The position numbers and the translations under genes were made by a program. Below the pieces are notes generated by a model that was not told the DNA's origin, did not search any database, and saw only the letters and a program-made list of their open reading frames with translations. From the IMG/VR virus record IMGVR_UViG_3300042868_008063, positions 1-36,780 of that record: 36,780 bases of DNA. One strand, given 5' to 3'. Position 1 is the first letter of the stretch, and each line of letters begins with the position of its first letter. Positions 1-36,780 of the stretch are shown here, piece after piece. This DNA comes from a virus.

Positions 1-135
1 ACACAAATCCTGCCTGTAATCTCGCGCTATCTCATCTGTAGGCAAGAGCGCGAGACAAGTCACCATCCGCTCGGGAACCCGCCATCGGCCAAGCGCTCCC
101 GAACCACCTCAAAGGCGTCGTGATACAGCCGGCCG
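1..135. repeat. Left copy of contig-end direct repeat
   Basis: Bases 1-135 recur at 36646-36780. They match except at base 127 (A here, C at 36772). The repeat contains the 3' end of the glycosyltransferase gene and the spacer in front of the first lysis gene, so joining the ends restores a continuous gene order. This is what a circular or circularly permuted assembly gives; a short physical terminal repeat is the alternative. Confidence 0.95.
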
Positions 136-1166
136 ACCCGCTCCATTGCATAGAGTCTTCGCGCCCGCTTTGCAATCGCCGGCCGGTCCAGCGCGAGCAC
201 CCGATCCACCGCCGCCGTAAACTGGGTCACCGTCTGACACCGGAACCCGGTAATGCCGTGTTGCACCGTCTCCGCAAACGCCCCAAAGTCGCTCGTAATC
301 GCCGGCGTGCCGCATAACTGCGCCTCAACCACCGACCCGCAAAACGGCTCCACATAGCGGCTCGGTGCGATAATCGCCCGCGCTGCACCCAAAACGGCCG
401 CCCGCTCCGATCCCATCGATCCAAGGATCTCCACGTTATCCGGCACGTCCCAGGCGTACGCATTCCCCTGCCCCATAATTTGAAACCGCACATCGGGCCG
501 CCGACGCGCCACCTCAAATACGGTGGCGATCCCTTTCCCTTCCGTCAACCGGCCCATATACACAACCGGCGCCGACGATCGATCGCCCACCGTGCTCGGC
601 CATTCGTTTGCCGCGTAGTAATTTGGCACGACAAACTCGAGCCGTGCCGACTCCATTGAGACGCCGTGCCGGCCCTCGCGCCCCATCGCCGCATGCCGTG
701 CTGCGTAGCTTTCCCAGATCCGCCAGGGCAACAACGTCTCGTAATACCCGATACCGCTTTCGATCGCACCCGCGCCGGCCGACAACACCGGCAGCCCCCG
801 CACCGCCGCCGCGTGCGCATGCCCGAACGGAAGCAAGATCAGGTCGCCGGGCACAACGCGCTCTTGCAACTCCGTCCGTGCGTAGAGATTCCATTGCCGA
901 TACAGCGCCGACCCGTCCACCGCGTCCGCGCCGTACAGCTCATGATGCTGGTACGGATGCCCTAGCAGGTCCGCGTGTTCGTCCTGATCCATCAGCACCA
1001 CGTCCTCGGTCGCGCCGGTTACCGACCCGTCCACCCCGTAGTGAAGTACCTCCCACCCATACGGCCGCATCATCGGCGCAAACCGACGCACCTTTTGCGT
1101 AAATGCGCAATGCGACCAGTCAGGATGTGTAACGGTATGTGGGATGCCCAACACATGTAAACGCAT
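60..1166 (-). CDS. GT4-family (GT-B fold) glycosyltransferase
   Basis: A 368-aa glycosyltransferase with the GT4 signature: a GRLTEGKG nucleotide-sugar loop at residues 205-212 and the EX7E motif (E273...E281, EPFCGSVVE) followed by a TSDFGAFAE segment. Family members move a sugar from an activated donor to an acceptor; the acceptor cannot be read here. The start has a GAGG element 8 bases upstream. The gene lies 18 bases downstream of the 1475-aa tail-tip gene and, across the contig join, 81 bases before the lysis cassette, so it is expressed with late genes. That placement suggests it decorates a virion protein or host surface glycan. The family call is firm; the substrate is inference. Confidence 0.88.
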   Translation of the reverse strand: MRLHVLGIPHTVTHPDWSHCAFTQKVRRFAPMMRPYGWEVLHYGVDGSVTGATEDVVLMDQDEHADLLGHPYQHHELYGADAVDGSALYRQWNLYARTELQERVVPGDLILLPFGHAHAAAVRGLPVLSAGAGAIESGIGYYETLLPWRIWESYAARHAAMGREGRHGVSMESARLEFVVPNYYAANEWPSTVGDRSSAPVVYMGRLTEGKGIATVFEVARRRPDVRFQIMGQGNAYAWDVPDNVEILGSMGSERAAVLGAARAIIAPSRYVEPFCGSVVEAQLCGTPAITSDFGAFAETVQHGITGFRCQTVTQFTAAVDRVLALDRPAIAKRARRLYAMERVGRLYHDAFEVVRERLADGGFPSGW

Positions 1167-1184
1167 CTGGTGCGCCTCGTGTCT

Positions 1185-4100
1185 TTAGGTAAGGAACGTG
1201 CCCGTACGGCTTCGCGACATCAAGACCGACCCACTTAACACCGCTGAGACGGTCATCTGATACGTCGGAGACGCCCCAATATTGAAGCCGCTCACGACGT
1301 CCTGATTCGTCACCGTCAGCCCGGTAAAGTATCCTTCCTCAACGTTGCCGGCGGTTGTAATCGTGCGGTAATTGAGATCGTACGTCGTGCCGCTTGGGAA
1401 CCCCGAGGTCGTCCAGTCGAACTCGTACGTCTCCGTCGTGTCATCGGCGTTTTGCGTGCCAATAATAATTGACGCTGACGTAATATCTTTTGGCGGGATA
1501 TTGACTGACTCCGACGTCGTCGAGCTGTCCCGCAACACCGAAAACGCGGCCACTTTCGTATTCGCCCCGATCTCGCCGCGGGTCACCGTTTCCGTATACG
1601 GCGACGTCCACCCGCTCACCGATTGCGTGACGCCATCCAGCACGTAGGTAATCGTGCCCGTGTACGTAATGACCAAGGAATAGCTTGAGGCGCCCGGCGT
1701 CGTAACCACTTGCAAGCTTGGCCCGATGATATCTTGCGCCACCACCGATGCCGCTGGCGCCGCTGGCGATCGATTTGTAGCCGTGACCGTAAAATTAATG
1801 CGCCCAGGCGGCTGCGTTGAGGCTGGCCGCGTCAACTCAAAGTCGTAGAACGTGCCCGCCGCTTCACTTAGCGTCACTTGCGGTGTCACCGTGACCGGCG
1901 TCGGCAACGCCGCCCCACCGACCTGCGTCGGCGTCGCCAGTCCCGTCACGCTATACGCGATCGTCACGTAATTTTGCGGTGCCGCCGTCCCGCCCGTCCC
2001 TGTTGTCGAACTTGTGCTAATGCTGAAAATCGTCGGGCTCACATAAATTGCCGTCCATGTGCCGTTATACGCCGGGTTGCTATTACCAGCAATAATCACG
2101 GTGAATGATCCCGTCTGGTTATGCGGTCCATTCGTCGTCACCGCTGCTCCGGTAATTGACGCCACCGCCACGACCGCCGACAACGGATCCGCCACAGCCA
2201 CCCGCACCACCTGCGTCGTCGCTAGCGTAGACGTGACCCGCGCCCGTGCGGTCAACGAAACCGCCGCCGTGCTGTCCCGCGTGAACTGATACGTAAACAG
2301 CGCCGACTCGAGGCCGCCGCCGCTCAATCCCGTATAAGCCAACACCGACACATACACCGTCGCGCCGCTCAAAAACGGGCCCGCAAGGCTGGTCACATAG
2401 CTGCGCTGATTAATCGTCGGCGCCACCTGTGTCATCCCAAGGGTCGGCTGACTAATCGTGCTGGTCGCTACACGAATCGACTGCGTATCCGAATCCGCAT
2501 TGACCGCCAGATCGAACGCGCCAGCGGCCGTGAACGTCCCGAGCACCGACACCAAGGACGCCGATGAATCCGCGTCAAACGACTCCACCCCGCCTGCCAG
2601 CACCTGCGACGCGGTGCCAGCGGCGTCATAGCCCTGCACCTCGTACTCAATCTGCACGAACCCCGACGCCGGGATCGTAGCCGAATACGCATACGGAACC
2701 GTTGTATCGATCGTATAGCCCGACCAGCCGCCGCCGTTTGTTTGCTGGCGAAAGCGCACCAATGTCACCCGCGATTGCGGATCCGTAATCGTCAACGTCA
2801 CCGTCGCCGTCGTGCCCACCTCCGACGTCGACACCTGCACCACCGGCGCCACCGCCCCCGGCCGCTCCACGCCGGGCGGCACGCCGCGAGCGATTGCCGA
2901 CACTTCCGGCGTGTAACTTGAGGTCGTAAACCCGCCCAGCACATGCGCGATGCGGTAATAGTAGGTCGTGCCGTTCCGTGGCAGCTGATCGACATAGACC
3001 GGCGTTGATCCTGCCACCGTCGCAATGGTCGCAAATCCCGAGCCGCTCACCGTGCTGCGCTGAATCTGAATATCCAACGTTTGATCCGACGCCCATAACG
3101 CCAGCGCCACGCCTTGCGTCAACGTCGCGTCATCAACGCCGGGAATGACCGCGAGCCCCGCCGGCCGCGACGGCGTATCCAGCGTGCTGTTTGTCGTCAA
3201 CGACACCGCCGTCACCGCCCCAATGCTCTGCGCGCTTTCGTACGCCACGCCCAACGTCCACGCCACCGACGGCCCTGACAGCGCCCGCACAATCGTCGAG
3301 GTCGTGCCAGCCGGCACCGTCGCGACTCGGAACCGCGACCAGTTCGCCGGTGCCGACGCGCCCTGATACGCGAAGATCGCCAGCGGCAGCGCCGTTGAGG
3401 TATTTGTCCACGAAATCGTCGCGGCCGTCTGCCGTATGTTTGAAGACGTCAGACCCGACACCGCCGGCAGGTTTGCCAACGTCACCGACGCCCACGCCGA
3501 CCACGCCGACGGCCGTCGCCCCGCCTGTTCCGTGCGCGCCCGCACATACTGCACGACACCCGGCGTCACCACCGGCGGAAGATCGACCGCGCCCGTCGGC
3601 ACTTGCCCTGCCGCGTACAACGCAAAGTCGGCCCCGTTGCCAGCCGGTGTCACCGTCCCCGTCGCCTGCTCAACCCGCACCTGCAACACGCCAGTCGCGT
3701 TGATGGTGGCGGCGTTCGTGATCGTAAATCGTGCGATGCTACTGGCCGCCGACGGGCTCTGCGCAATCGTGATCGTGACCGCCGGCGACACCGGCTGCGC
3801 CGCGAGCCCCGAATCCAGCAACCGCAACATGGGCCCGCTCGGTGTCTCCGTGCGCCGCACGACCTGCATGATGCGCGCCCCAACGGTGCTCTCGCCGATC
3901 CGGTATCCTTTGTTCGGATAATGCGGCGCCTCAAGGTACACCTCATCGCCGACCAATGCCGCCGCGACAGCATCCGTCGCGATCACGGCCACCTCCGCAC
4001 TTGGGCACCCGCGCCCGAACCGGTCAAACGTGCCAATTGCCATCGCGTCAAGCTGCGTTTGCGTATTTGGCACAAAGTCGGCCGATGTGTGAATCATGCC

Positions 4101-5612
4101 AGGCACCGTATACGTCAGCGTTTTGCCCGCAAATACCGCGAGGCTCGCATCGATATACTGCGCCGTTTGCGTGATTGTTTGCGTTGTGACGCCCCCGACC
4201 GGCCCGCTATTCTGCGAGCTTTGCACGCTATTGTTGCGATTGGCCGCCACGTAGAACGTCGGCGACAATACCTGCTGCGTAAGAGCGATCGCGCTCACAG
4301 CCGTGCTCTCATCGACGTCAAACACGACCTCATCCGCGCCGCGCAAGCTATTCGCCGTCAACGTCAGCGTCGGCGCTGTCGTCGTCTTGATCCGCGTCGG
4401 CACGAGCTCAAGCATCCCTGCGCTGTTGGTGCGCTCTGCGACACCAAACGGCCCATAGATCGCCGACGGTAAAAACTCATCAATCATCGGCGCCTTGCCA
4501 AACCGGAGCGCCAGACGCACCGTATCGCCGATCAGGCTGCGCACGGCAGAAATCCACGCTGCACTCGGATCGTACAAGATTCGCGCATTTGTCCAAATCG
4601 CCGTGACGATATCTACCGGATGTGCATCGATGTAGAGCGGACATTCCTCCGACACTTCAAACGTCGTCAGCGACACGAACACGACCTGACCCGTTGAGTA
4701 CGGACAACTAGGCCAGTACAGATACAACGTACTAACACCAAGCGCCTCGTTGGCCGGCATGGACGAATAGCCGCACACCAACGCTCGCACCGCCACCGCG
4801 TTTTCCGCCGTGCTGCCGATCACCGCTTGTATGCCGCCGCCGACCACCCAATCGCTTGTTGCGAAATCGTACACCGGCGTCGTGTAGCTCGTCACAAACT
4901 GTGAGCCGCCGCCCAGCGCATACGGGTTTACCTGCCGACGCGCTTCGATTAGATCCGCAATCGACTCGCGATTGACCTGCGTCCAATCGGTGACGACCGG
5001 CGAGTTCTGCGCCGCCTCGTACCCGCGCACAAACGACAACACGACATCGCTCCCGCTCACGCTCACCCGATACTGCCAGCCGCCTCGAGCACGTACCGTG
5101 CCAAAGTTCGCCGTGACCGGCCCGCCGGTAATCGTGCCCCGCGTTGTATACGATCCCAGCGTCGCGCCCTGAAAAATCGCTTGCGTGCGCTCCACCCGCC
5201 GCGAATCGCCGATCATGATCGCGTACCGCATCGGCGAAATCAGCCGCACGCTCGTGACGTACCCGTTAACCAACGACGACGCCACGCCATCGCGCAGCAC
5301 TTCAATGAGCGCCCGGCGCGAAATCATCTGCTGACGGAACGTCGCGTCCTCGAGCTTGTTGGTCAGCACGCGAATGACGCCTGTCGCGTCCGTGCCCGTG
5401 TTGGCGTCCACCACCTCCACCACGTACGCCCCGCTCCGCGTCGTTCCGGTCAGCGGGTCAATCTCAACCCCATCGCCCTGCGGTGCCGACGCGATATATG
5501 GATTGCCCGCCGTGCCGTCGCTCGTCACGACCAAGAGATCCGTCGTCGGGTTCGGCGTCGCGACCGTCGATGCGTTCCGAATCGTCAGGCGATAGGTAAC
5601 GGTTTGCGGCAT
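1185..5612 (-). CDS. Tail-tip / central fibre protein with fibronectin III-like modules
   Basis: At 1475 aa this is the largest product. It follows the tape-measure and distal tail genes, the usual place of the central tail hub or tip fibre. The first ~600 residues form a globular part without a motif I can name. From about residue 650 the chain becomes a string of Thr/Ser/Val-rich beta modules with fibronectin III-like features, such as VTPGVVQYVRARTEQ, TAATISWTNTS and GTTYYYRIAH. Such modules usually extend adhesins and contact host glycans. No protease or lysozyme motif was seen. The start lacks a strong Shine-Dalgarno and lies 14 bases after the preceding stop. The role in host contact is inferred from order, size and repeats. 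Confidence 0.8.
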   Translation of the reverse strand: MPQTVTYRLTIRNASTVATPNPTTDLLVVTSDGTAGNPYIASAPQGDGVEIDPLTGTTRSGAYVVEVVDANTGTDATGVIRVLTNKLEDATFRQQMISRRALIEVLRDGVASSLVNGYVTSVRLISPMRYAIMIGDSRRVERTQAIFQGATLGSYTTRGTITGGPVTANFGTVRARGGWQYRVSVSGSDVVLSFVRGYEAAQNSPVVTDWTQVNRESIADLIEARRQVNPYALGGGSQFVTSYTTPVYDFATSDWVVGGGIQAVIGSTAENAVAVRALVCGYSSMPANEALGVSTLYLYWPSCPYSTGQVVFVSLTTFEVSEECPLYIDAHPVDIVTAIWTNARILYDPSAAWISAVRSLIGDTVRLALRFGKAPMIDEFLPSAIYGPFGVAERTNSAGMLELVPTRIKTTTAPTLTLTANSLRGADEVVFDVDESTAVSAIALTQQVLSPTFYVAANRNNSVQSSQNSGPVGGVTTQTITQTAQYIDASLAVFAGKTLTYTVPGMIHTSADFVPNTQTQLDAMAIGTFDRFGRGCPSAEVAVIATDAVAAALVGDEVYLEAPHYPNKGYRIGESTVGARIMQVVRRTETPSGPMLRLLDSGLAAQPVSPAVTITIAQSPSAASSIARFTITNAATINATGVLQVRVEQATGTVTPAGNGADFALYAAGQVPTGAVDLPPVVTPGVVQYVRARTEQAGRRPSAWSAWASVTLANLPAVSGLTSSNIRQTAATISWTNTSTALPLAIFAYQGASAPANWSRFRVATVPAGTTSTIVRALSGPSVAWTLGVAYESAQSIGAVTAVSLTTNSTLDTPSRPAGLAVIPGVDDATLTQGVALALWASDQTLDIQIQRSTVSGSGFATIATVAGSTPVYVDQLPRNGTTYYYRIAHVLGGFTTSSYTPEVSAIARGVPPGVERPGAVAPVVQVSTSEVGTTATVTLTITDPQSRVTLVRFRQQTNGGGWSGYTIDTTVPYAYSATIPASGFVQIEYEVQGYDAAGTASQVLAGGVESFDADSSASLVSVLGTFTAAGAFDLAVNADSDTQSIRVATSTISQPTLGMTQVAPTINQRSYVTSLAGPFLSGATVYVSVLAYTGLSGGGLESALFTYQFTRDSTAAVSLTARARVTSTLATTQVVRVAVADPLSAVVAVASITGAAVTTNGPHNQTGSFTVIIAGNSNPAYNGTWTAIYVSPTIFSISTSSTTGTGGTAAPQNYVTIAYSVTGLATPTQVGGAALPTPVTVTPQVTLSEAAGTFYDFELTRPASTQPPGRINFTVTATNRSPAAPAASVVAQDIIGPSLQVVTTPGASSYSLVITYTGTITYVLDGVTQSVSGWTSPYTETVTRGEIGANTKVAAFSVLRDSSTTSESVNIPPKDITSASIIIGTQNADDTTETYEFDWTTSGFPSGTTYDLNYRTITTAGNVEEGYFTGLTVTNQDVVSGFNIGASPTYQMTVSAVLSGSVLMSRSRTGTFLT

Positions 5613-5626
5613 AGGTTAGTGACGTG

Positions 5627-6061
5627 TTAAGTGTATTGGCACAACATATCGGCGCCGCTCAGATTGATCAGCGACAGACTCATCGTGTACGTCAGGTACG
5701 CCGCGTCTTGAAACGCCAGCGACACATCGCCCTCCGGATCAATCCCGCACGTCGTGTACACCCGCGCCGCCGCGTCGTCGGTCGTCACCGTGCAGGTGCC
5801 GCCGCCCTGCAAATGTCGGATAAGCCGCAACGCGACCGACTGCGTGGTATTCGGCAGGTCGCGCAACTCAAACGTTGCGCCGTAGTCAATACGAAACGTG
5901 AAGGCAAACGACGCCCCAGTTGCTAGCGTCACCGCCCGCTCGCCGATGCGCCGCGTAAACGGCGTCCACGACGCAAAGCGCGAGCCGACGCCGGCCGCCA
6001 CGCCCGTTAATCCGTTATCCAGCGTCGCGCTGGTGCCGTCGTTAAACGTGATCGATGCCAT
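5627..6061 (-). CDS. Minor (distal) tail protein
   Basis: A 144-aa, mostly beta protein with no transmembrane segment. Its ATG overlaps the tape-measure stop by one base (TAATG), so the two are translationally coupled. It sits between the tape measure and the giant tip protein, which in siphophages is where distal tail or tail-tip adaptor proteins are encoded. Three cysteines occur in the C-terminal half. I recognise no specific family; the assignment rests on position and general composition. Confidence 0.6.
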   Translation of the reverse strand: MASITFNDGTSATLDNGLTGVAAGVGSRFASWTPFTRRIGERAVTLATGASFAFTFRIDYGATFELRDLPNTTQSVALRLIRHLQGGGTCTVTTDDAAARVYTTCGIDPEGDVSLAFQDAAYLTYTMSLSLINLSGADMLCQYT

Positions 6062-7995
6062 TAGACATTCCCTCGTCGATCGGCGTTCCGGATCAACTCT
6101 TGCATCTGTCGCTGTGCCGTCGGGTCGTTCGGTCCAATGATCGTGACCGCGATCGGGTTAATACGCTCAATCGTGTTTGCTGATCCCGCAGCCGTCGGCC
6201 CATAGAACGCGGCCGGCATTGTCATCGTGCTCGCCAGCGCCGGCGCACTGTATCCACCGCCGCCACCGCCCACGCCGCCCGCACCACCGCCGCCGAACGC
6301 CGACCGCGCCGCGCCCTTCAACGCACCACCGAGCGCGATCAGCGCCAACGATGCCGCAATACCGGTCGCCGGGTTCATCGACGCCATCGACGCCATTAGC
6401 TTGATCATCAGCTTGTTTGCCAGCAGTGCCGCCGTGCCAAACTGCTGCAGCATCCCACCGAGTCCGGACAGCAGCACACTGCCGAACGCCTTAAATCCTT
6501 CGCTGATCTTGCCCGACGCGATCGCCGCCTCAAACCCTGCCGCCAACGCGTCCGCAAACGTGCCGACAATCGCGCCCGCAAAGCTCTGCTGCAGCCGTGC
6601 CGTAATATCGGCCGCCGCTTGCTCCGCTTCCGCCGCGACCTGCGCCATCTGCGCCCGCACCTTCGCAATCGTCCCCGGATCAATCGCCGTGACTTGCCCA
6701 GGGCCGCGTACCGCTTGTATCGGTGCGCCGGCAGGAGCAGCCATGCGCCGCATCATCGCGCTTAATTCACGATCCGTGCCCGTCACCGTCGCTTTATTGC
6801 GCGCTTCCTGAATAACCTTGAGCTCTTTCTGCAGCGCGACTTCGGCCGCGAGCGTCATGTTTTTGTCTTTCAGCCGATCCACCAACGTCGCCTCGGCCAC
6901 GTTCAACCGGCCAACCTCGGCAAACGTGATTGGACGCAACGCGGCAAGCTCAATCGTCAGTTCGAGCTGCGACTTGAGTTCCTTCGTCGTGGCATCAATT
7001 GCGGCCGCAACCTTCCGCGTTGCCGTTTCTTCCCGCGTCAATCCGAGGATGACGTTTTCCTGCTCTTCCTGATACAGTGCTAACGTCTTAAGAAAGCTCT
7101 TGTAATCTGACGGCTTCATCGTGAAGAACTCCGTCAGCTTGGCGAACGCGATCCCCGCATACAACCCGGCCAACTGAATGGCCTGCGACGTGGACCGGAT
7201 CGCGCCGTCGAGTATTTTAAGCCCCTTAATAATGAAGTCAATGGAGGCGACCACGCCCTCCGAGGCGCCGGTTGATACCTCAAACAGATCGCCGAACGCA
7301 TTGTTGAGTCGCGCAATCGCGCCGCCAAGCGTCTTGCCCGCTTCCTCTGCGGATCCACCGAACTGCGTTTCGAGCTCTTGCAGAATGATGCGCTGCGCGT
7401 CCGCGATCCGATTGGTTTCCACCATCGTCGCGATCATCTGCTTTTGCGCGGCGGTGAACTGGATGCCAGATCGCGCTAGTGCATTCACGCCCTGAATGGG
7501 ATCGTTCAGCGCCTTCCCAACTTGAATCGTTGCCGACTTAAGGTCAGTCCCCATCGCTTGCGCGACGTCGGCAATCGCCCGCGTTGCTCGTGGAAAAGTA
7601 TCGCTCCCGACCTGCGTAAACGTCAGCAACAACGACTGCGACGCCGTCACCGCATCATCCGCAAACACCGTCGTATCTTGCAGCGCGGCCGCCATCTCAT
7701 TTAACCCGGCAACCGACTGGCCGGCGACGTTGCCCGTGCTTTTCAATGCCGCTGCTAACTGCGCCTGCGCAAACTGTGCCGTCGATGTTTCGTCAATAAG
7801 CTTTTGAAACACTTGCTTTGCCGCAAACGCTGTTGCTAGGCTGCTAAACGCACTCTTCAGCGACTTTAAACTCAGGTCGTATCCTTTTGCTTTTGCTTGC
7901 GAGTCATCAAACGACTGCCCGAGCCGATCGACGGACGCTTTGACTTGCGCCGCGCCTTCCTCCTTGAGCCGCATCGTCAACGCGAAAACGTCCAC
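6061..7995 (-). CDS. Tail tape measure protein
   Basis: A 644-aa protein, helix- and Ala/Gln-rich, with repeated stretches such as AATFAAKQVFQKL-like helices and the AQAQLAAALKSTGNVAG block typical of lambda gpH-type tape measures (Prophage tail length). A hydrophobic segment (SLALIALGGALKGAA, about residues 560-580) and a Gly-rich stretch follow, then a C-terminal arm. The start is GTG; a downstream ATG (base 7974) is possible. The protein sets tail length and is ejected through the tail. At about 0.15 nm per residue it predicts a tail near 97 nm. It directly follows the tail chaperone genes, as expected. Confidence 0.93.
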   Translation of the reverse strand: MDVFALTMRLKEEGAAQVKASVDRLGQSFDDSQAKAKGYDLSLKSLKSAFSSLATAFAAKQVFQKLIDETSTAQFAQAQLAAALKSTGNVAGQSVAGLNEMAAALQDTTVFADDAVTASQSLLLTFTQVGSDTFPRATRAIADVAQAMGTDLKSATIQVGKALNDPIQGVNALARSGIQFTAAQKQMIATMVETNRIADAQRIILQELETQFGGSAEEAGKTLGGAIARLNNAFGDLFEVSTGASEGVVASIDFIIKGLKILDGAIRSTSQAIQLAGLYAGIAFAKLTEFFTMKPSDYKSFLKTLALYQEEQENVILGLTREETATRKVAAAIDATTKELKSQLELTIELAALRPITFAEVGRLNVAEATLVDRLKDKNMTLAAEVALQKELKVIQEARNKATVTGTDRELSAMMRRMAAPAGAPIQAVRGPGQVTAIDPGTIAKVRAQMAQVAAEAEQAAADITARLQQSFAGAIVGTFADALAAGFEAAIASGKISEGFKAFGSVLLSGLGGMLQQFGTAALLANKLMIKLMASMASMNPATGIAASLALIALGGALKGAARSAFGGGGAGGVGGGGGGYSAPALASTMTMPAAFYGPTAAGSANTIERINPIAVTIIGPNDPTAQRQMQELIRNADRRGNV

Positions 7996-7997
7996 CG

Positions 7998-8357
7998 CTA
8001 CCCCGTGCCTGTAGTGTTTTGCGCCGCGAGCGCACGCGCTACCGCCTCACGCTGCTGCTCCATCCGGTCCCGCGTCGTGTCCAGCATCCGCGACAACGTA
8101 CCAGCCGCCGACAGATACCGATACTCGGCCTTTTGCAGCTCGGCCGGCTGGTGAAACGCGACAGCCACCAGCCCAGCCAAATCCGTCCGCTCGCCCATCC
8201 GGTCCACCTGCCGCTCGCGCCGAATCTGCGACAGCTCGCCCCATGTCCATAACGTCAGCGCGAACGATTCCGCCGCCACTGCGCGCACCGTCTGCCCTGA
8301 CTCCCGCGCTACATCCACGATGACTCGTGCCACATACTGCGCAGCCGTCCAGGTCAC
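7998..8357 (-). CDS. Tail assembly chaperone T-like segment (read mainly by frameshift)
   Basis: A 119-codon open frame just upstream of the tape measure, in the -1 frame relative to the 8381-8707 gene. Its first possible initiator is a GTG with no clear ribosome-binding site, and the frame stays open back through the upstream gene's stop to the slippery heptamer at 8384-8390. In siphophages the T part is made only as the C-terminal half of a G-T fusion. The sequence is helical and charged, consistent with that role. Independent initiation at GTG 8357 cannot be excluded. Confidence 0.75.
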   Translation of the reverse strand: MTWTAAQYVARVIVDVARESGQTVRAVAAESFALTLWTWGELSQIRRERQVDRMGERTDLAGLVAVAFHQPAELQKAEYRYLSAAGTLSRMLDTTRDRMEQQREAVARALAAQNTTGTG

Positions 8358-8707
8358 CGCGACCCCGGACGACGCGCCGCCTATTTTCCCGCCGCGTCGG
8401 CTTGCGCCTTCTCCGACAGCATCGCTTCGACGTCCGACACCTGCCCCCGCGTCAACTGCACCACGGCCATCACCTGATCGACCGAGAGCGTTTCAATCTC
8501 TTGTGGCGTCAGTTCCGGCACCGACCGTGCGATCACCTCAAGCAGCACGGCAAACATCGCGTTTCCGCTCGGGTCGTCCGTCTGTGCCGTTGCCATCCGG
8601 TGCGCGCTCGCGCCCGTCATCGGCCGCACCGTCAGTTCCCGCCCAAAAAGGCGCACCTTCGGGAGTCGGTCCAGCTGTACCAAAGCATCAAGGTCGATCA
8701 GCGTCAT
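7998..8707 (-). CDS. Frameshift product G-T, tail assembly chaperone (join 8707-8384 and 8384-7998)
   Basis: Slippage of one base back at GGGAAAA (8390-8384), with the following codon starting by re-reading base 8384, gives a 236-aa fusion of the 108-aa G-like protein and the T-like frame. No stop lies between the slip site and the second frame. By analogy with lambda gpG-T, the minor fusion product coats or recruits the tape measure while the major G product caps assembly. The site and the open frame are seen directly; efficiency is not known. Confidence 0.78.
8381..8707 (-). CDS. Tail assembly chaperone, G-like
   Basis: A 108-aa acidic, helical protein between the tail tube and tape-measure genes, ending at the frameshift heptamer. 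Size, position and the GT extension fit lambda gpG-type tail chaperones, which bind the tape measure during tail-tube polymerisation and are absent from the mature virion. The predicted start (MTLIDLDAL) has no strong Shine-Dalgarno. Sequence recognition alone would be weak; the frameshift arrangement makes the call convincing. Confidence 0.8.
   Translation of the reverse strand: MTLIDLDALVQLDRLPKVRLFGRELTVRPMTGASAHRMATAQTDDPSGNAMFAVLLEVIARSVPELTPQEIETLSVDQVMAVVQLTRGQVSDVEAMLSEKAQADAAGK
8384..8390 (-). promoter_or_regulatory. Programmed -1 ribosomal frameshift slippery site GGGAAAA
   Basis: On the minus strand the end of the G-like gene reads GCG GGA AAA TAG. The heptamer G GGA AAA has the canonical X XXY YYZ phase and abuts the stop. 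Lambda uses GGGAAAG at the same point. The -1 frame opens directly into the downstream 119-codon frame. A short GGTC/GACC hairpin follows at about 8353-8366, though I cannot judge its strength. Confidence 0.82.
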
Positions 8708-8733
8708 GGATCAGGTCCGGTGACTGGAAAAGA

Positions 8734-9297
8734 TTAAACCGCAGCGATGTACTCAATACGGTACGGCGCGTCTCCGATCTGCGCGCCCGTCACGCCCATG
8801 TCTAAACGCGCCTCAATCGTGATCGCGATCGCGATTTCGGCGCCGTCCTGGCTTGTGACGTCATACTTCGTGCAAAGCGCCGACGGAAACCGGACCTGCA
8901 CAAAGTTTCCTCCGCCGCGCAGCCACACGCATCGCACGTCGGTCAAGTAGTCGCCCGCCGCCAAGAACCCGGCCGCGTCTTTCGGAAGATACGACGTCGA
9001 TGCAGTCCACGCGCCGGCAACCGACACCGTAGCACCGGGCTCAATCTGTCCGACGTTCGTCGTAGACAATTGAATCACCGTGCCAGTCACCGTCGGCATG
9101 AACGACGTTTTCCGGTCCAGCAGCGTAATCGGCGATCGCTTCCCGTCGAACTCGATATTGCGATACTCAACACCGGGATCGAACTTCAGCCCGCCGTTAA
9201 ACGCGCCGAACACGGTCGCGCCGACGTACAGTTGCCCGCTATCGAGCACGACATCGGCCGGCAGCGTTGCGGTGTAGCCACTTAGCGGAGCAGTCAT
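8734..9297 (-). CDS. Major tail (tube) protein
   Basis: A 187-aa beta-rich protein starting 38 bases after the tail terminator gene and followed by the tail chaperones, exactly where siphophages encode the tube subunit. Features include an NIEFDGKRSPITLLDRK segment and a GTVIQLSTTNVG strand near the middle, as in tail-tube folds. The start ATG has a GAGG element 7 bases upstream, a good site for an abundant protein. Family membership is inferred from size and context rather than from a diagnostic motif. Confidence 0.78.
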   Translation of the reverse strand: MTAPLSGYTATLPADVVLDSGQLYVGATVFGAFNGGLKFDPGVEYRNIEFDGKRSPITLLDRKTSFMPTVTGTVIQLSTTNVGQIEPGATVSVAGAWTASTSYLPKDAAGFLAAGDYLTDVRCVWLRGGGNFVQVRFPSALCTKYDVTSQDGAEIAIAITIEARLDMGVTGAQIGDAPYRIEYIAAV

Positions 9298-9335
9298 GTC
9301 AAAGCCTCACAAAGGATAAAGGATACACCGGAAAC

Positions 9336-9842
9336 CTACACGCGGGACGTCAACACTGACGGCCACAAGTACAACTCGTACCGCGCCAGCACCGCCACAA
9401 CCGCCGACTCGGCCGGATCCGAGAACATCGGCAATGTGCTCCGCGTCCTTGAGCGCCCAACGATCAGCCCCGACGCCGGATTCGTATACGCCGTAAGGCA
9501 TTGATCCACGAGATCCACGGCCGTTTCTACCATCGGTAATTGAGACTCCGGCCGGCCGATTGCCTGTACCTCAAGCTGTGCCGTTTCACGATACCCGTTA
9601 TACGCCGCCTGCGAGGTCCGCGACAGCAACAGCGTAATGTACGGAAACACGACACCGTCTGGCGCCGATCGGACATAAATCCGCGGCGGATCGCCCACAA
9701 TCTCGCGCAGCATTTCGTCCTGCGGCGTTACGTAATCAAGCAACGCTTGCCGGATCGTCGCGTAAATCTGCACCGTGGAGTTCGTCGCCTGCGCCTTATT
9801 CAGGCTGCCAGGCACCACGTATCGCGGCTTCGGTTGTGCCAT
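9336..9842 (-). CDS. Tail terminator / tail completion protein
   Basis: A 168-aa protein whose ATG overlaps the upstream stop by one base (TGATG). The core, with IRQALLDYV near the N-terminus, a VFPYITLLLSR strand and a later LVDQCLTAYTNP helix, resembles the DUF3168/gpU group of tail terminators that cap the tube and join it to the head. It is placed between the HK97 gp10-like gene and the tube gene, the standard order. I cannot verify the fold without a profile search. Confidence 0.68.
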   Translation of the reverse strand: MAQPKPRYVVPGSLNKAQATNSTVQIYATIRQALLDYVTPQDEMLREIVGDPPRIYVRSAPDGVVFPYITLLLSRTSQAAYNGYRETAQLEVQAIGRPESQLPMVETAVDLVDQCLTAYTNPASGLIVGRSRTRSTLPMFSDPAESAVVAVLARYELYLWPSVLTSRV

Positions 9843-10231
9843 CAGGTCGCCCCCATGATCCGCGCCACCACCCGCGCATACGCGTCCCGCATCGCGCCCA
9901 TGCTCGCCAATCCGGCCGGCTCCCAGATCCGCACGCGTTCGTACTTCCGCGTGAACGTATTATGGTGCCCGAGCTCCCAGTACAGCGCCTGAATCAACTT
10001 GGTGCCGAGTACCGTCTCGTACCCGTCCGGCGTCTTGTACGGCGTTAGGAACCGCACCGACTGCTTCACAAACAGCGTGGACCGGAACGCGCCCCCTTTA
10101 TAGTAGCTACTGCCAAACTGCTTCACGACCGCGTTTTTCAGCACCGTCACAGCCGCCGCCAGCCCGAGCCGCCCCGCCTCGTCCGCCCGACTGACCGCCT
10201 GCCGGCTATTATCGGTCACCGACACGCTCAT
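9842..10231 (-). CDS. HK97 gp10-like neck / tail completion protein
   Basis: A 129-aa protein overlapping the upstream stop (ATGA at 10228-10231). The C-terminal portion with YWELGHHNTFTRKYERV, then a short EPAGLASMGAMRDA helix, recalls the (V/E)ExGT...P(A/F)-helix pattern of the HK97 gp10 family. Proteins of this family sit at the head-tail interface. The order gp10-like, terminator, tube supports it. Lysine- and arginine-rich loops may contact DNA or neighbouring subunits. The call is moderate. Confidence 0.62.
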   Translation of the reverse strand: MSVSVTDNSRQAVSRADEAGRLGLAAAVTVLKNAVVKQFGSSYYKGGAFRSTLFVKQSVRFLTPYKTPDGYETVLGTKLIQALYWELGHHNTFTRKYERVRIWEPAGLASMGAMRDAYARVVARIMGAT

Positions 10232-10587
10232 TGCGCAAACCGTTGCGCCATCACGAGCAGCGGCGTCACGACCTGCATGTTTTGCGACGATCCAGCGCGC
10301 ACGACCTGAAAAATGACCTGATTGTCATATGGCGCGCACGCGTCCAGCAGCGACGACGGCACAATCAGCGCATACGTGCCAGCCGCGCCCGCGACCTCGG
10401 CCATCGACAAATTGCTTAATCCGGCAATCGCGTTCGTCCCGTCCGCGCTGCGGCAATAGCTCACCGTCACCGTCGTGCCCGCCGGCCACGGCACGTACCG
10501 ATTGACCGCCGCGTCGTATTGCTCAATCGCGACTCGAGCAAGAAACGCGTTGCCAATGTGCAACTGCTTGTACGTGACTGTGTGCAT
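10228..10587 (-). CDS. Virion-associated beta protein, paralogue of the 10799-11149 product
   Basis: A 119-aa protein with no recognised family. Its start overlaps the upstream stop by one base (TAATG). The plan (short MHTVT start, AGTTVTVSYC strand, a GAAGTYALIVPSSLL segment, then a VIFQVVRAG strand and QVVTPLLV tail) matches the gene product at 10799-11149 position by position, suggesting a duplication. Both look like small beta-sandwich adaptors. They flank the single-repeat protein and follow the 22-residue repeat protein, so they likely belong to the adhesion module. Confidence 0.55.
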   Translation of the reverse strand: MHTVTYKQLHIGNAFLARVAIEQYDAAVNRYVPWPAGTTVTVSYCRSADGTNAIAGLSNLSMAEVAGAAGTYALIVPSSLLDACAPYDNQVIFQVVRAGSSQNMQVVTPLLVMAQRFAQ

Positions 10588-10784
10588 TACCAGTACCCCT
10601 CTGACTCGTCGCGTACCGTAAACTGCCCGCCCGACTGATCGCGCCCGCGCAGTCGCAAGTTATCCAAATACGTCAGAATCGCGGCGTATCCAGTCAAGAG
10701 AAACGCGCCAGCAGCTCCGAGCACCGTCCGCTGCGCGGTCAAACTGCTCATCGGCACTGCCGCCATCGGGAACGCGCCAAGCAT
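10587..10784 (-). CDS. Small protein carrying one copy of the 22-residue repeat motif
   Basis: A 65-aa protein with a strong ribosome-binding site (GGGAGG, 7 bases before ATG). Residues 22-36 (LGAAGAFLLTGYAAI) fit one unit of the tandem repeat in the larger protein encoded at 11160-12263. It therefore looks like a single-unit relative or a remnant of that repeat family. No membrane segment is convincing, although the stretch is apolar. The function is unknown; context suggests a partner of the repeat protein. Confidence 0.6.
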   Translation of the reverse strand: MLGAFPMAAVPMSSLTAQRTVLGAAGAFLLTGYAAILTYLDNLRLRGRDQSGGQFTVRDESEGYW

Positions 10785-10798
10785 CGTGAGGCCTCCCG

Positions 10799-11149
10799 TT
10801 AAGGCACAAGGTCAAGAATGGCGACGCGCTGACACGTACTCAGCTTCCGCACGCCAAGCGTTCCGATCGTCAAAATTAGGTCAAACTTTTGCCCGACGAC
10901 CACCCCGCCCGCCGTTAGCGCCGCCTGGATATCCGCATCGTCCTGCACCGCCGTCCACCGGCCTCCGCCTTGCCATCCGAGTACCTGCGTCGCCGTCCCG
11001 CCCAGCGGAGTCACCGTATTCAGGCGACACAAGCTCACCGACACCGTGCCTGCGACCGCCACATCAAGCGGTGCCGACGTGCTCGCATCCGTCAACGTCA
11101 CGTCGTATAAGAGGTCGTCCAGGCCAGAAACTGCCGTCAGATTGTGCAT
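10799..11149 (-). CDS. Virion-associated beta protein, paralogue of the 10228-10587 product
   Basis: A 116-aa protein beginning MHNLTAVSG, with VAGTVSVSLCRLN, a GGRWTAVQDDADI segment, then KFDLILTIGTLG and QRVAILDL. These elements line up in order with the 119-aa protein encoded at 10228-10587, including one cysteine after the first long strand. The family was not recognised. It lies 10 bases after the stop of the repeat-protein gene. A role as a small fibre adaptor or Ig-like virion decoration is inference. Confidence 0.55.
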   Translation of the reverse strand: MHNLTAVSGLDDLLYDVTLTDASTSAPLDVAVAGTVSVSLCRLNTVTPLGGTATQVLGWQGGGRWTAVQDDADIQAALTAGGVVVGQKFDLILTIGTLGVRKLSTCQRVAILDLVP

Positions 11150-11159
11150 ACGCGTCCGA

Positions 11160-12263
11160 TTAAATAGGAATGACCGCCGCTACCGCATGCACCCGCTGCG
11201 TGCTTACCACGCTGCTGCTCACGACGCGCAATATATCGCCGCTCGATCCCGTCGCAAACAGCGCCACTTGAACCCTTGGGGTCGTCTTCGCGACCGCCGT
11301 GACCGACACCGCCGCCGCGACCGGAAACACGACCGGCATACCCGTCAACGTAAATGTGCCGACCGCGCCTGGCATCCTGAACGCTTGCGCAAGCGCCGCC
11401 GACTCTCCGGTCAGCGTAAACACGCCGGCATTGCCAAGCAAGAATTGCGACTTGCGCAGTGCCGCCGGATGGCCAGTCAGTGCAAACGATCCGACCGCGC
11501 CAGCCATGCGCCGCTGAACCGTCAGCGCAGCGGCCTGCCCACTCAGCGAAAACGCTCGAGCCGCCGCATCGAGCGATGTCACCTTCCGGAGCGTTGCCGG
11601 TTGTCCGGTCAACGTAAACGCACCGACCGACGACACGAGTCGGCGAGCAATACGCAGTGTTGCCGCTTGGCCGGTGAGCGTAAAGGATCCGGCCGCCGCG
11701 ATTAACGTCTTGCCAGCCAACAGCGTTGCCGGCTGACCGGTCAGCGTAAATGATCCGACAGCCGAGGTCAGGCGCCGGGCCGATCGCAGCGTGGCCGACT
11801 GACCCGCCAGTGTAAAGGCGCCCTGCGCGGCCGTCAGTGTTTTGCCAGCTCTCAGCGTGGCCGATTGGCCGGCCAGCGTAAACGCGCCCGCCGCCGCCAC
11901 CACCTGACGCGACACGCGCAACGTGGCCTGCTGACCAACGACGCTAAATGTGCCGACCGCGCCTGCGAGTGTTTTGCCCGCTCGCAGGTCAACGGATTGC
12001 CCAGTTAACGAGAACGCGCCATTGCCCGCGCTTAACCGCGTTGTCTTTGCGAGTCCTGCGGCTTGCCCTACAACCGCAAACGATGCAGCGTCAGCCGTGA
12101 GGCGTTTGGACGTGCCTAGTGACGCCGGTTGCCCCGCCAGCACAAACGCCGCAGCGGAGGCAACCAGCGTATACGCGGTCCCTCCCCCTGCTGATCGTAT
12201 GCCAATGAACCGTTGAAGCCCAAACGGTCCAGTGGCTCTGGCTGAGACTCTGCGCCGTGACAC
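11160..12263 (-). CDS. Repeat protein with thirteen ~22-residue units, probable virion fibre component
   Basis: A 367-aa protein starting with GTG. After a basic N-terminus (about 28 residues), residues 29-313 are thirteen consecutive units with the core G-(A/S/T)-F-(T/S)-L-(T/A)-G-Q-x-A-x-L, period 22. The linkers often hold R(A/S)GK or ARRL. A non-repeat C-terminal beta segment (~54 residues) ends it. Regular short Gly/aliphatic repeats suggest a beta-solenoid or a stacked fibre shaft. No enzyme motif is present. The gene lies between the lectin-type genes and the tail genes, so a role in adhesion or tail decoration is likely but unproven. Confidence 0.75.
   Translation of the reverse strand: MSRRRVSARATGPFGLQRFIGIRSAGGGTAYTLVASAAAFVLAGQPASLGTSKRLTADAASFAVVGQAAGLAKTTRLSAGNGAFSLTGQSVDLRAGKTLAGAVGTFSVVGQQATLRVSRQVVAAAGAFTLAGQSATLRAGKTLTAAQGAFTLAGQSATLRSARRLTSAVGSFTLTGQPATLLAGKTLIAAAGSFTLTGQAATLRIARRLVSSVGAFTLTGQPATLRKVTSLDAAARAFSLSGQAAALTVQRRMAGAVGSFALTGHPAALRKSQFLLGNAGVFTLTGESAALAQAFRMPGAVGTFTLTGMPVVFPVAAAVSVTAVAKTTPRVQVALFATGSSGDILRVVSSSVVSTQRVHAVAAVIPI
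11325..12179 (-). repeat. Coding tandem repeats, 66-nt period, 13 units
   Basis: Each unit encodes 22 residues (66 nt); the first is one residue short at its N-terminal side. The nucleotide copies are diverged although the protein core is kept, suggesting selection on the repeated protein structure rather than recent slippage. Confidence 0.8.
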
Positions 12264-12266
12264 GTC

Positions 12267-12512
12267 TTACGGCGCGGGCTGCGCCATCACACACGTCCCT
12301 GCGGGCTGACCAAGCGCCGTGTCCAGCGCACTGCACAGATCGTCGTCGCTCCAGTCCGGCAGGTTGAGCGGCGGGACGGTCTGTGACAGCGTGATGTCGC
12401 CCAAGCGCGGGATAGGTTGATCCAGCACCGTGTCGTCGATGCTGTACCCGTAGCTCACGCCCACCGTGTTGGCGACGGGATCGACGGCGTAGGCGGTGAT
12501 CGTGATGACCAT
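12267..12512 (-). CDS. Small fibre-associated protein, paralogue of the 14298-14552 product
   Basis: An 81-aa protein. I chose the ATG at 12512 (MVITITAYAV), one base after the lectin gene's stop. The C-terminal motif PDWSDDDLCSALDTALG matches PDWTDDDLCAAVAAALN in the 84-aa product encoded at 14298-14552, and both N-termini read M(V/S)(I/L)ITI. The two therefore form a paralogous pair at the ends of the adhesion gene set. Small size and location suggest a chaperone or adaptor for a fibre. The family was not recognised. Confidence 0.6.
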   Translation of the reverse strand: MVITITAYAVDPVANTVGVSYGYSIDDTVLDQPIPRLGDITLSQTVPPLNLPDWSDDDLCSALDTALGQPAGTCVMAQPAP

Positions 12513-12513
12513 G

Positions 12514-13164
12514 TTATCCGAGGGTCGGGAGGTAAGGTGGTTCGGCGTCAACAAAACAACTGTTGACAGATGTCAAGTTTGAGCCGTTGCCAGACTCGTC
12601 TATCAGTGTCGCGCCTGACACAGCGCCGTTGAACCCAAGGCCAAACCACCGCGCACGAGTAGCCGGGAAGCTTTGCTTCGGGTCCATCAGTTTTCGGATT
12701 GCCGCCTCTGGCACGGCAGCGTTGGGAATGATCTGTAAGTCAAAGATATTTTGTGCAAACCCGCCCTGAATAGCAGGAGTCAGCGTTGTCGTACACGCGG
12801 CATTCGTTGTCGGCGCAACGGTAGCCGCAATACGGTTGCGTAGCGTCCCATCAACAAAGCACTGCAAGACGGAGTTTTGCCACACTAGCGCGTAGTGTTG
12901 CCACACGTTGTTCTGATGCCACCCAGTAGACAGCGCCGCATATGTGGTTGCTGCCGTAGCCGTGCAGTGCCGCACGTTGATGCTGACGGAATTAAACCAT
13001 ACGGCGTATCCCGCTCTGTTCAACGCCGCAGTTGAGCCATGCGCGAAGAGATCGCCATTGGGTGCCTTCGCCCAAAACGCAATCGTGTACGCCGTTGTCA
13101 GGTTCAACTGCGTGAGGTTCGCCGCACTGCCAGACGTGTTTGTGTTACGGAACACGCTCGGCAC
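12514..13164 (-). CDS. LamG / concanavalin A-like lectin domain virion protein
   Basis: A 216-aa protein. It starts at a GTG that overlaps the upstream stop (TAGTG). The middle resembles a LamG_3 jelly roll: TAYTIAFWAKAPNG, then WQHYALVWQNSVLQCFVDGTLRNR, the strand that in these folds lists the residue-counted label and sugar contact. Later QNIFDLQIIP and an AIRKLMDP helix are also usual for this domain. Such domains bind glycans or peptides and often sit in phage adhesion proteins. It is flanked by other fibre-type small genes. The assignment is by eye. Confidence 0.7.
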   Translation of the reverse strand: MPSVFRNTNTSGSAANLTQLNLTTAYTIAFWAKAPNGDLFAHGSTAALNRAGYAVWFNSVSINVRHCTATAATTYAALSTGWHQNNVWQHYALVWQNSVLQCFVDGTLRNRIAATVAPTTNAACTTTLTPAIQGGFAQNIFDLQIIPNAAVPEAAIRKLMDPKQSFPATRARWFGLGFNGAVSGATLIDESGNGSNLTSVNSCFVDAEPPYLPTLG

Positions 13165-13637
13165 TACTGCGCTTCCATCGTAATCGGGAGTACCTGCACG
13201 GCAAAGTTGCCCGCTGTCGCGTTCAGCGCCTGTCCCGTATTGTTCCAGACGGCGATGTTGTAGTCAGGTGGCAAATCATACGCCAAGAACGTCTTGGTAT
13301 ACGTTGCGTTTGTTGCGTTTGTCACAATAATTGACCCGAGAATCTCAGCCGATGTCGGGTCAACCGTCAGTGCGGCATCCGCTGAACCCAGCCCGTTATC
13401 CGCAAGGTCGAGCGTCCCGTCGTTGCTGTGCCGCACCAAATACACACGCACGGGCGAGTTGGCCGTTGGTGCCGTGCCGCCCGTCGTGATTCGCACGAAC
13501 ACCATCGCCATCGGCGCACGAGTTACCGTGTTGTCGATGATTGCCGACACACGCCCCGCCGCGTTAGCGAGCGAGGCGAGGGTAATCGTCGGATTGACGA
13601 TGGTGTGATACTTAGAAAGAAACTGCGATACCGCCAT
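13164..13637 (-). CDS. Virion-associated beta protein
   Basis: A 157-aa protein with a good ribosome-binding site (AGGAG, 5 bases before ATG). It begins with a helix (AVSQFLSKYHTIV) and then long Val/Thr/Ala-rich strands (PMAMVFVRITTGGTAPTA, SPVRVYLVRHSNDG), typical of small jelly-roll virion proteins. It has no recognisable enzyme motif. It lies inside the adhesion module and its stop overlaps the GTG of the lectin gene. Likely a decoration or adaptor protein. Confidence 0.5.
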   Translation of the reverse strand: MAVSQFLSKYHTIVNPTITLASLANAAGRVSAIIDNTVTRAPMAMVFVRITTGGTAPTANSPVRVYLVRHSNDGTLDLADNGLGSADAALTVDPTSAEILGSIIVTNATNATYTKTFLAYDLPPDYNIAVWNNTGQALNATAGNFAVQVLPITMEAQ

Positions 13638-13659
13638 GCGAACTCCTGTCTAGTTGCGC

Positions 13660-14082
13660 TTAGACGAGCGTGAGGACGCCAGTGGTCGGATCGAAGTCTA
13701 CGGTGAACGAGTCGCCAACCGACAGCGATACCGCCGTGCCGTTATCCCACCAGCCAATGAGATTCTTGCTCGCCGCCGTGTCGTTATAGAGCACCGCGTA
13801 CCGAAACGTCGCAATTGAGCCGCCCGTCGCCGTAAACGCGACCGGATCGTTCAGCACGAGCTTGTACGTGCCGCTGGTCTGACTCGAGGACGATTGCGTG
13901 GCCGTATTGCCGCCTGCCGTGTATCCGTTGCCGGCCGCGATCTCTGTAATGTCCGTCTTGATCCCGTTCGCCGCCACCGGCAGCACGTTCGACAGCATCA
14001 CCTTCAGCGTGTCGGTGCCCAGGTTGTGGACCTTTTCCGCGATCGCTTCGACGAACGGGTCAAACTTATTAAACGTTGCCAT
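13660..14082 (-). CDS. Phage structural protein of unknown role
   Basis: A 140-aa protein with GGAG 9 bases before its ATG. It opens MATFNKFDPFVEAIAEK, then has a DTLKVMLSNVLPVA segment, a Ser/Thr-rich middle (NTATQSSSSQTSGT) and a closing strand TVDFDPTTGVLTLV. I have seen this layout in small phage structural proteins encoded beside fibres, but no function is known to me. It sits between the 70-aa and 157-aa adhesion-module genes, in the same transcription unit. Confidence 0.6.
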   Translation of the reverse strand: MATFNKFDPFVEAIAEKVHNLGTDTLKVMLSNVLPVAANGIKTDITEIAAGNGYTAGGNTATQSSSSQTSGTYKLVLNDPVAFTATGGSIATFRYAVLYNDTAASKNLIGWWDNGTAVSLSVGDSFTVDFDPTTGVLTLV

Positions 14083-14088
14083 ATTCAG

Positions 14089-14301
14089 TTACTCCGGAAA
14101 AGTGTCAGATGCAGCAATCGGGCTAAACGTCCCGGCAAACGGATCGAACGACCACGCTGCGATGTCGCGCCCGTCCGACTCAAACGCGATCTTCGCCAAC
14201 TGGTCACGCTCCATCGTGAACCGCTCCGCGAACTGGCGGCACAAGACACGGACGGCCAAGCTGGCGGGTTCAGCGTTCGGGTTCGTCATCGACTCACTCA
14301 C
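14089..14301 (-). CDS. Hypothetical small protein in adhesion module
   Basis: A 70-aa protein overlapping the upstream stop by ATGA (14298-14301). It has a helical middle (VRVLCRQFAERFTMERDQLAKI) and a DIAAWSFDPFAGTFSP tail. There is no known motif. Tight coupling to the paralogue-pair gene before it and the structural gene after it suggests the products work together. Confidence 0.5.
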   Translation of the reverse strand: MSESMTNPNAEPASLAVRVLCRQFAERFTMERDQLAKIAFESDGRDIAAWSFDPFAGTFSPIAASDTFPE

Positions 14302-14552
14302 GGGGTGACCTCAACAGGGGCAGGGAACACAGCGACCGACACATCGGTCACGAGGACATTGAGCGCGGCAGCGACCGCCGCGCAGAGATCGTCGTCGGTC
14401 CAGTCAGGGCCGAGGTCTTCGCTGGACAGCGACACCTGCTGCGCGACGAACGTGGGGCCAACCGTGGGCACATCTACGGCGACACTGCACTGGCAGTCGG
14501 TGGTGCCAGCGGTGTAGTTGATGACAGCGGTCGAGATCGTAATGAGAGACAT
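14298..14552 (-). CDS. Small fibre-associated protein, paralogue of the 12267-12512 product
   Basis: An 84-aa protein with AGAGG 6 bases before its ATG. N-terminal MSLITISTAV and C-terminal DLGPDWTDDDLCAAVAAALN match the smaller product encoded 1.8 kb downstream. It follows the 901-aa fibre gene by 10 bases and overlaps the next gene by ATGA. A role as a fibre chaperone or tip subunit is a reasonable guess only. Confidence 0.6.
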   Translation of the reverse strand: MSLITISTAVINYTAGTTDCQCSVAVDVPTVGPTFVAQQVSLSSEDLGPDWTDDDLCAAVAAALNVLVTDVSVAVFPAPVEVTP

Positions 14553-14562
14553 AATGTACCTC

Positions 14563-17268
14563 TTATGTGTTAATCGGAGAAAAAGCAGCAGTGCGGAGCG
14601 TATGTGTTCCACTTGCCAATGCACACCGCAACGCCGTTGTTGAGAAGGTGTAAGTGCGTACTGGAGGTGTCCCGTACATTGTCTGCGACGAAACAACTAC
14701 GGGCGTATTGCCACTCATAAAAAACAACAAATCCATAAACCCGCTTGAACCGTTATCGCCAAATACGACGCACATCGCGCCAGTTACTGTTTGCGAGACA
14801 GTAAAAATCGTTGTGGCAGACGTTGATACAGACACACCAGCGTTGCCATTGATACCAAAACCAACGCCTTCAATCTTGTCTGTCCCGCTGGTTTTTCCTC
14901 CAATAAGCAACAATCCACTTGACGTGATGCGGGCGCGTTCGGCACCGTTTGTAGCAAACACCATCGGGTATGCACCAAGCGACCACAGATACGCGGCGTA
15001 GGCCGTGCCAGACGTGCTACCAGCCGACGAATCACGCCCCGTGATAAACTGCCCTGCGGCGTTTTGATAGATTGAAAACGCAGCGTTAGTCGTCGTTGTG
15101 GAATTTAGATACATCCCCGCTTCAGCACTTTCGACGTGCAAGCGTGCCAACGGACTTGCCGTGCCAACGCCAAGATTCCCACTCGCATCCAACGTCATCG
15201 CTTGCGTGAAGGTGATGGCTGCGCCTGCTGTGCCGGAAGGAGCGGTAAACCACTTGTGCTGGCCTGACTGCTGCTCGTATCGTGACGCATTAAACGAAAT
15301 CAGATAGCGGTAGGTATTTACCGCCGACTCGTAAGCGTTCTGGGCAAGCTCAACGCCGCCGCTGCCGCCCTGATACAGCGCACCAACCGTGCTAAACTGA
15401 AATGCCCGCGACCCTCCCGAAGCAATCCACGCACTCGGCGTGACGCCAAGACCAAGGTTGCCGGAGGCGTCTACCGTAACTCGTTGAGTGTTTGCAGTCC
15501 AAATCTGCACACTCGATGTCGTCCCGCTGTAATAGAATCCGTAGTTGCCCGGATTCCCGACGGTCTTGTTTGCGAACGCAAAATACCCGTCCGTATCAAG
15601 TATTTGGAATCCCTGCTGTAGCCGCGCCACTCCGCCAGCGACATCTAACACAAAACTTGGGCTTGCCGTCCCAATGCCCAACCGCCCACTCGCGTCCAGC
15701 GTCATCGCTTGTGTGAAGGTGATGGCGTTACCGGCAGTGCCGCTTGGGGCAGTGAACCACTGATGCTGACCAGAACCAGTGCCAAGCAAGTATCTGGCAG
15801 CAGGGCTTGATGAGTTGGCATACACATAATTTGTGCCATTAAATACAGCGTTCCCGAGAACGTTGATAGTCCCCGTTGAAACCGTAGACATAATGGCGCT
15901 TCCGATCCTGCCCAACTCAAAAACCTTGTAGCCAGCCCCCCATGTACTTGGCGTGACGCCTAGGCCGAGATTGCCAGAGGTATCAAGCGTCATGTCTGGG
16001 GCAAACCGAATCGTTGAGCCAATAATTGACAGTGGCGCATAAGCCACGCCAGCGTCCGTAAACGATCCTATCGCCATTCCCGCAGACCCAAGCTGAGTCG
16101 CGTCAGTAGTGATAAGGACGTTACGGTTCGTGCCGTCATTAACGTGGACTTTGGTCACAGGGCTTGCTGTGCCAAGACCAACACGATCTGTTGATGCGTT
16201 TATGACCAGCGTGTTGGTGTCAAACGTGGCGTTGCCGCTGACCGTCAACGTGCCCAACGTCCCCACGCTCGTCAGGCTGCTCGCTGTCACGCCGCTTGCC
16301 AACGTGGTACCCGTCAACGTGCCAGCCGCTGCCGTCACGGTGATATCTGCCGTGCCGTTGAACGCCACGCCGTTGATGTTGCGCGCCGTCTGGAGCGCCG
16401 TGGCCGTGCTGGCGTTACCGGTCGTGCTCCCGCTCGATCCGCTCACGTTGCCGGTGACGTTGCCCGTCATGGTGCCGGCCGCAAAATTGCCCGACCCATC
16501 CCGCAAAACGATCGTGTTCGCCGTGTTTGTTGACGCTTCAACAGACTGCGGGTTCGTAAACTCAACGAATACCGTTCCGTTGCTCACGTTCTGACGCAGT
16601 ACAAACGCGACCGCTTGATACGTCCCGCTGCTCGGCTTCGTCGCGGTAAACCCGCCAGATGTATTGGGATACAGGATCGTGCCAGGCGCGAACGCGTTTG
16701 TGTTGATCCCCTCGAGATACCCGGTATTAATGATTTCGCCCAGATCGCCAATGCTAATGACCGCATCGGTTACACCAATCGCGATATCGGCCGTGGACGA
16801 CACCGCCGCCACTTCCACCGCGTTCTCGCCCGCGTTCCAGCCTACCGCCTTACACACCGTCCCGAGCGCCAGCGTTGCCGTCGCCTTGACCTTAATGTGC
16901 AGCTGATTAGCGCCGATAAAGTTTGTATAATCGTCAATCGTTTTGTTCGTCAGCGTTGCCGCGTCCACCGTCGTAACCGCACGATCCGCCACATAGCTTA
17001 CAAACACGTCCTTCGGGCCGGCCGCAAACGGCACCAACGCCCCAGCGTTTGAGCTGCGCAGCACCGTCGTGCGCGCCAGCGTGCCCGTGCCGACCGTCCC
17101 GACCCCGATCTCGTAATCCGTCGCGGACTGGATGACGTAGTACACCAACGCGCCGTTCGTAAACGTGGCATTGAACGACTGATAGCTCGGCAACGCGCCG
17201 GCCAGCGTGAACGTCCCGGTACCGGTCGTGGTTGATGTCTCGCGGACGCGATCTGCCAAAACTGCCAT
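14563..17268 (-). CDS. Tail fibre / receptor-binding virion protein (901 aa)
   Basis: The N-terminus (VRETSTTTGTGTFTLAGAL, then YEIGVGTV and LARTTVLRSSNAG) is a virion-anchor domain shared by many phage fibres. A second module (KATATLALGTVCKAVGWNA, then a long beta stretch) is followed by fibre-like runs and repeated MTLDASGNLGLGV/GIGTASP units. The C-terminus has no S74 self-cleaving chaperone motif. AGAGG is 6 bases before the ATG. The gene lies between the head connectors and the gp10-like gene, not at the end of the tail genes as is usual. It probably determines receptor contact. The exact receptor is unknown. Confidence 0.8.
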   Translation of the reverse strand: MAVLADRVRETSTTTGTGTFTLAGALPSYQSFNATFTNGALVYYVIQSATDYEIGVGTVGTGTLARTTVLRSSNAGALVPFAAGPKDVFVSYVADRAVTTVDAATLTNKTIDDYTNFIGANQLHIKVKATATLALGTVCKAVGWNAGENAVEVAAVSSTADIAIGVTDAVISIGDLGEIINTGYLEGINTNAFAPGTILYPNTSGGFTATKPSSGTYQAVAFVLRQNVSNGTVFVEFTNPQSVEASTNTANTIVLRDGSGNFAAGTMTGNVTGNVSGSSGSTTGNASTATALQTARNINGVAFNGTADITVTAAAGTLTGTTLASGVTASSLTSVGTLGTLTVSGNATFDTNTLVINASTDRVGLGTASPVTKVHVNDGTNRNVLITTDATQLGSAGMAIGSFTDAGVAYAPLSIIGSTIRFAPDMTLDTSGNLGLGVTPSTWGAGYKVFELGRIGSAIMSTVSTGTINVLGNAVFNGTNYVYANSSSPAARYLLGTGSGQHQWFTAPSGTAGNAITFTQAMTLDASGRLGIGTASPSFVLDVAGGVARLQQGFQILDTDGYFAFANKTVGNPGNYGFYYSGTTSSVQIWTANTQRVTVDASGNLGLGVTPSAWIASGGSRAFQFSTVGALYQGGSGGVELAQNAYESAVNTYRYLISFNASRYEQQSGQHKWFTAPSGTAGAAITFTQAMTLDASGNLGVGTASPLARLHVESAEAGMYLNSTTTTNAAFSIYQNAAGQFITGRDSSAGSTSGTAYAAYLWSLGAYPMVFATNGAERARITSSGLLLIGGKTSGTDKIEGVGFGINGNAGVSVSTSATTIFTVSQTVTGAMCVVFGDNGSSGFMDLLFFMSGNTPVVVSSQTMYGTPPVRTYTFSTTALRCALASGTHTLRTAAFSPINT
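15155..15264 (-). repeat. Fibre-internal repeat, copy 1
   Basis: About 110 bp that recur without indels, with offset 507, at 15662-15771 (both inside the fibre gene). The copies encode HKWFTAPSGTAG...AMTLDASGNLGVGTASP and HQWFTAPSGTAG...AMTLDASGRLGIGTASP. They are diverged enough to be old, but could still recombine. Confidence 0.75.
15662..15771 (-). repeat. Fibre-internal repeat, copy 2
   Basis: The second copy of the 110-bp unit at 15155-15264. Shorter relatives of the LGLGV(T/S)PS half recur elsewhere in the same gene (around 15420-15470 and 15930-15990). Confidence 0.75.
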
Positions 17269-17280
17269 GATTGACCTCTA

Positions 17281-17544
17281 CTAAGTGTCGTGTCGCAACG
17301 CAGACAACTGCGCCGATAACTGCCCAAGCGTGGACGACAGATCCTGACCGCGTACGACCACATACGCCCCGAATCGATCTAGCCATTCTACCGTGTATCC
17401 TTCGCCATGCAGCCCGACATACTGTGTGACGGCGCCGCCATACTGCTCAAGCAACGCGTCAACCCGCGCCAGATCCGTCGGCGACCATGCCCCGCGCCGG
17501 CGATCCAATCCGACCCCCTGCCGCATTACTTCGCGCTCCATCAT
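17281..17544 (-). CDS. Hypothetical small protein after the head-closure gene
   Basis: An 87-aa protein overlapping the head-closure stop by ATGA (17541-17544). It is a compact alpha/beta protein (SPTDLARVDALLEQYGG helix, YTVEWLDRFGAYVVV strands, C-terminal TLGQLSAQLSAL helix). No family was recognised. Position suggests a connector accessory or a link between head completion and the adhesion genes. Confidence 0.5.
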   Translation of the reverse strand: MMEREVMRQGVGLDRRRGAWSPTDLARVDALLEQYGGAVTQYVGLHGEGYTVEWLDRFGAYVVVRGQDLSSTLGQLSAQLSALRHDT

Positions 17545-17936
17545 GCCGGCGCGACCAAGTGCGTCCCGTCCTGCACTTTCACACCCTCATACAGCGCAAA
17601 CGTTGCCACCTGCTCCGGGTCAATCGCCTCAAGCGACACACGCTGACACCGTAACGATCGCTGCACAAAGACACCGCGCACGTAATACAGTGGACCGTCG
17701 TCGATCCGGAGGACGCCAAACTTCGGCACCTCAACGTAATCGGCCACGGTCGCCACCGCCGTCGTCCTATTCTCTACATGCGCTTGCGGCGCCAGCGGAA
17801 TAGTCTGCTGATCCGCCGTGTCGTCAATTCGGCCCCAATATTCGCCCGATTTGACATATACCGGCCGCTGGAACCCGTCCGCGCCGCCGTCTTGCCGCTG
17901 ATACAGCGACACCCGACGATCCAACAGGCCCGGCAT
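17541..17936 (-). CDS. Head-closure / head-tail adaptor protein (SPP1 gp16-like)
   Basis: A 131-aa protein. I start it at ATG 17936 (MPGLLDRRVSLYQRQ), two bases after the connector stop, because this N-terminus is the usual one in the family. Typical features are the RVSLYQ strand, WGRIDDTADQQT, the YVEVPKFGVLRIDDGPLYYVRG core and a RCQRVSLEAI C-terminal strand. Head-closure proteins lock packaged DNA under the portal and connector. The preceding gene encodes the gp6-like connector, as expected. Confidence 0.75.
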   Translation of the reverse strand: MPGLLDRRVSLYQRQDGGADGFQRPVYVKSGEYWGRIDDTADQQTIPLAPQAHVENRTTAVATVADYVEVPKFGVLRIDDGPLYYVRGVFVQRSLRCQRVSLEAIDPEQVATFALYEGVKVQDGTHLVAPA

Positions 17937-17938
17937 AA

Positions 17939-18499
17939 TCACTGCGCTACCCCGAGCCGCAGCAGCTTCAGCGTTTTCATAATGCGCGCCACCGTCACCC
18001 GCGACGCGTCCCACTGCACTGTCGTACCGGCCGCCGTTTCACTCGCGGCGCCAGGCGTGCGACGTTGATACAGATCAGCCGCCAGATCAATAATGCATTC
18101 CGACAGCAATGGCTCGAGCCGCGCATAATCGCTGCGCAGCGACAGTCCACACATCGCCGTAATCGTGTACGGTCCATACGGAAACGACACGTCCGTCTTG
18201 CCGTAGATAATGCCCGTCTTGCCGTCAACGTAGTAATCGATCGCCGGTACGGTCAGGCCATCGCCATCTACCACCGACGTCACCGTAAACGGCCGCCGCG
18301 GAAACACCAACGACGTCACCGGAACCGCCGTCGCTTCTGCCCGATCCAGTGCCGTTTGCGCTTCGGCCGTGATCGGCACATCAATCCATTGCTCCAGCAT
18401 CGCCCGAGCGCGCAGCATCAGCGCCGCAAGCAACGTGTCCTCGGCCGCGCTTTCAATGCGCAAATACGACTTCAGATCGCCCACCGTCGGCAGTGCCAC
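17939..18499 (-). CDS. Head-tail connector protein (gp6-like)
   Basis: A 186-aa protein starting at a GTG with a GAGGG element upstream. The LKSYLRIESAAEDTLLAAL opening, the paired helices that follow, and DYYVDGKTGIIYG and the late LLSECIIDLAADLYQRR helix are as in the HK97 gp6/YqbG connector family, which forms a ring under the portal. It follows the capsid gene after a 77-base gap holding a strong hairpin. Confidence is good. Confidence 0.85.
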   Translation of the reverse strand: MALPTVGDLKSYLRIESAAEDTLLAALMLRARAMLEQWIDVPITAEAQTALDRAEATAVPVTSLVFPRRPFTVTSVVDGDGLTVPAIDYYVDGKTGIIYGKTDVSFPYGPYTITAMCGLSLRSDYARLEPLLSECIIDLAADLYQRRTPGAASETAAGTTVQWDASRVTVARIMKTLKLLRLGVAQ

Positions 18500-18576
18500 G
18501 CCTTGCCCTCAATCTGCTGCTATGTCCCGCAAGTCTGGCCGGCAGGGCGGAGCCCCCACCGGCCAGATCATGCAGT
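18500..18576 (-). promoter_or_regulatory. Intercistronic hairpin after the capsid gene
   Basis: Bases 18534-18567 form a 9-bp outer stem (TCTGGCCGG / CCGGCCAGA on one strand) with an inner GGGC/GCCC pairing. On the minus strand it follows the capsid stop and precedes the connector start. There is no U-tract, so a classic terminator is unlikely; the role could be mRNA stability or attenuation that lets capsid be made in excess. Bases 18500-18533 and 18568-18576 hold nothing else I can name. Confidence 0.7.
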
Positions 18577-19938
18577 TTACGGCGTCACCGCGTCGTCCAG
18601 CACGACGAACGGCGAGTGCGGGTTCACCTTTGCGCCCGCACCGTCCACCTTGTACGCGTACGTGGACGTCGGCAGCGGGATACCGCCACCACGCGCCACG
18701 AACCGATACGTGGTCACGTCCTGAATGAACGCCACGTGAATAGAGCTTTCGACGGTCAGCGCCTGACGGAGGCCCATCGCGTAGAAGTCCGGATTCACAA
18801 GCGCGATATCGGCCTCAGTGCCGAGCGCCGGGAGCAGATCGGTGATGATCACCGGCAGCCCGAGCAACAGCATTTGCGGCTTGTCGCGCAAGTTTGCAAT
18901 CCACGTCACCATCGTGTTATTCGTGGTCTGCAACGCGAACAACGTCGCCATCGCATTCCGCGTCACCATCCACACCGAGTTCGGCCCGTGCGTGTGCGCC
19001 TGGTACATCCGGAACGCGTCCGTCGCGCCAAACGACGACGCCACAGCACGCGTGACCTTGATTAGCGCCGTGTTGTTCGTGTTGAACGCGCCCAACGGCT
19101 CGCTCGAGCCGGTGCCGTCGATGGTCATGTCTTCGTTCAGCTTGTTGATGATCTGACCGCCGACCGCCGTCGTGACTTCCGCCGGCAGTTCGCCAGTGAA
19201 GTCGTCACCGAGCAACTCATCGCCGAACTGCGTGACCGCCGCGTACTTGTACATGGTCAACAGGCGCTGACCAAACGTCGGCTCGCGCACCGGCTTTGTG
19301 CTGCCTTCGCCCACGATCGTCACGTTGGCAATCTTACCGGCCATCGGACGATTCAGCGTCGTCGTGCCTTCATCCTGCACGAGGTACGGGATGCGGAGCG
19401 AACGGCCCGGCACCGAGTAGCGACGCGCCAGCTGAAACAGGCCCGGCTGCTGGTTCGACACCGAGAAGATGTCGGGCACCTGCGTCAGCGGGAGCAGGAA
19501 CTCGCCGCCGTTCGTCGAGCCCGTGATCGTACGCGTAAACGCGTCCACGGCCTTCAGTGCTTCCGCCTCACGCGGGTTGTTCGGCCCACGCGTTGCGGCG
19601 CGGATGTAGCTACCCATCGACGGGAACGCCTTGGCGATCATCGACCGCACATCACCCTGCGCGTCCGCCATGCTGCGGAACTCGGACCGCTCGGCCTTGC
19701 TGCCGACGTCCATCCGCACCAAGCCGGCGTCTCCGCCCTGCCGATCGATTTCGGCGTCCGGCGTGAACTCGGCCGCGGTCTGCGCACGCATTTCGAGCGC
19801 ACGAATATCGGCGGTCTGCTTTTCCACCTGCTCGGCGGTAAAGCTCTGCGACGGGTCCATCAGGTCATGACGAATCTTGTGCGCCTGCTCGCGCAGCTCG
19901 TTCGCCTGACGGTTCTTGCTAATCAGTGGCGTTTTCAT
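18577..19938 (-). CDS. Major capsid protein, HK97 family
   Basis: A 453-aa HK97-type capsid protein. The N-terminal ~100 residues form a charged helical delta/scaffold domain (NELREQAHKIRHDL, QVEKQTADIRALEM) and should be cut by the protease encoded just upstream. The rest has typical capsid signatures: FTRTITGSTNGGEFLLP, RRYSVPGRSLRIPYLV, QLPLL-like beta strands, and the C-terminal GLRQALTVESSIHVAFIQDVTTYRFVARGG P-loop and A-domain segment. The ATG has only a weak GAGA upstream despite an expected high output. The gene sits between the prohead protease and the gp6-like connector. Confidence 0.95.
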   Translation of the reverse strand: MKTPLISKNRQANELREQAHKIRHDLMDPSQSFTAEQVEKQTADIRALEMRAQTAAEFTPDAEIDRQGGDAGLVRMDVGSKAERSEFRSMADAQGDVRSMIAKAFPSMGSYIRAATRGPNNPREAEALKAVDAFTRTITGSTNGGEFLLPLTQVPDIFSVSNQQPGLFQLARRYSVPGRSLRIPYLVQDEGTTTLNRPMAGKIANVTIVGEGSTKPVREPTFGQRLLTMYKYAAVTQFGDELLGDDFTGELPAEVTTAVGGQIINKLNEDMTIDGTGSSEPLGAFNTNNTALIKVTRAVASSFGATDAFRMYQAHTHGPNSVWMVTRNAMATLFALQTTNNTMVTWIANLRDKPQMLLLGLPVIITDLLPALGTEADIALVNPDFYAMGLRQALTVESSIHVAFIQDVTTYRFVARGGGIPLPTSTYAYKVDGAGAKVNPHSPFVVLDDAVTP

Positions 19939-19971
19939 GATCTCGGAGAGAAGAGGTTAAACCTTCGTATG

Positions 19972-20727
19972 TCACGTCCCAAACGACCGACGAACCGCTG
20001 CCATGCGGGCGGCCATCGTTGCCATCGTCACGGCTGTCTCTGGAGTAATAGTCGGCCGGCTCGTCGCCGTCGCTACCGGGTGCGCAGAGGGGAGGTGCTG
20101 ATGACGTGCTACGACCGCAAGGCGCCGTTCCGCTGGCAGCGCACTCAGCGCATTTTCGGCCGCAGTTTCCAACAATGCTACATCGTTCACCGTCGCGCTC
20201 TGGTCCTGCCGTGCGCCCATCACATCAGCGCCAGGCACGGCCGGCATCGGCGTCAGCGAGACTTCGCGGAGCTCGATCTCAAGAAAGCGCTCCACCAGCT
20301 TGCCATCGACCGGCACCATATCGATGCGTTTTGGCATAAAGCCGATGGAGAAGCCCGTCGAGGCACCGGCACGGATGACCGTCTTGACGTAATCCAGTGC
20401 GGCGCGGCCTTCCGGCGTGTCAAACAGATCGGCCGTCATCACGAGGCTGTCGCCGCTGTCGATCATCGACGCCACCACGCCGACGTGGCTGCCCACCGTG
20501 CGACTGTGATCCATCAAGAGCGGCAGCTTGCGGGCCCGCACCTTGGCCGAGATTGAGCGTTCAGCCGATCCGCGGGCAAACATAGTCTGGTAGCTGTCCA
20601 CGGTCTCATACGTCAGCGCGACACCGGACACGCGGCCGGCAATGCCCGGCGGGAGATCGGTATCGGCGCGAAGCTCAAGCGCGCACTCAGCGTGCAGGTA
20701 CTGCACCGCATTGCGTGTTTGCGTCAT
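19972..20727 (-). CDS. Prohead maturation protease, HK97 family
   Basis: A 251-aa serine protease of the assemblin/HK97 group. The catalytic His is in LLMDHSRTVG (about residue 74) and the Ser in GASTGFSIGF (residues 121-130), followed by the LREVSLTPMPA segment seen in almost every member. The C-terminal ~60 residues are a low-complexity Ala/Thr/Met tail. The start overlaps the portal stop by ATGA. It cleaves scaffold and capsid arms during maturation, and lies directly upstream of the capsid gene, as usual. Confidence 0.92.
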   Translation of the reverse strand: MTQTRNAVQYLHAECALELRADTDLPPGIAGRVSGVALTYETVDSYQTMFARGSAERSISAKVRARKLPLLMDHSRTVGSHVGVVASMIDSGDSLVMTADLFDTPEGRAALDYVKTVIRAGASTGFSIGFMPKRIDMVPVDGKLVERFLEIELREVSLTPMPAVPGADVMGARQDQSATVNDVALLETAAENALSALPAERRLAVVARHQHLPSAHPVATATSRPTITPETAVTMATMAARMAAVRRSFGT

Positions 20728-23288
20728 GTATTTGGCACCGGCTCATCGTAAAACAGCGGTTGACAGCGACAGTTAATGACCTCGGCCGCGTCGCCCGCCG
20801 GATCTAACGGATACTGCAACCCGTTTGAAAAGGCATCATCCATCGGAATACGGCCTTGACCCATGCACGCTAAATGCGTTTCACGAGTCTTGCCGTCCTC
20901 AAACGCGACCCACTCTTTGCTCTGAAAGATCCCAAGTTCACGCGCCTGATCCCACGACCCTTGCGACATTGCGCCGGCCGCTTCCGTGCGCGCAATCCGC
21001 GTCGCTCGCACGTCCGTCATGTTCTCGCCGTACACGGACTGCTGTACGAGCCGCGCCGTCTCCGCGATTGAGAACCCCGACAGCTCAGACGCACGAATCG
21101 CGGCCGTCACTTGCCGTGCCGTATCTTCTCCAATCAGTTCGGCCAGCCGTGACACCCGCGTATCAATCCGCCGCAACACTTCCGGGCTCTGCAACGAGAA
21201 GTTGAAATTCAGCCCCGCCGCTTGCTTTGCGCCTTGTATATACGTTTGCGACACAAGCCCCTCGTACGCCGTCTTCCACGCACGATAATACTCGCCTTTT
21301 GCGCCGTAATTCGTCGCGATCAGCCGGTCAATCTCGCGCAGCATTTTGCGCTGCCGTGTTGCCGTTGCGGTTGCGGCTTCCTTCGCGTACGCCGCAAAAA
21401 GAGCATCGACTGATTGCGCATTGGCTGCGAACGTGTTGCGCGCCGCCCGATAATACTCGCCCTCTTCGGCGTCGAGCTCATCCATCGCCCGTTTCCAGTA
21501 CTGCCACCGCGCATCGTCCTGCAACGTACCGGCCGCTTCCTTTTCCTCCCACCACGGCACCGAAGCGGCGACCTCGAGCAGTTCCGATTCGGGCGCATCC
21601 TCATCGTCATCCTTTAGCCGCGGCTTGACCGCGAACTCAACGCATGCATCGACCATCTGCTGCACCGCCGCCGGCTTTAGCTGCGGGAACGCCGCCAAGA
21701 TGACCTGTACCACGGCTTCCGCCGGCAACTCGGCCGTCATCACCATTTCCAGCAGTTCGGTGAGCGCCTCGACCTGCTCGCCCGACATTGCGTTCTCGGT
21801 AAACGATCGCACGACATATGCCGCGTTTGCGCGGCTGTCGGCCAGCCCCTCAAGCGCCTCATCGACCGTATCTTCCGGCTCTTCGGCTTCGGTTTCCAGC
21901 GCCCCGCCAGGCGTCGGCGGCACCACATCCGTGACCGGCGCCGGCAACGCGGTGGCGCTGGGATCCATCACCGCGACCCCCGCCGGCACAAGCTGCTTGC
22001 CCGCCGTGATCTGGAGTGCATCCGTCGGGACGGGCACCGCCGGCAGCTTCAACGCACGACGCGATTCCTCAAACGTACGCAAAGACGCCCCGAACTCCGC
22101 TTGCACGCGCTTGCTCGTTTCGTCGTCGTTTTCCACGAGATCCCGCAACACTTCAACATCGTACGCCACGAAGACGTTGCCGAACTCGGGCGCAAGCCAG
22201 TGATTCAGCTCATCCTCAACTGCCGACAGCATCGGCTCGATCGTGTGCTGCACCAGCCGCATCCGTGCCTCGGCATACTGCGCACCGGACAACCCCGCAT
22301 CCGACGTCGCCGACGCAATCCCGACCATACGCGGGTCCACACCATACGCGGCGCAGATATCCTCGCGGCTCACGCGGCGGAGGTCAGGAAACTCAAGGTC
22401 GGAGAGCGTAAACCCAAGCGGCTTAATGTCTCGCACCGATCCGAAAAACGCCGGCGTGCCGCGCTTGCCGCGATCCACGACCCGCGCCTTATAGCGGTCC
22501 TGCATCGCCGTCGCGTCATCCTGCGTCGCTTCATCGGCCAGCAGTACCGCGAACGTCGGCGTGCCGTCATTGGTGACCACCTGCCGCACGTAGTTGGTCG
22601 CCTCCATGTCGGCCGCCATTGACGCAATCGCCGTTGCCCCCCGCGGGAACCCAAACACGTCCGGCACAAACGGCTTCGGCATATCAAGGTCGCGGAAATG
22701 CAGGATGTCCTCGACCGGCACCTGCACGACCACCCCGGACCACGACCCGTAATCATATCGACGCGGGTCACCTTCCTCATCAACCCACACCGTTTGCAAG
22801 CTCTCCGCGTTAATCGGCCGCAGCCCGATCGGCAGTCCGACGCCGTTTTTGCGTTCGATTTGGAATAGGCTATTGCCGTACCCCATGAAATCGACAGCAT
22901 ACCGCGCACGAAACTGCCGCGCCGTCACCCGTGGGCCCGGATAATCGAGCAGCCGCTGCAACGGATGGTCAGGGCCAACGCGGCTCTCGCTGTTGCCGCG
23001 CTCGGTCAGCACCACGAGCGGGACGCTGGCGACAATATCAGCGACGACACGGATGCAGGCGTGGACGACCGGATGACCGCTAAACCCTTTGACGCGGATG
23101 GTCGCGCCTTCCGGCTTGTATTCCTGCGGGTTTGCCGTCCGCACGAGCGACATACCGGCGCCGCCAGGCATGTTCGGGTATCCCGGCATCATTACTGCCC
23201 GCGATCCCGCACCGACGGCGACGCGACCGCGCAGAATATCCCAAACGCGACGGATCCGGCTGTCGCTTGTGCTGCTATTGTCCGGCAA
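20724..23288 (-). CDS. Portal protein fused to a MuF-like head morphogenesis domain
   Basis: About 854 aa. Residues ~60-430 are an HK97-type portal (FSGHPVVHACIRVVADIVASVP, a YGVDPRMVGIA motif and QHTIEPMLSAVEDELNHWL clip/stem helices). An acidic linker (EAEEPEDTVDEALEG) follows, and the last ~200 residues match a Mu F/SPP1 gp7 domain ending INCRCQPLFYDE. I placed the start at TTG 23288, with GGGGGG 6 bases before it; TTG 23312 is an alternative and shorter ATG starts are possible. It forms the DNA channel; the fused MuF part usually sits inside the capsid. Portal and MuF are more often separate genes. Confidence 0.9.
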   Translation of the reverse strand: MPDNSSTSDSRIRRVWDILRGRVAVGAGSRAVMMPGYPNMPGGAGMSLVRTANPQEYKPEGATIRVKGFSGHPVVHACIRVVADIVASVPLVVLTERGNSESRVGPDHPLQRLLDYPGPRVTARQFRARYAVDFMGYGNSLFQIERKNGVGLPIGLRPINAESLQTVWVDEEGDPRRYDYGSWSGVVVQVPVEDILHFRDLDMPKPFVPDVFGFPRGATAIASMAADMEATNYVRQVVTNDGTPTFAVLLADEATQDDATAMQDRYKARVVDRGKRGTPAFFGSVRDIKPLGFTLSDLEFPDLRRVSREDICAAYGVDPRMVGIASATSDAGLSGAQYAEARMRLVQHTIEPMLSAVEDELNHWLAPEFGNVFVAYDVEVLRDLVENDDETSKRVQAEFGASLRTFEESRRALKLPAVPVPTDALQITAGKQLVPAGVAVMDPSATALPAPVTDVVPPTPGGALETEAEEPEDTVDEALEGLADSRANAAYVVRSFTENAMSGEQVEALTELLEMVMTAELPAEAVVQVILAAFPQLKPAAVQQMVDACVEFAVKPRLKDDDEDAPESELLEVAASVPWWEEKEAAGTLQDDARWQYWKRAMDELDAEEGEYYRAARNTFAANAQSVDALFAAYAKEAATATATRQRKMLREIDRLIATNYGAKGEYYRAWKTAYEGLVSQTYIQGAKQAAGLNFNFSLQSPEVLRRIDTRVSRLAELIGEDTARQVTAAIRASELSGFSIAETARLVQQSVYGENMTDVRATRIARTEAAGAMSQGSWDQARELGIFQSKEWVAFEDGKTRETHLACMGQGRIPMDDAFSNGLQYPLDPAGDAAEVINCRCQPLFYDEPVPNT

Positions 23289-23312
23289 GTTAAACCCCCC
23301 AGTGCGGACCAA

Positions 23313-23424
23313 AAGCGTGACGCGTCACGCGCTGCCTGAATCGTATGTGTGAGCAAGCAACTGCGCAATGTGGGGAGTCAAGCGCCACAACCGCCTACAA
23401 GCGAACCCTTGAATCCGAATCCGC
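23313..23424 (-). promoter_or_regulatory. Candidate head-gene promoter with 16-bp palindrome
   Basis: This 112-base gap after the terminase stop holds a sigma70-like pair on the minus strand: TTGCGC (23363-23368) and TACGAT (23340-23345) separated by 17 bases. Beginning about 3-10 bases after the predicted start of RNA is a perfect 16-bp palindrome, GCGTGACGCGTCACGC (23315-23330), in the usual operator position. GGGGGG then leads to the portal start. Box scores are modest (3/6 and 4/6), so this is a candidate only. Confidence 0.5.
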
Positions 23425-24681
23425 CTACACCACGAACGGCGTTGATGGCTTGAGCATAAGCGCCGACAGCCCCCAGACCAGTGCGTCTACGCGGTCGGGC
23501 GACTGGCCCGCGGCGTCTGGGTTAAATTGCAACATCTGCGCCTCGAGCGCTGGAAACGGCCCCACGTGAAACACGCGGCCTTCCTGATACATACTATAGA
23601 TAGGCTCGGCCCGTGCCAGCTTACCACGGCTCGCCCGCACGTCCACAATACGTACCCCGTGCGCCCGATCGCCGAGCGACTTAATAACGGCCGTGACCAT
23701 ATCGCCGCCTTGATTAGTCTCGGCCACGATCGCCGCCGAGTACTTCCGCGCTGCCGTCAGCGCCACCGATGCCCAGTCGTTTGGGGAATATCGGCCCGAC
23801 AGATCCTCAAGCACGTAGCCGCGCTTTTCCTTGTCGACCGCGCAGACGATAATGCCCGTTTCGTCGCTGGTCGCCTTGGCCGTCACCGCCGGGTCAATCG
23901 CCACCACCACCCGATGCCACGCGGTCGCCCCCACGGCCAGCCGAGCACGGTCAATATCGGCTCGCGTCCAAAGCAGCCCGCCCGTGTCCGTGCCCCACTC
24001 GCCCAAGAATATGCGCCGATACCGCTCCGGCGCCGTCTGCTCGGTCTGTTGAGCCCGGTCGATGAAAGACTGGGAGAGGTTCACGCGGTTGTCGTGCCAC
24101 GTCGTGTGGACGTACAGCGTGTCCGGCCGACGGGTCTCAACAAACATACGATGTAGAAAATGCTCGGTACTGGCCGGATTTAGCACAAGGATGACGCGGT
24201 TTGGAAGATGCTTGTGCCGGATGCTCAGGTCGATCGTCTCGAAGGTCCGCTCGTCCACCAGCTCTTCGGCTTCGTCCAGCACCCACGTCGTGACGCCTTG
24301 AATGGACTTAAGCTTGGCCGTCTGGTTGCCGCTCGACGTCTGAATGCCACGAAACAGGATCCGGCTGCCCGTCTTGCGGTTGACGATCTCGCGCTTTGTT
24401 ATTTCAAAGTCGTCCGTGACCCCGAGCCGGTCCATTTTTTCCCGAAACTCTGGGATAATCGACACGTCCGCCGCGACCATCGTAAAGCGCGTGAACAGGA
24501 TCACGTGCCCCGGCTCGTACGTCAGATTGAGCAGCGCGAGTGCCACGTGAAACGATTTGCCCGAGCCGCGGCCGCCGGTGATGAACGCATACCGCCACGC
24601 CGGCCGCGACGTAAACAGCGGCCGATACTGGCGCAGCAGCGTGACCGACTCCGCGCCGGTCACGGCCTCCGGCTCCGTCAT
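23425..24681 (-). CDS. Terminase large subunit (Terminase_3-like)
   Basis: A 418-aa packaging motor. Walker A is GGRGSGKS at residues 36-43 and Walker B with the catalytic Glu is WVLDEAEE at 133-140. The C-terminal nuclease shows VVVAIDPAVT (D263), AIVAETNQGG (E321) and DRVDALVWG (acidic pair near 396-399), the three acidic sites of the RNase H-fold nuclease. Length and order match PBSX/Terminase_3-type enzymes. The start overlaps the small-terminase stop by ATGA. It cuts concatemeric DNA and drives packaging with the small subunit. Confidence 0.95.
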   Translation of the reverse strand: MTEPEAVTGAESVTLLRQYRPLFTSRPAWRYAFITGGRGSGKSFHVALALLNLTYEPGHVILFTRFTMVAADVSIIPEFREKMDRLGVTDDFEITKREIVNRKTGSRILFRGIQTSSGNQTAKLKSIQGVTTWVLDEAEELVDERTFETIDLSIRHKHLPNRVILVLNPASTEHFLHRMFVETRRPDTLYVHTTWHDNRVNLSQSFIDRAQQTEQTAPERYRRIFLGEWGTDTGGLLWTRADIDRARLAVGATAWHRVVVAIDPAVTAKATSDETGIIVCAVDKEKRGYVLEDLSGRYSPNDWASVALTAARKYSAAIVAETNQGGDMVTAVIKSLGDRAHGVRIVDVRASRGKLARAEPIYSMYQEGRVFHVGPFPALEAQMLQFNPDAAGQSPDRVDALVWGLSALMLKPSTPFVV

Positions 24682-24986
24682 CCCGTGTCGTCAGTCCACG
24701 CGATCGGCGGCACCACGCGGATCGGCTCACCGCCTGACGTAATGTCCGCGACCTGCACCGACTTGCCGAACGCCCGATCTAGCAGCACCTCGGCCGCCCG
24801 GATGTCGCCGCGGATCGCCTTTGCCCGCAACGCTTTAAGCGTCGCTTCAAGCGCGGTCATCCCGTTTTGCTCATCGGCCAGCACCTTCGCCAACACCTCG
24901 CGCAGATCCGGCAGCTTCGGGCGCCCCTTCGGGTTGCCGGTTTGCCCCTTCTTCCACGCCGGCCGCAAGTTCTGTGGGTTTGCCAT
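24678..24986 (-). CDS. Terminase small subunit candidate (DUF5681-like)
   Basis: A 102-aa protein opening with WKKGQTGNPKGRPKLPDL, the DUF5681 hallmark, then helices (LREVLAKVLADEQ, ALEATLKALRAKAIRGDIRAAEVLLDRAFGK). Proteins with this opening are regularly encoded immediately before large terminases in Pseudomonadota phages and are treated as DNA-recognition subunits. Its stop overlaps the large-subunit start by ATGA. DNA-binding was not directly shown; the basic N-terminus and alpha-helical body fit. Confidence 0.8.
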   Translation of the reverse strand: MANPQNLRPAWKKGQTGNPKGRPKLPDLREVLAKVLADEQNGMTALEATLKALRAKAIRGDIRAAEVLLDRAFGKSVQVADITSGGEPIRVVPPIAWTDDTG

Positions 24987-25855
24987 TATTGCGCTACCTC
25001 GGTGAACTTTCGGTGTTTCTCATCCACGATCTTTGGCACCGCGTACCGCCACAGCACCAAGTGATGTAACCGCCTGTTCTTGTTGCCCATCGTCGCAATT
25101 TTAACGCAAGATGGCGCCATCATGATGGTATAAAACGACTTAACGTACGTTCCGTTCTGATGGTAAAAGTCAGACATCCCGCCGGCATTGCTTTGCGTCA
25201 GCTTTTGCACAATCGCCACGGCGTTAGTCGTCAGCAGTAACACGCCCCGAGCGCCTTGCGAGACGTACGTATTAACGTCCTCGTTAATCCGGCCCACAAA
25301 CGCAAACGGCCGATCTGCGCGACAGAAAAACGTGTTCATTGCTTTTCTAGTCAGCGTCATGCCGGCCGCATACTGACTTTGTGACCCTCCGATAAAGTCA
25401 CCCCCCTGCGCCATACAGACCGTTACGGCTGGGGTTTGCCTGTGAAAGTTCACCATCGCCGCAAACACAAGATCGAGCGATCGTATTTGCGCGTATTTGT
25501 AGTTGCCTTCTCGATCAAATCGGTACTGAAACTGTGTGTAATCGTCATCCAGCATCACATACGTGTCGATTTGCCGCTCTTTTGCCAACGCAGCCACCGC
25601 ATTCCGAGCAAACACCACCGCGCCAAGCTGCTGATGAAACGTGTCGGCAAGGTCAAACGTCGCCGCGACCGCCGCTTTGTTAAACACCAACACCGCGTCG
25701 CCGTACTTCCGGCAATACTCAGCCAGGGTCGGGTCGCCGTCGTCCACGACAAAAAACACACGCCCTGTGTATCCCGAATTACGCAAATGCGTATAGGTGT
25801 ACACCCGATCCGGACGTTTATTGGTCAGGATAAATGCGGCAAATGTTTCAGACAT
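24986..25855 (-). CDS. TET-associated-type (TAGT) glycosyltransferase
   Basis: A 289-aa protein that matches the TAGT family layout: AAFILTNKRPDRVYTYTHLRNSGYTG at the start, FFVVDDGDPTLAEYCRKYGDAV, ARNAVAALA, then the donor-binding YVMLDDDYTQFQYR (DDD at residues 103-105), a GGDFIGGS loop and GRINEDVNTYV near 188-198. Members are linked to glucosylation of modified pyrimidines in phages and fungi and are related to the GREB1 domain. I start at ATG 25855; GTG 25909 and ATG 25864 are alternatives. The stop overlaps the small-terminase start (TAATG). No TET/JBP dioxygenase was found. Family call by pattern memory, not by search. Confidence 0.75.
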   Translation of the reverse strand: MSETFAAFILTNKRPDRVYTYTHLRNSGYTGRVFFVVDDGDPTLAEYCRKYGDAVLVFNKAAVAATFDLADTFHQQLGAVVFARNAVAALAKERQIDTYVMLDDDYTQFQYRFDREGNYKYAQIRSLDLVFAAMVNFHRQTPAVTVCMAQGGDFIGGSQSQYAAGMTLTRKAMNTFFCRADRPFAFVGRINEDVNTYVSQGARGVLLLTTNAVAIVQKLTQSNAGGMSDFYHQNGTYVKSFYTIMMAPSCVKIATMGNKNRRLHHLVLWRYAVPKIVDEKHRKFTEVAQ

Positions 25856-25909
25856 CGGCCCCATTATCGCCGTATTTGATTTCAACTTGCCGATTGGTAG
25901 CCGCTGCAC

Positions 25910-26155
25910 TTACAGATCCCCGAACGCCAGCCACCCCGCCGACACGTCGCCCGCCTGCGCCATGGCGAGAATCATCTCGAGCGGCGGCGTACACGTCCCG
26001 CACTCGTAGCGCGAGATGTGGATATTGGTGACCTCGCGCATCGGCTTAATCTGACTTTGCACCTTAGCCGCAAAGCTCGACTGACTGTCCTTGCGCTCGC
26101 GGCGTACCATCCGGATCCGGTCTGCAATCGTATTGCCTAGTACATCTCGTGTCAT
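25910..26155 (-). CDS. XRE/Cro-type helix-turn-helix regulator
   Basis: An 81-aa protein with a helix-turn-helix of the Cro/CI class: IADRIRMVRRERKDSQSSFAAKVQ, then TNIHISRYECGTCTPPLEMILAMAQ and the ending VSAGWLAFGD, typical of CI-like repressors. It likely binds an operator and switches phage gene sets. No protease-like or dimerisation domain is attached. An inverted repeat TCTGA/TCAGA (26158-26172) lies just before its start, which could be autoregulatory. With no integrase found, a stable lysogenic role is not supported. Confidence 0.85.
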   Translation of the reverse strand: MTRDVLGNTIADRIRMVRRERKDSQSSFAAKVQSQIKPMREVTNIHISRYECGTCTPPLEMILAMAQAGDVSAGWLAFGDL

Positions 26156-26157
26156 CG

Positions 26158-26172
26158 TCTGATCAGGTCAGA
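26158..26172 (-). promoter_or_regulatory. Inverted repeat before the XRE gene
   Basis: TCTGA and TCAGA arms (26158-26162 and 26168-26172) separated by 5 bases, 3-17 bases before the XRE start codon. It overlaps where the ribosome-binding site would be. It could be an operator or an mRNA hairpin, but the arms are short and this may be chance. Confidence 0.3.
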
Positions 26173-26175
26173 GTG

Positions 26176-26484
26176 TTAGAAAGGTGTAAATCGTGGAAGT
26201 CCTACACTTGGCGGCGTCGCCGCTGGCGCGACCGGTGGCGTTAACAATTGGTCCAGCAACTCAAGCGACGCTGGCCCGACCACCTGCCCGTGCTCGAGCC
26301 GTTCCGCCCGCCAGGCTAACGCCGCATTAATTGGCACCCGCGTCACCGTCCGCGATCCGGCACCGATTGCCCGTTTCACGCACGGTAACGGGTGCTCAAC
26401 GTCAGCGAGCCGTTGATAGACTCGCGTTTTGGTGACACCGCACAACGCGGCCACCTCATCGACCGATAAATCTGGATCGTACAT
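26176..26484 (-). CDS. Small helix-turn-helix DNA-binding protein
   Basis: A 102-aa protein. The N-terminal LSVDEVAALCGVTKTRVYQRLADVEHP is a MerR/excisionase-like helix-turn-helix (helix-turn-helix 17 type) with a basic second half. A low-complexity Pro/Ala tail follows. It probably binds DNA as a regulator or recombination accessory. It lies between the XRE gene and the VRR-NUC gene, with 8 bases upstream and 20 downstream. Confidence 0.65.
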   Translation of the reverse strand: MYDPDLSVDEVAALCGVTKTRVYQRLADVEHPLPCVKRAIGAGSRTVTRVPINAALAWRAERLEHGQVVGPASLELLDQLLTPPVAPAATPPSVGLPRFTPF

Positions 26485-26492
26485 ACACGCCC

Positions 26493-26861
26493 CTACGCTA
26501 TATCAAGTGTGAGGTATGCCGCCACATGCTGCCACGCGTCGTGTGCATTGCGTACAATGTGGACCGACCACCCGTGGTGCGCAAGTCGCGTAAGGAACGA
26601 CTGCTGCGTCAGCGAGACGCGGACGGGACCGACCGGCGCCTTGAACTCCAGCGCCAGCCCGCAGAACGGACCACGCGGCACCATCAGTACCCAGTCGGGC
26701 GCGCCGGCCGTGACGCCTTCGGCCTTAAGGATGCCCGCCTCGCGAGCGCCCCGCCGGCCGCCGTTCGGGATCGCGCACGCCGGCAGATCCCGCGTCGACG
26801 GATCCAGCCGGAAGCGTTGCACGAACAGCCGTTGCTCAATGGACTCAAGATGGCGCGGCAT
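26493..26861 (-). CDS. VRR-NUC domain nuclease
   Basis: A 122-aa stand-alone VRR-NUC protein. I start it at ATG 26861, which overlaps the exonuclease stop (TGATG). The motif set fits: AIPNGGRRGAREAG, KAEGVTAGAPDWVLM (D56), LALEFKAPVG (E72, K74) and LTQQSFLTRLAHHGW (Q86). Family enzymes are structure-selective or Holliday-type nucleases; in small phages they are thought to resolve recombination branches before packaging. It is likely to work with the ERF protein and exonuclease of the same block. Confidence 0.85.
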   Translation of the reverse strand: MPRHLESIEQRLFVQRFRLDPSTRDLPACAIPNGGRRGAREAGILKAEGVTAGAPDWVLMVPRGPFCGLALEFKAPVGPVRVSLTQQSFLTRLAHHGWSVHIVRNAHDAWQHVAAYLTLDIA

Positions 26862-27568
26862 CAGACCCCGAACACCGGCCGGATCGCCGCGTAGATGCTG
26901 GCGGTCGTCGCCACGTCCTGTGCGCAGTAATCCGCGATGGCCGTCCATTCTTGCCGCTGCGCCATCCCGTACATATCCGCCCCGGTGACGCCGGCCGTTT
27001 TCGGTGGCAGCCCGAGAAAGGTCGCCCACTCAGACAGCCCCTCGCCCTTAACCGGCGGCTCCCAGTTCGTCAGCACCGCTTTGCAGTCTACGTGATACGT
27101 CGTGCTGTACCTCTTAAACCACCCGGTCACGATCGACGGCGGGAGCGGCACGATGACGCCGAGCGCCAGCGATCGGAGCACAATAAAGCGCAGATCCCAA
27201 CTGCCATTCCACGTCACCACCCGCCCACCCGCGTGCCGCAGCTCGCGCCAGGCGGCGTCCAAAATGTTCGCCTCCTCGACCGGGGTCTGCGCCATCAGGA
27301 CGCCCCGCGTGGTGCCAATACAAAGAATACGCCCAAGCCGCGGGTTGAGGCTGCACACCTTTATGCGCTCGGTGGCCCACTTCGCGGCGTCCGCTTCACG
27401 CCACCGCCAGATCGCTTCCTGATCCTTGTAATTGGCTGGCGGCACACGGTCCTCCGCCCGATACGGCACGGCCAGTGCGGCCTCGAGCGGTACGGTTTCG
27501 ATGTCCAGCACAAGCGACTCGCGTTCCGCAAACGGATGCGCCGGGTCAGTAAGTTTGATTTGCGTCAT
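26861..27568 (-). CDS. DEDDy 3'-5' exonuclease (DnaQ/PolB-exo2-like)
   Basis: A 235-aa RNase H-fold exonuclease. I start at ATG 27568, overlapping the previous stop by ATGA; the longer frame upstream is not coding-like. Motif I is LVLDIETVP (D22, E24), motif II TWNGSWDLRFIVLRS (D125) and motif III DYCAQDVATT (Y214, D218): the Exo I-III set of the DEDDy class, and the DNA_pol_B_exo2 type of stand-alone protein. It could proofread host-polymerase work or trim ends for recombination. Confidence 0.88.
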   Translation of the reverse strand: MTQIKLTDPAHPFAERESLVLDIETVPLEAALAVPYRAEDRVPPANYKDQEAIWRWREADAAKWATERIKVCSLNPRLGRILCIGTTRGVLMAQTPVEEANILDAAWRELRHAGGRVVTWNGSWDLRFIVLRSLALGVIVPLPPSIVTGWFKRYSTTYHVDCKAVLTNWEPPVKGEGLSEWATFLGLPPKTAGVTGADMYGMAQRQEWTAIADYCAQDVATTASIYAAIRPVFGV

Positions 27569-28035
27569 CGGTTTTTTAATACCTCGTGAGCGGTTGCCAC
27601 CGTGGTGTGTTGCAACGTTGCGGCGCGTACTTGTTTGGGGTGTGCATAATCCGGCGGCGGCTGATCGCGCACGACGGTCGCCACCGGTAGCCCGAGGGCC
27701 CGAGCACGGATTGGATTGACCCACACGGCCGGCGCGTGCCCGTCCTTGCTCGTGACCGGTCCCAACGTTTTTGAGTTGACCGCGCCGTACGGCACCACAA
27801 TGGATAGCAGTGACCCGCGCCGCGGCATACGGCGCACGAGTTTTTGCGCCACGGCGGCCTGAATTACGCGATATATCGTGCGAATCGGCACATGGGCAAA
27901 CGCCTGCACGATTTGCGGCATCGTCTGCCCAGGCGAAGCGACCACACACGCGACCACCGGGTCAATCAGCTCATCGACGGAGTACACCGGTGGGTTATGC
28001 CGCGTCGCGTAATTCCGGTCTCGATGTTGCGTCAT
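27565..28035 (-). CDS. Winged helix-turn-helix DNA-binding protein
   Basis: A 156-aa protein overlapping the next upstream gene by ATGA. Residues ~18-75 (VDELIDPVVACVVASPGQTMPQIVQAFAHVPIRTIYRVIQAAVAQKLVRRMPR) are helix-turn-helix plus wing. A beta-rich second half with WVNPIRARALGLPVA is followed by a basic end. The role is uncertain: transcription regulator or replication-associated factor. It is in the middle of the early block. Confidence 0.65.
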   Translation of the reverse strand: MTQHRDRNYATRHNPPVYSVDELIDPVVACVVASPGQTMPQIVQAFAHVPIRTIYRVIQAAVAQKLVRRMPRRGSLLSIVVPYGAVNSKTLGPVTSKDGHAPAVWVNPIRARALGLPVATVVRDQPPPDYAHPKQVRAATLQHTTVATAHEVLKNR

Positions 28036-28238
28036 GACTTAATCCCGATCAGTGCGGCGGCTTGAATGAATCGCGTTTCGATGTCGCGCACCGCCGTCTG
28101 AATCTTCCGAGACGCGACCGGCACGCCAAACATCTCGCCCTTGGTCAGTGCCTCCTCAACCGCTCGGCACCGGACGGCAATCGTCTCCGCGTGTTGCGCG
28201 AGGACGCGGACGTATTTGCGAAGCTGCGCGTCAGTCAT
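28032..28238 (-). CDS. Small helical protein of the MTDA cassette
   Basis: A 68-aa helical protein beginning MTDAQLRKYV, followed by two long amphipathic stretches. I chose this start because the ATG overlaps the 33-codon upstream gene's stop by ATGA. The MTDA opening is shared with two neighbouring genes. The function is unknown; it belongs to a duplicated set of small genes. Confidence 0.55.
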   Translation of the reverse strand: MTDAQLRKYVRVLAQHAETIAVRCRAVEEALTKGEMFGVPVASRKIQTAVRDIETRFIQAAALIGIKS

Positions 28239-28336
28239 CTCCGCTTCCCGTTCAGCAGCCTGCGCGTCCTGCGGGCCACAGCGGCCACGGCTGACAGCAG
28301 CAGCAGGGCAATGGCAGTGCGTTCTGGCAATGTCAT
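28235..28336 (-). CDS. 33-aa single-membrane-segment microprotein
   Basis: A very short gene, MTLPERTAIALLLLSAVAAV then a basic ARRTRRLLNGKRR tail. Start and stop both overlap neighbours by ATGA (28333-28336 and 28235-28238), so it is well framed. One clear transmembrane helix with a positive C-terminal end predicts a tail facing the cytoplasm or an N-out anchor. It resembles the N-terminus of the TM protein encoded at 29260-29574 (MTPLERVLALMLLVSAAAVL), suggesting a duplication. It may be a membrane decoy or superinfection-exclusion protein; this is inference. Confidence 0.6.
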   Translation of the reverse strand: MTLPERTAIALLLLSAVAAVARRTRRLLNGKRR

Positions 28337-28626
28337 GGCTGCGTCCCAGCGTCGGCGGTGCGGGCGGCGTCGAGTCGATCGTTGTAGTCCCGCACCACGC
28401 CGCACAGCATGAGGTACTGGTCCGGCTCGTAGGCTGTCCCCTGTGCGCCAATGAAGTCCTCAATGCTGTCAGCGAGCGACGCCCCATCCCGCCTCGCGTC
28501 GTCGCGCTCGCGGGTGAGCGTGGCAAACGCTGCCATCACGGGGCACGTTGGCGAGTGGTTCGCCGCATTGTTCGCGTGCCAATCGTCGCCGCACGTACAC
28601 ATCGGCACCTCCTTCGCGTCCGTCAT
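28333..28626 (-). CDS. Small protein with zinc-binding-like Cys/His N-terminus (MTDA family)
   Basis: A 97-aa protein beginning MTDAKEV, then CTCGDDWHANNAANHSPTCP, a CxC...H...H...C cluster that could bind zinc. The next part, ATLTRERDDARRDGASLADSIEDF, repeats elements of the 28623-29267 product. The neighbours overlap by ATGA on both sides. No known family. The shared segments indicate duplication within this block. Confidence 0.55.
   Translation of the reverse strand: MTDAKEVPMCTCGDDWHANNAANHSPTCPVMAAFATLTRERDDARRDGASLADSIEDFIGAQGTAYEPDQYLMLCGVVRDYNDRLDAARTADAGTQP
28485..28508 (-). repeat. 24-bp repeat, copy 1
   Basis: A 24-base segment (CATCCCGCCTCGCG...CGCGCT on the plus strand) that recurs exactly at 28799-28822. 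The bases after it (CGCTCGCGGGTGAG) recur at 28987-29000. The three copies lie in the coiled-coil parts of two neighbouring genes. Confidence 0.75.
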
Positions 28627-29267
28627 GGCGTGGCCTCGGTGGGGGTGGTGGCGATGCGGGCGGCGTCGGCCTTCGCCTTCACTGCCGAGCGCGTCCAGTC
28701 GTACTCACGCGCCGTTACGTTGTCGTGGCCGTCGCGCCAGTCGCCGCAGTTCCACCCTTCGCGGAACGCGATAGCCAGCAACTCGCGCACTTCCGCCGCA
28801 TCCCGCCTCGCGTCGTCGCGCTGTGCGCGGAGTTCTTCTACCTGTTCAGCGTAGTCAAACGCCTCGTCGTCAATCTCTCGCCGACGCTGCACCGCCTCGT
28901 CGCGCTGTTGAATTGCTTCCTCGCGCAGTCTGAGCAAGTTCGCTTGTTCGATCAGCAGACCAGACCAGTTTTCCCGCAGCGCATCCCGCTCGCGGGTGAG
29001 GGTGGCAAGCTCGGCAGCAAGCGCCGATATGTTGTGTTCAGCTTCAATCAACGCCGCCAGCAGTAACGCGCCTTCGCCAGCCGCCAGTGTATACCCTCGC
29101 TCCGCACACCGGCGCGTCCACGCCATCCGGTCGTATGCCGTCCCTTCGTACACGACATGCCCTTTTCCGCCGCGTTTCGTCAACGTGTCTGCCGGGTCGG
29201 CCAGCTTGCCAGAAAACGCCCCATCGGCGGCCGCGTCAAGCTGCTCCGCAGGCATCGCGTCAGTCAT
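28623..29267 (-). CDS. Coiled-coil protein (MTDA family)
   Basis: A 214-aa protein starting MTDAMPAEQ. Residues 30-45 (TKRGGKGHVVYEGTAYDRM) form a small beta part; ~75-180 are a long charged coiled coil (LATLTRERDALREN, LRAQRDDARRDAAEV). A short C-terminal piece with GWNCGDWRDG follows. Short DNA and protein segments are shared with the 28333-28626 gene. The function is unknown; coiled coil, small neighbours with membrane segments and early expression suggest a cell-envelope or host-takeover role. Confidence 0.55.
   Translation of the reverse strand: MTDAMPAEQLDAAADGAFSGKLADPADTLTKRGGKGHVVYEGTAYDRMAWTRRCAERGYTLAAGEGALLLAALIEAEHNISALAAELATLTRERDALRENWSGLLIEQANLLRLREEAIQQRDEAVQRRREIDDEAFDYAEQVEELRAQRDDARRDAAEVRELLAIAFREGWNCGDWRDGHDNVTAREYDWTRSAVKAKADAARIATTPTEATP
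28799..28822 (-). repeat. 24-bp repeat, copy 2
   Basis: Exact copy of 28485-28508, in the gene next to it. Evidence of segmental duplication inside the microcassette. Confidence 0.75.
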
Positions 29268-29574
29268 GTGTCACCTCCCTTGCTTTTCGGCGTAGCATCG
29301 GCGCGCATCCTAAGCACAACAGGACCACATCGTCCGCCAGGTCCACCATCTCGCGCACTTTAGAAACGGCGCCGCACAGGTCGCACGTCTCGCCGTCGGT
29401 GCAGGCGGTATCCATGCGTCGGAAATAGGTCTCGTACATCCTTGTTGTTTCGTGCGCGACCCGTGCCGCTTCGCGCTGCTCCGCTTCGCGCAATATGCGC
29501 CAAGTGCGCCAGTACAGCACCGCCGCCGCCGACACCAGCAGCATTAACGCAAGCACCCGCTCGAGCGGAGTCAT
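29260..29574 (-). CDS. Membrane-anchored protein with cysteine pairs
   Basis: A 104-aa protein. Residues 1-25 (MTPLERVLALMLLVSAAAVLYWRT) are a transmembrane helix. A charged helix follows, then CDLC...CLGC pairs (about residues 63-90) that may bind zinc. Start and stop overlap neighbours (ATGA with the helicase; 8 bases with the next gene). It is related by its N-terminus to the 33-aa microprotein encoded at 28235-28336. The function is unknown. Confidence 0.6.
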   Translation of the reverse strand: MTPLERVLALMLLVSAAAVLYWRTWRILREAEQREAARVAHETTRMYETYFRRMDTACTDGETCDLCGAVSKVREMVDLADDVVLLCLGCAPMLRRKAREVTHD

Positions 29575-31844
29575 GCGGCGGTCACCCCGAATAGGTCACT
29601 TTGCGACGTTGCTTCTTTTAGGTTGCGGCACGCGTGCGCCCAATACGATGGCTTAAGTTCAGCGCCGATAAATCGCCGACCCATCTTGAGCGCACAGACA
29701 CCTTCCGACCCGATCCCCGTAAACGGCGATGCCACCAAGTCGCCGGGGTTGCTCCACAACTGGATGGCGCGCTCAATCACGTCGAGCTGCAACGGGCACA
29801 AATGCTTCTCGTCCTTGCTGTCTCGTGCCTGGCGCACGTTAAGCGTCCGCGTCTGGTCAATGTCAAACCATACCGGAGACGCGACCTTTTGCCAAAGATC
29901 CAGCGAGAAGTCCGCCGGCGTATGGGTCACTGGCGTTTGTTCAGCCGGCCCCCATTTGCGGAACACCACAAGATAGTCAGGCATCCCGACCCTCGAGAAC
30001 GTCGCGTTATTCTGAATCGTTTTGTACAGCAACCCGTGCGCCTTGGTGCGCTGCATCTCGGTCACAGGATCCTTCCAGATCGTGACCTCGGAGTGATACG
30101 TCCATCCTGCGGCTTCGGCGGCACGAATCACGTCGCCGCGAAAGTCGCGCAACCCACTGACGCCGTGCTTCCACTTAAAGGACGGCAGCTGCGACACGTG
30201 AACCGCCATCAGCCGGCCAGTCATCGTCGTCCGGTGCAGTTCGGGAAGCAGATAGCCGAAGTGCCGGAAGAAGTCATCATCGTCGGAAACGTTGCCCATA
30301 TCACGCGGGTCGTCGCTGTACGTATACAGATTCGCAAACGGCGGCGAGTAGACCGAGAAGCCGATGGACTCGGACGGCAATGCCCGCCACACGGCCACGC
30401 AGTCGTCGTTGTGGAGTGTCCATCGGTCGCCCGTGCCCACAACGCCTAGGCCGCCTTCCGCAAGCATCGGCACCACGTCTGACTCGCCCTGCTCTTGCTT
30501 CATTGAGGATACCATACGGCGTTGCATCTCCTGATGTTGTGTTTCTTTCTGGATAAGAGCATCGCGGACAGCTCCCTCTGATTCAGCGGCCACGAGATAG
30601 GCAATGACTTCCCGCGTCTGTCCAAACCGATAGGACCGACGAAGCGCCTGATACAGCATTTCATACGAGTAAGACAACCCTGCAAAAATCATTCTGGCGC
30701 AATGTTGCCAATTCATGCCGAACCCGGCGATGGACGGCTTGGTAAGCAGCACGCGGATACGTCCTTCCGAAAAGTCGAGAAGTCGCCGTTCCTTCTCTTC
30801 CGGCGTGTGATCGCCGCGCACTTCAACTACATCAGGCATCAGTGCCCGCACGGCTTCGGCTTCGTACGTCGTGTGAACCCAGATTACCCACGACTCGCCC
30901 GGCTCCGCGTTTACGATGCGCGCCACGGCGGCGGCACGATCCGCCGCCGTCAGACGCAGTTCTCGATGCAGCCCTGTCGCGGACAGCGACTGGCCGGCGA
31001 ACAGCTCGCCCGTGTCCAACTGGCGGGCCATGTGATCGACGCCCACAATCTCGTGGCGGACGGAGAGCGGCGGCAGCACGTAGCGGGCGCCGTCGTACGG
31101 CGTGCCGTTTGGCCGCCTCAGATCTGCCGGCGTGCGGATCGCCACGCTCCACGACGCGCACCACGACCAGAAGGCAGTTTCCGCGTGCTTCTTGAGCCGC
31201 CACGTGCCCGTATCGCTTAGATCGTTAATAAAGAATCGCGCCAGCATGTCCGTCATATTCATGGCGCCGACAAACTCGGCATGGTTGCCCAGTTCATCAA
31301 AATCGTTGGGGCTTGGCGTGGCGGTGCAGGCCAGCTTCCACCGATGCTGCCGGAACGTGTCGATGATCCGGATGCGCGTCTTGCCCATCATGTTTTTTAA
31401 AATGCTAGACTCATCGAGCACGACGCCCACGAACTGAGACGGGTCGAGATGGTCCATGCGGTCGTAATTGCACACGACCACACGGGATGCGTCGTCGGCG
31501 CCCGTGCCGGTCATATCGCGGATTACGCGAGCCGTCACGCCGATGCGAGCGGCTTCGCGCACTGTCTGCGCAGCCACGGCCAACGGCGCCAGAATCAGCA
31601 CCTGTTCGCCCGTAATGCGAGCCACGGCATCGGCCCATGCCACCTGCATAGCCGTTTTACCGAGCCCTGTGTCAGCAAACAGCGCAGCCGTGCCGCGGCG
31701 CAGCGCCCATCGCACAAGGTGCGATTGCCAGTCAAACAACGAAAATGGCAGCGCTACCGCGTCGGCCGCCGATGCCGATAACCCTTGAGGAGACTGTGCC
31801 AATCGCTTGCTGGCGACATACTCAAAATAGTTAGGACTGGTCAT
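29571..31844 (-). CDS. Superfamily II helicase fused to N4-type DNA methyltransferase
   Basis: A 757-aa fusion. Residues ~35-440 are an SNF2/SF2 helicase: Walker A ADTGLGKT (57-64), DESS (144-147), TATPSPND (174-181) and the motif VI-like QALRRSYRFGQ (399-409). Residues ~475-757 are a beta-class amino-methyltransferase: SPPF (500-503) comes first and SPFTGIGSEG (706-715) near the end, the circularly permuted order. SPPF rather than DPPY favours N4-cytosine methylation. AGGA lies 5 bases before ATG 31844, so I reject the longer start at 31862. It may couple replication or unwinding to methylation that evades host restriction. Confidence 0.9.
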   Translation of the reverse strand: MTSPNYFEYVASKRLAQSPQGLSASAADAVALPFSLFDWQSHLVRWALRRGTAALFADTGLGKTAMQVAWADAVARITGEQVLILAPLAVAAQTVREAARIGVTARVIRDMTGTGADDASRVVVCNYDRMDHLDPSQFVGVVLDESSILKNMMGKTRIRIIDTFRQHRWKLACTATPSPNDFDELGNHAEFVGAMNMTDMLARFFINDLSDTGTWRLKKHAETAFWSWCASWSVAIRTPADLRRPNGTPYDGARYVLPPLSVRHEIVGVDHMARQLDTGELFAGQSLSATGLHRELRLTAADRAAAVARIVNAEPGESWVIWVHTTYEAEAVRALMPDVVEVRGDHTPEEKERRLLDFSEGRIRVLLTKPSIAGFGMNWQHCARMIFAGLSYSYEMLYQALRRSYRFGQTREVIAYLVAAESEGAVRDALIQKETQHQEMQRRMVSSMKQEQGESDVVPMLAEGGLGVVGTGDRWTLHNDDCVAVWRALPSESIGFSVYSPPFANLYTYSDDPRDMGNVSDDDDFFRHFGYLLPELHRTTMTGRLMAVHVSQLPSFKWKHGVSGLRDFRGDVIRAAEAAGWTYHSEVTIWKDPVTEMQRTKAHGLLYKTIQNNATFSRVGMPDYLVVFRKWGPAEQTPVTHTPADFSLDLWQKVASPVWFDIDQTRTLNVRQARDSKDEKHLCPLQLDVIERAIQLWSNPGDLVASPFTGIGSEGVCALKMGRRFIGAELKPSYWAHACRNLKEATSQSDLFGVTAA

Positions 31845-32004
31845 AAATTTCCTCTCGAGCATGCGACTTCCGCATCGTGATTATGCTTTTCAACAAAGCG
31901 CGTCGATATTGTGCGACGCTTTGAAAGGTGGCCGCATACTTATCGTTAACAATCAGCGCATAAATCAGGCGCAACTCGCGGATCGGGTCCGTAGTGCTAT
32001 TCAT
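31831..32004 (-). CDS. 57-aa helical protein before the helicase
   Basis: A 57-codon gene beginning MNSTTDPIRELRLIYALIV, with YAATFQSVAQYRRALLKSIITM and a basic end. Its ATG overlaps the upstream stop by ATGA (32001-32004), and its own stop overlaps the helicase start by 14 bases. The frame fills the otherwise empty stretch between the two genes, which supports it. No family is known. Confidence 0.65.
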   Translation of the reverse strand: MNSTTDPIRELRLIYALIVNDKYAATFQSVAQYRRALLKSIITMRKSHAREEIYDQS

Positions 32005-32192
32005 ACGTCGGCTTCCTCTCGCATCACGTCCATCGATTCAAACAGCAGCGGATCAAGCTCGTATCCCGTGTCGCGATCTTCCTGCGCCTGGGCAAACCGA
32101 TGCCGATCGACGGCGCGCTGATATTGGTCACGCTCAAGCCAATCCTCATCTCGATCGTTCATCGTGTCCCAGTGCCCGTCGTCCATGTTCAT
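32001..32192 (-). CDS. Acidic 63-aa protein
   Basis: Starts at ATG 32192 (MNMDDGHWDTMND), overlapping the previous stop by ATGA. Very acidic, with DEDWLERDQYQRAVDRHRFAQAQ and EELD-type ends. The size and charge recall DNA-mimic or inhibitor proteins, but I recognise no such family. The function is unknown. Confidence 0.55.
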   Translation of the reverse strand: MNMDDGHWDTMNDRDEDWLERDQYQRAVDRHRFAQAQEDRDTGYELDPLLFESMDVMREEADV

Positions 32193-32539
32193 CGTACCCT
32201 CATCGTGTAAATCGTGAGCGTTTCGCGCAGATCCGCCATGCACTGCGCTTCGTGTGTCGTCCCTAATGCCGTGTGCCAGTGCCGCACGGCCAGCACCAGC
32301 TCGGCGTCCTGCGCCATTGTCACCCGACGCCGTTCGTTGTCCGTCTCAAGCGCCACCACCTGCGACTCGGCCTCGCGCAACATCTGCGTCCGACGGTGCA
32401 GCGTCTGCGACAACAGCTCGTAGCTACGCTCGTAATCCCGCAAGTACGCCGCCATCACATGCAACCGTTGCTCAAGCAACGGCCGTGGTGCCGCCTCATG
32501 CAGAAAGAAGTCGGCCAGAATCTGATCAACCGTCCTCAC
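32189..32539 (-). CDS. Helical protein of the early block
   Basis: About 116 aa. The GTG at 32539 overlaps the upstream stop (GTGA) and gives VRTVDQILADFFLHEAA; ATG 32551 is an alternative 4 codons earlier. The rest is one long charged helix with coiled-coil character (LRDYERSYELLSQTLHRRTQMLREAE). No DNA-binding or enzymatic motif was seen. The function is unknown. Confidence 0.5.
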   Translation of the reverse strand: MRTVDQILADFFLHEAAPRPLLEQRLHVMAAYLRDYERSYELLSQTLHRRTQMLREAESQVVALETDNERRRVTMAQDAELVLAVRHWHTALGTTHEAQCMADLRETLTIYTMRVR

Positions 32540-32865
32540 GCTTTGCACCACACGGCAATCTCGCGACCGTGCGAGCTTGCCCGCATCGATGGCCGCCGCT
32601 TTGCCGTCTTGCGGATCACACCGCGGCGGGCCAGCCCCGACATCATCGCCCCGACCGCGTTATTGGCATTGCTCGCGCCATCCGGCCGTGGCAACCCGAC
32701 GCGCTCAAGCACGTCCTCGCTCGTGAACTGCGCGTTGGGGTTGTACCGCAGCAGCTTCACCACCGCGGCGACAAACGCCACGCGCCAGGCTTGCACATCC
32801 TCTGCCGCCTCCGCCTGCGTCTGTCCGCGCTCTTTCAAGTGCAGCCCGAGCTGTGCCGGGCTCAT
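32536..32865 (-). CDS. Winged-helix-like small protein
   Basis: A 109-aa protein starting at ATG 32865, overlapping the upstream stop by ATGA. The C-terminal ~70 residues (TSEDVLERVGLPRPDGASNANNAVGAMMSGLARRGVIRK) have the layout of a winged-helix domain found in small phage early proteins that accompany replication genes. An N-terminal Gln/Glu-rich helix precedes it. The specific role is unknown. Confidence 0.55.
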   Translation of the reverse strand: MSPAQLGLHLKERGQTQAEAAEDVQAWRVAFVAAVVKLLRYNPNAQFTSEDVLERVGLPRPDGASNANNAVGAMMSGLARRGVIRKTAKRRPSMRASSHGREIAVWCKA

Positions 32866-33047
32866 GACCGCACCGCATCGCGCAGATTCGCCGCCGTCAG
32901 GCACTCCGCGCAGATCGGCCGGCGCGAAATTCGCGTCACCGCCTCAATCCCGACCACCTGCCCGCACAACACCGGAAAGCGCCCCGCCGTCTGGCTCAAC
33001 GGCACATGCTCGTAGGTCTCATCCAGTAAATGCCGCACCTGCTCCAT
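32862..33047 (-). CDS. Small zinc-ribbon-like protein after the second promoter
   Basis: A 61-aa protein, first gene after promoter P2, with GGAG 7 bases before its ATG. The CGQVVGIEAVTRISRRPICAEC pattern gives one Cys and a later CxxC, a possible zinc knuckle. No family was recognised. As the first gene of the P2 unit it is probably expressed early and strongly. Confidence 0.55.
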   Translation of the reverse strand: MEQVRHLLDETYEHVPLSQTAGRFPVLCGQVVGIEAVTRISRRPICAECLTAANLRDAVRS

Positions 33048-33084
33048 AGCCGTGCTCCGTGTGTAAGGTGTCTGCCCGCGTCCG

Positions 33085-33118
33085 CTAGAATACTACATAT
33101 ATATATAAACTGCAATAG
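33085..33118 (-). promoter_or_regulatory. Early promoter P2
   Basis: On the minus strand TTGCAG (33110-33115) and TATTCT (33087-33092) are 17 bases apart. The whole 34-base element matches P1 at 28 of 34 positions, including the bases outside the two boxes. It lies directly after the stop codon of the 65-aa gene and about 40 bases upstream of the zinc-ribbon gene. RNA should begin near 33080. Confidence 0.8.
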
Positions 33119-33316
33119 CTATCGTGCATCCTTCAGCACATCCAGCAAGATCAGCGTAGCGGCCGCCCGTACAGATTGTTCGTACGAATCCGGCACCGAT
33201 CGCCACCGACACCACAACCACTGGAGCGCCCGCACCGTGTCGTCGGCGCACATCGTGCGCGCCACATCGGCCAGCTGCTGCCCCGCTTTGCGAGTTGCCG
33301 CCGCGTCAGGATTCAT
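33119..33316 (-). CDS. Hypothetical 65-aa helical protein
   Basis: Starts at ATG 33316 (MNPDAAATRKAGQQLADVA), overlapping the previous gene by 11 bases; I rejected longer starts. Mostly helical, with a WLWCRWRSVP patch. The stop abuts promoter P2. Function unknown. Confidence 0.5.
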   Translation of the reverse strand: MNPDAAATRKAGQQLADVARTMCADDTVRALQWLWCRWRSVPDSYEQSVRAAATLILLDVLKDAR

Positions 33317-33725
33317 TGGCCCGCCGTGACGCCTTTGCGCCGGTCGCATGCTGCACCCGATAGCGATACAGCGCCCGCGCTTTGTCGGCCATCTCCCGAA
33401 GTCGCTCCGGCTTCGCATGACGCCAGGCGTACAGCAACCGTGCCCGCCGCGCCTTGACCTCCGGCCGCTGGTTCACCACCGTCGCCCGCTCCCGCCGCCG
33501 CGCTCGAGCATCTTCCCGCGCCGCGTATCGCGCCTGCGCGGCCACCACCTCCGCCGCAGCGCACGCCGCGCATAGCAGCCCGCGCCCTCGGCTATTTGTA
33601 CGTTGCGCCCCGCATGCCCAGCAATCACCGGCCGCCCGCCTATCACACCGTTCGCACCGCCCCGCTGGATTTAAGGCACTGCCGCACGTCGTGTGACGTG
33701 ACGGCAGTCTTCGCGTGCAGTGCAT
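33306..33725 (-). CDS. Cysteine-rich, arginine-rich protein (zinc-binding)
   Basis: A 139-aa protein whose start overlaps the ERF stop (TGATG). Cysteines form pairs: CERC, CWAC and CAAC in the first 60 residues, as in two zinc ribbons. The C-terminal half is a long basic helix (ARRRERATVVNQRPEVKARRARLLYAWRHAKPERLREMADK) suited to DNA binding. Possibly a recombination or replication accessory acting with the annealing protein. I recognise no exact family. Confidence 0.6.
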   Translation of the reverse strand: MHCTRRLPSRHTTCGSALNPAGRCERCDRRAAGDCWACGAQRTNSRGRGLLCAACAAAEVVAAQARYAAREDARARRRERATVVNQRPEVKARRARLLYAWRHAKPERLREMADKARALYRYRVQHATGAKASRRANES

Positions 33726-34447
33726 CAGAACGGCACCCGGTCATCGTCAAACGCGTTATCCTCGTCCTCATCGCCGCCGGCCGCCCGCGCCGACAAAATC
33801 GCGTCACACGCCGCGAGTACATAATTGTTCGCCTTCTCAACCGCCCACGCCCGCACCGACGCCAGCCGCTCCGAATCCATATCGACCAGCCGCTTGCCCT
33901 TAAGCTCAACCGTCTCGGCCTTCGCAATCGACATCGCTGACACCGGCGTCCCCGGCACGCGATCGTGCATCCGCTTGCCCGCCGGCACGTCAGCAACAGC
34001 CGCTGGCTCCGCCGCTCGAGCAGGTGCCGTCGCGGCCGGCCGAGTGCTCGCCGCGTTCCCGTCGTCGTCCTCGGCGGTCAACCCGAGGATCGCGCTCAGC
34101 CCGTACCGGCGGCCGTAGCTAATCGCAGATCCCGCGCCCTGCGCCGTGGCCTTCTCCACCGGCAGCGTCACCACCGTCGACACCCATTCGCCCGAGAGGT
34201 GCAGCAGCCGCGTCTCCACCGACAGCCCGATCACGCGGCCGTCCACGGTCTCCGGATGCGTCACGCCCTGCACCACGCACAGCCCGTGCGCCGCAAGCAC
34301 CGGCCGAACCTGCTCCATAATGGCATCGAGCGTCGCGTACTTGTTCCGGAACGCCGGGTTGGTCGCGTCCTTCGCCACCGGCCCAAGCGCGGCGCCCGCC
34401 TTCACGAGCGCCGGCGCAATCGCCGTGATGCTGTCACTGTGTTTCAT
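33725..34447 (-). CDS. erf: ERF-family single-strand annealing protein
   Basis: A 240-aa protein. The ERF core is clear: IAPALVKAGAALGPVAKDATNPAFRNKYATLDAIMEQVRPVL, a SVETRLLHLSGEWVST strand and GSAISYGRRYGLSAILGLTAEDDDGN, the family signature. It anneals single-stranded DNA and supports recombination-dependent replication or genome circularisation. The C-terminal half is a variable acidic tail. It is third in the P1 unit, followed by the Cys-rich DNA-binding candidate. Confidence 0.93.
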   Translation of the reverse strand: MKHSDSITAIAPALVKAGAALGPVAKDATNPAFRNKYATLDAIMEQVRPVLAAHGLCVVQGVTHPETVDGRVIGLSVETRLLHLSGEWVSTVVTLPVEKATAQGAGSAISYGRRYGLSAILGLTAEDDDGNAASTRPAATAPARAAEPAAVADVPAGKRMHDRVPGTPVSAMSIAKAETVELKGKRLVDMDSERLASVRAWAVEKANNYVLAACDAILSARAAGGDEDEDNAFDDDRVPF

Positions 34448-34452
34448 GTGTG

Positions 34453-34764
34453 CTACCTCCCAACTGTGGTAAAGCCCGGCACCAGCCGGACAGTGTGTGC
34501 AGCGCGCAGCTGCGCCGTCTCAATCGCGTGGTGAGCGTCCTCTAAATCAATCTGCGCCGCAATAACGGCCGCCCGCGTGTCGCTCATCGCATTGAAAAGT
34601 GCCTCATTGCTCGTAACCGACTCTTGAGCCGCAACCATCTCGTCGCACCACGCGAGCATGTACTCAAGATGCAACGCGGCAGCGGTCGTGCCGCTTTGAA
34701 TCTGCTTTAACCGATTCGCCATAACTTCAAGCCGATGCTGCGCAAGCGCCCGATCGGCGGTCAT
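34453..34764 (-). CDS. Helical early protein
   Basis: A 103-aa, mostly helical protein (RALAQHRLEVMANRLKQIQSG, then two longer helices). The ATG overlaps the first gene's stop by ATGA (34761-34764). No motif was recognised. It is second in the P1 unit and immediately before erf. Confidence 0.55.
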   Translation of the reverse strand: MTADRALAQHRLEVMANRLKQIQSGTTAAALHLEYMLAWCDEMVAAQESVTSNEALFNAMSDTRAAVIAAQIDLEDAHHAIETAQLRAAHTVRLVPGFTTVGR

Positions 34765-34943
34765 GCGGCCACCTGCTGCCGATCTTCGACCGCACGGAAC
34801 CGGATTTCATGCACGATCCGCAACGCGGCGTGCCGCACCACGTCGTCGCAATCCGGCGTCTGCATCCAGTCGGCAAAGAACAGGGCCAAGTGCGCGAGCT
34901 GCGCGTCGGAGGCGTTCGCAATCAGGTCGTTGATTTCGTTCAT
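34761..34943 (-). CDS. First early gene, 60-aa protein
   Basis: Starts at ATG 34943 with GGAG 8 bases upstream; the frame upstream of this is in the leader and I do not count it. The helical product (MNEINDLIANASDAQLAHLAL) has no known family. As the first gene after P1 it may be an early host-takeover protein, but nothing shows that directly. Confidence 0.6.
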   Translation of the reverse strand: MNEINDLIANASDAQLAHLALFFADWMQTPDCDDVVRHAALRIVHEIRFRAVEDRQQVAA

Positions 34944-34972
34944 CGTCGTATCTCCGCCTAGAGAAAAGAATG

Positions 34973-34987
34973 GTGCGTCTGGCGCAC
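34973..34987 (-). promoter_or_regulatory. Operator-like dyad at the P1 start point
   Basis: GTGCG and CGCAC arms (34973-34977 and 34983-34987) sit at about +1 to +14 of P1, with a 5-base centre. The position suits a repressor operator or a leader hairpin. P2 has no matching dyad. Confidence 0.45.
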
Positions 34988-34990
34988 ACC

Positions 34991-35024
34991 CTAGAATACC
35001 GCATATACCTACAAAATGCAATAG
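34991..35024 (-). promoter_or_regulatory. Early promoter P1
   Basis: On the minus strand TTGCAT (35016-35021), 17-base spacer, TATTCT (34993-34998). The boxes and much of the spacer match P2 (28/34 identities over 34 bases). RNA should begin near 34986, 43 bases before the first gene. Both are sigma70-like, so host RNA polymerase probably reads them. Confidence 0.82.
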
Positions 35025-35399
35025 GCCAGCACATTCCCGGTCATCCCCTGCTTTTAAGGATGTCTCAAAGGCTCTGTGTGCCCAGCTTGTGCGGACTGAT
35101 TACCCCTCGCGCTCTTTCCCGTCCTTGCCTGGCAGTGCAAGTGACGCCCTCAGAGGGTACGTGTCGGCAGGGATACGGTGCCGTGGTGCGCGGCTTTCGA
35201 GCATGATGACCGGCTAGGTTGCAGTGCGGCAGAGCCTAGACTTGTGTGAAACGCTCGATCCGGGACGCTCAGGATTGGTGCGCGCAGGGTCCGCATAGCG
35301 CAGTCGGGAGAGCGAAACTAGGCCCGACCAGATGACGGCAAGTGCGTGTTCCCGTCATCTCGCTTCTACAGTACCGCGACCAGCCGCCAAAGTAAATAC
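35025..35399. other. Large intergenic region with abutting hairpins
   Basis: No convincing gene on either strand. Three stems abut: TGCGC/GCGCA (35279-35302), GTCGGG/CCCGAC (35303-35328) and a perfect 9-bp AGATGACGG/CCGTCATCT (35330-35360). Weaker stems occur at 35124-35141 and 35147-35157, and CTAGG/CCTAG at 35214-35239. On the minus strand a possible promoter (TTTACT 35391-35396, TACTGT 35368-35373, 17 bases apart) would start RNA near 35361, at the base of the 9-bp stem. Candidates: structured non-coding RNA or long leader, packaging site, or origin. None can be proved here. Confidence 0.6.
35368..35396 (-). promoter_or_regulatory. Candidate promoter for a non-coding RNA or long leader
   Basis: TTTACT and TACTGT with a 17-base spacer on the minus strand, just after the late terminator. 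RNA would begin at the foot of the first hairpin. The boxes are imperfect, so this is tentative. Confidence 0.4.
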
Positions 35400-35440
35400 C
35401 AAAAAGCACAAAGCCCCCAGCGCACTCTGAGGGCTTTGCG
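35400..35440 (-). terminator. Rho-independent terminator after the lysis genes
   Basis: On the minus strand CAAAGCCC and GGGCTTTG (35431-35438 and 35409-35416) form an 8-bp stem with a 14-base loop, followed by TGCTTTTTGG. It lies about 70 bases after the endolysin stop. The stem, G/C content and T-run make it a good end point for the late transcript. Confidence 0.85.
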
Positions 35441-35507
35441 GCAGTCGCTTGCGCTTCTGCTATGCTAGGCGGACACCATCGGGAGGAGCATCGCCTCGAC
35501 CGATACC

Positions 35508-36026
35508 TTACAATCTATGCACATCTCGGCCAGTGTCAACAGCAACGTCGGCCGCCTTCACCGCCCGCCACACTGCCGGCAGCCCGCCCGACGCCAGGAG
35601 CGACGCAGCGGAGGGCGATGGGCTCCGCCGCATCGGCGCCCCCCACTGGATATGCGGGTAGTCCCTGAACGTCCAGTCGCCGCCCCACGCGAGCCCCTGC
35701 GCTCGAGCGGCCGCCCCGAGCACCTGCCACCAGCTCGTCGGTGCCCCCCATCGGCTTACCCGATGCACGAGATCCGCCGCGAGCCCGTAATGGTGCCACG
35801 TGTCGAGCGCCGTTTCGGAGTGTGTCACGATCCCGCGGCCGTCGTCGTACTCGCGCCCAAATCCGTGCAGGTACGCCTGGCGTGCGTCCGTGCGCATCGT
35901 CTCCACAATCACCGCCTCCGGCACCGCTCGGAGCACCGCGTCGATCGCCCGCCGGAACGCCGGCGCCAACACCTCAAGCCGACGATCGACCGCCACCGGG
36001 ACCGGCAGCGCCCCAAACTTACGCAT
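35508..36026 (-). CDS. Endolysin, M15 (VanY-like) D-alanyl/L-alanyl-D-Glu peptidase
   Basis: A 172-aa enzyme. I start at ATG 36026, which overlaps the holin-like stop by 8 bases; a longer frame would lie inside that gene. The M15 zinc motif SxHxxGxAxD appears as TWHHYGLAAD (H78, D85), and the second ligand as RDYPHIQWG (H125). It has no signal peptide, so it needs a holin to reach peptidoglycan. Cuts the stem-peptide of the cell wall at the end of infection. Two small membrane proteins precede it. Confidence 0.88.
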   Translation of the reverse strand: MRKFGALPVPVAVDRRLEVLAPAFRRAIDAVLRAVPEAVIVETMRTDARQAYLHGFGREYDDGRGIVTHSETALDTWHHYGLAADLVHRVSRWGAPTSWWQVLGAAARAQGLAWGGDWTFRDYPHIQWGAPMRRSPSPSAASLLASGGLPAVWRAVKAADVAVDTGRDVHRL

Positions 36027-36333
36027 CGAGCGTCGTTTTCTTGCGCCCGACGTGCAGCAAGAACGCCACGCCAGTCGCCAAGGCCGCCCGCACCGCGTCC
36101 TGATCCAAGGTTGACAGGCAAGATTCAACCGCGTTCGCATCACACGCCAGCTCCACCCCCGACGCCTTTGACACGACCGTCAGCAGCACCGCAATCGCCG
36201 CCACCGCAAACCGCTTCGCCGTAACCGGCAACGTGTCCACCATCGTGCTCAGAATCTTCAGCTGCTGCATGACGACAAACGTCAGCGGCCCAAGCAGGAG
36301 CGGCACCGCCGCCGTCAAAATCAAATTACGCAT
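36019..36333 (-). CDS. Putative holin (two or three membrane segments)
   Basis: A 104-aa protein. TM1 is NLILTAAVPLLLGPLTFVV and TM2 FAVAAIAVLLTVV; a third, weaker one is AALATGVAFLLHVG near the end, with a basic C-terminus GRKKTTLD. GAGG is 9 bases before ATG. Size, three weak helices and coupling to the endolysin suggest a class I holin. No specific holin family was recognised. Confidence 0.65.
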   Translation of the reverse strand: MRNLILTAAVPLLLGPLTFVVMQQLKILSTMVDTLPVTAKRFAVAAIAVLLTVVSKASGVELACDANAVESCLSTLDQDAVRAALATGVAFLLHVGRKKTTLDA

Positions 36334-36339
36334 CGCGCA

Positions 36340-36624
36340 TCACCTCGGTTGATGGTTTCGAGCTTTAAGCTCGCCCTCAATGGTCGCCGTGCGACTAATC
36401 AGCTCAACCATTTGCCCCGACAAGTGCCGGAGATCCTTCTCGAGCATGATCGTGCTTTTCTTCATCATCCCGTACGCGATGGCGCCACCGATCACCATCG
36501 ACAACGTTGTAATAGTCAATGCCACCATCGGCAGCACCGACGGCGCCGCCACCGCCTGAATCGCAAGCGACGCCCCGCCGCTCACAATCGCTACCGTCGC
36601 GCTGATCGTATAATCAATCGTCAT
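36340..36624 (-). CDS. Membrane protein with coiled-coil tail, lysis-associated
   Basis: A 94-aa protein starting at ATG 36624. N-terminal hydrophobic stretches (VAIVSGGASLAIQAVA and VLPMVALTITTLSMVIGG) are followed by a charged coiled coil (EKDLRHLSGQMVELISRTATIEGELKAR). A longer frame to 36711 runs over the previous gene's spacer; I do not use it. It could be a second holin, a pinholin or an inner-spanin-like protein. No outer spanin was seen. Confidence 0.55.
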   Translation of the reverse strand: MTIDYTISATVAIVSGGASLAIQAVAAPSVLPMVALTITTLSMVIGGAIAYGMMKKSTIMLEKDLRHLSGQMVELISRTATIEGELKARNHQPR

Positions 36625-36645
36625 CGATTGCTCTGGCAAGGTTAT

Positions 36646-36780
36646 ACACAAATCCTGCCTGTAATCTCGCGCTATCTCATCTGTAGGCAAGAGCGCGAGA
36701 CAAGTCACCATCCGCTCGGGAACCCGCCATCGGCCAAGCGCTCCCGAACCACCTCAAAGGCGTCGTGATACCGCCGGCCG
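36646..36780. repeat. Right copy of contig-end direct repeat
   Basis: Second copy of bases 1-135. Positions 36705-36780 carry the last codons of the glycosyltransferase on the minus strand. The single difference (36772 C against 127 A) changes residue 347 of that enzyme from Leu (CTG) to Arg (CGG). It may be a true variant or an error at the end of an assembly. Confidence 0.95.

Follow-up and report, generated by a model that had tools for sequence, protein, structure and literature searches.

An apparently orphaned TAGT-family glycosyltransferase beside phage terminase genes and the ParB-linked cassette of its relatives

The TAGT family of glycosyltransferases, reportedly first described in a 2013 NAR paper, is named after its association with TET/JBP enzymes, which is a naming feature and no catalytic requirement. 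A gene of this type lies directly ahead of the terminase genes in a viral stretch of 36,780 nucleotides (IMG/VR record IMGVR_UViG_3300042868_008063, positions 1 to 36,780), which we refer to as the window, and the original prediction for this gene saw no TET/JBP or other base-modifying partner. The locus raises the question of what a TAGT without such a partner works with and what it acts upon. The window carries a 135-nt direct terminal repeat (positions 1-135 and 36646-36780, 134/135 identical) and is probably a complete genome, so that the absence of TET/JBP and hydroxymethylase genes is meaningful.

Family, predicted fold, and setting of the window gene

In the profile search that had been proposed as a check, the open reading frame, whose 289 codons are intact from the ATG at 25855 on the minus strand, matched the Pfam TAGT family PF20691 with an E value of 4.9e-37 and 128.3 bits, above the curated cut-off of 27.5 bits, and a PHROG search matched it to phrog_842 (E=6.8e-66). 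The structure prediction proposed alongside gave a confident AlphaFold2 model (pLDDT 88.7, pTM 0.87), whose nearest solved folds in Foldseek are of the GT-A type, among them GnT-I and GalNAc-T, with GnT-I (1fo8) as the top match in the PDB (E=2e-5); no solved homologue was found by sequence. As listed in Table 1, three motifs stand out. In an alignment of 54 relatives, D104 and D105 of DDD are invariant and D103 is nearly so, G152, D153, and G156 of GGDFIGG are invariant, and in NEDVN, N191 and D193 are invariant and E192 and V194 nearly invariant. Thus, the protein has a predicted GT-A fold with a DxD-type motif and is, judging from the profile match and the alignment, a genuine TAGT-family glycosyltransferase, as had been proposed from the same motifs. 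Sequence family, predicted fold, and catalytic motifs are common to it and to the rest of PF20691, which includes GREB1-type domains.

Table 1. Features of the TAGT locus in the window
Feature	Position	Strand	Basis
Terminase large subunit (TerL)	23425..24681	-	PF04466 E=2.3e-30, PF17289 E=3.1e-14
DUF5681 protein, terminase-small-like by position	24678..24986	-	PF18932 E=4.6e-15
TAGT-family GT-A glycosyltransferase (predicted fold), 289 aa	24986..25855	-	Pfam PF20691, phrog_842, AlphaFold2, Foldseek
NEDVN, residues 191-195	25271..25285	-	Alignment of 54 sequences
GGDFIGG, residues 151-157	25385..25405	-	Alignment of 54 sequences
DDD, residues 103-105, GT-A DxD-type metal/NDP-sugar motif	25541..25549	-	Alignment of 54 sequences
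Putative 3' remnant of ParB-YYAH gene, 8 codons	25848..25871	-	GDNGADV* vs LDHGANV* (L008 ParB end)
Putative 5' remnant of ParB-YYAH gene, 12 codons	25874..25909	-	VQRLPIGKLKSN vs L008 VQRLPIGTLKPN
XRE-like HTH gene, upstream of slot, shared with L008	25910..26155	-	HTH_3, PHROG, collinearity with L008

The position assigned earlier to the gene, between an XRE regulator and the terminase genes, was confirmed. The HTH gene matched HTH_3 with an E value of 6.7e-4, short of the Pfam cut-off, and PHROG regulators with values down to 3.4e-6; on the other side, the DUF5681 gene and then TerL follow TAGT directly. The proposed link to packaging likewise stands, as terminase genes follow TAGT both in the window and in its relatives. 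A cell-surface glycosyltransferase moron was considered and rejected, since neither the model nor the neighborhood hints at one and the genes linked to TAGT are ParB and terminase.

The window itself contains no partner of the TET type, in agreement with the original prediction: Pfam scans of its 30 main proteins matched no TET/JBP, C5-methylase, or thymidylate-synthase family and no family of a first hmC glucosyltransferase, and PF00303 (thymidylate synthase) matched nowhere in the record. Beyond the window, 50 viral contigs bearing the gene cassette described below included no thymidylate synthase (0/50) and three with a C5-methylase match (3/50), and one of six annotated phage records with homologues encodes a thymidylate synthase (Vibrio phage pv27). 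Tet_JBP was matched in 0/50 of the same contigs, 0/6 of the annotated records, and 0/37 bacterial genomes carrying TAGT prophages, negatives that depend on the profile and are weaker than the others, as it matched no intended positive control (14 named genomes plus 396 from a single phylum). Both Tet_JBP and thymidylate synthase are absent from the complete genomes NTR1, jlb1, HHTV-2, and c5. The earlier suggestion that the host makes the acceptor thus gains no support from the 37 TAGT-prophage hosts, within the limits of a profile lacking a positive control.

That TAGTs need not pair with TET is shown by phage T6, whose TAGT is believed to attach another glucose to hmC that is already glucosylated (PMC13390438). 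The T6-type beta-glucosyl-HMC-alpha-glucosyltransferase, which is the label of phrog_842, belongs to the TAGT fold family and is viral, like the window gene. However, the T6 acceptor, glucosyl-hmC, is made by other phage enzymes (PMC13390438), whereas those genes are all absent from the window phage, which has neither a dCMP hydroxymethylase (thymidylate-synthase family) nor a first hmC glucosyltransferase. A tblastn search with the window TAGT (1e-5) found no T-even phages.

A ParB-linked domain accompanies viral TAGT genes

Homologues found by tblastn in annotated phages revealed a repeated order, in which a ParB gene overlaps the start of TAGT and terminase genes follow. E. coli phages, Nocardia NTR1, and the two Lactobacillus viruses jlb1 and c5 all show this order, as does the archaeal virus HHTV-2, although there TAGT is separated from the terminase by several small genes; three of these cassette carriers, HHTV-2, jlb1, and c5, are culturable viruses. 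Aligning the ParB proteins showed conservation to be highest over the C-terminal ~110 aa, higher than in the ParB domain itself, and we named this C-terminal domain YYAH after a conserved motif; R62, H63, Y75, E87, and D95 are among its conserved residues. YYAH is usually fused to ParB_N and is a stand-alone gene in pv27, which has YYAH and TAGT, and at three further loci (L020, L021, and L029). It forms a small helical bundle in the AlphaFold2 model, for which a fold search against the PDB returned nothing significant, and it matched no family in Pfam.

In IMG/VR, at least 585 contig stretches encode relatives. In a sample of the relatives nearest to the window gene, which favors its branch and includes some near-duplicate contigs, profiles built here placed YYAH adjacent to, or one or more genes away from, 105/106 viral TAGT ORFs for which upstream DNA was available. 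In bacterial genomes the same was true of 46/46 TAGT ORFs, spread over 41 loci (Clostridia, Bacteroidales, Enterobacteria, Verrucomicrobia, Spirochaetes, Kiritimatiellae, and others). Conversely, an independent scan found TAGT within 1.5 kb downstream of 73/80 YYAH copies, most of the remaining copies lying at contig ends or having TAGT upstream or at a greater distance. Among these relatives, YYAH is missing only from the window and from L036, in which TAGT is 5'-truncated; divergent TAGTs without it occur at L046, L068, and L085. Judged by gene neighborhood, the near-constant partner of TAGT in these viruses is the ParB-linked YYAH gene, not a TET enzyme. The TET/JBP partner that gave PF20691 its name was found neither in the window phage nor in the 50 cassette contigs, where the companion is ParB_N/YYAH, and, unlike TET-linked TAGTs, those of the cassette usually stand before terminase genes. 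The original picture of a TAGT without a partner was thus right as to TET/JBP but missed the companion, the ParB-linked YYAH gene, which appears to be deleted here. We know of no acceptor-making enzyme for the ParB-YYAH-TAGT cassette. A literature search found no paper that links ParB with TAGT or Mom or that discusses ynaK, although an earlier mention of ParB beside TAGT may exist. A family named after TET would be recast as one whose near-constant partner in these viruses is a previously undescribed ParB-linked helical domain.

The cassette also occurs in E. coli, where it sits beside trkG, in the Rac-prophage neighborhood. With a minimum cassette coverage of 80%, we found it in 887/5,426 complete E. 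coli genomes (about 16%), with ynaK-YYAH-TAGT intact; the ynaK gene in the Rac prophage of K-12 represents the ParB part (ParB_N) of the same cassette in truncated form. Only this truncated ynaK is left in C600, a K-12 strain (L317 3501-4104), whereas in AMR2684 ynaK is broken past the ParB part and the next frame, which covers YYAH, is open and annotated as a "transcriptional regulator." Some of the E. coli TAGT homologues are labeled "GREB1-related protein" in RefSeq.

In some cassettes, further genes occur between or beside YYAH and TAGT. They encode radical SAM enzymes, methyltransferases, CofD together with an NTP transferase, a cytidylyltransferase, or another TAGT, and they are consistent with a supply of activated sugar or further decoration. 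Radical SAM, or CofD plus NTP transferase, lies between YYAH and TAGT in L198 (4375-5319), L228 (4356-5315), L220 (2845-5279), and L256 (3083-5471). A second TAGT arrangement is seen in L085 (3099-5355), where two TAGT genes in tandem come after a ParB_N gene and YYAH is missing.

Deletion of the partner gene and exchange at the slot

Neither YYAH nor ParB_N was matched anywhere in the window, and no YYAH gene overlaps its TAGT from directly upstream. L008, which has an intact cassette, is collinear with the window across 5.4 kb (76-81% at the nucleotide level), and 697 nt of it (L008 1351-2047) are absent between window positions 25890 and 25868. On either side, short stretches resemble the two ends of the L008 gene (Table 1): 10/12 residues of the 5' stretch match, and it is now in frame with TAGT, while the 3' stretch overlaps the TAGT start. 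By this comparison, a deletion of about 0.7 kb evidently removed ParB-YYAH and left both gene ends, making the window TAGT a derived, partner-less representative of the cassette. The window TAGT keeps 65/67 columns conserved at 90% or more, and both deviations are common to intact L008. Between the two phages, pN is 0.11 and pS 0.72 for TAGT; this pS is far higher than that of DUF5681, TerL, and VRR (0.34-0.46), the HTH gene being at 0.55, and the G+C content of the window TAGT is 52.8% versus 61.7% for the genome. The pS excess and the lower G+C content point to a probable exchange of the cassette between lineages, with purifying selection acting on it; this selection may predate the deletion.

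The deletion could be an artefact of assembly, with the actual phage having ParB-YYAH, as the record is a metagenomic contig and its junction was found in no other viral contig; nonetheless, the ATG used in L008 is absent from the window, the stop of the HTH gene differs, and the contig closes with a terminal repeat, which together make an artefact improbable. A more serious possibility, though still one we think less probable than its opposite, is that TAGT became a non-functional leftover once ParB-YYAH was deleted. The rarity of relatives without YYAH, of which L036 is the only other one, points this way, as do the ynaK stub that is all the K-12 Rac prophage retains and the empty slot of some close relatives, which indicates that the phage can do without TAGT. 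Yet all 289 codons are intact, and the conserved columns are retained to the extent given above, with no deviation private to the window.

The slot ahead of the terminase genes was compared among sister phages, defined as phages sharing the window's terminase, with TerL mostly 59-82% identical. It is empty in L038, L039, and L041, the closest TerL relatives (94% TerL identity), and holds ParB-YYAH with TAGT in L008, L058, and L059. Elsewhere it contains ParB with a divergent TAGT (L046 and L068), a ParB-N6/N4 methyltransferase fusion (L047, L061, and L071), ParB with Mom (PF25680; L053, L054, and L060), or ParB with PAPS reductase/DUF3440 (L064, L065, and L067). In the Mom-bearing phages, the ParB_N gene is directly followed by the Mom-family gene (L053 1236-2371, L054 2016-3223, and L060 469-1676), and in those with PAPS reductase/DUF3440, a short ORF separates it from ParB_N (L064 2826-4851, also L065 and L067).

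Candidate target and role of the cassette

Both Mom and the N6/N4 methyltransferases belong to families whose substrates are DNA bases. Because the slot that holds the TAGT cassette also holds ParB-methyltransferase, ParB with Mom, and ParB with PAPS reductase, DNA is the likeliest target of TAGT; this exchange is our main argument, and on it the original view of DNA as the likely target continues to stand. CmoX, a DNA C5-carboxymethyltransferase, is likewise accompanied by ParBc proteins (PMC12783734). In the methyltransferase fusions, the Mom pairs, and the CmoX systems (PMC12783734) alike, ParB stands beside a DNA-modifying enzyme, as it would in the TAGT cassette, and the first two occupy the same slot in sister phages; the TAGT cassette differs in that its enzyme is a glycosyltransferase and its ParB protein has the additional YYAH.

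We therefore favor, with a probability of roughly 0.6, the reading that the window TAGT belongs, as its glycosyltransferase, to a widespread cassette for TET-independent, packaging-linked DNA glycosylation (ParB_N+YYAH, TAGT, terminase) and is orphaned here. In such a cassette, ParB_N and YYAH, as one protein, or YYAH alone, would be followed by TAGT and then the terminase genes. Late in infection, the YYAH protein would bind TAGT and, with the ParB domain, bring it to the viral DNA. TAGT would then take a sugar from a nucleotide-sugar donor and attach it to a base of this DNA, either during packaging or shortly beforehand, as the gene position suggests, and the sugar would shield the viral DNA from restriction. 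The orphan in the window phage may work alone, use a partner in trans, or be about to decay. Only tentatively do we consider that YYAH and TAGT together make up a new kind of DNA-modifying enzyme, one able to link a sugar to a base with no hydroxymethylation beforehand, in which case YYAH may prepare the acceptor or TAGT may act on unmodified or methylated bases.

Other targets fit the data less well. Protein glycosylation has been proposed for GREB1, the eukaryotic relative, and a protein substrate (terminase, capsid, or a host factor) would suit the place of TAGT directly upstream of the terminase genes, the RefSeq naming of the E. coli homologues, and the GnT-I and GalNAc-T folds nearest to the model; we regard it as unlikely, given the exchange with DNA methyltransferases and Mom and the ParB domain that is nearly always alongside. 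At least as unlikely is classical TAGT activity on a 5-hydroxymethylpyrimidine, with hydroxylation supplied by the host or an unseen phage enzyme. The family name, the second glucose of T6 (PMC13390438), and the thymidylate-synthase-family protein of pv27 speak for it, but the searches of the 50 cassette contigs and 37 hosts, the four complete genomes with neither enzyme, and YYAH as the invariant companion speak against it.

If YYAH and TAGT do form such a new enzyme, tailed bacterial and archaeal viruses would carry glycosylated DNA of an unrecognized class, and at the packaging locus this modification would be interchangeable with those made by Mom and by N6/N4 methylation. More broadly, the swapping of TAGT with Mom and DNA methyltransferases at a packaging-linked slot suggests a general ParB-guided marking of DNA before packaging.

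Other genes of these phages deserve brief mention. A small gene that looks methyltransferase-like by eye lies between DUF5681 and TerL in L045 (5358-5999), L050 (5385-5999), and L054 (4533-5147), and is absent in the window. The window encodes a GT4-type glycosyltransferase unrelated to TAGT after the tail genes (60-1166, minus strand; Glycos_transf_1, E=4e-19), as well as a 763-aa helicase fused to an N6_N4 DNA methyltransferase (29571-31862, minus strand).
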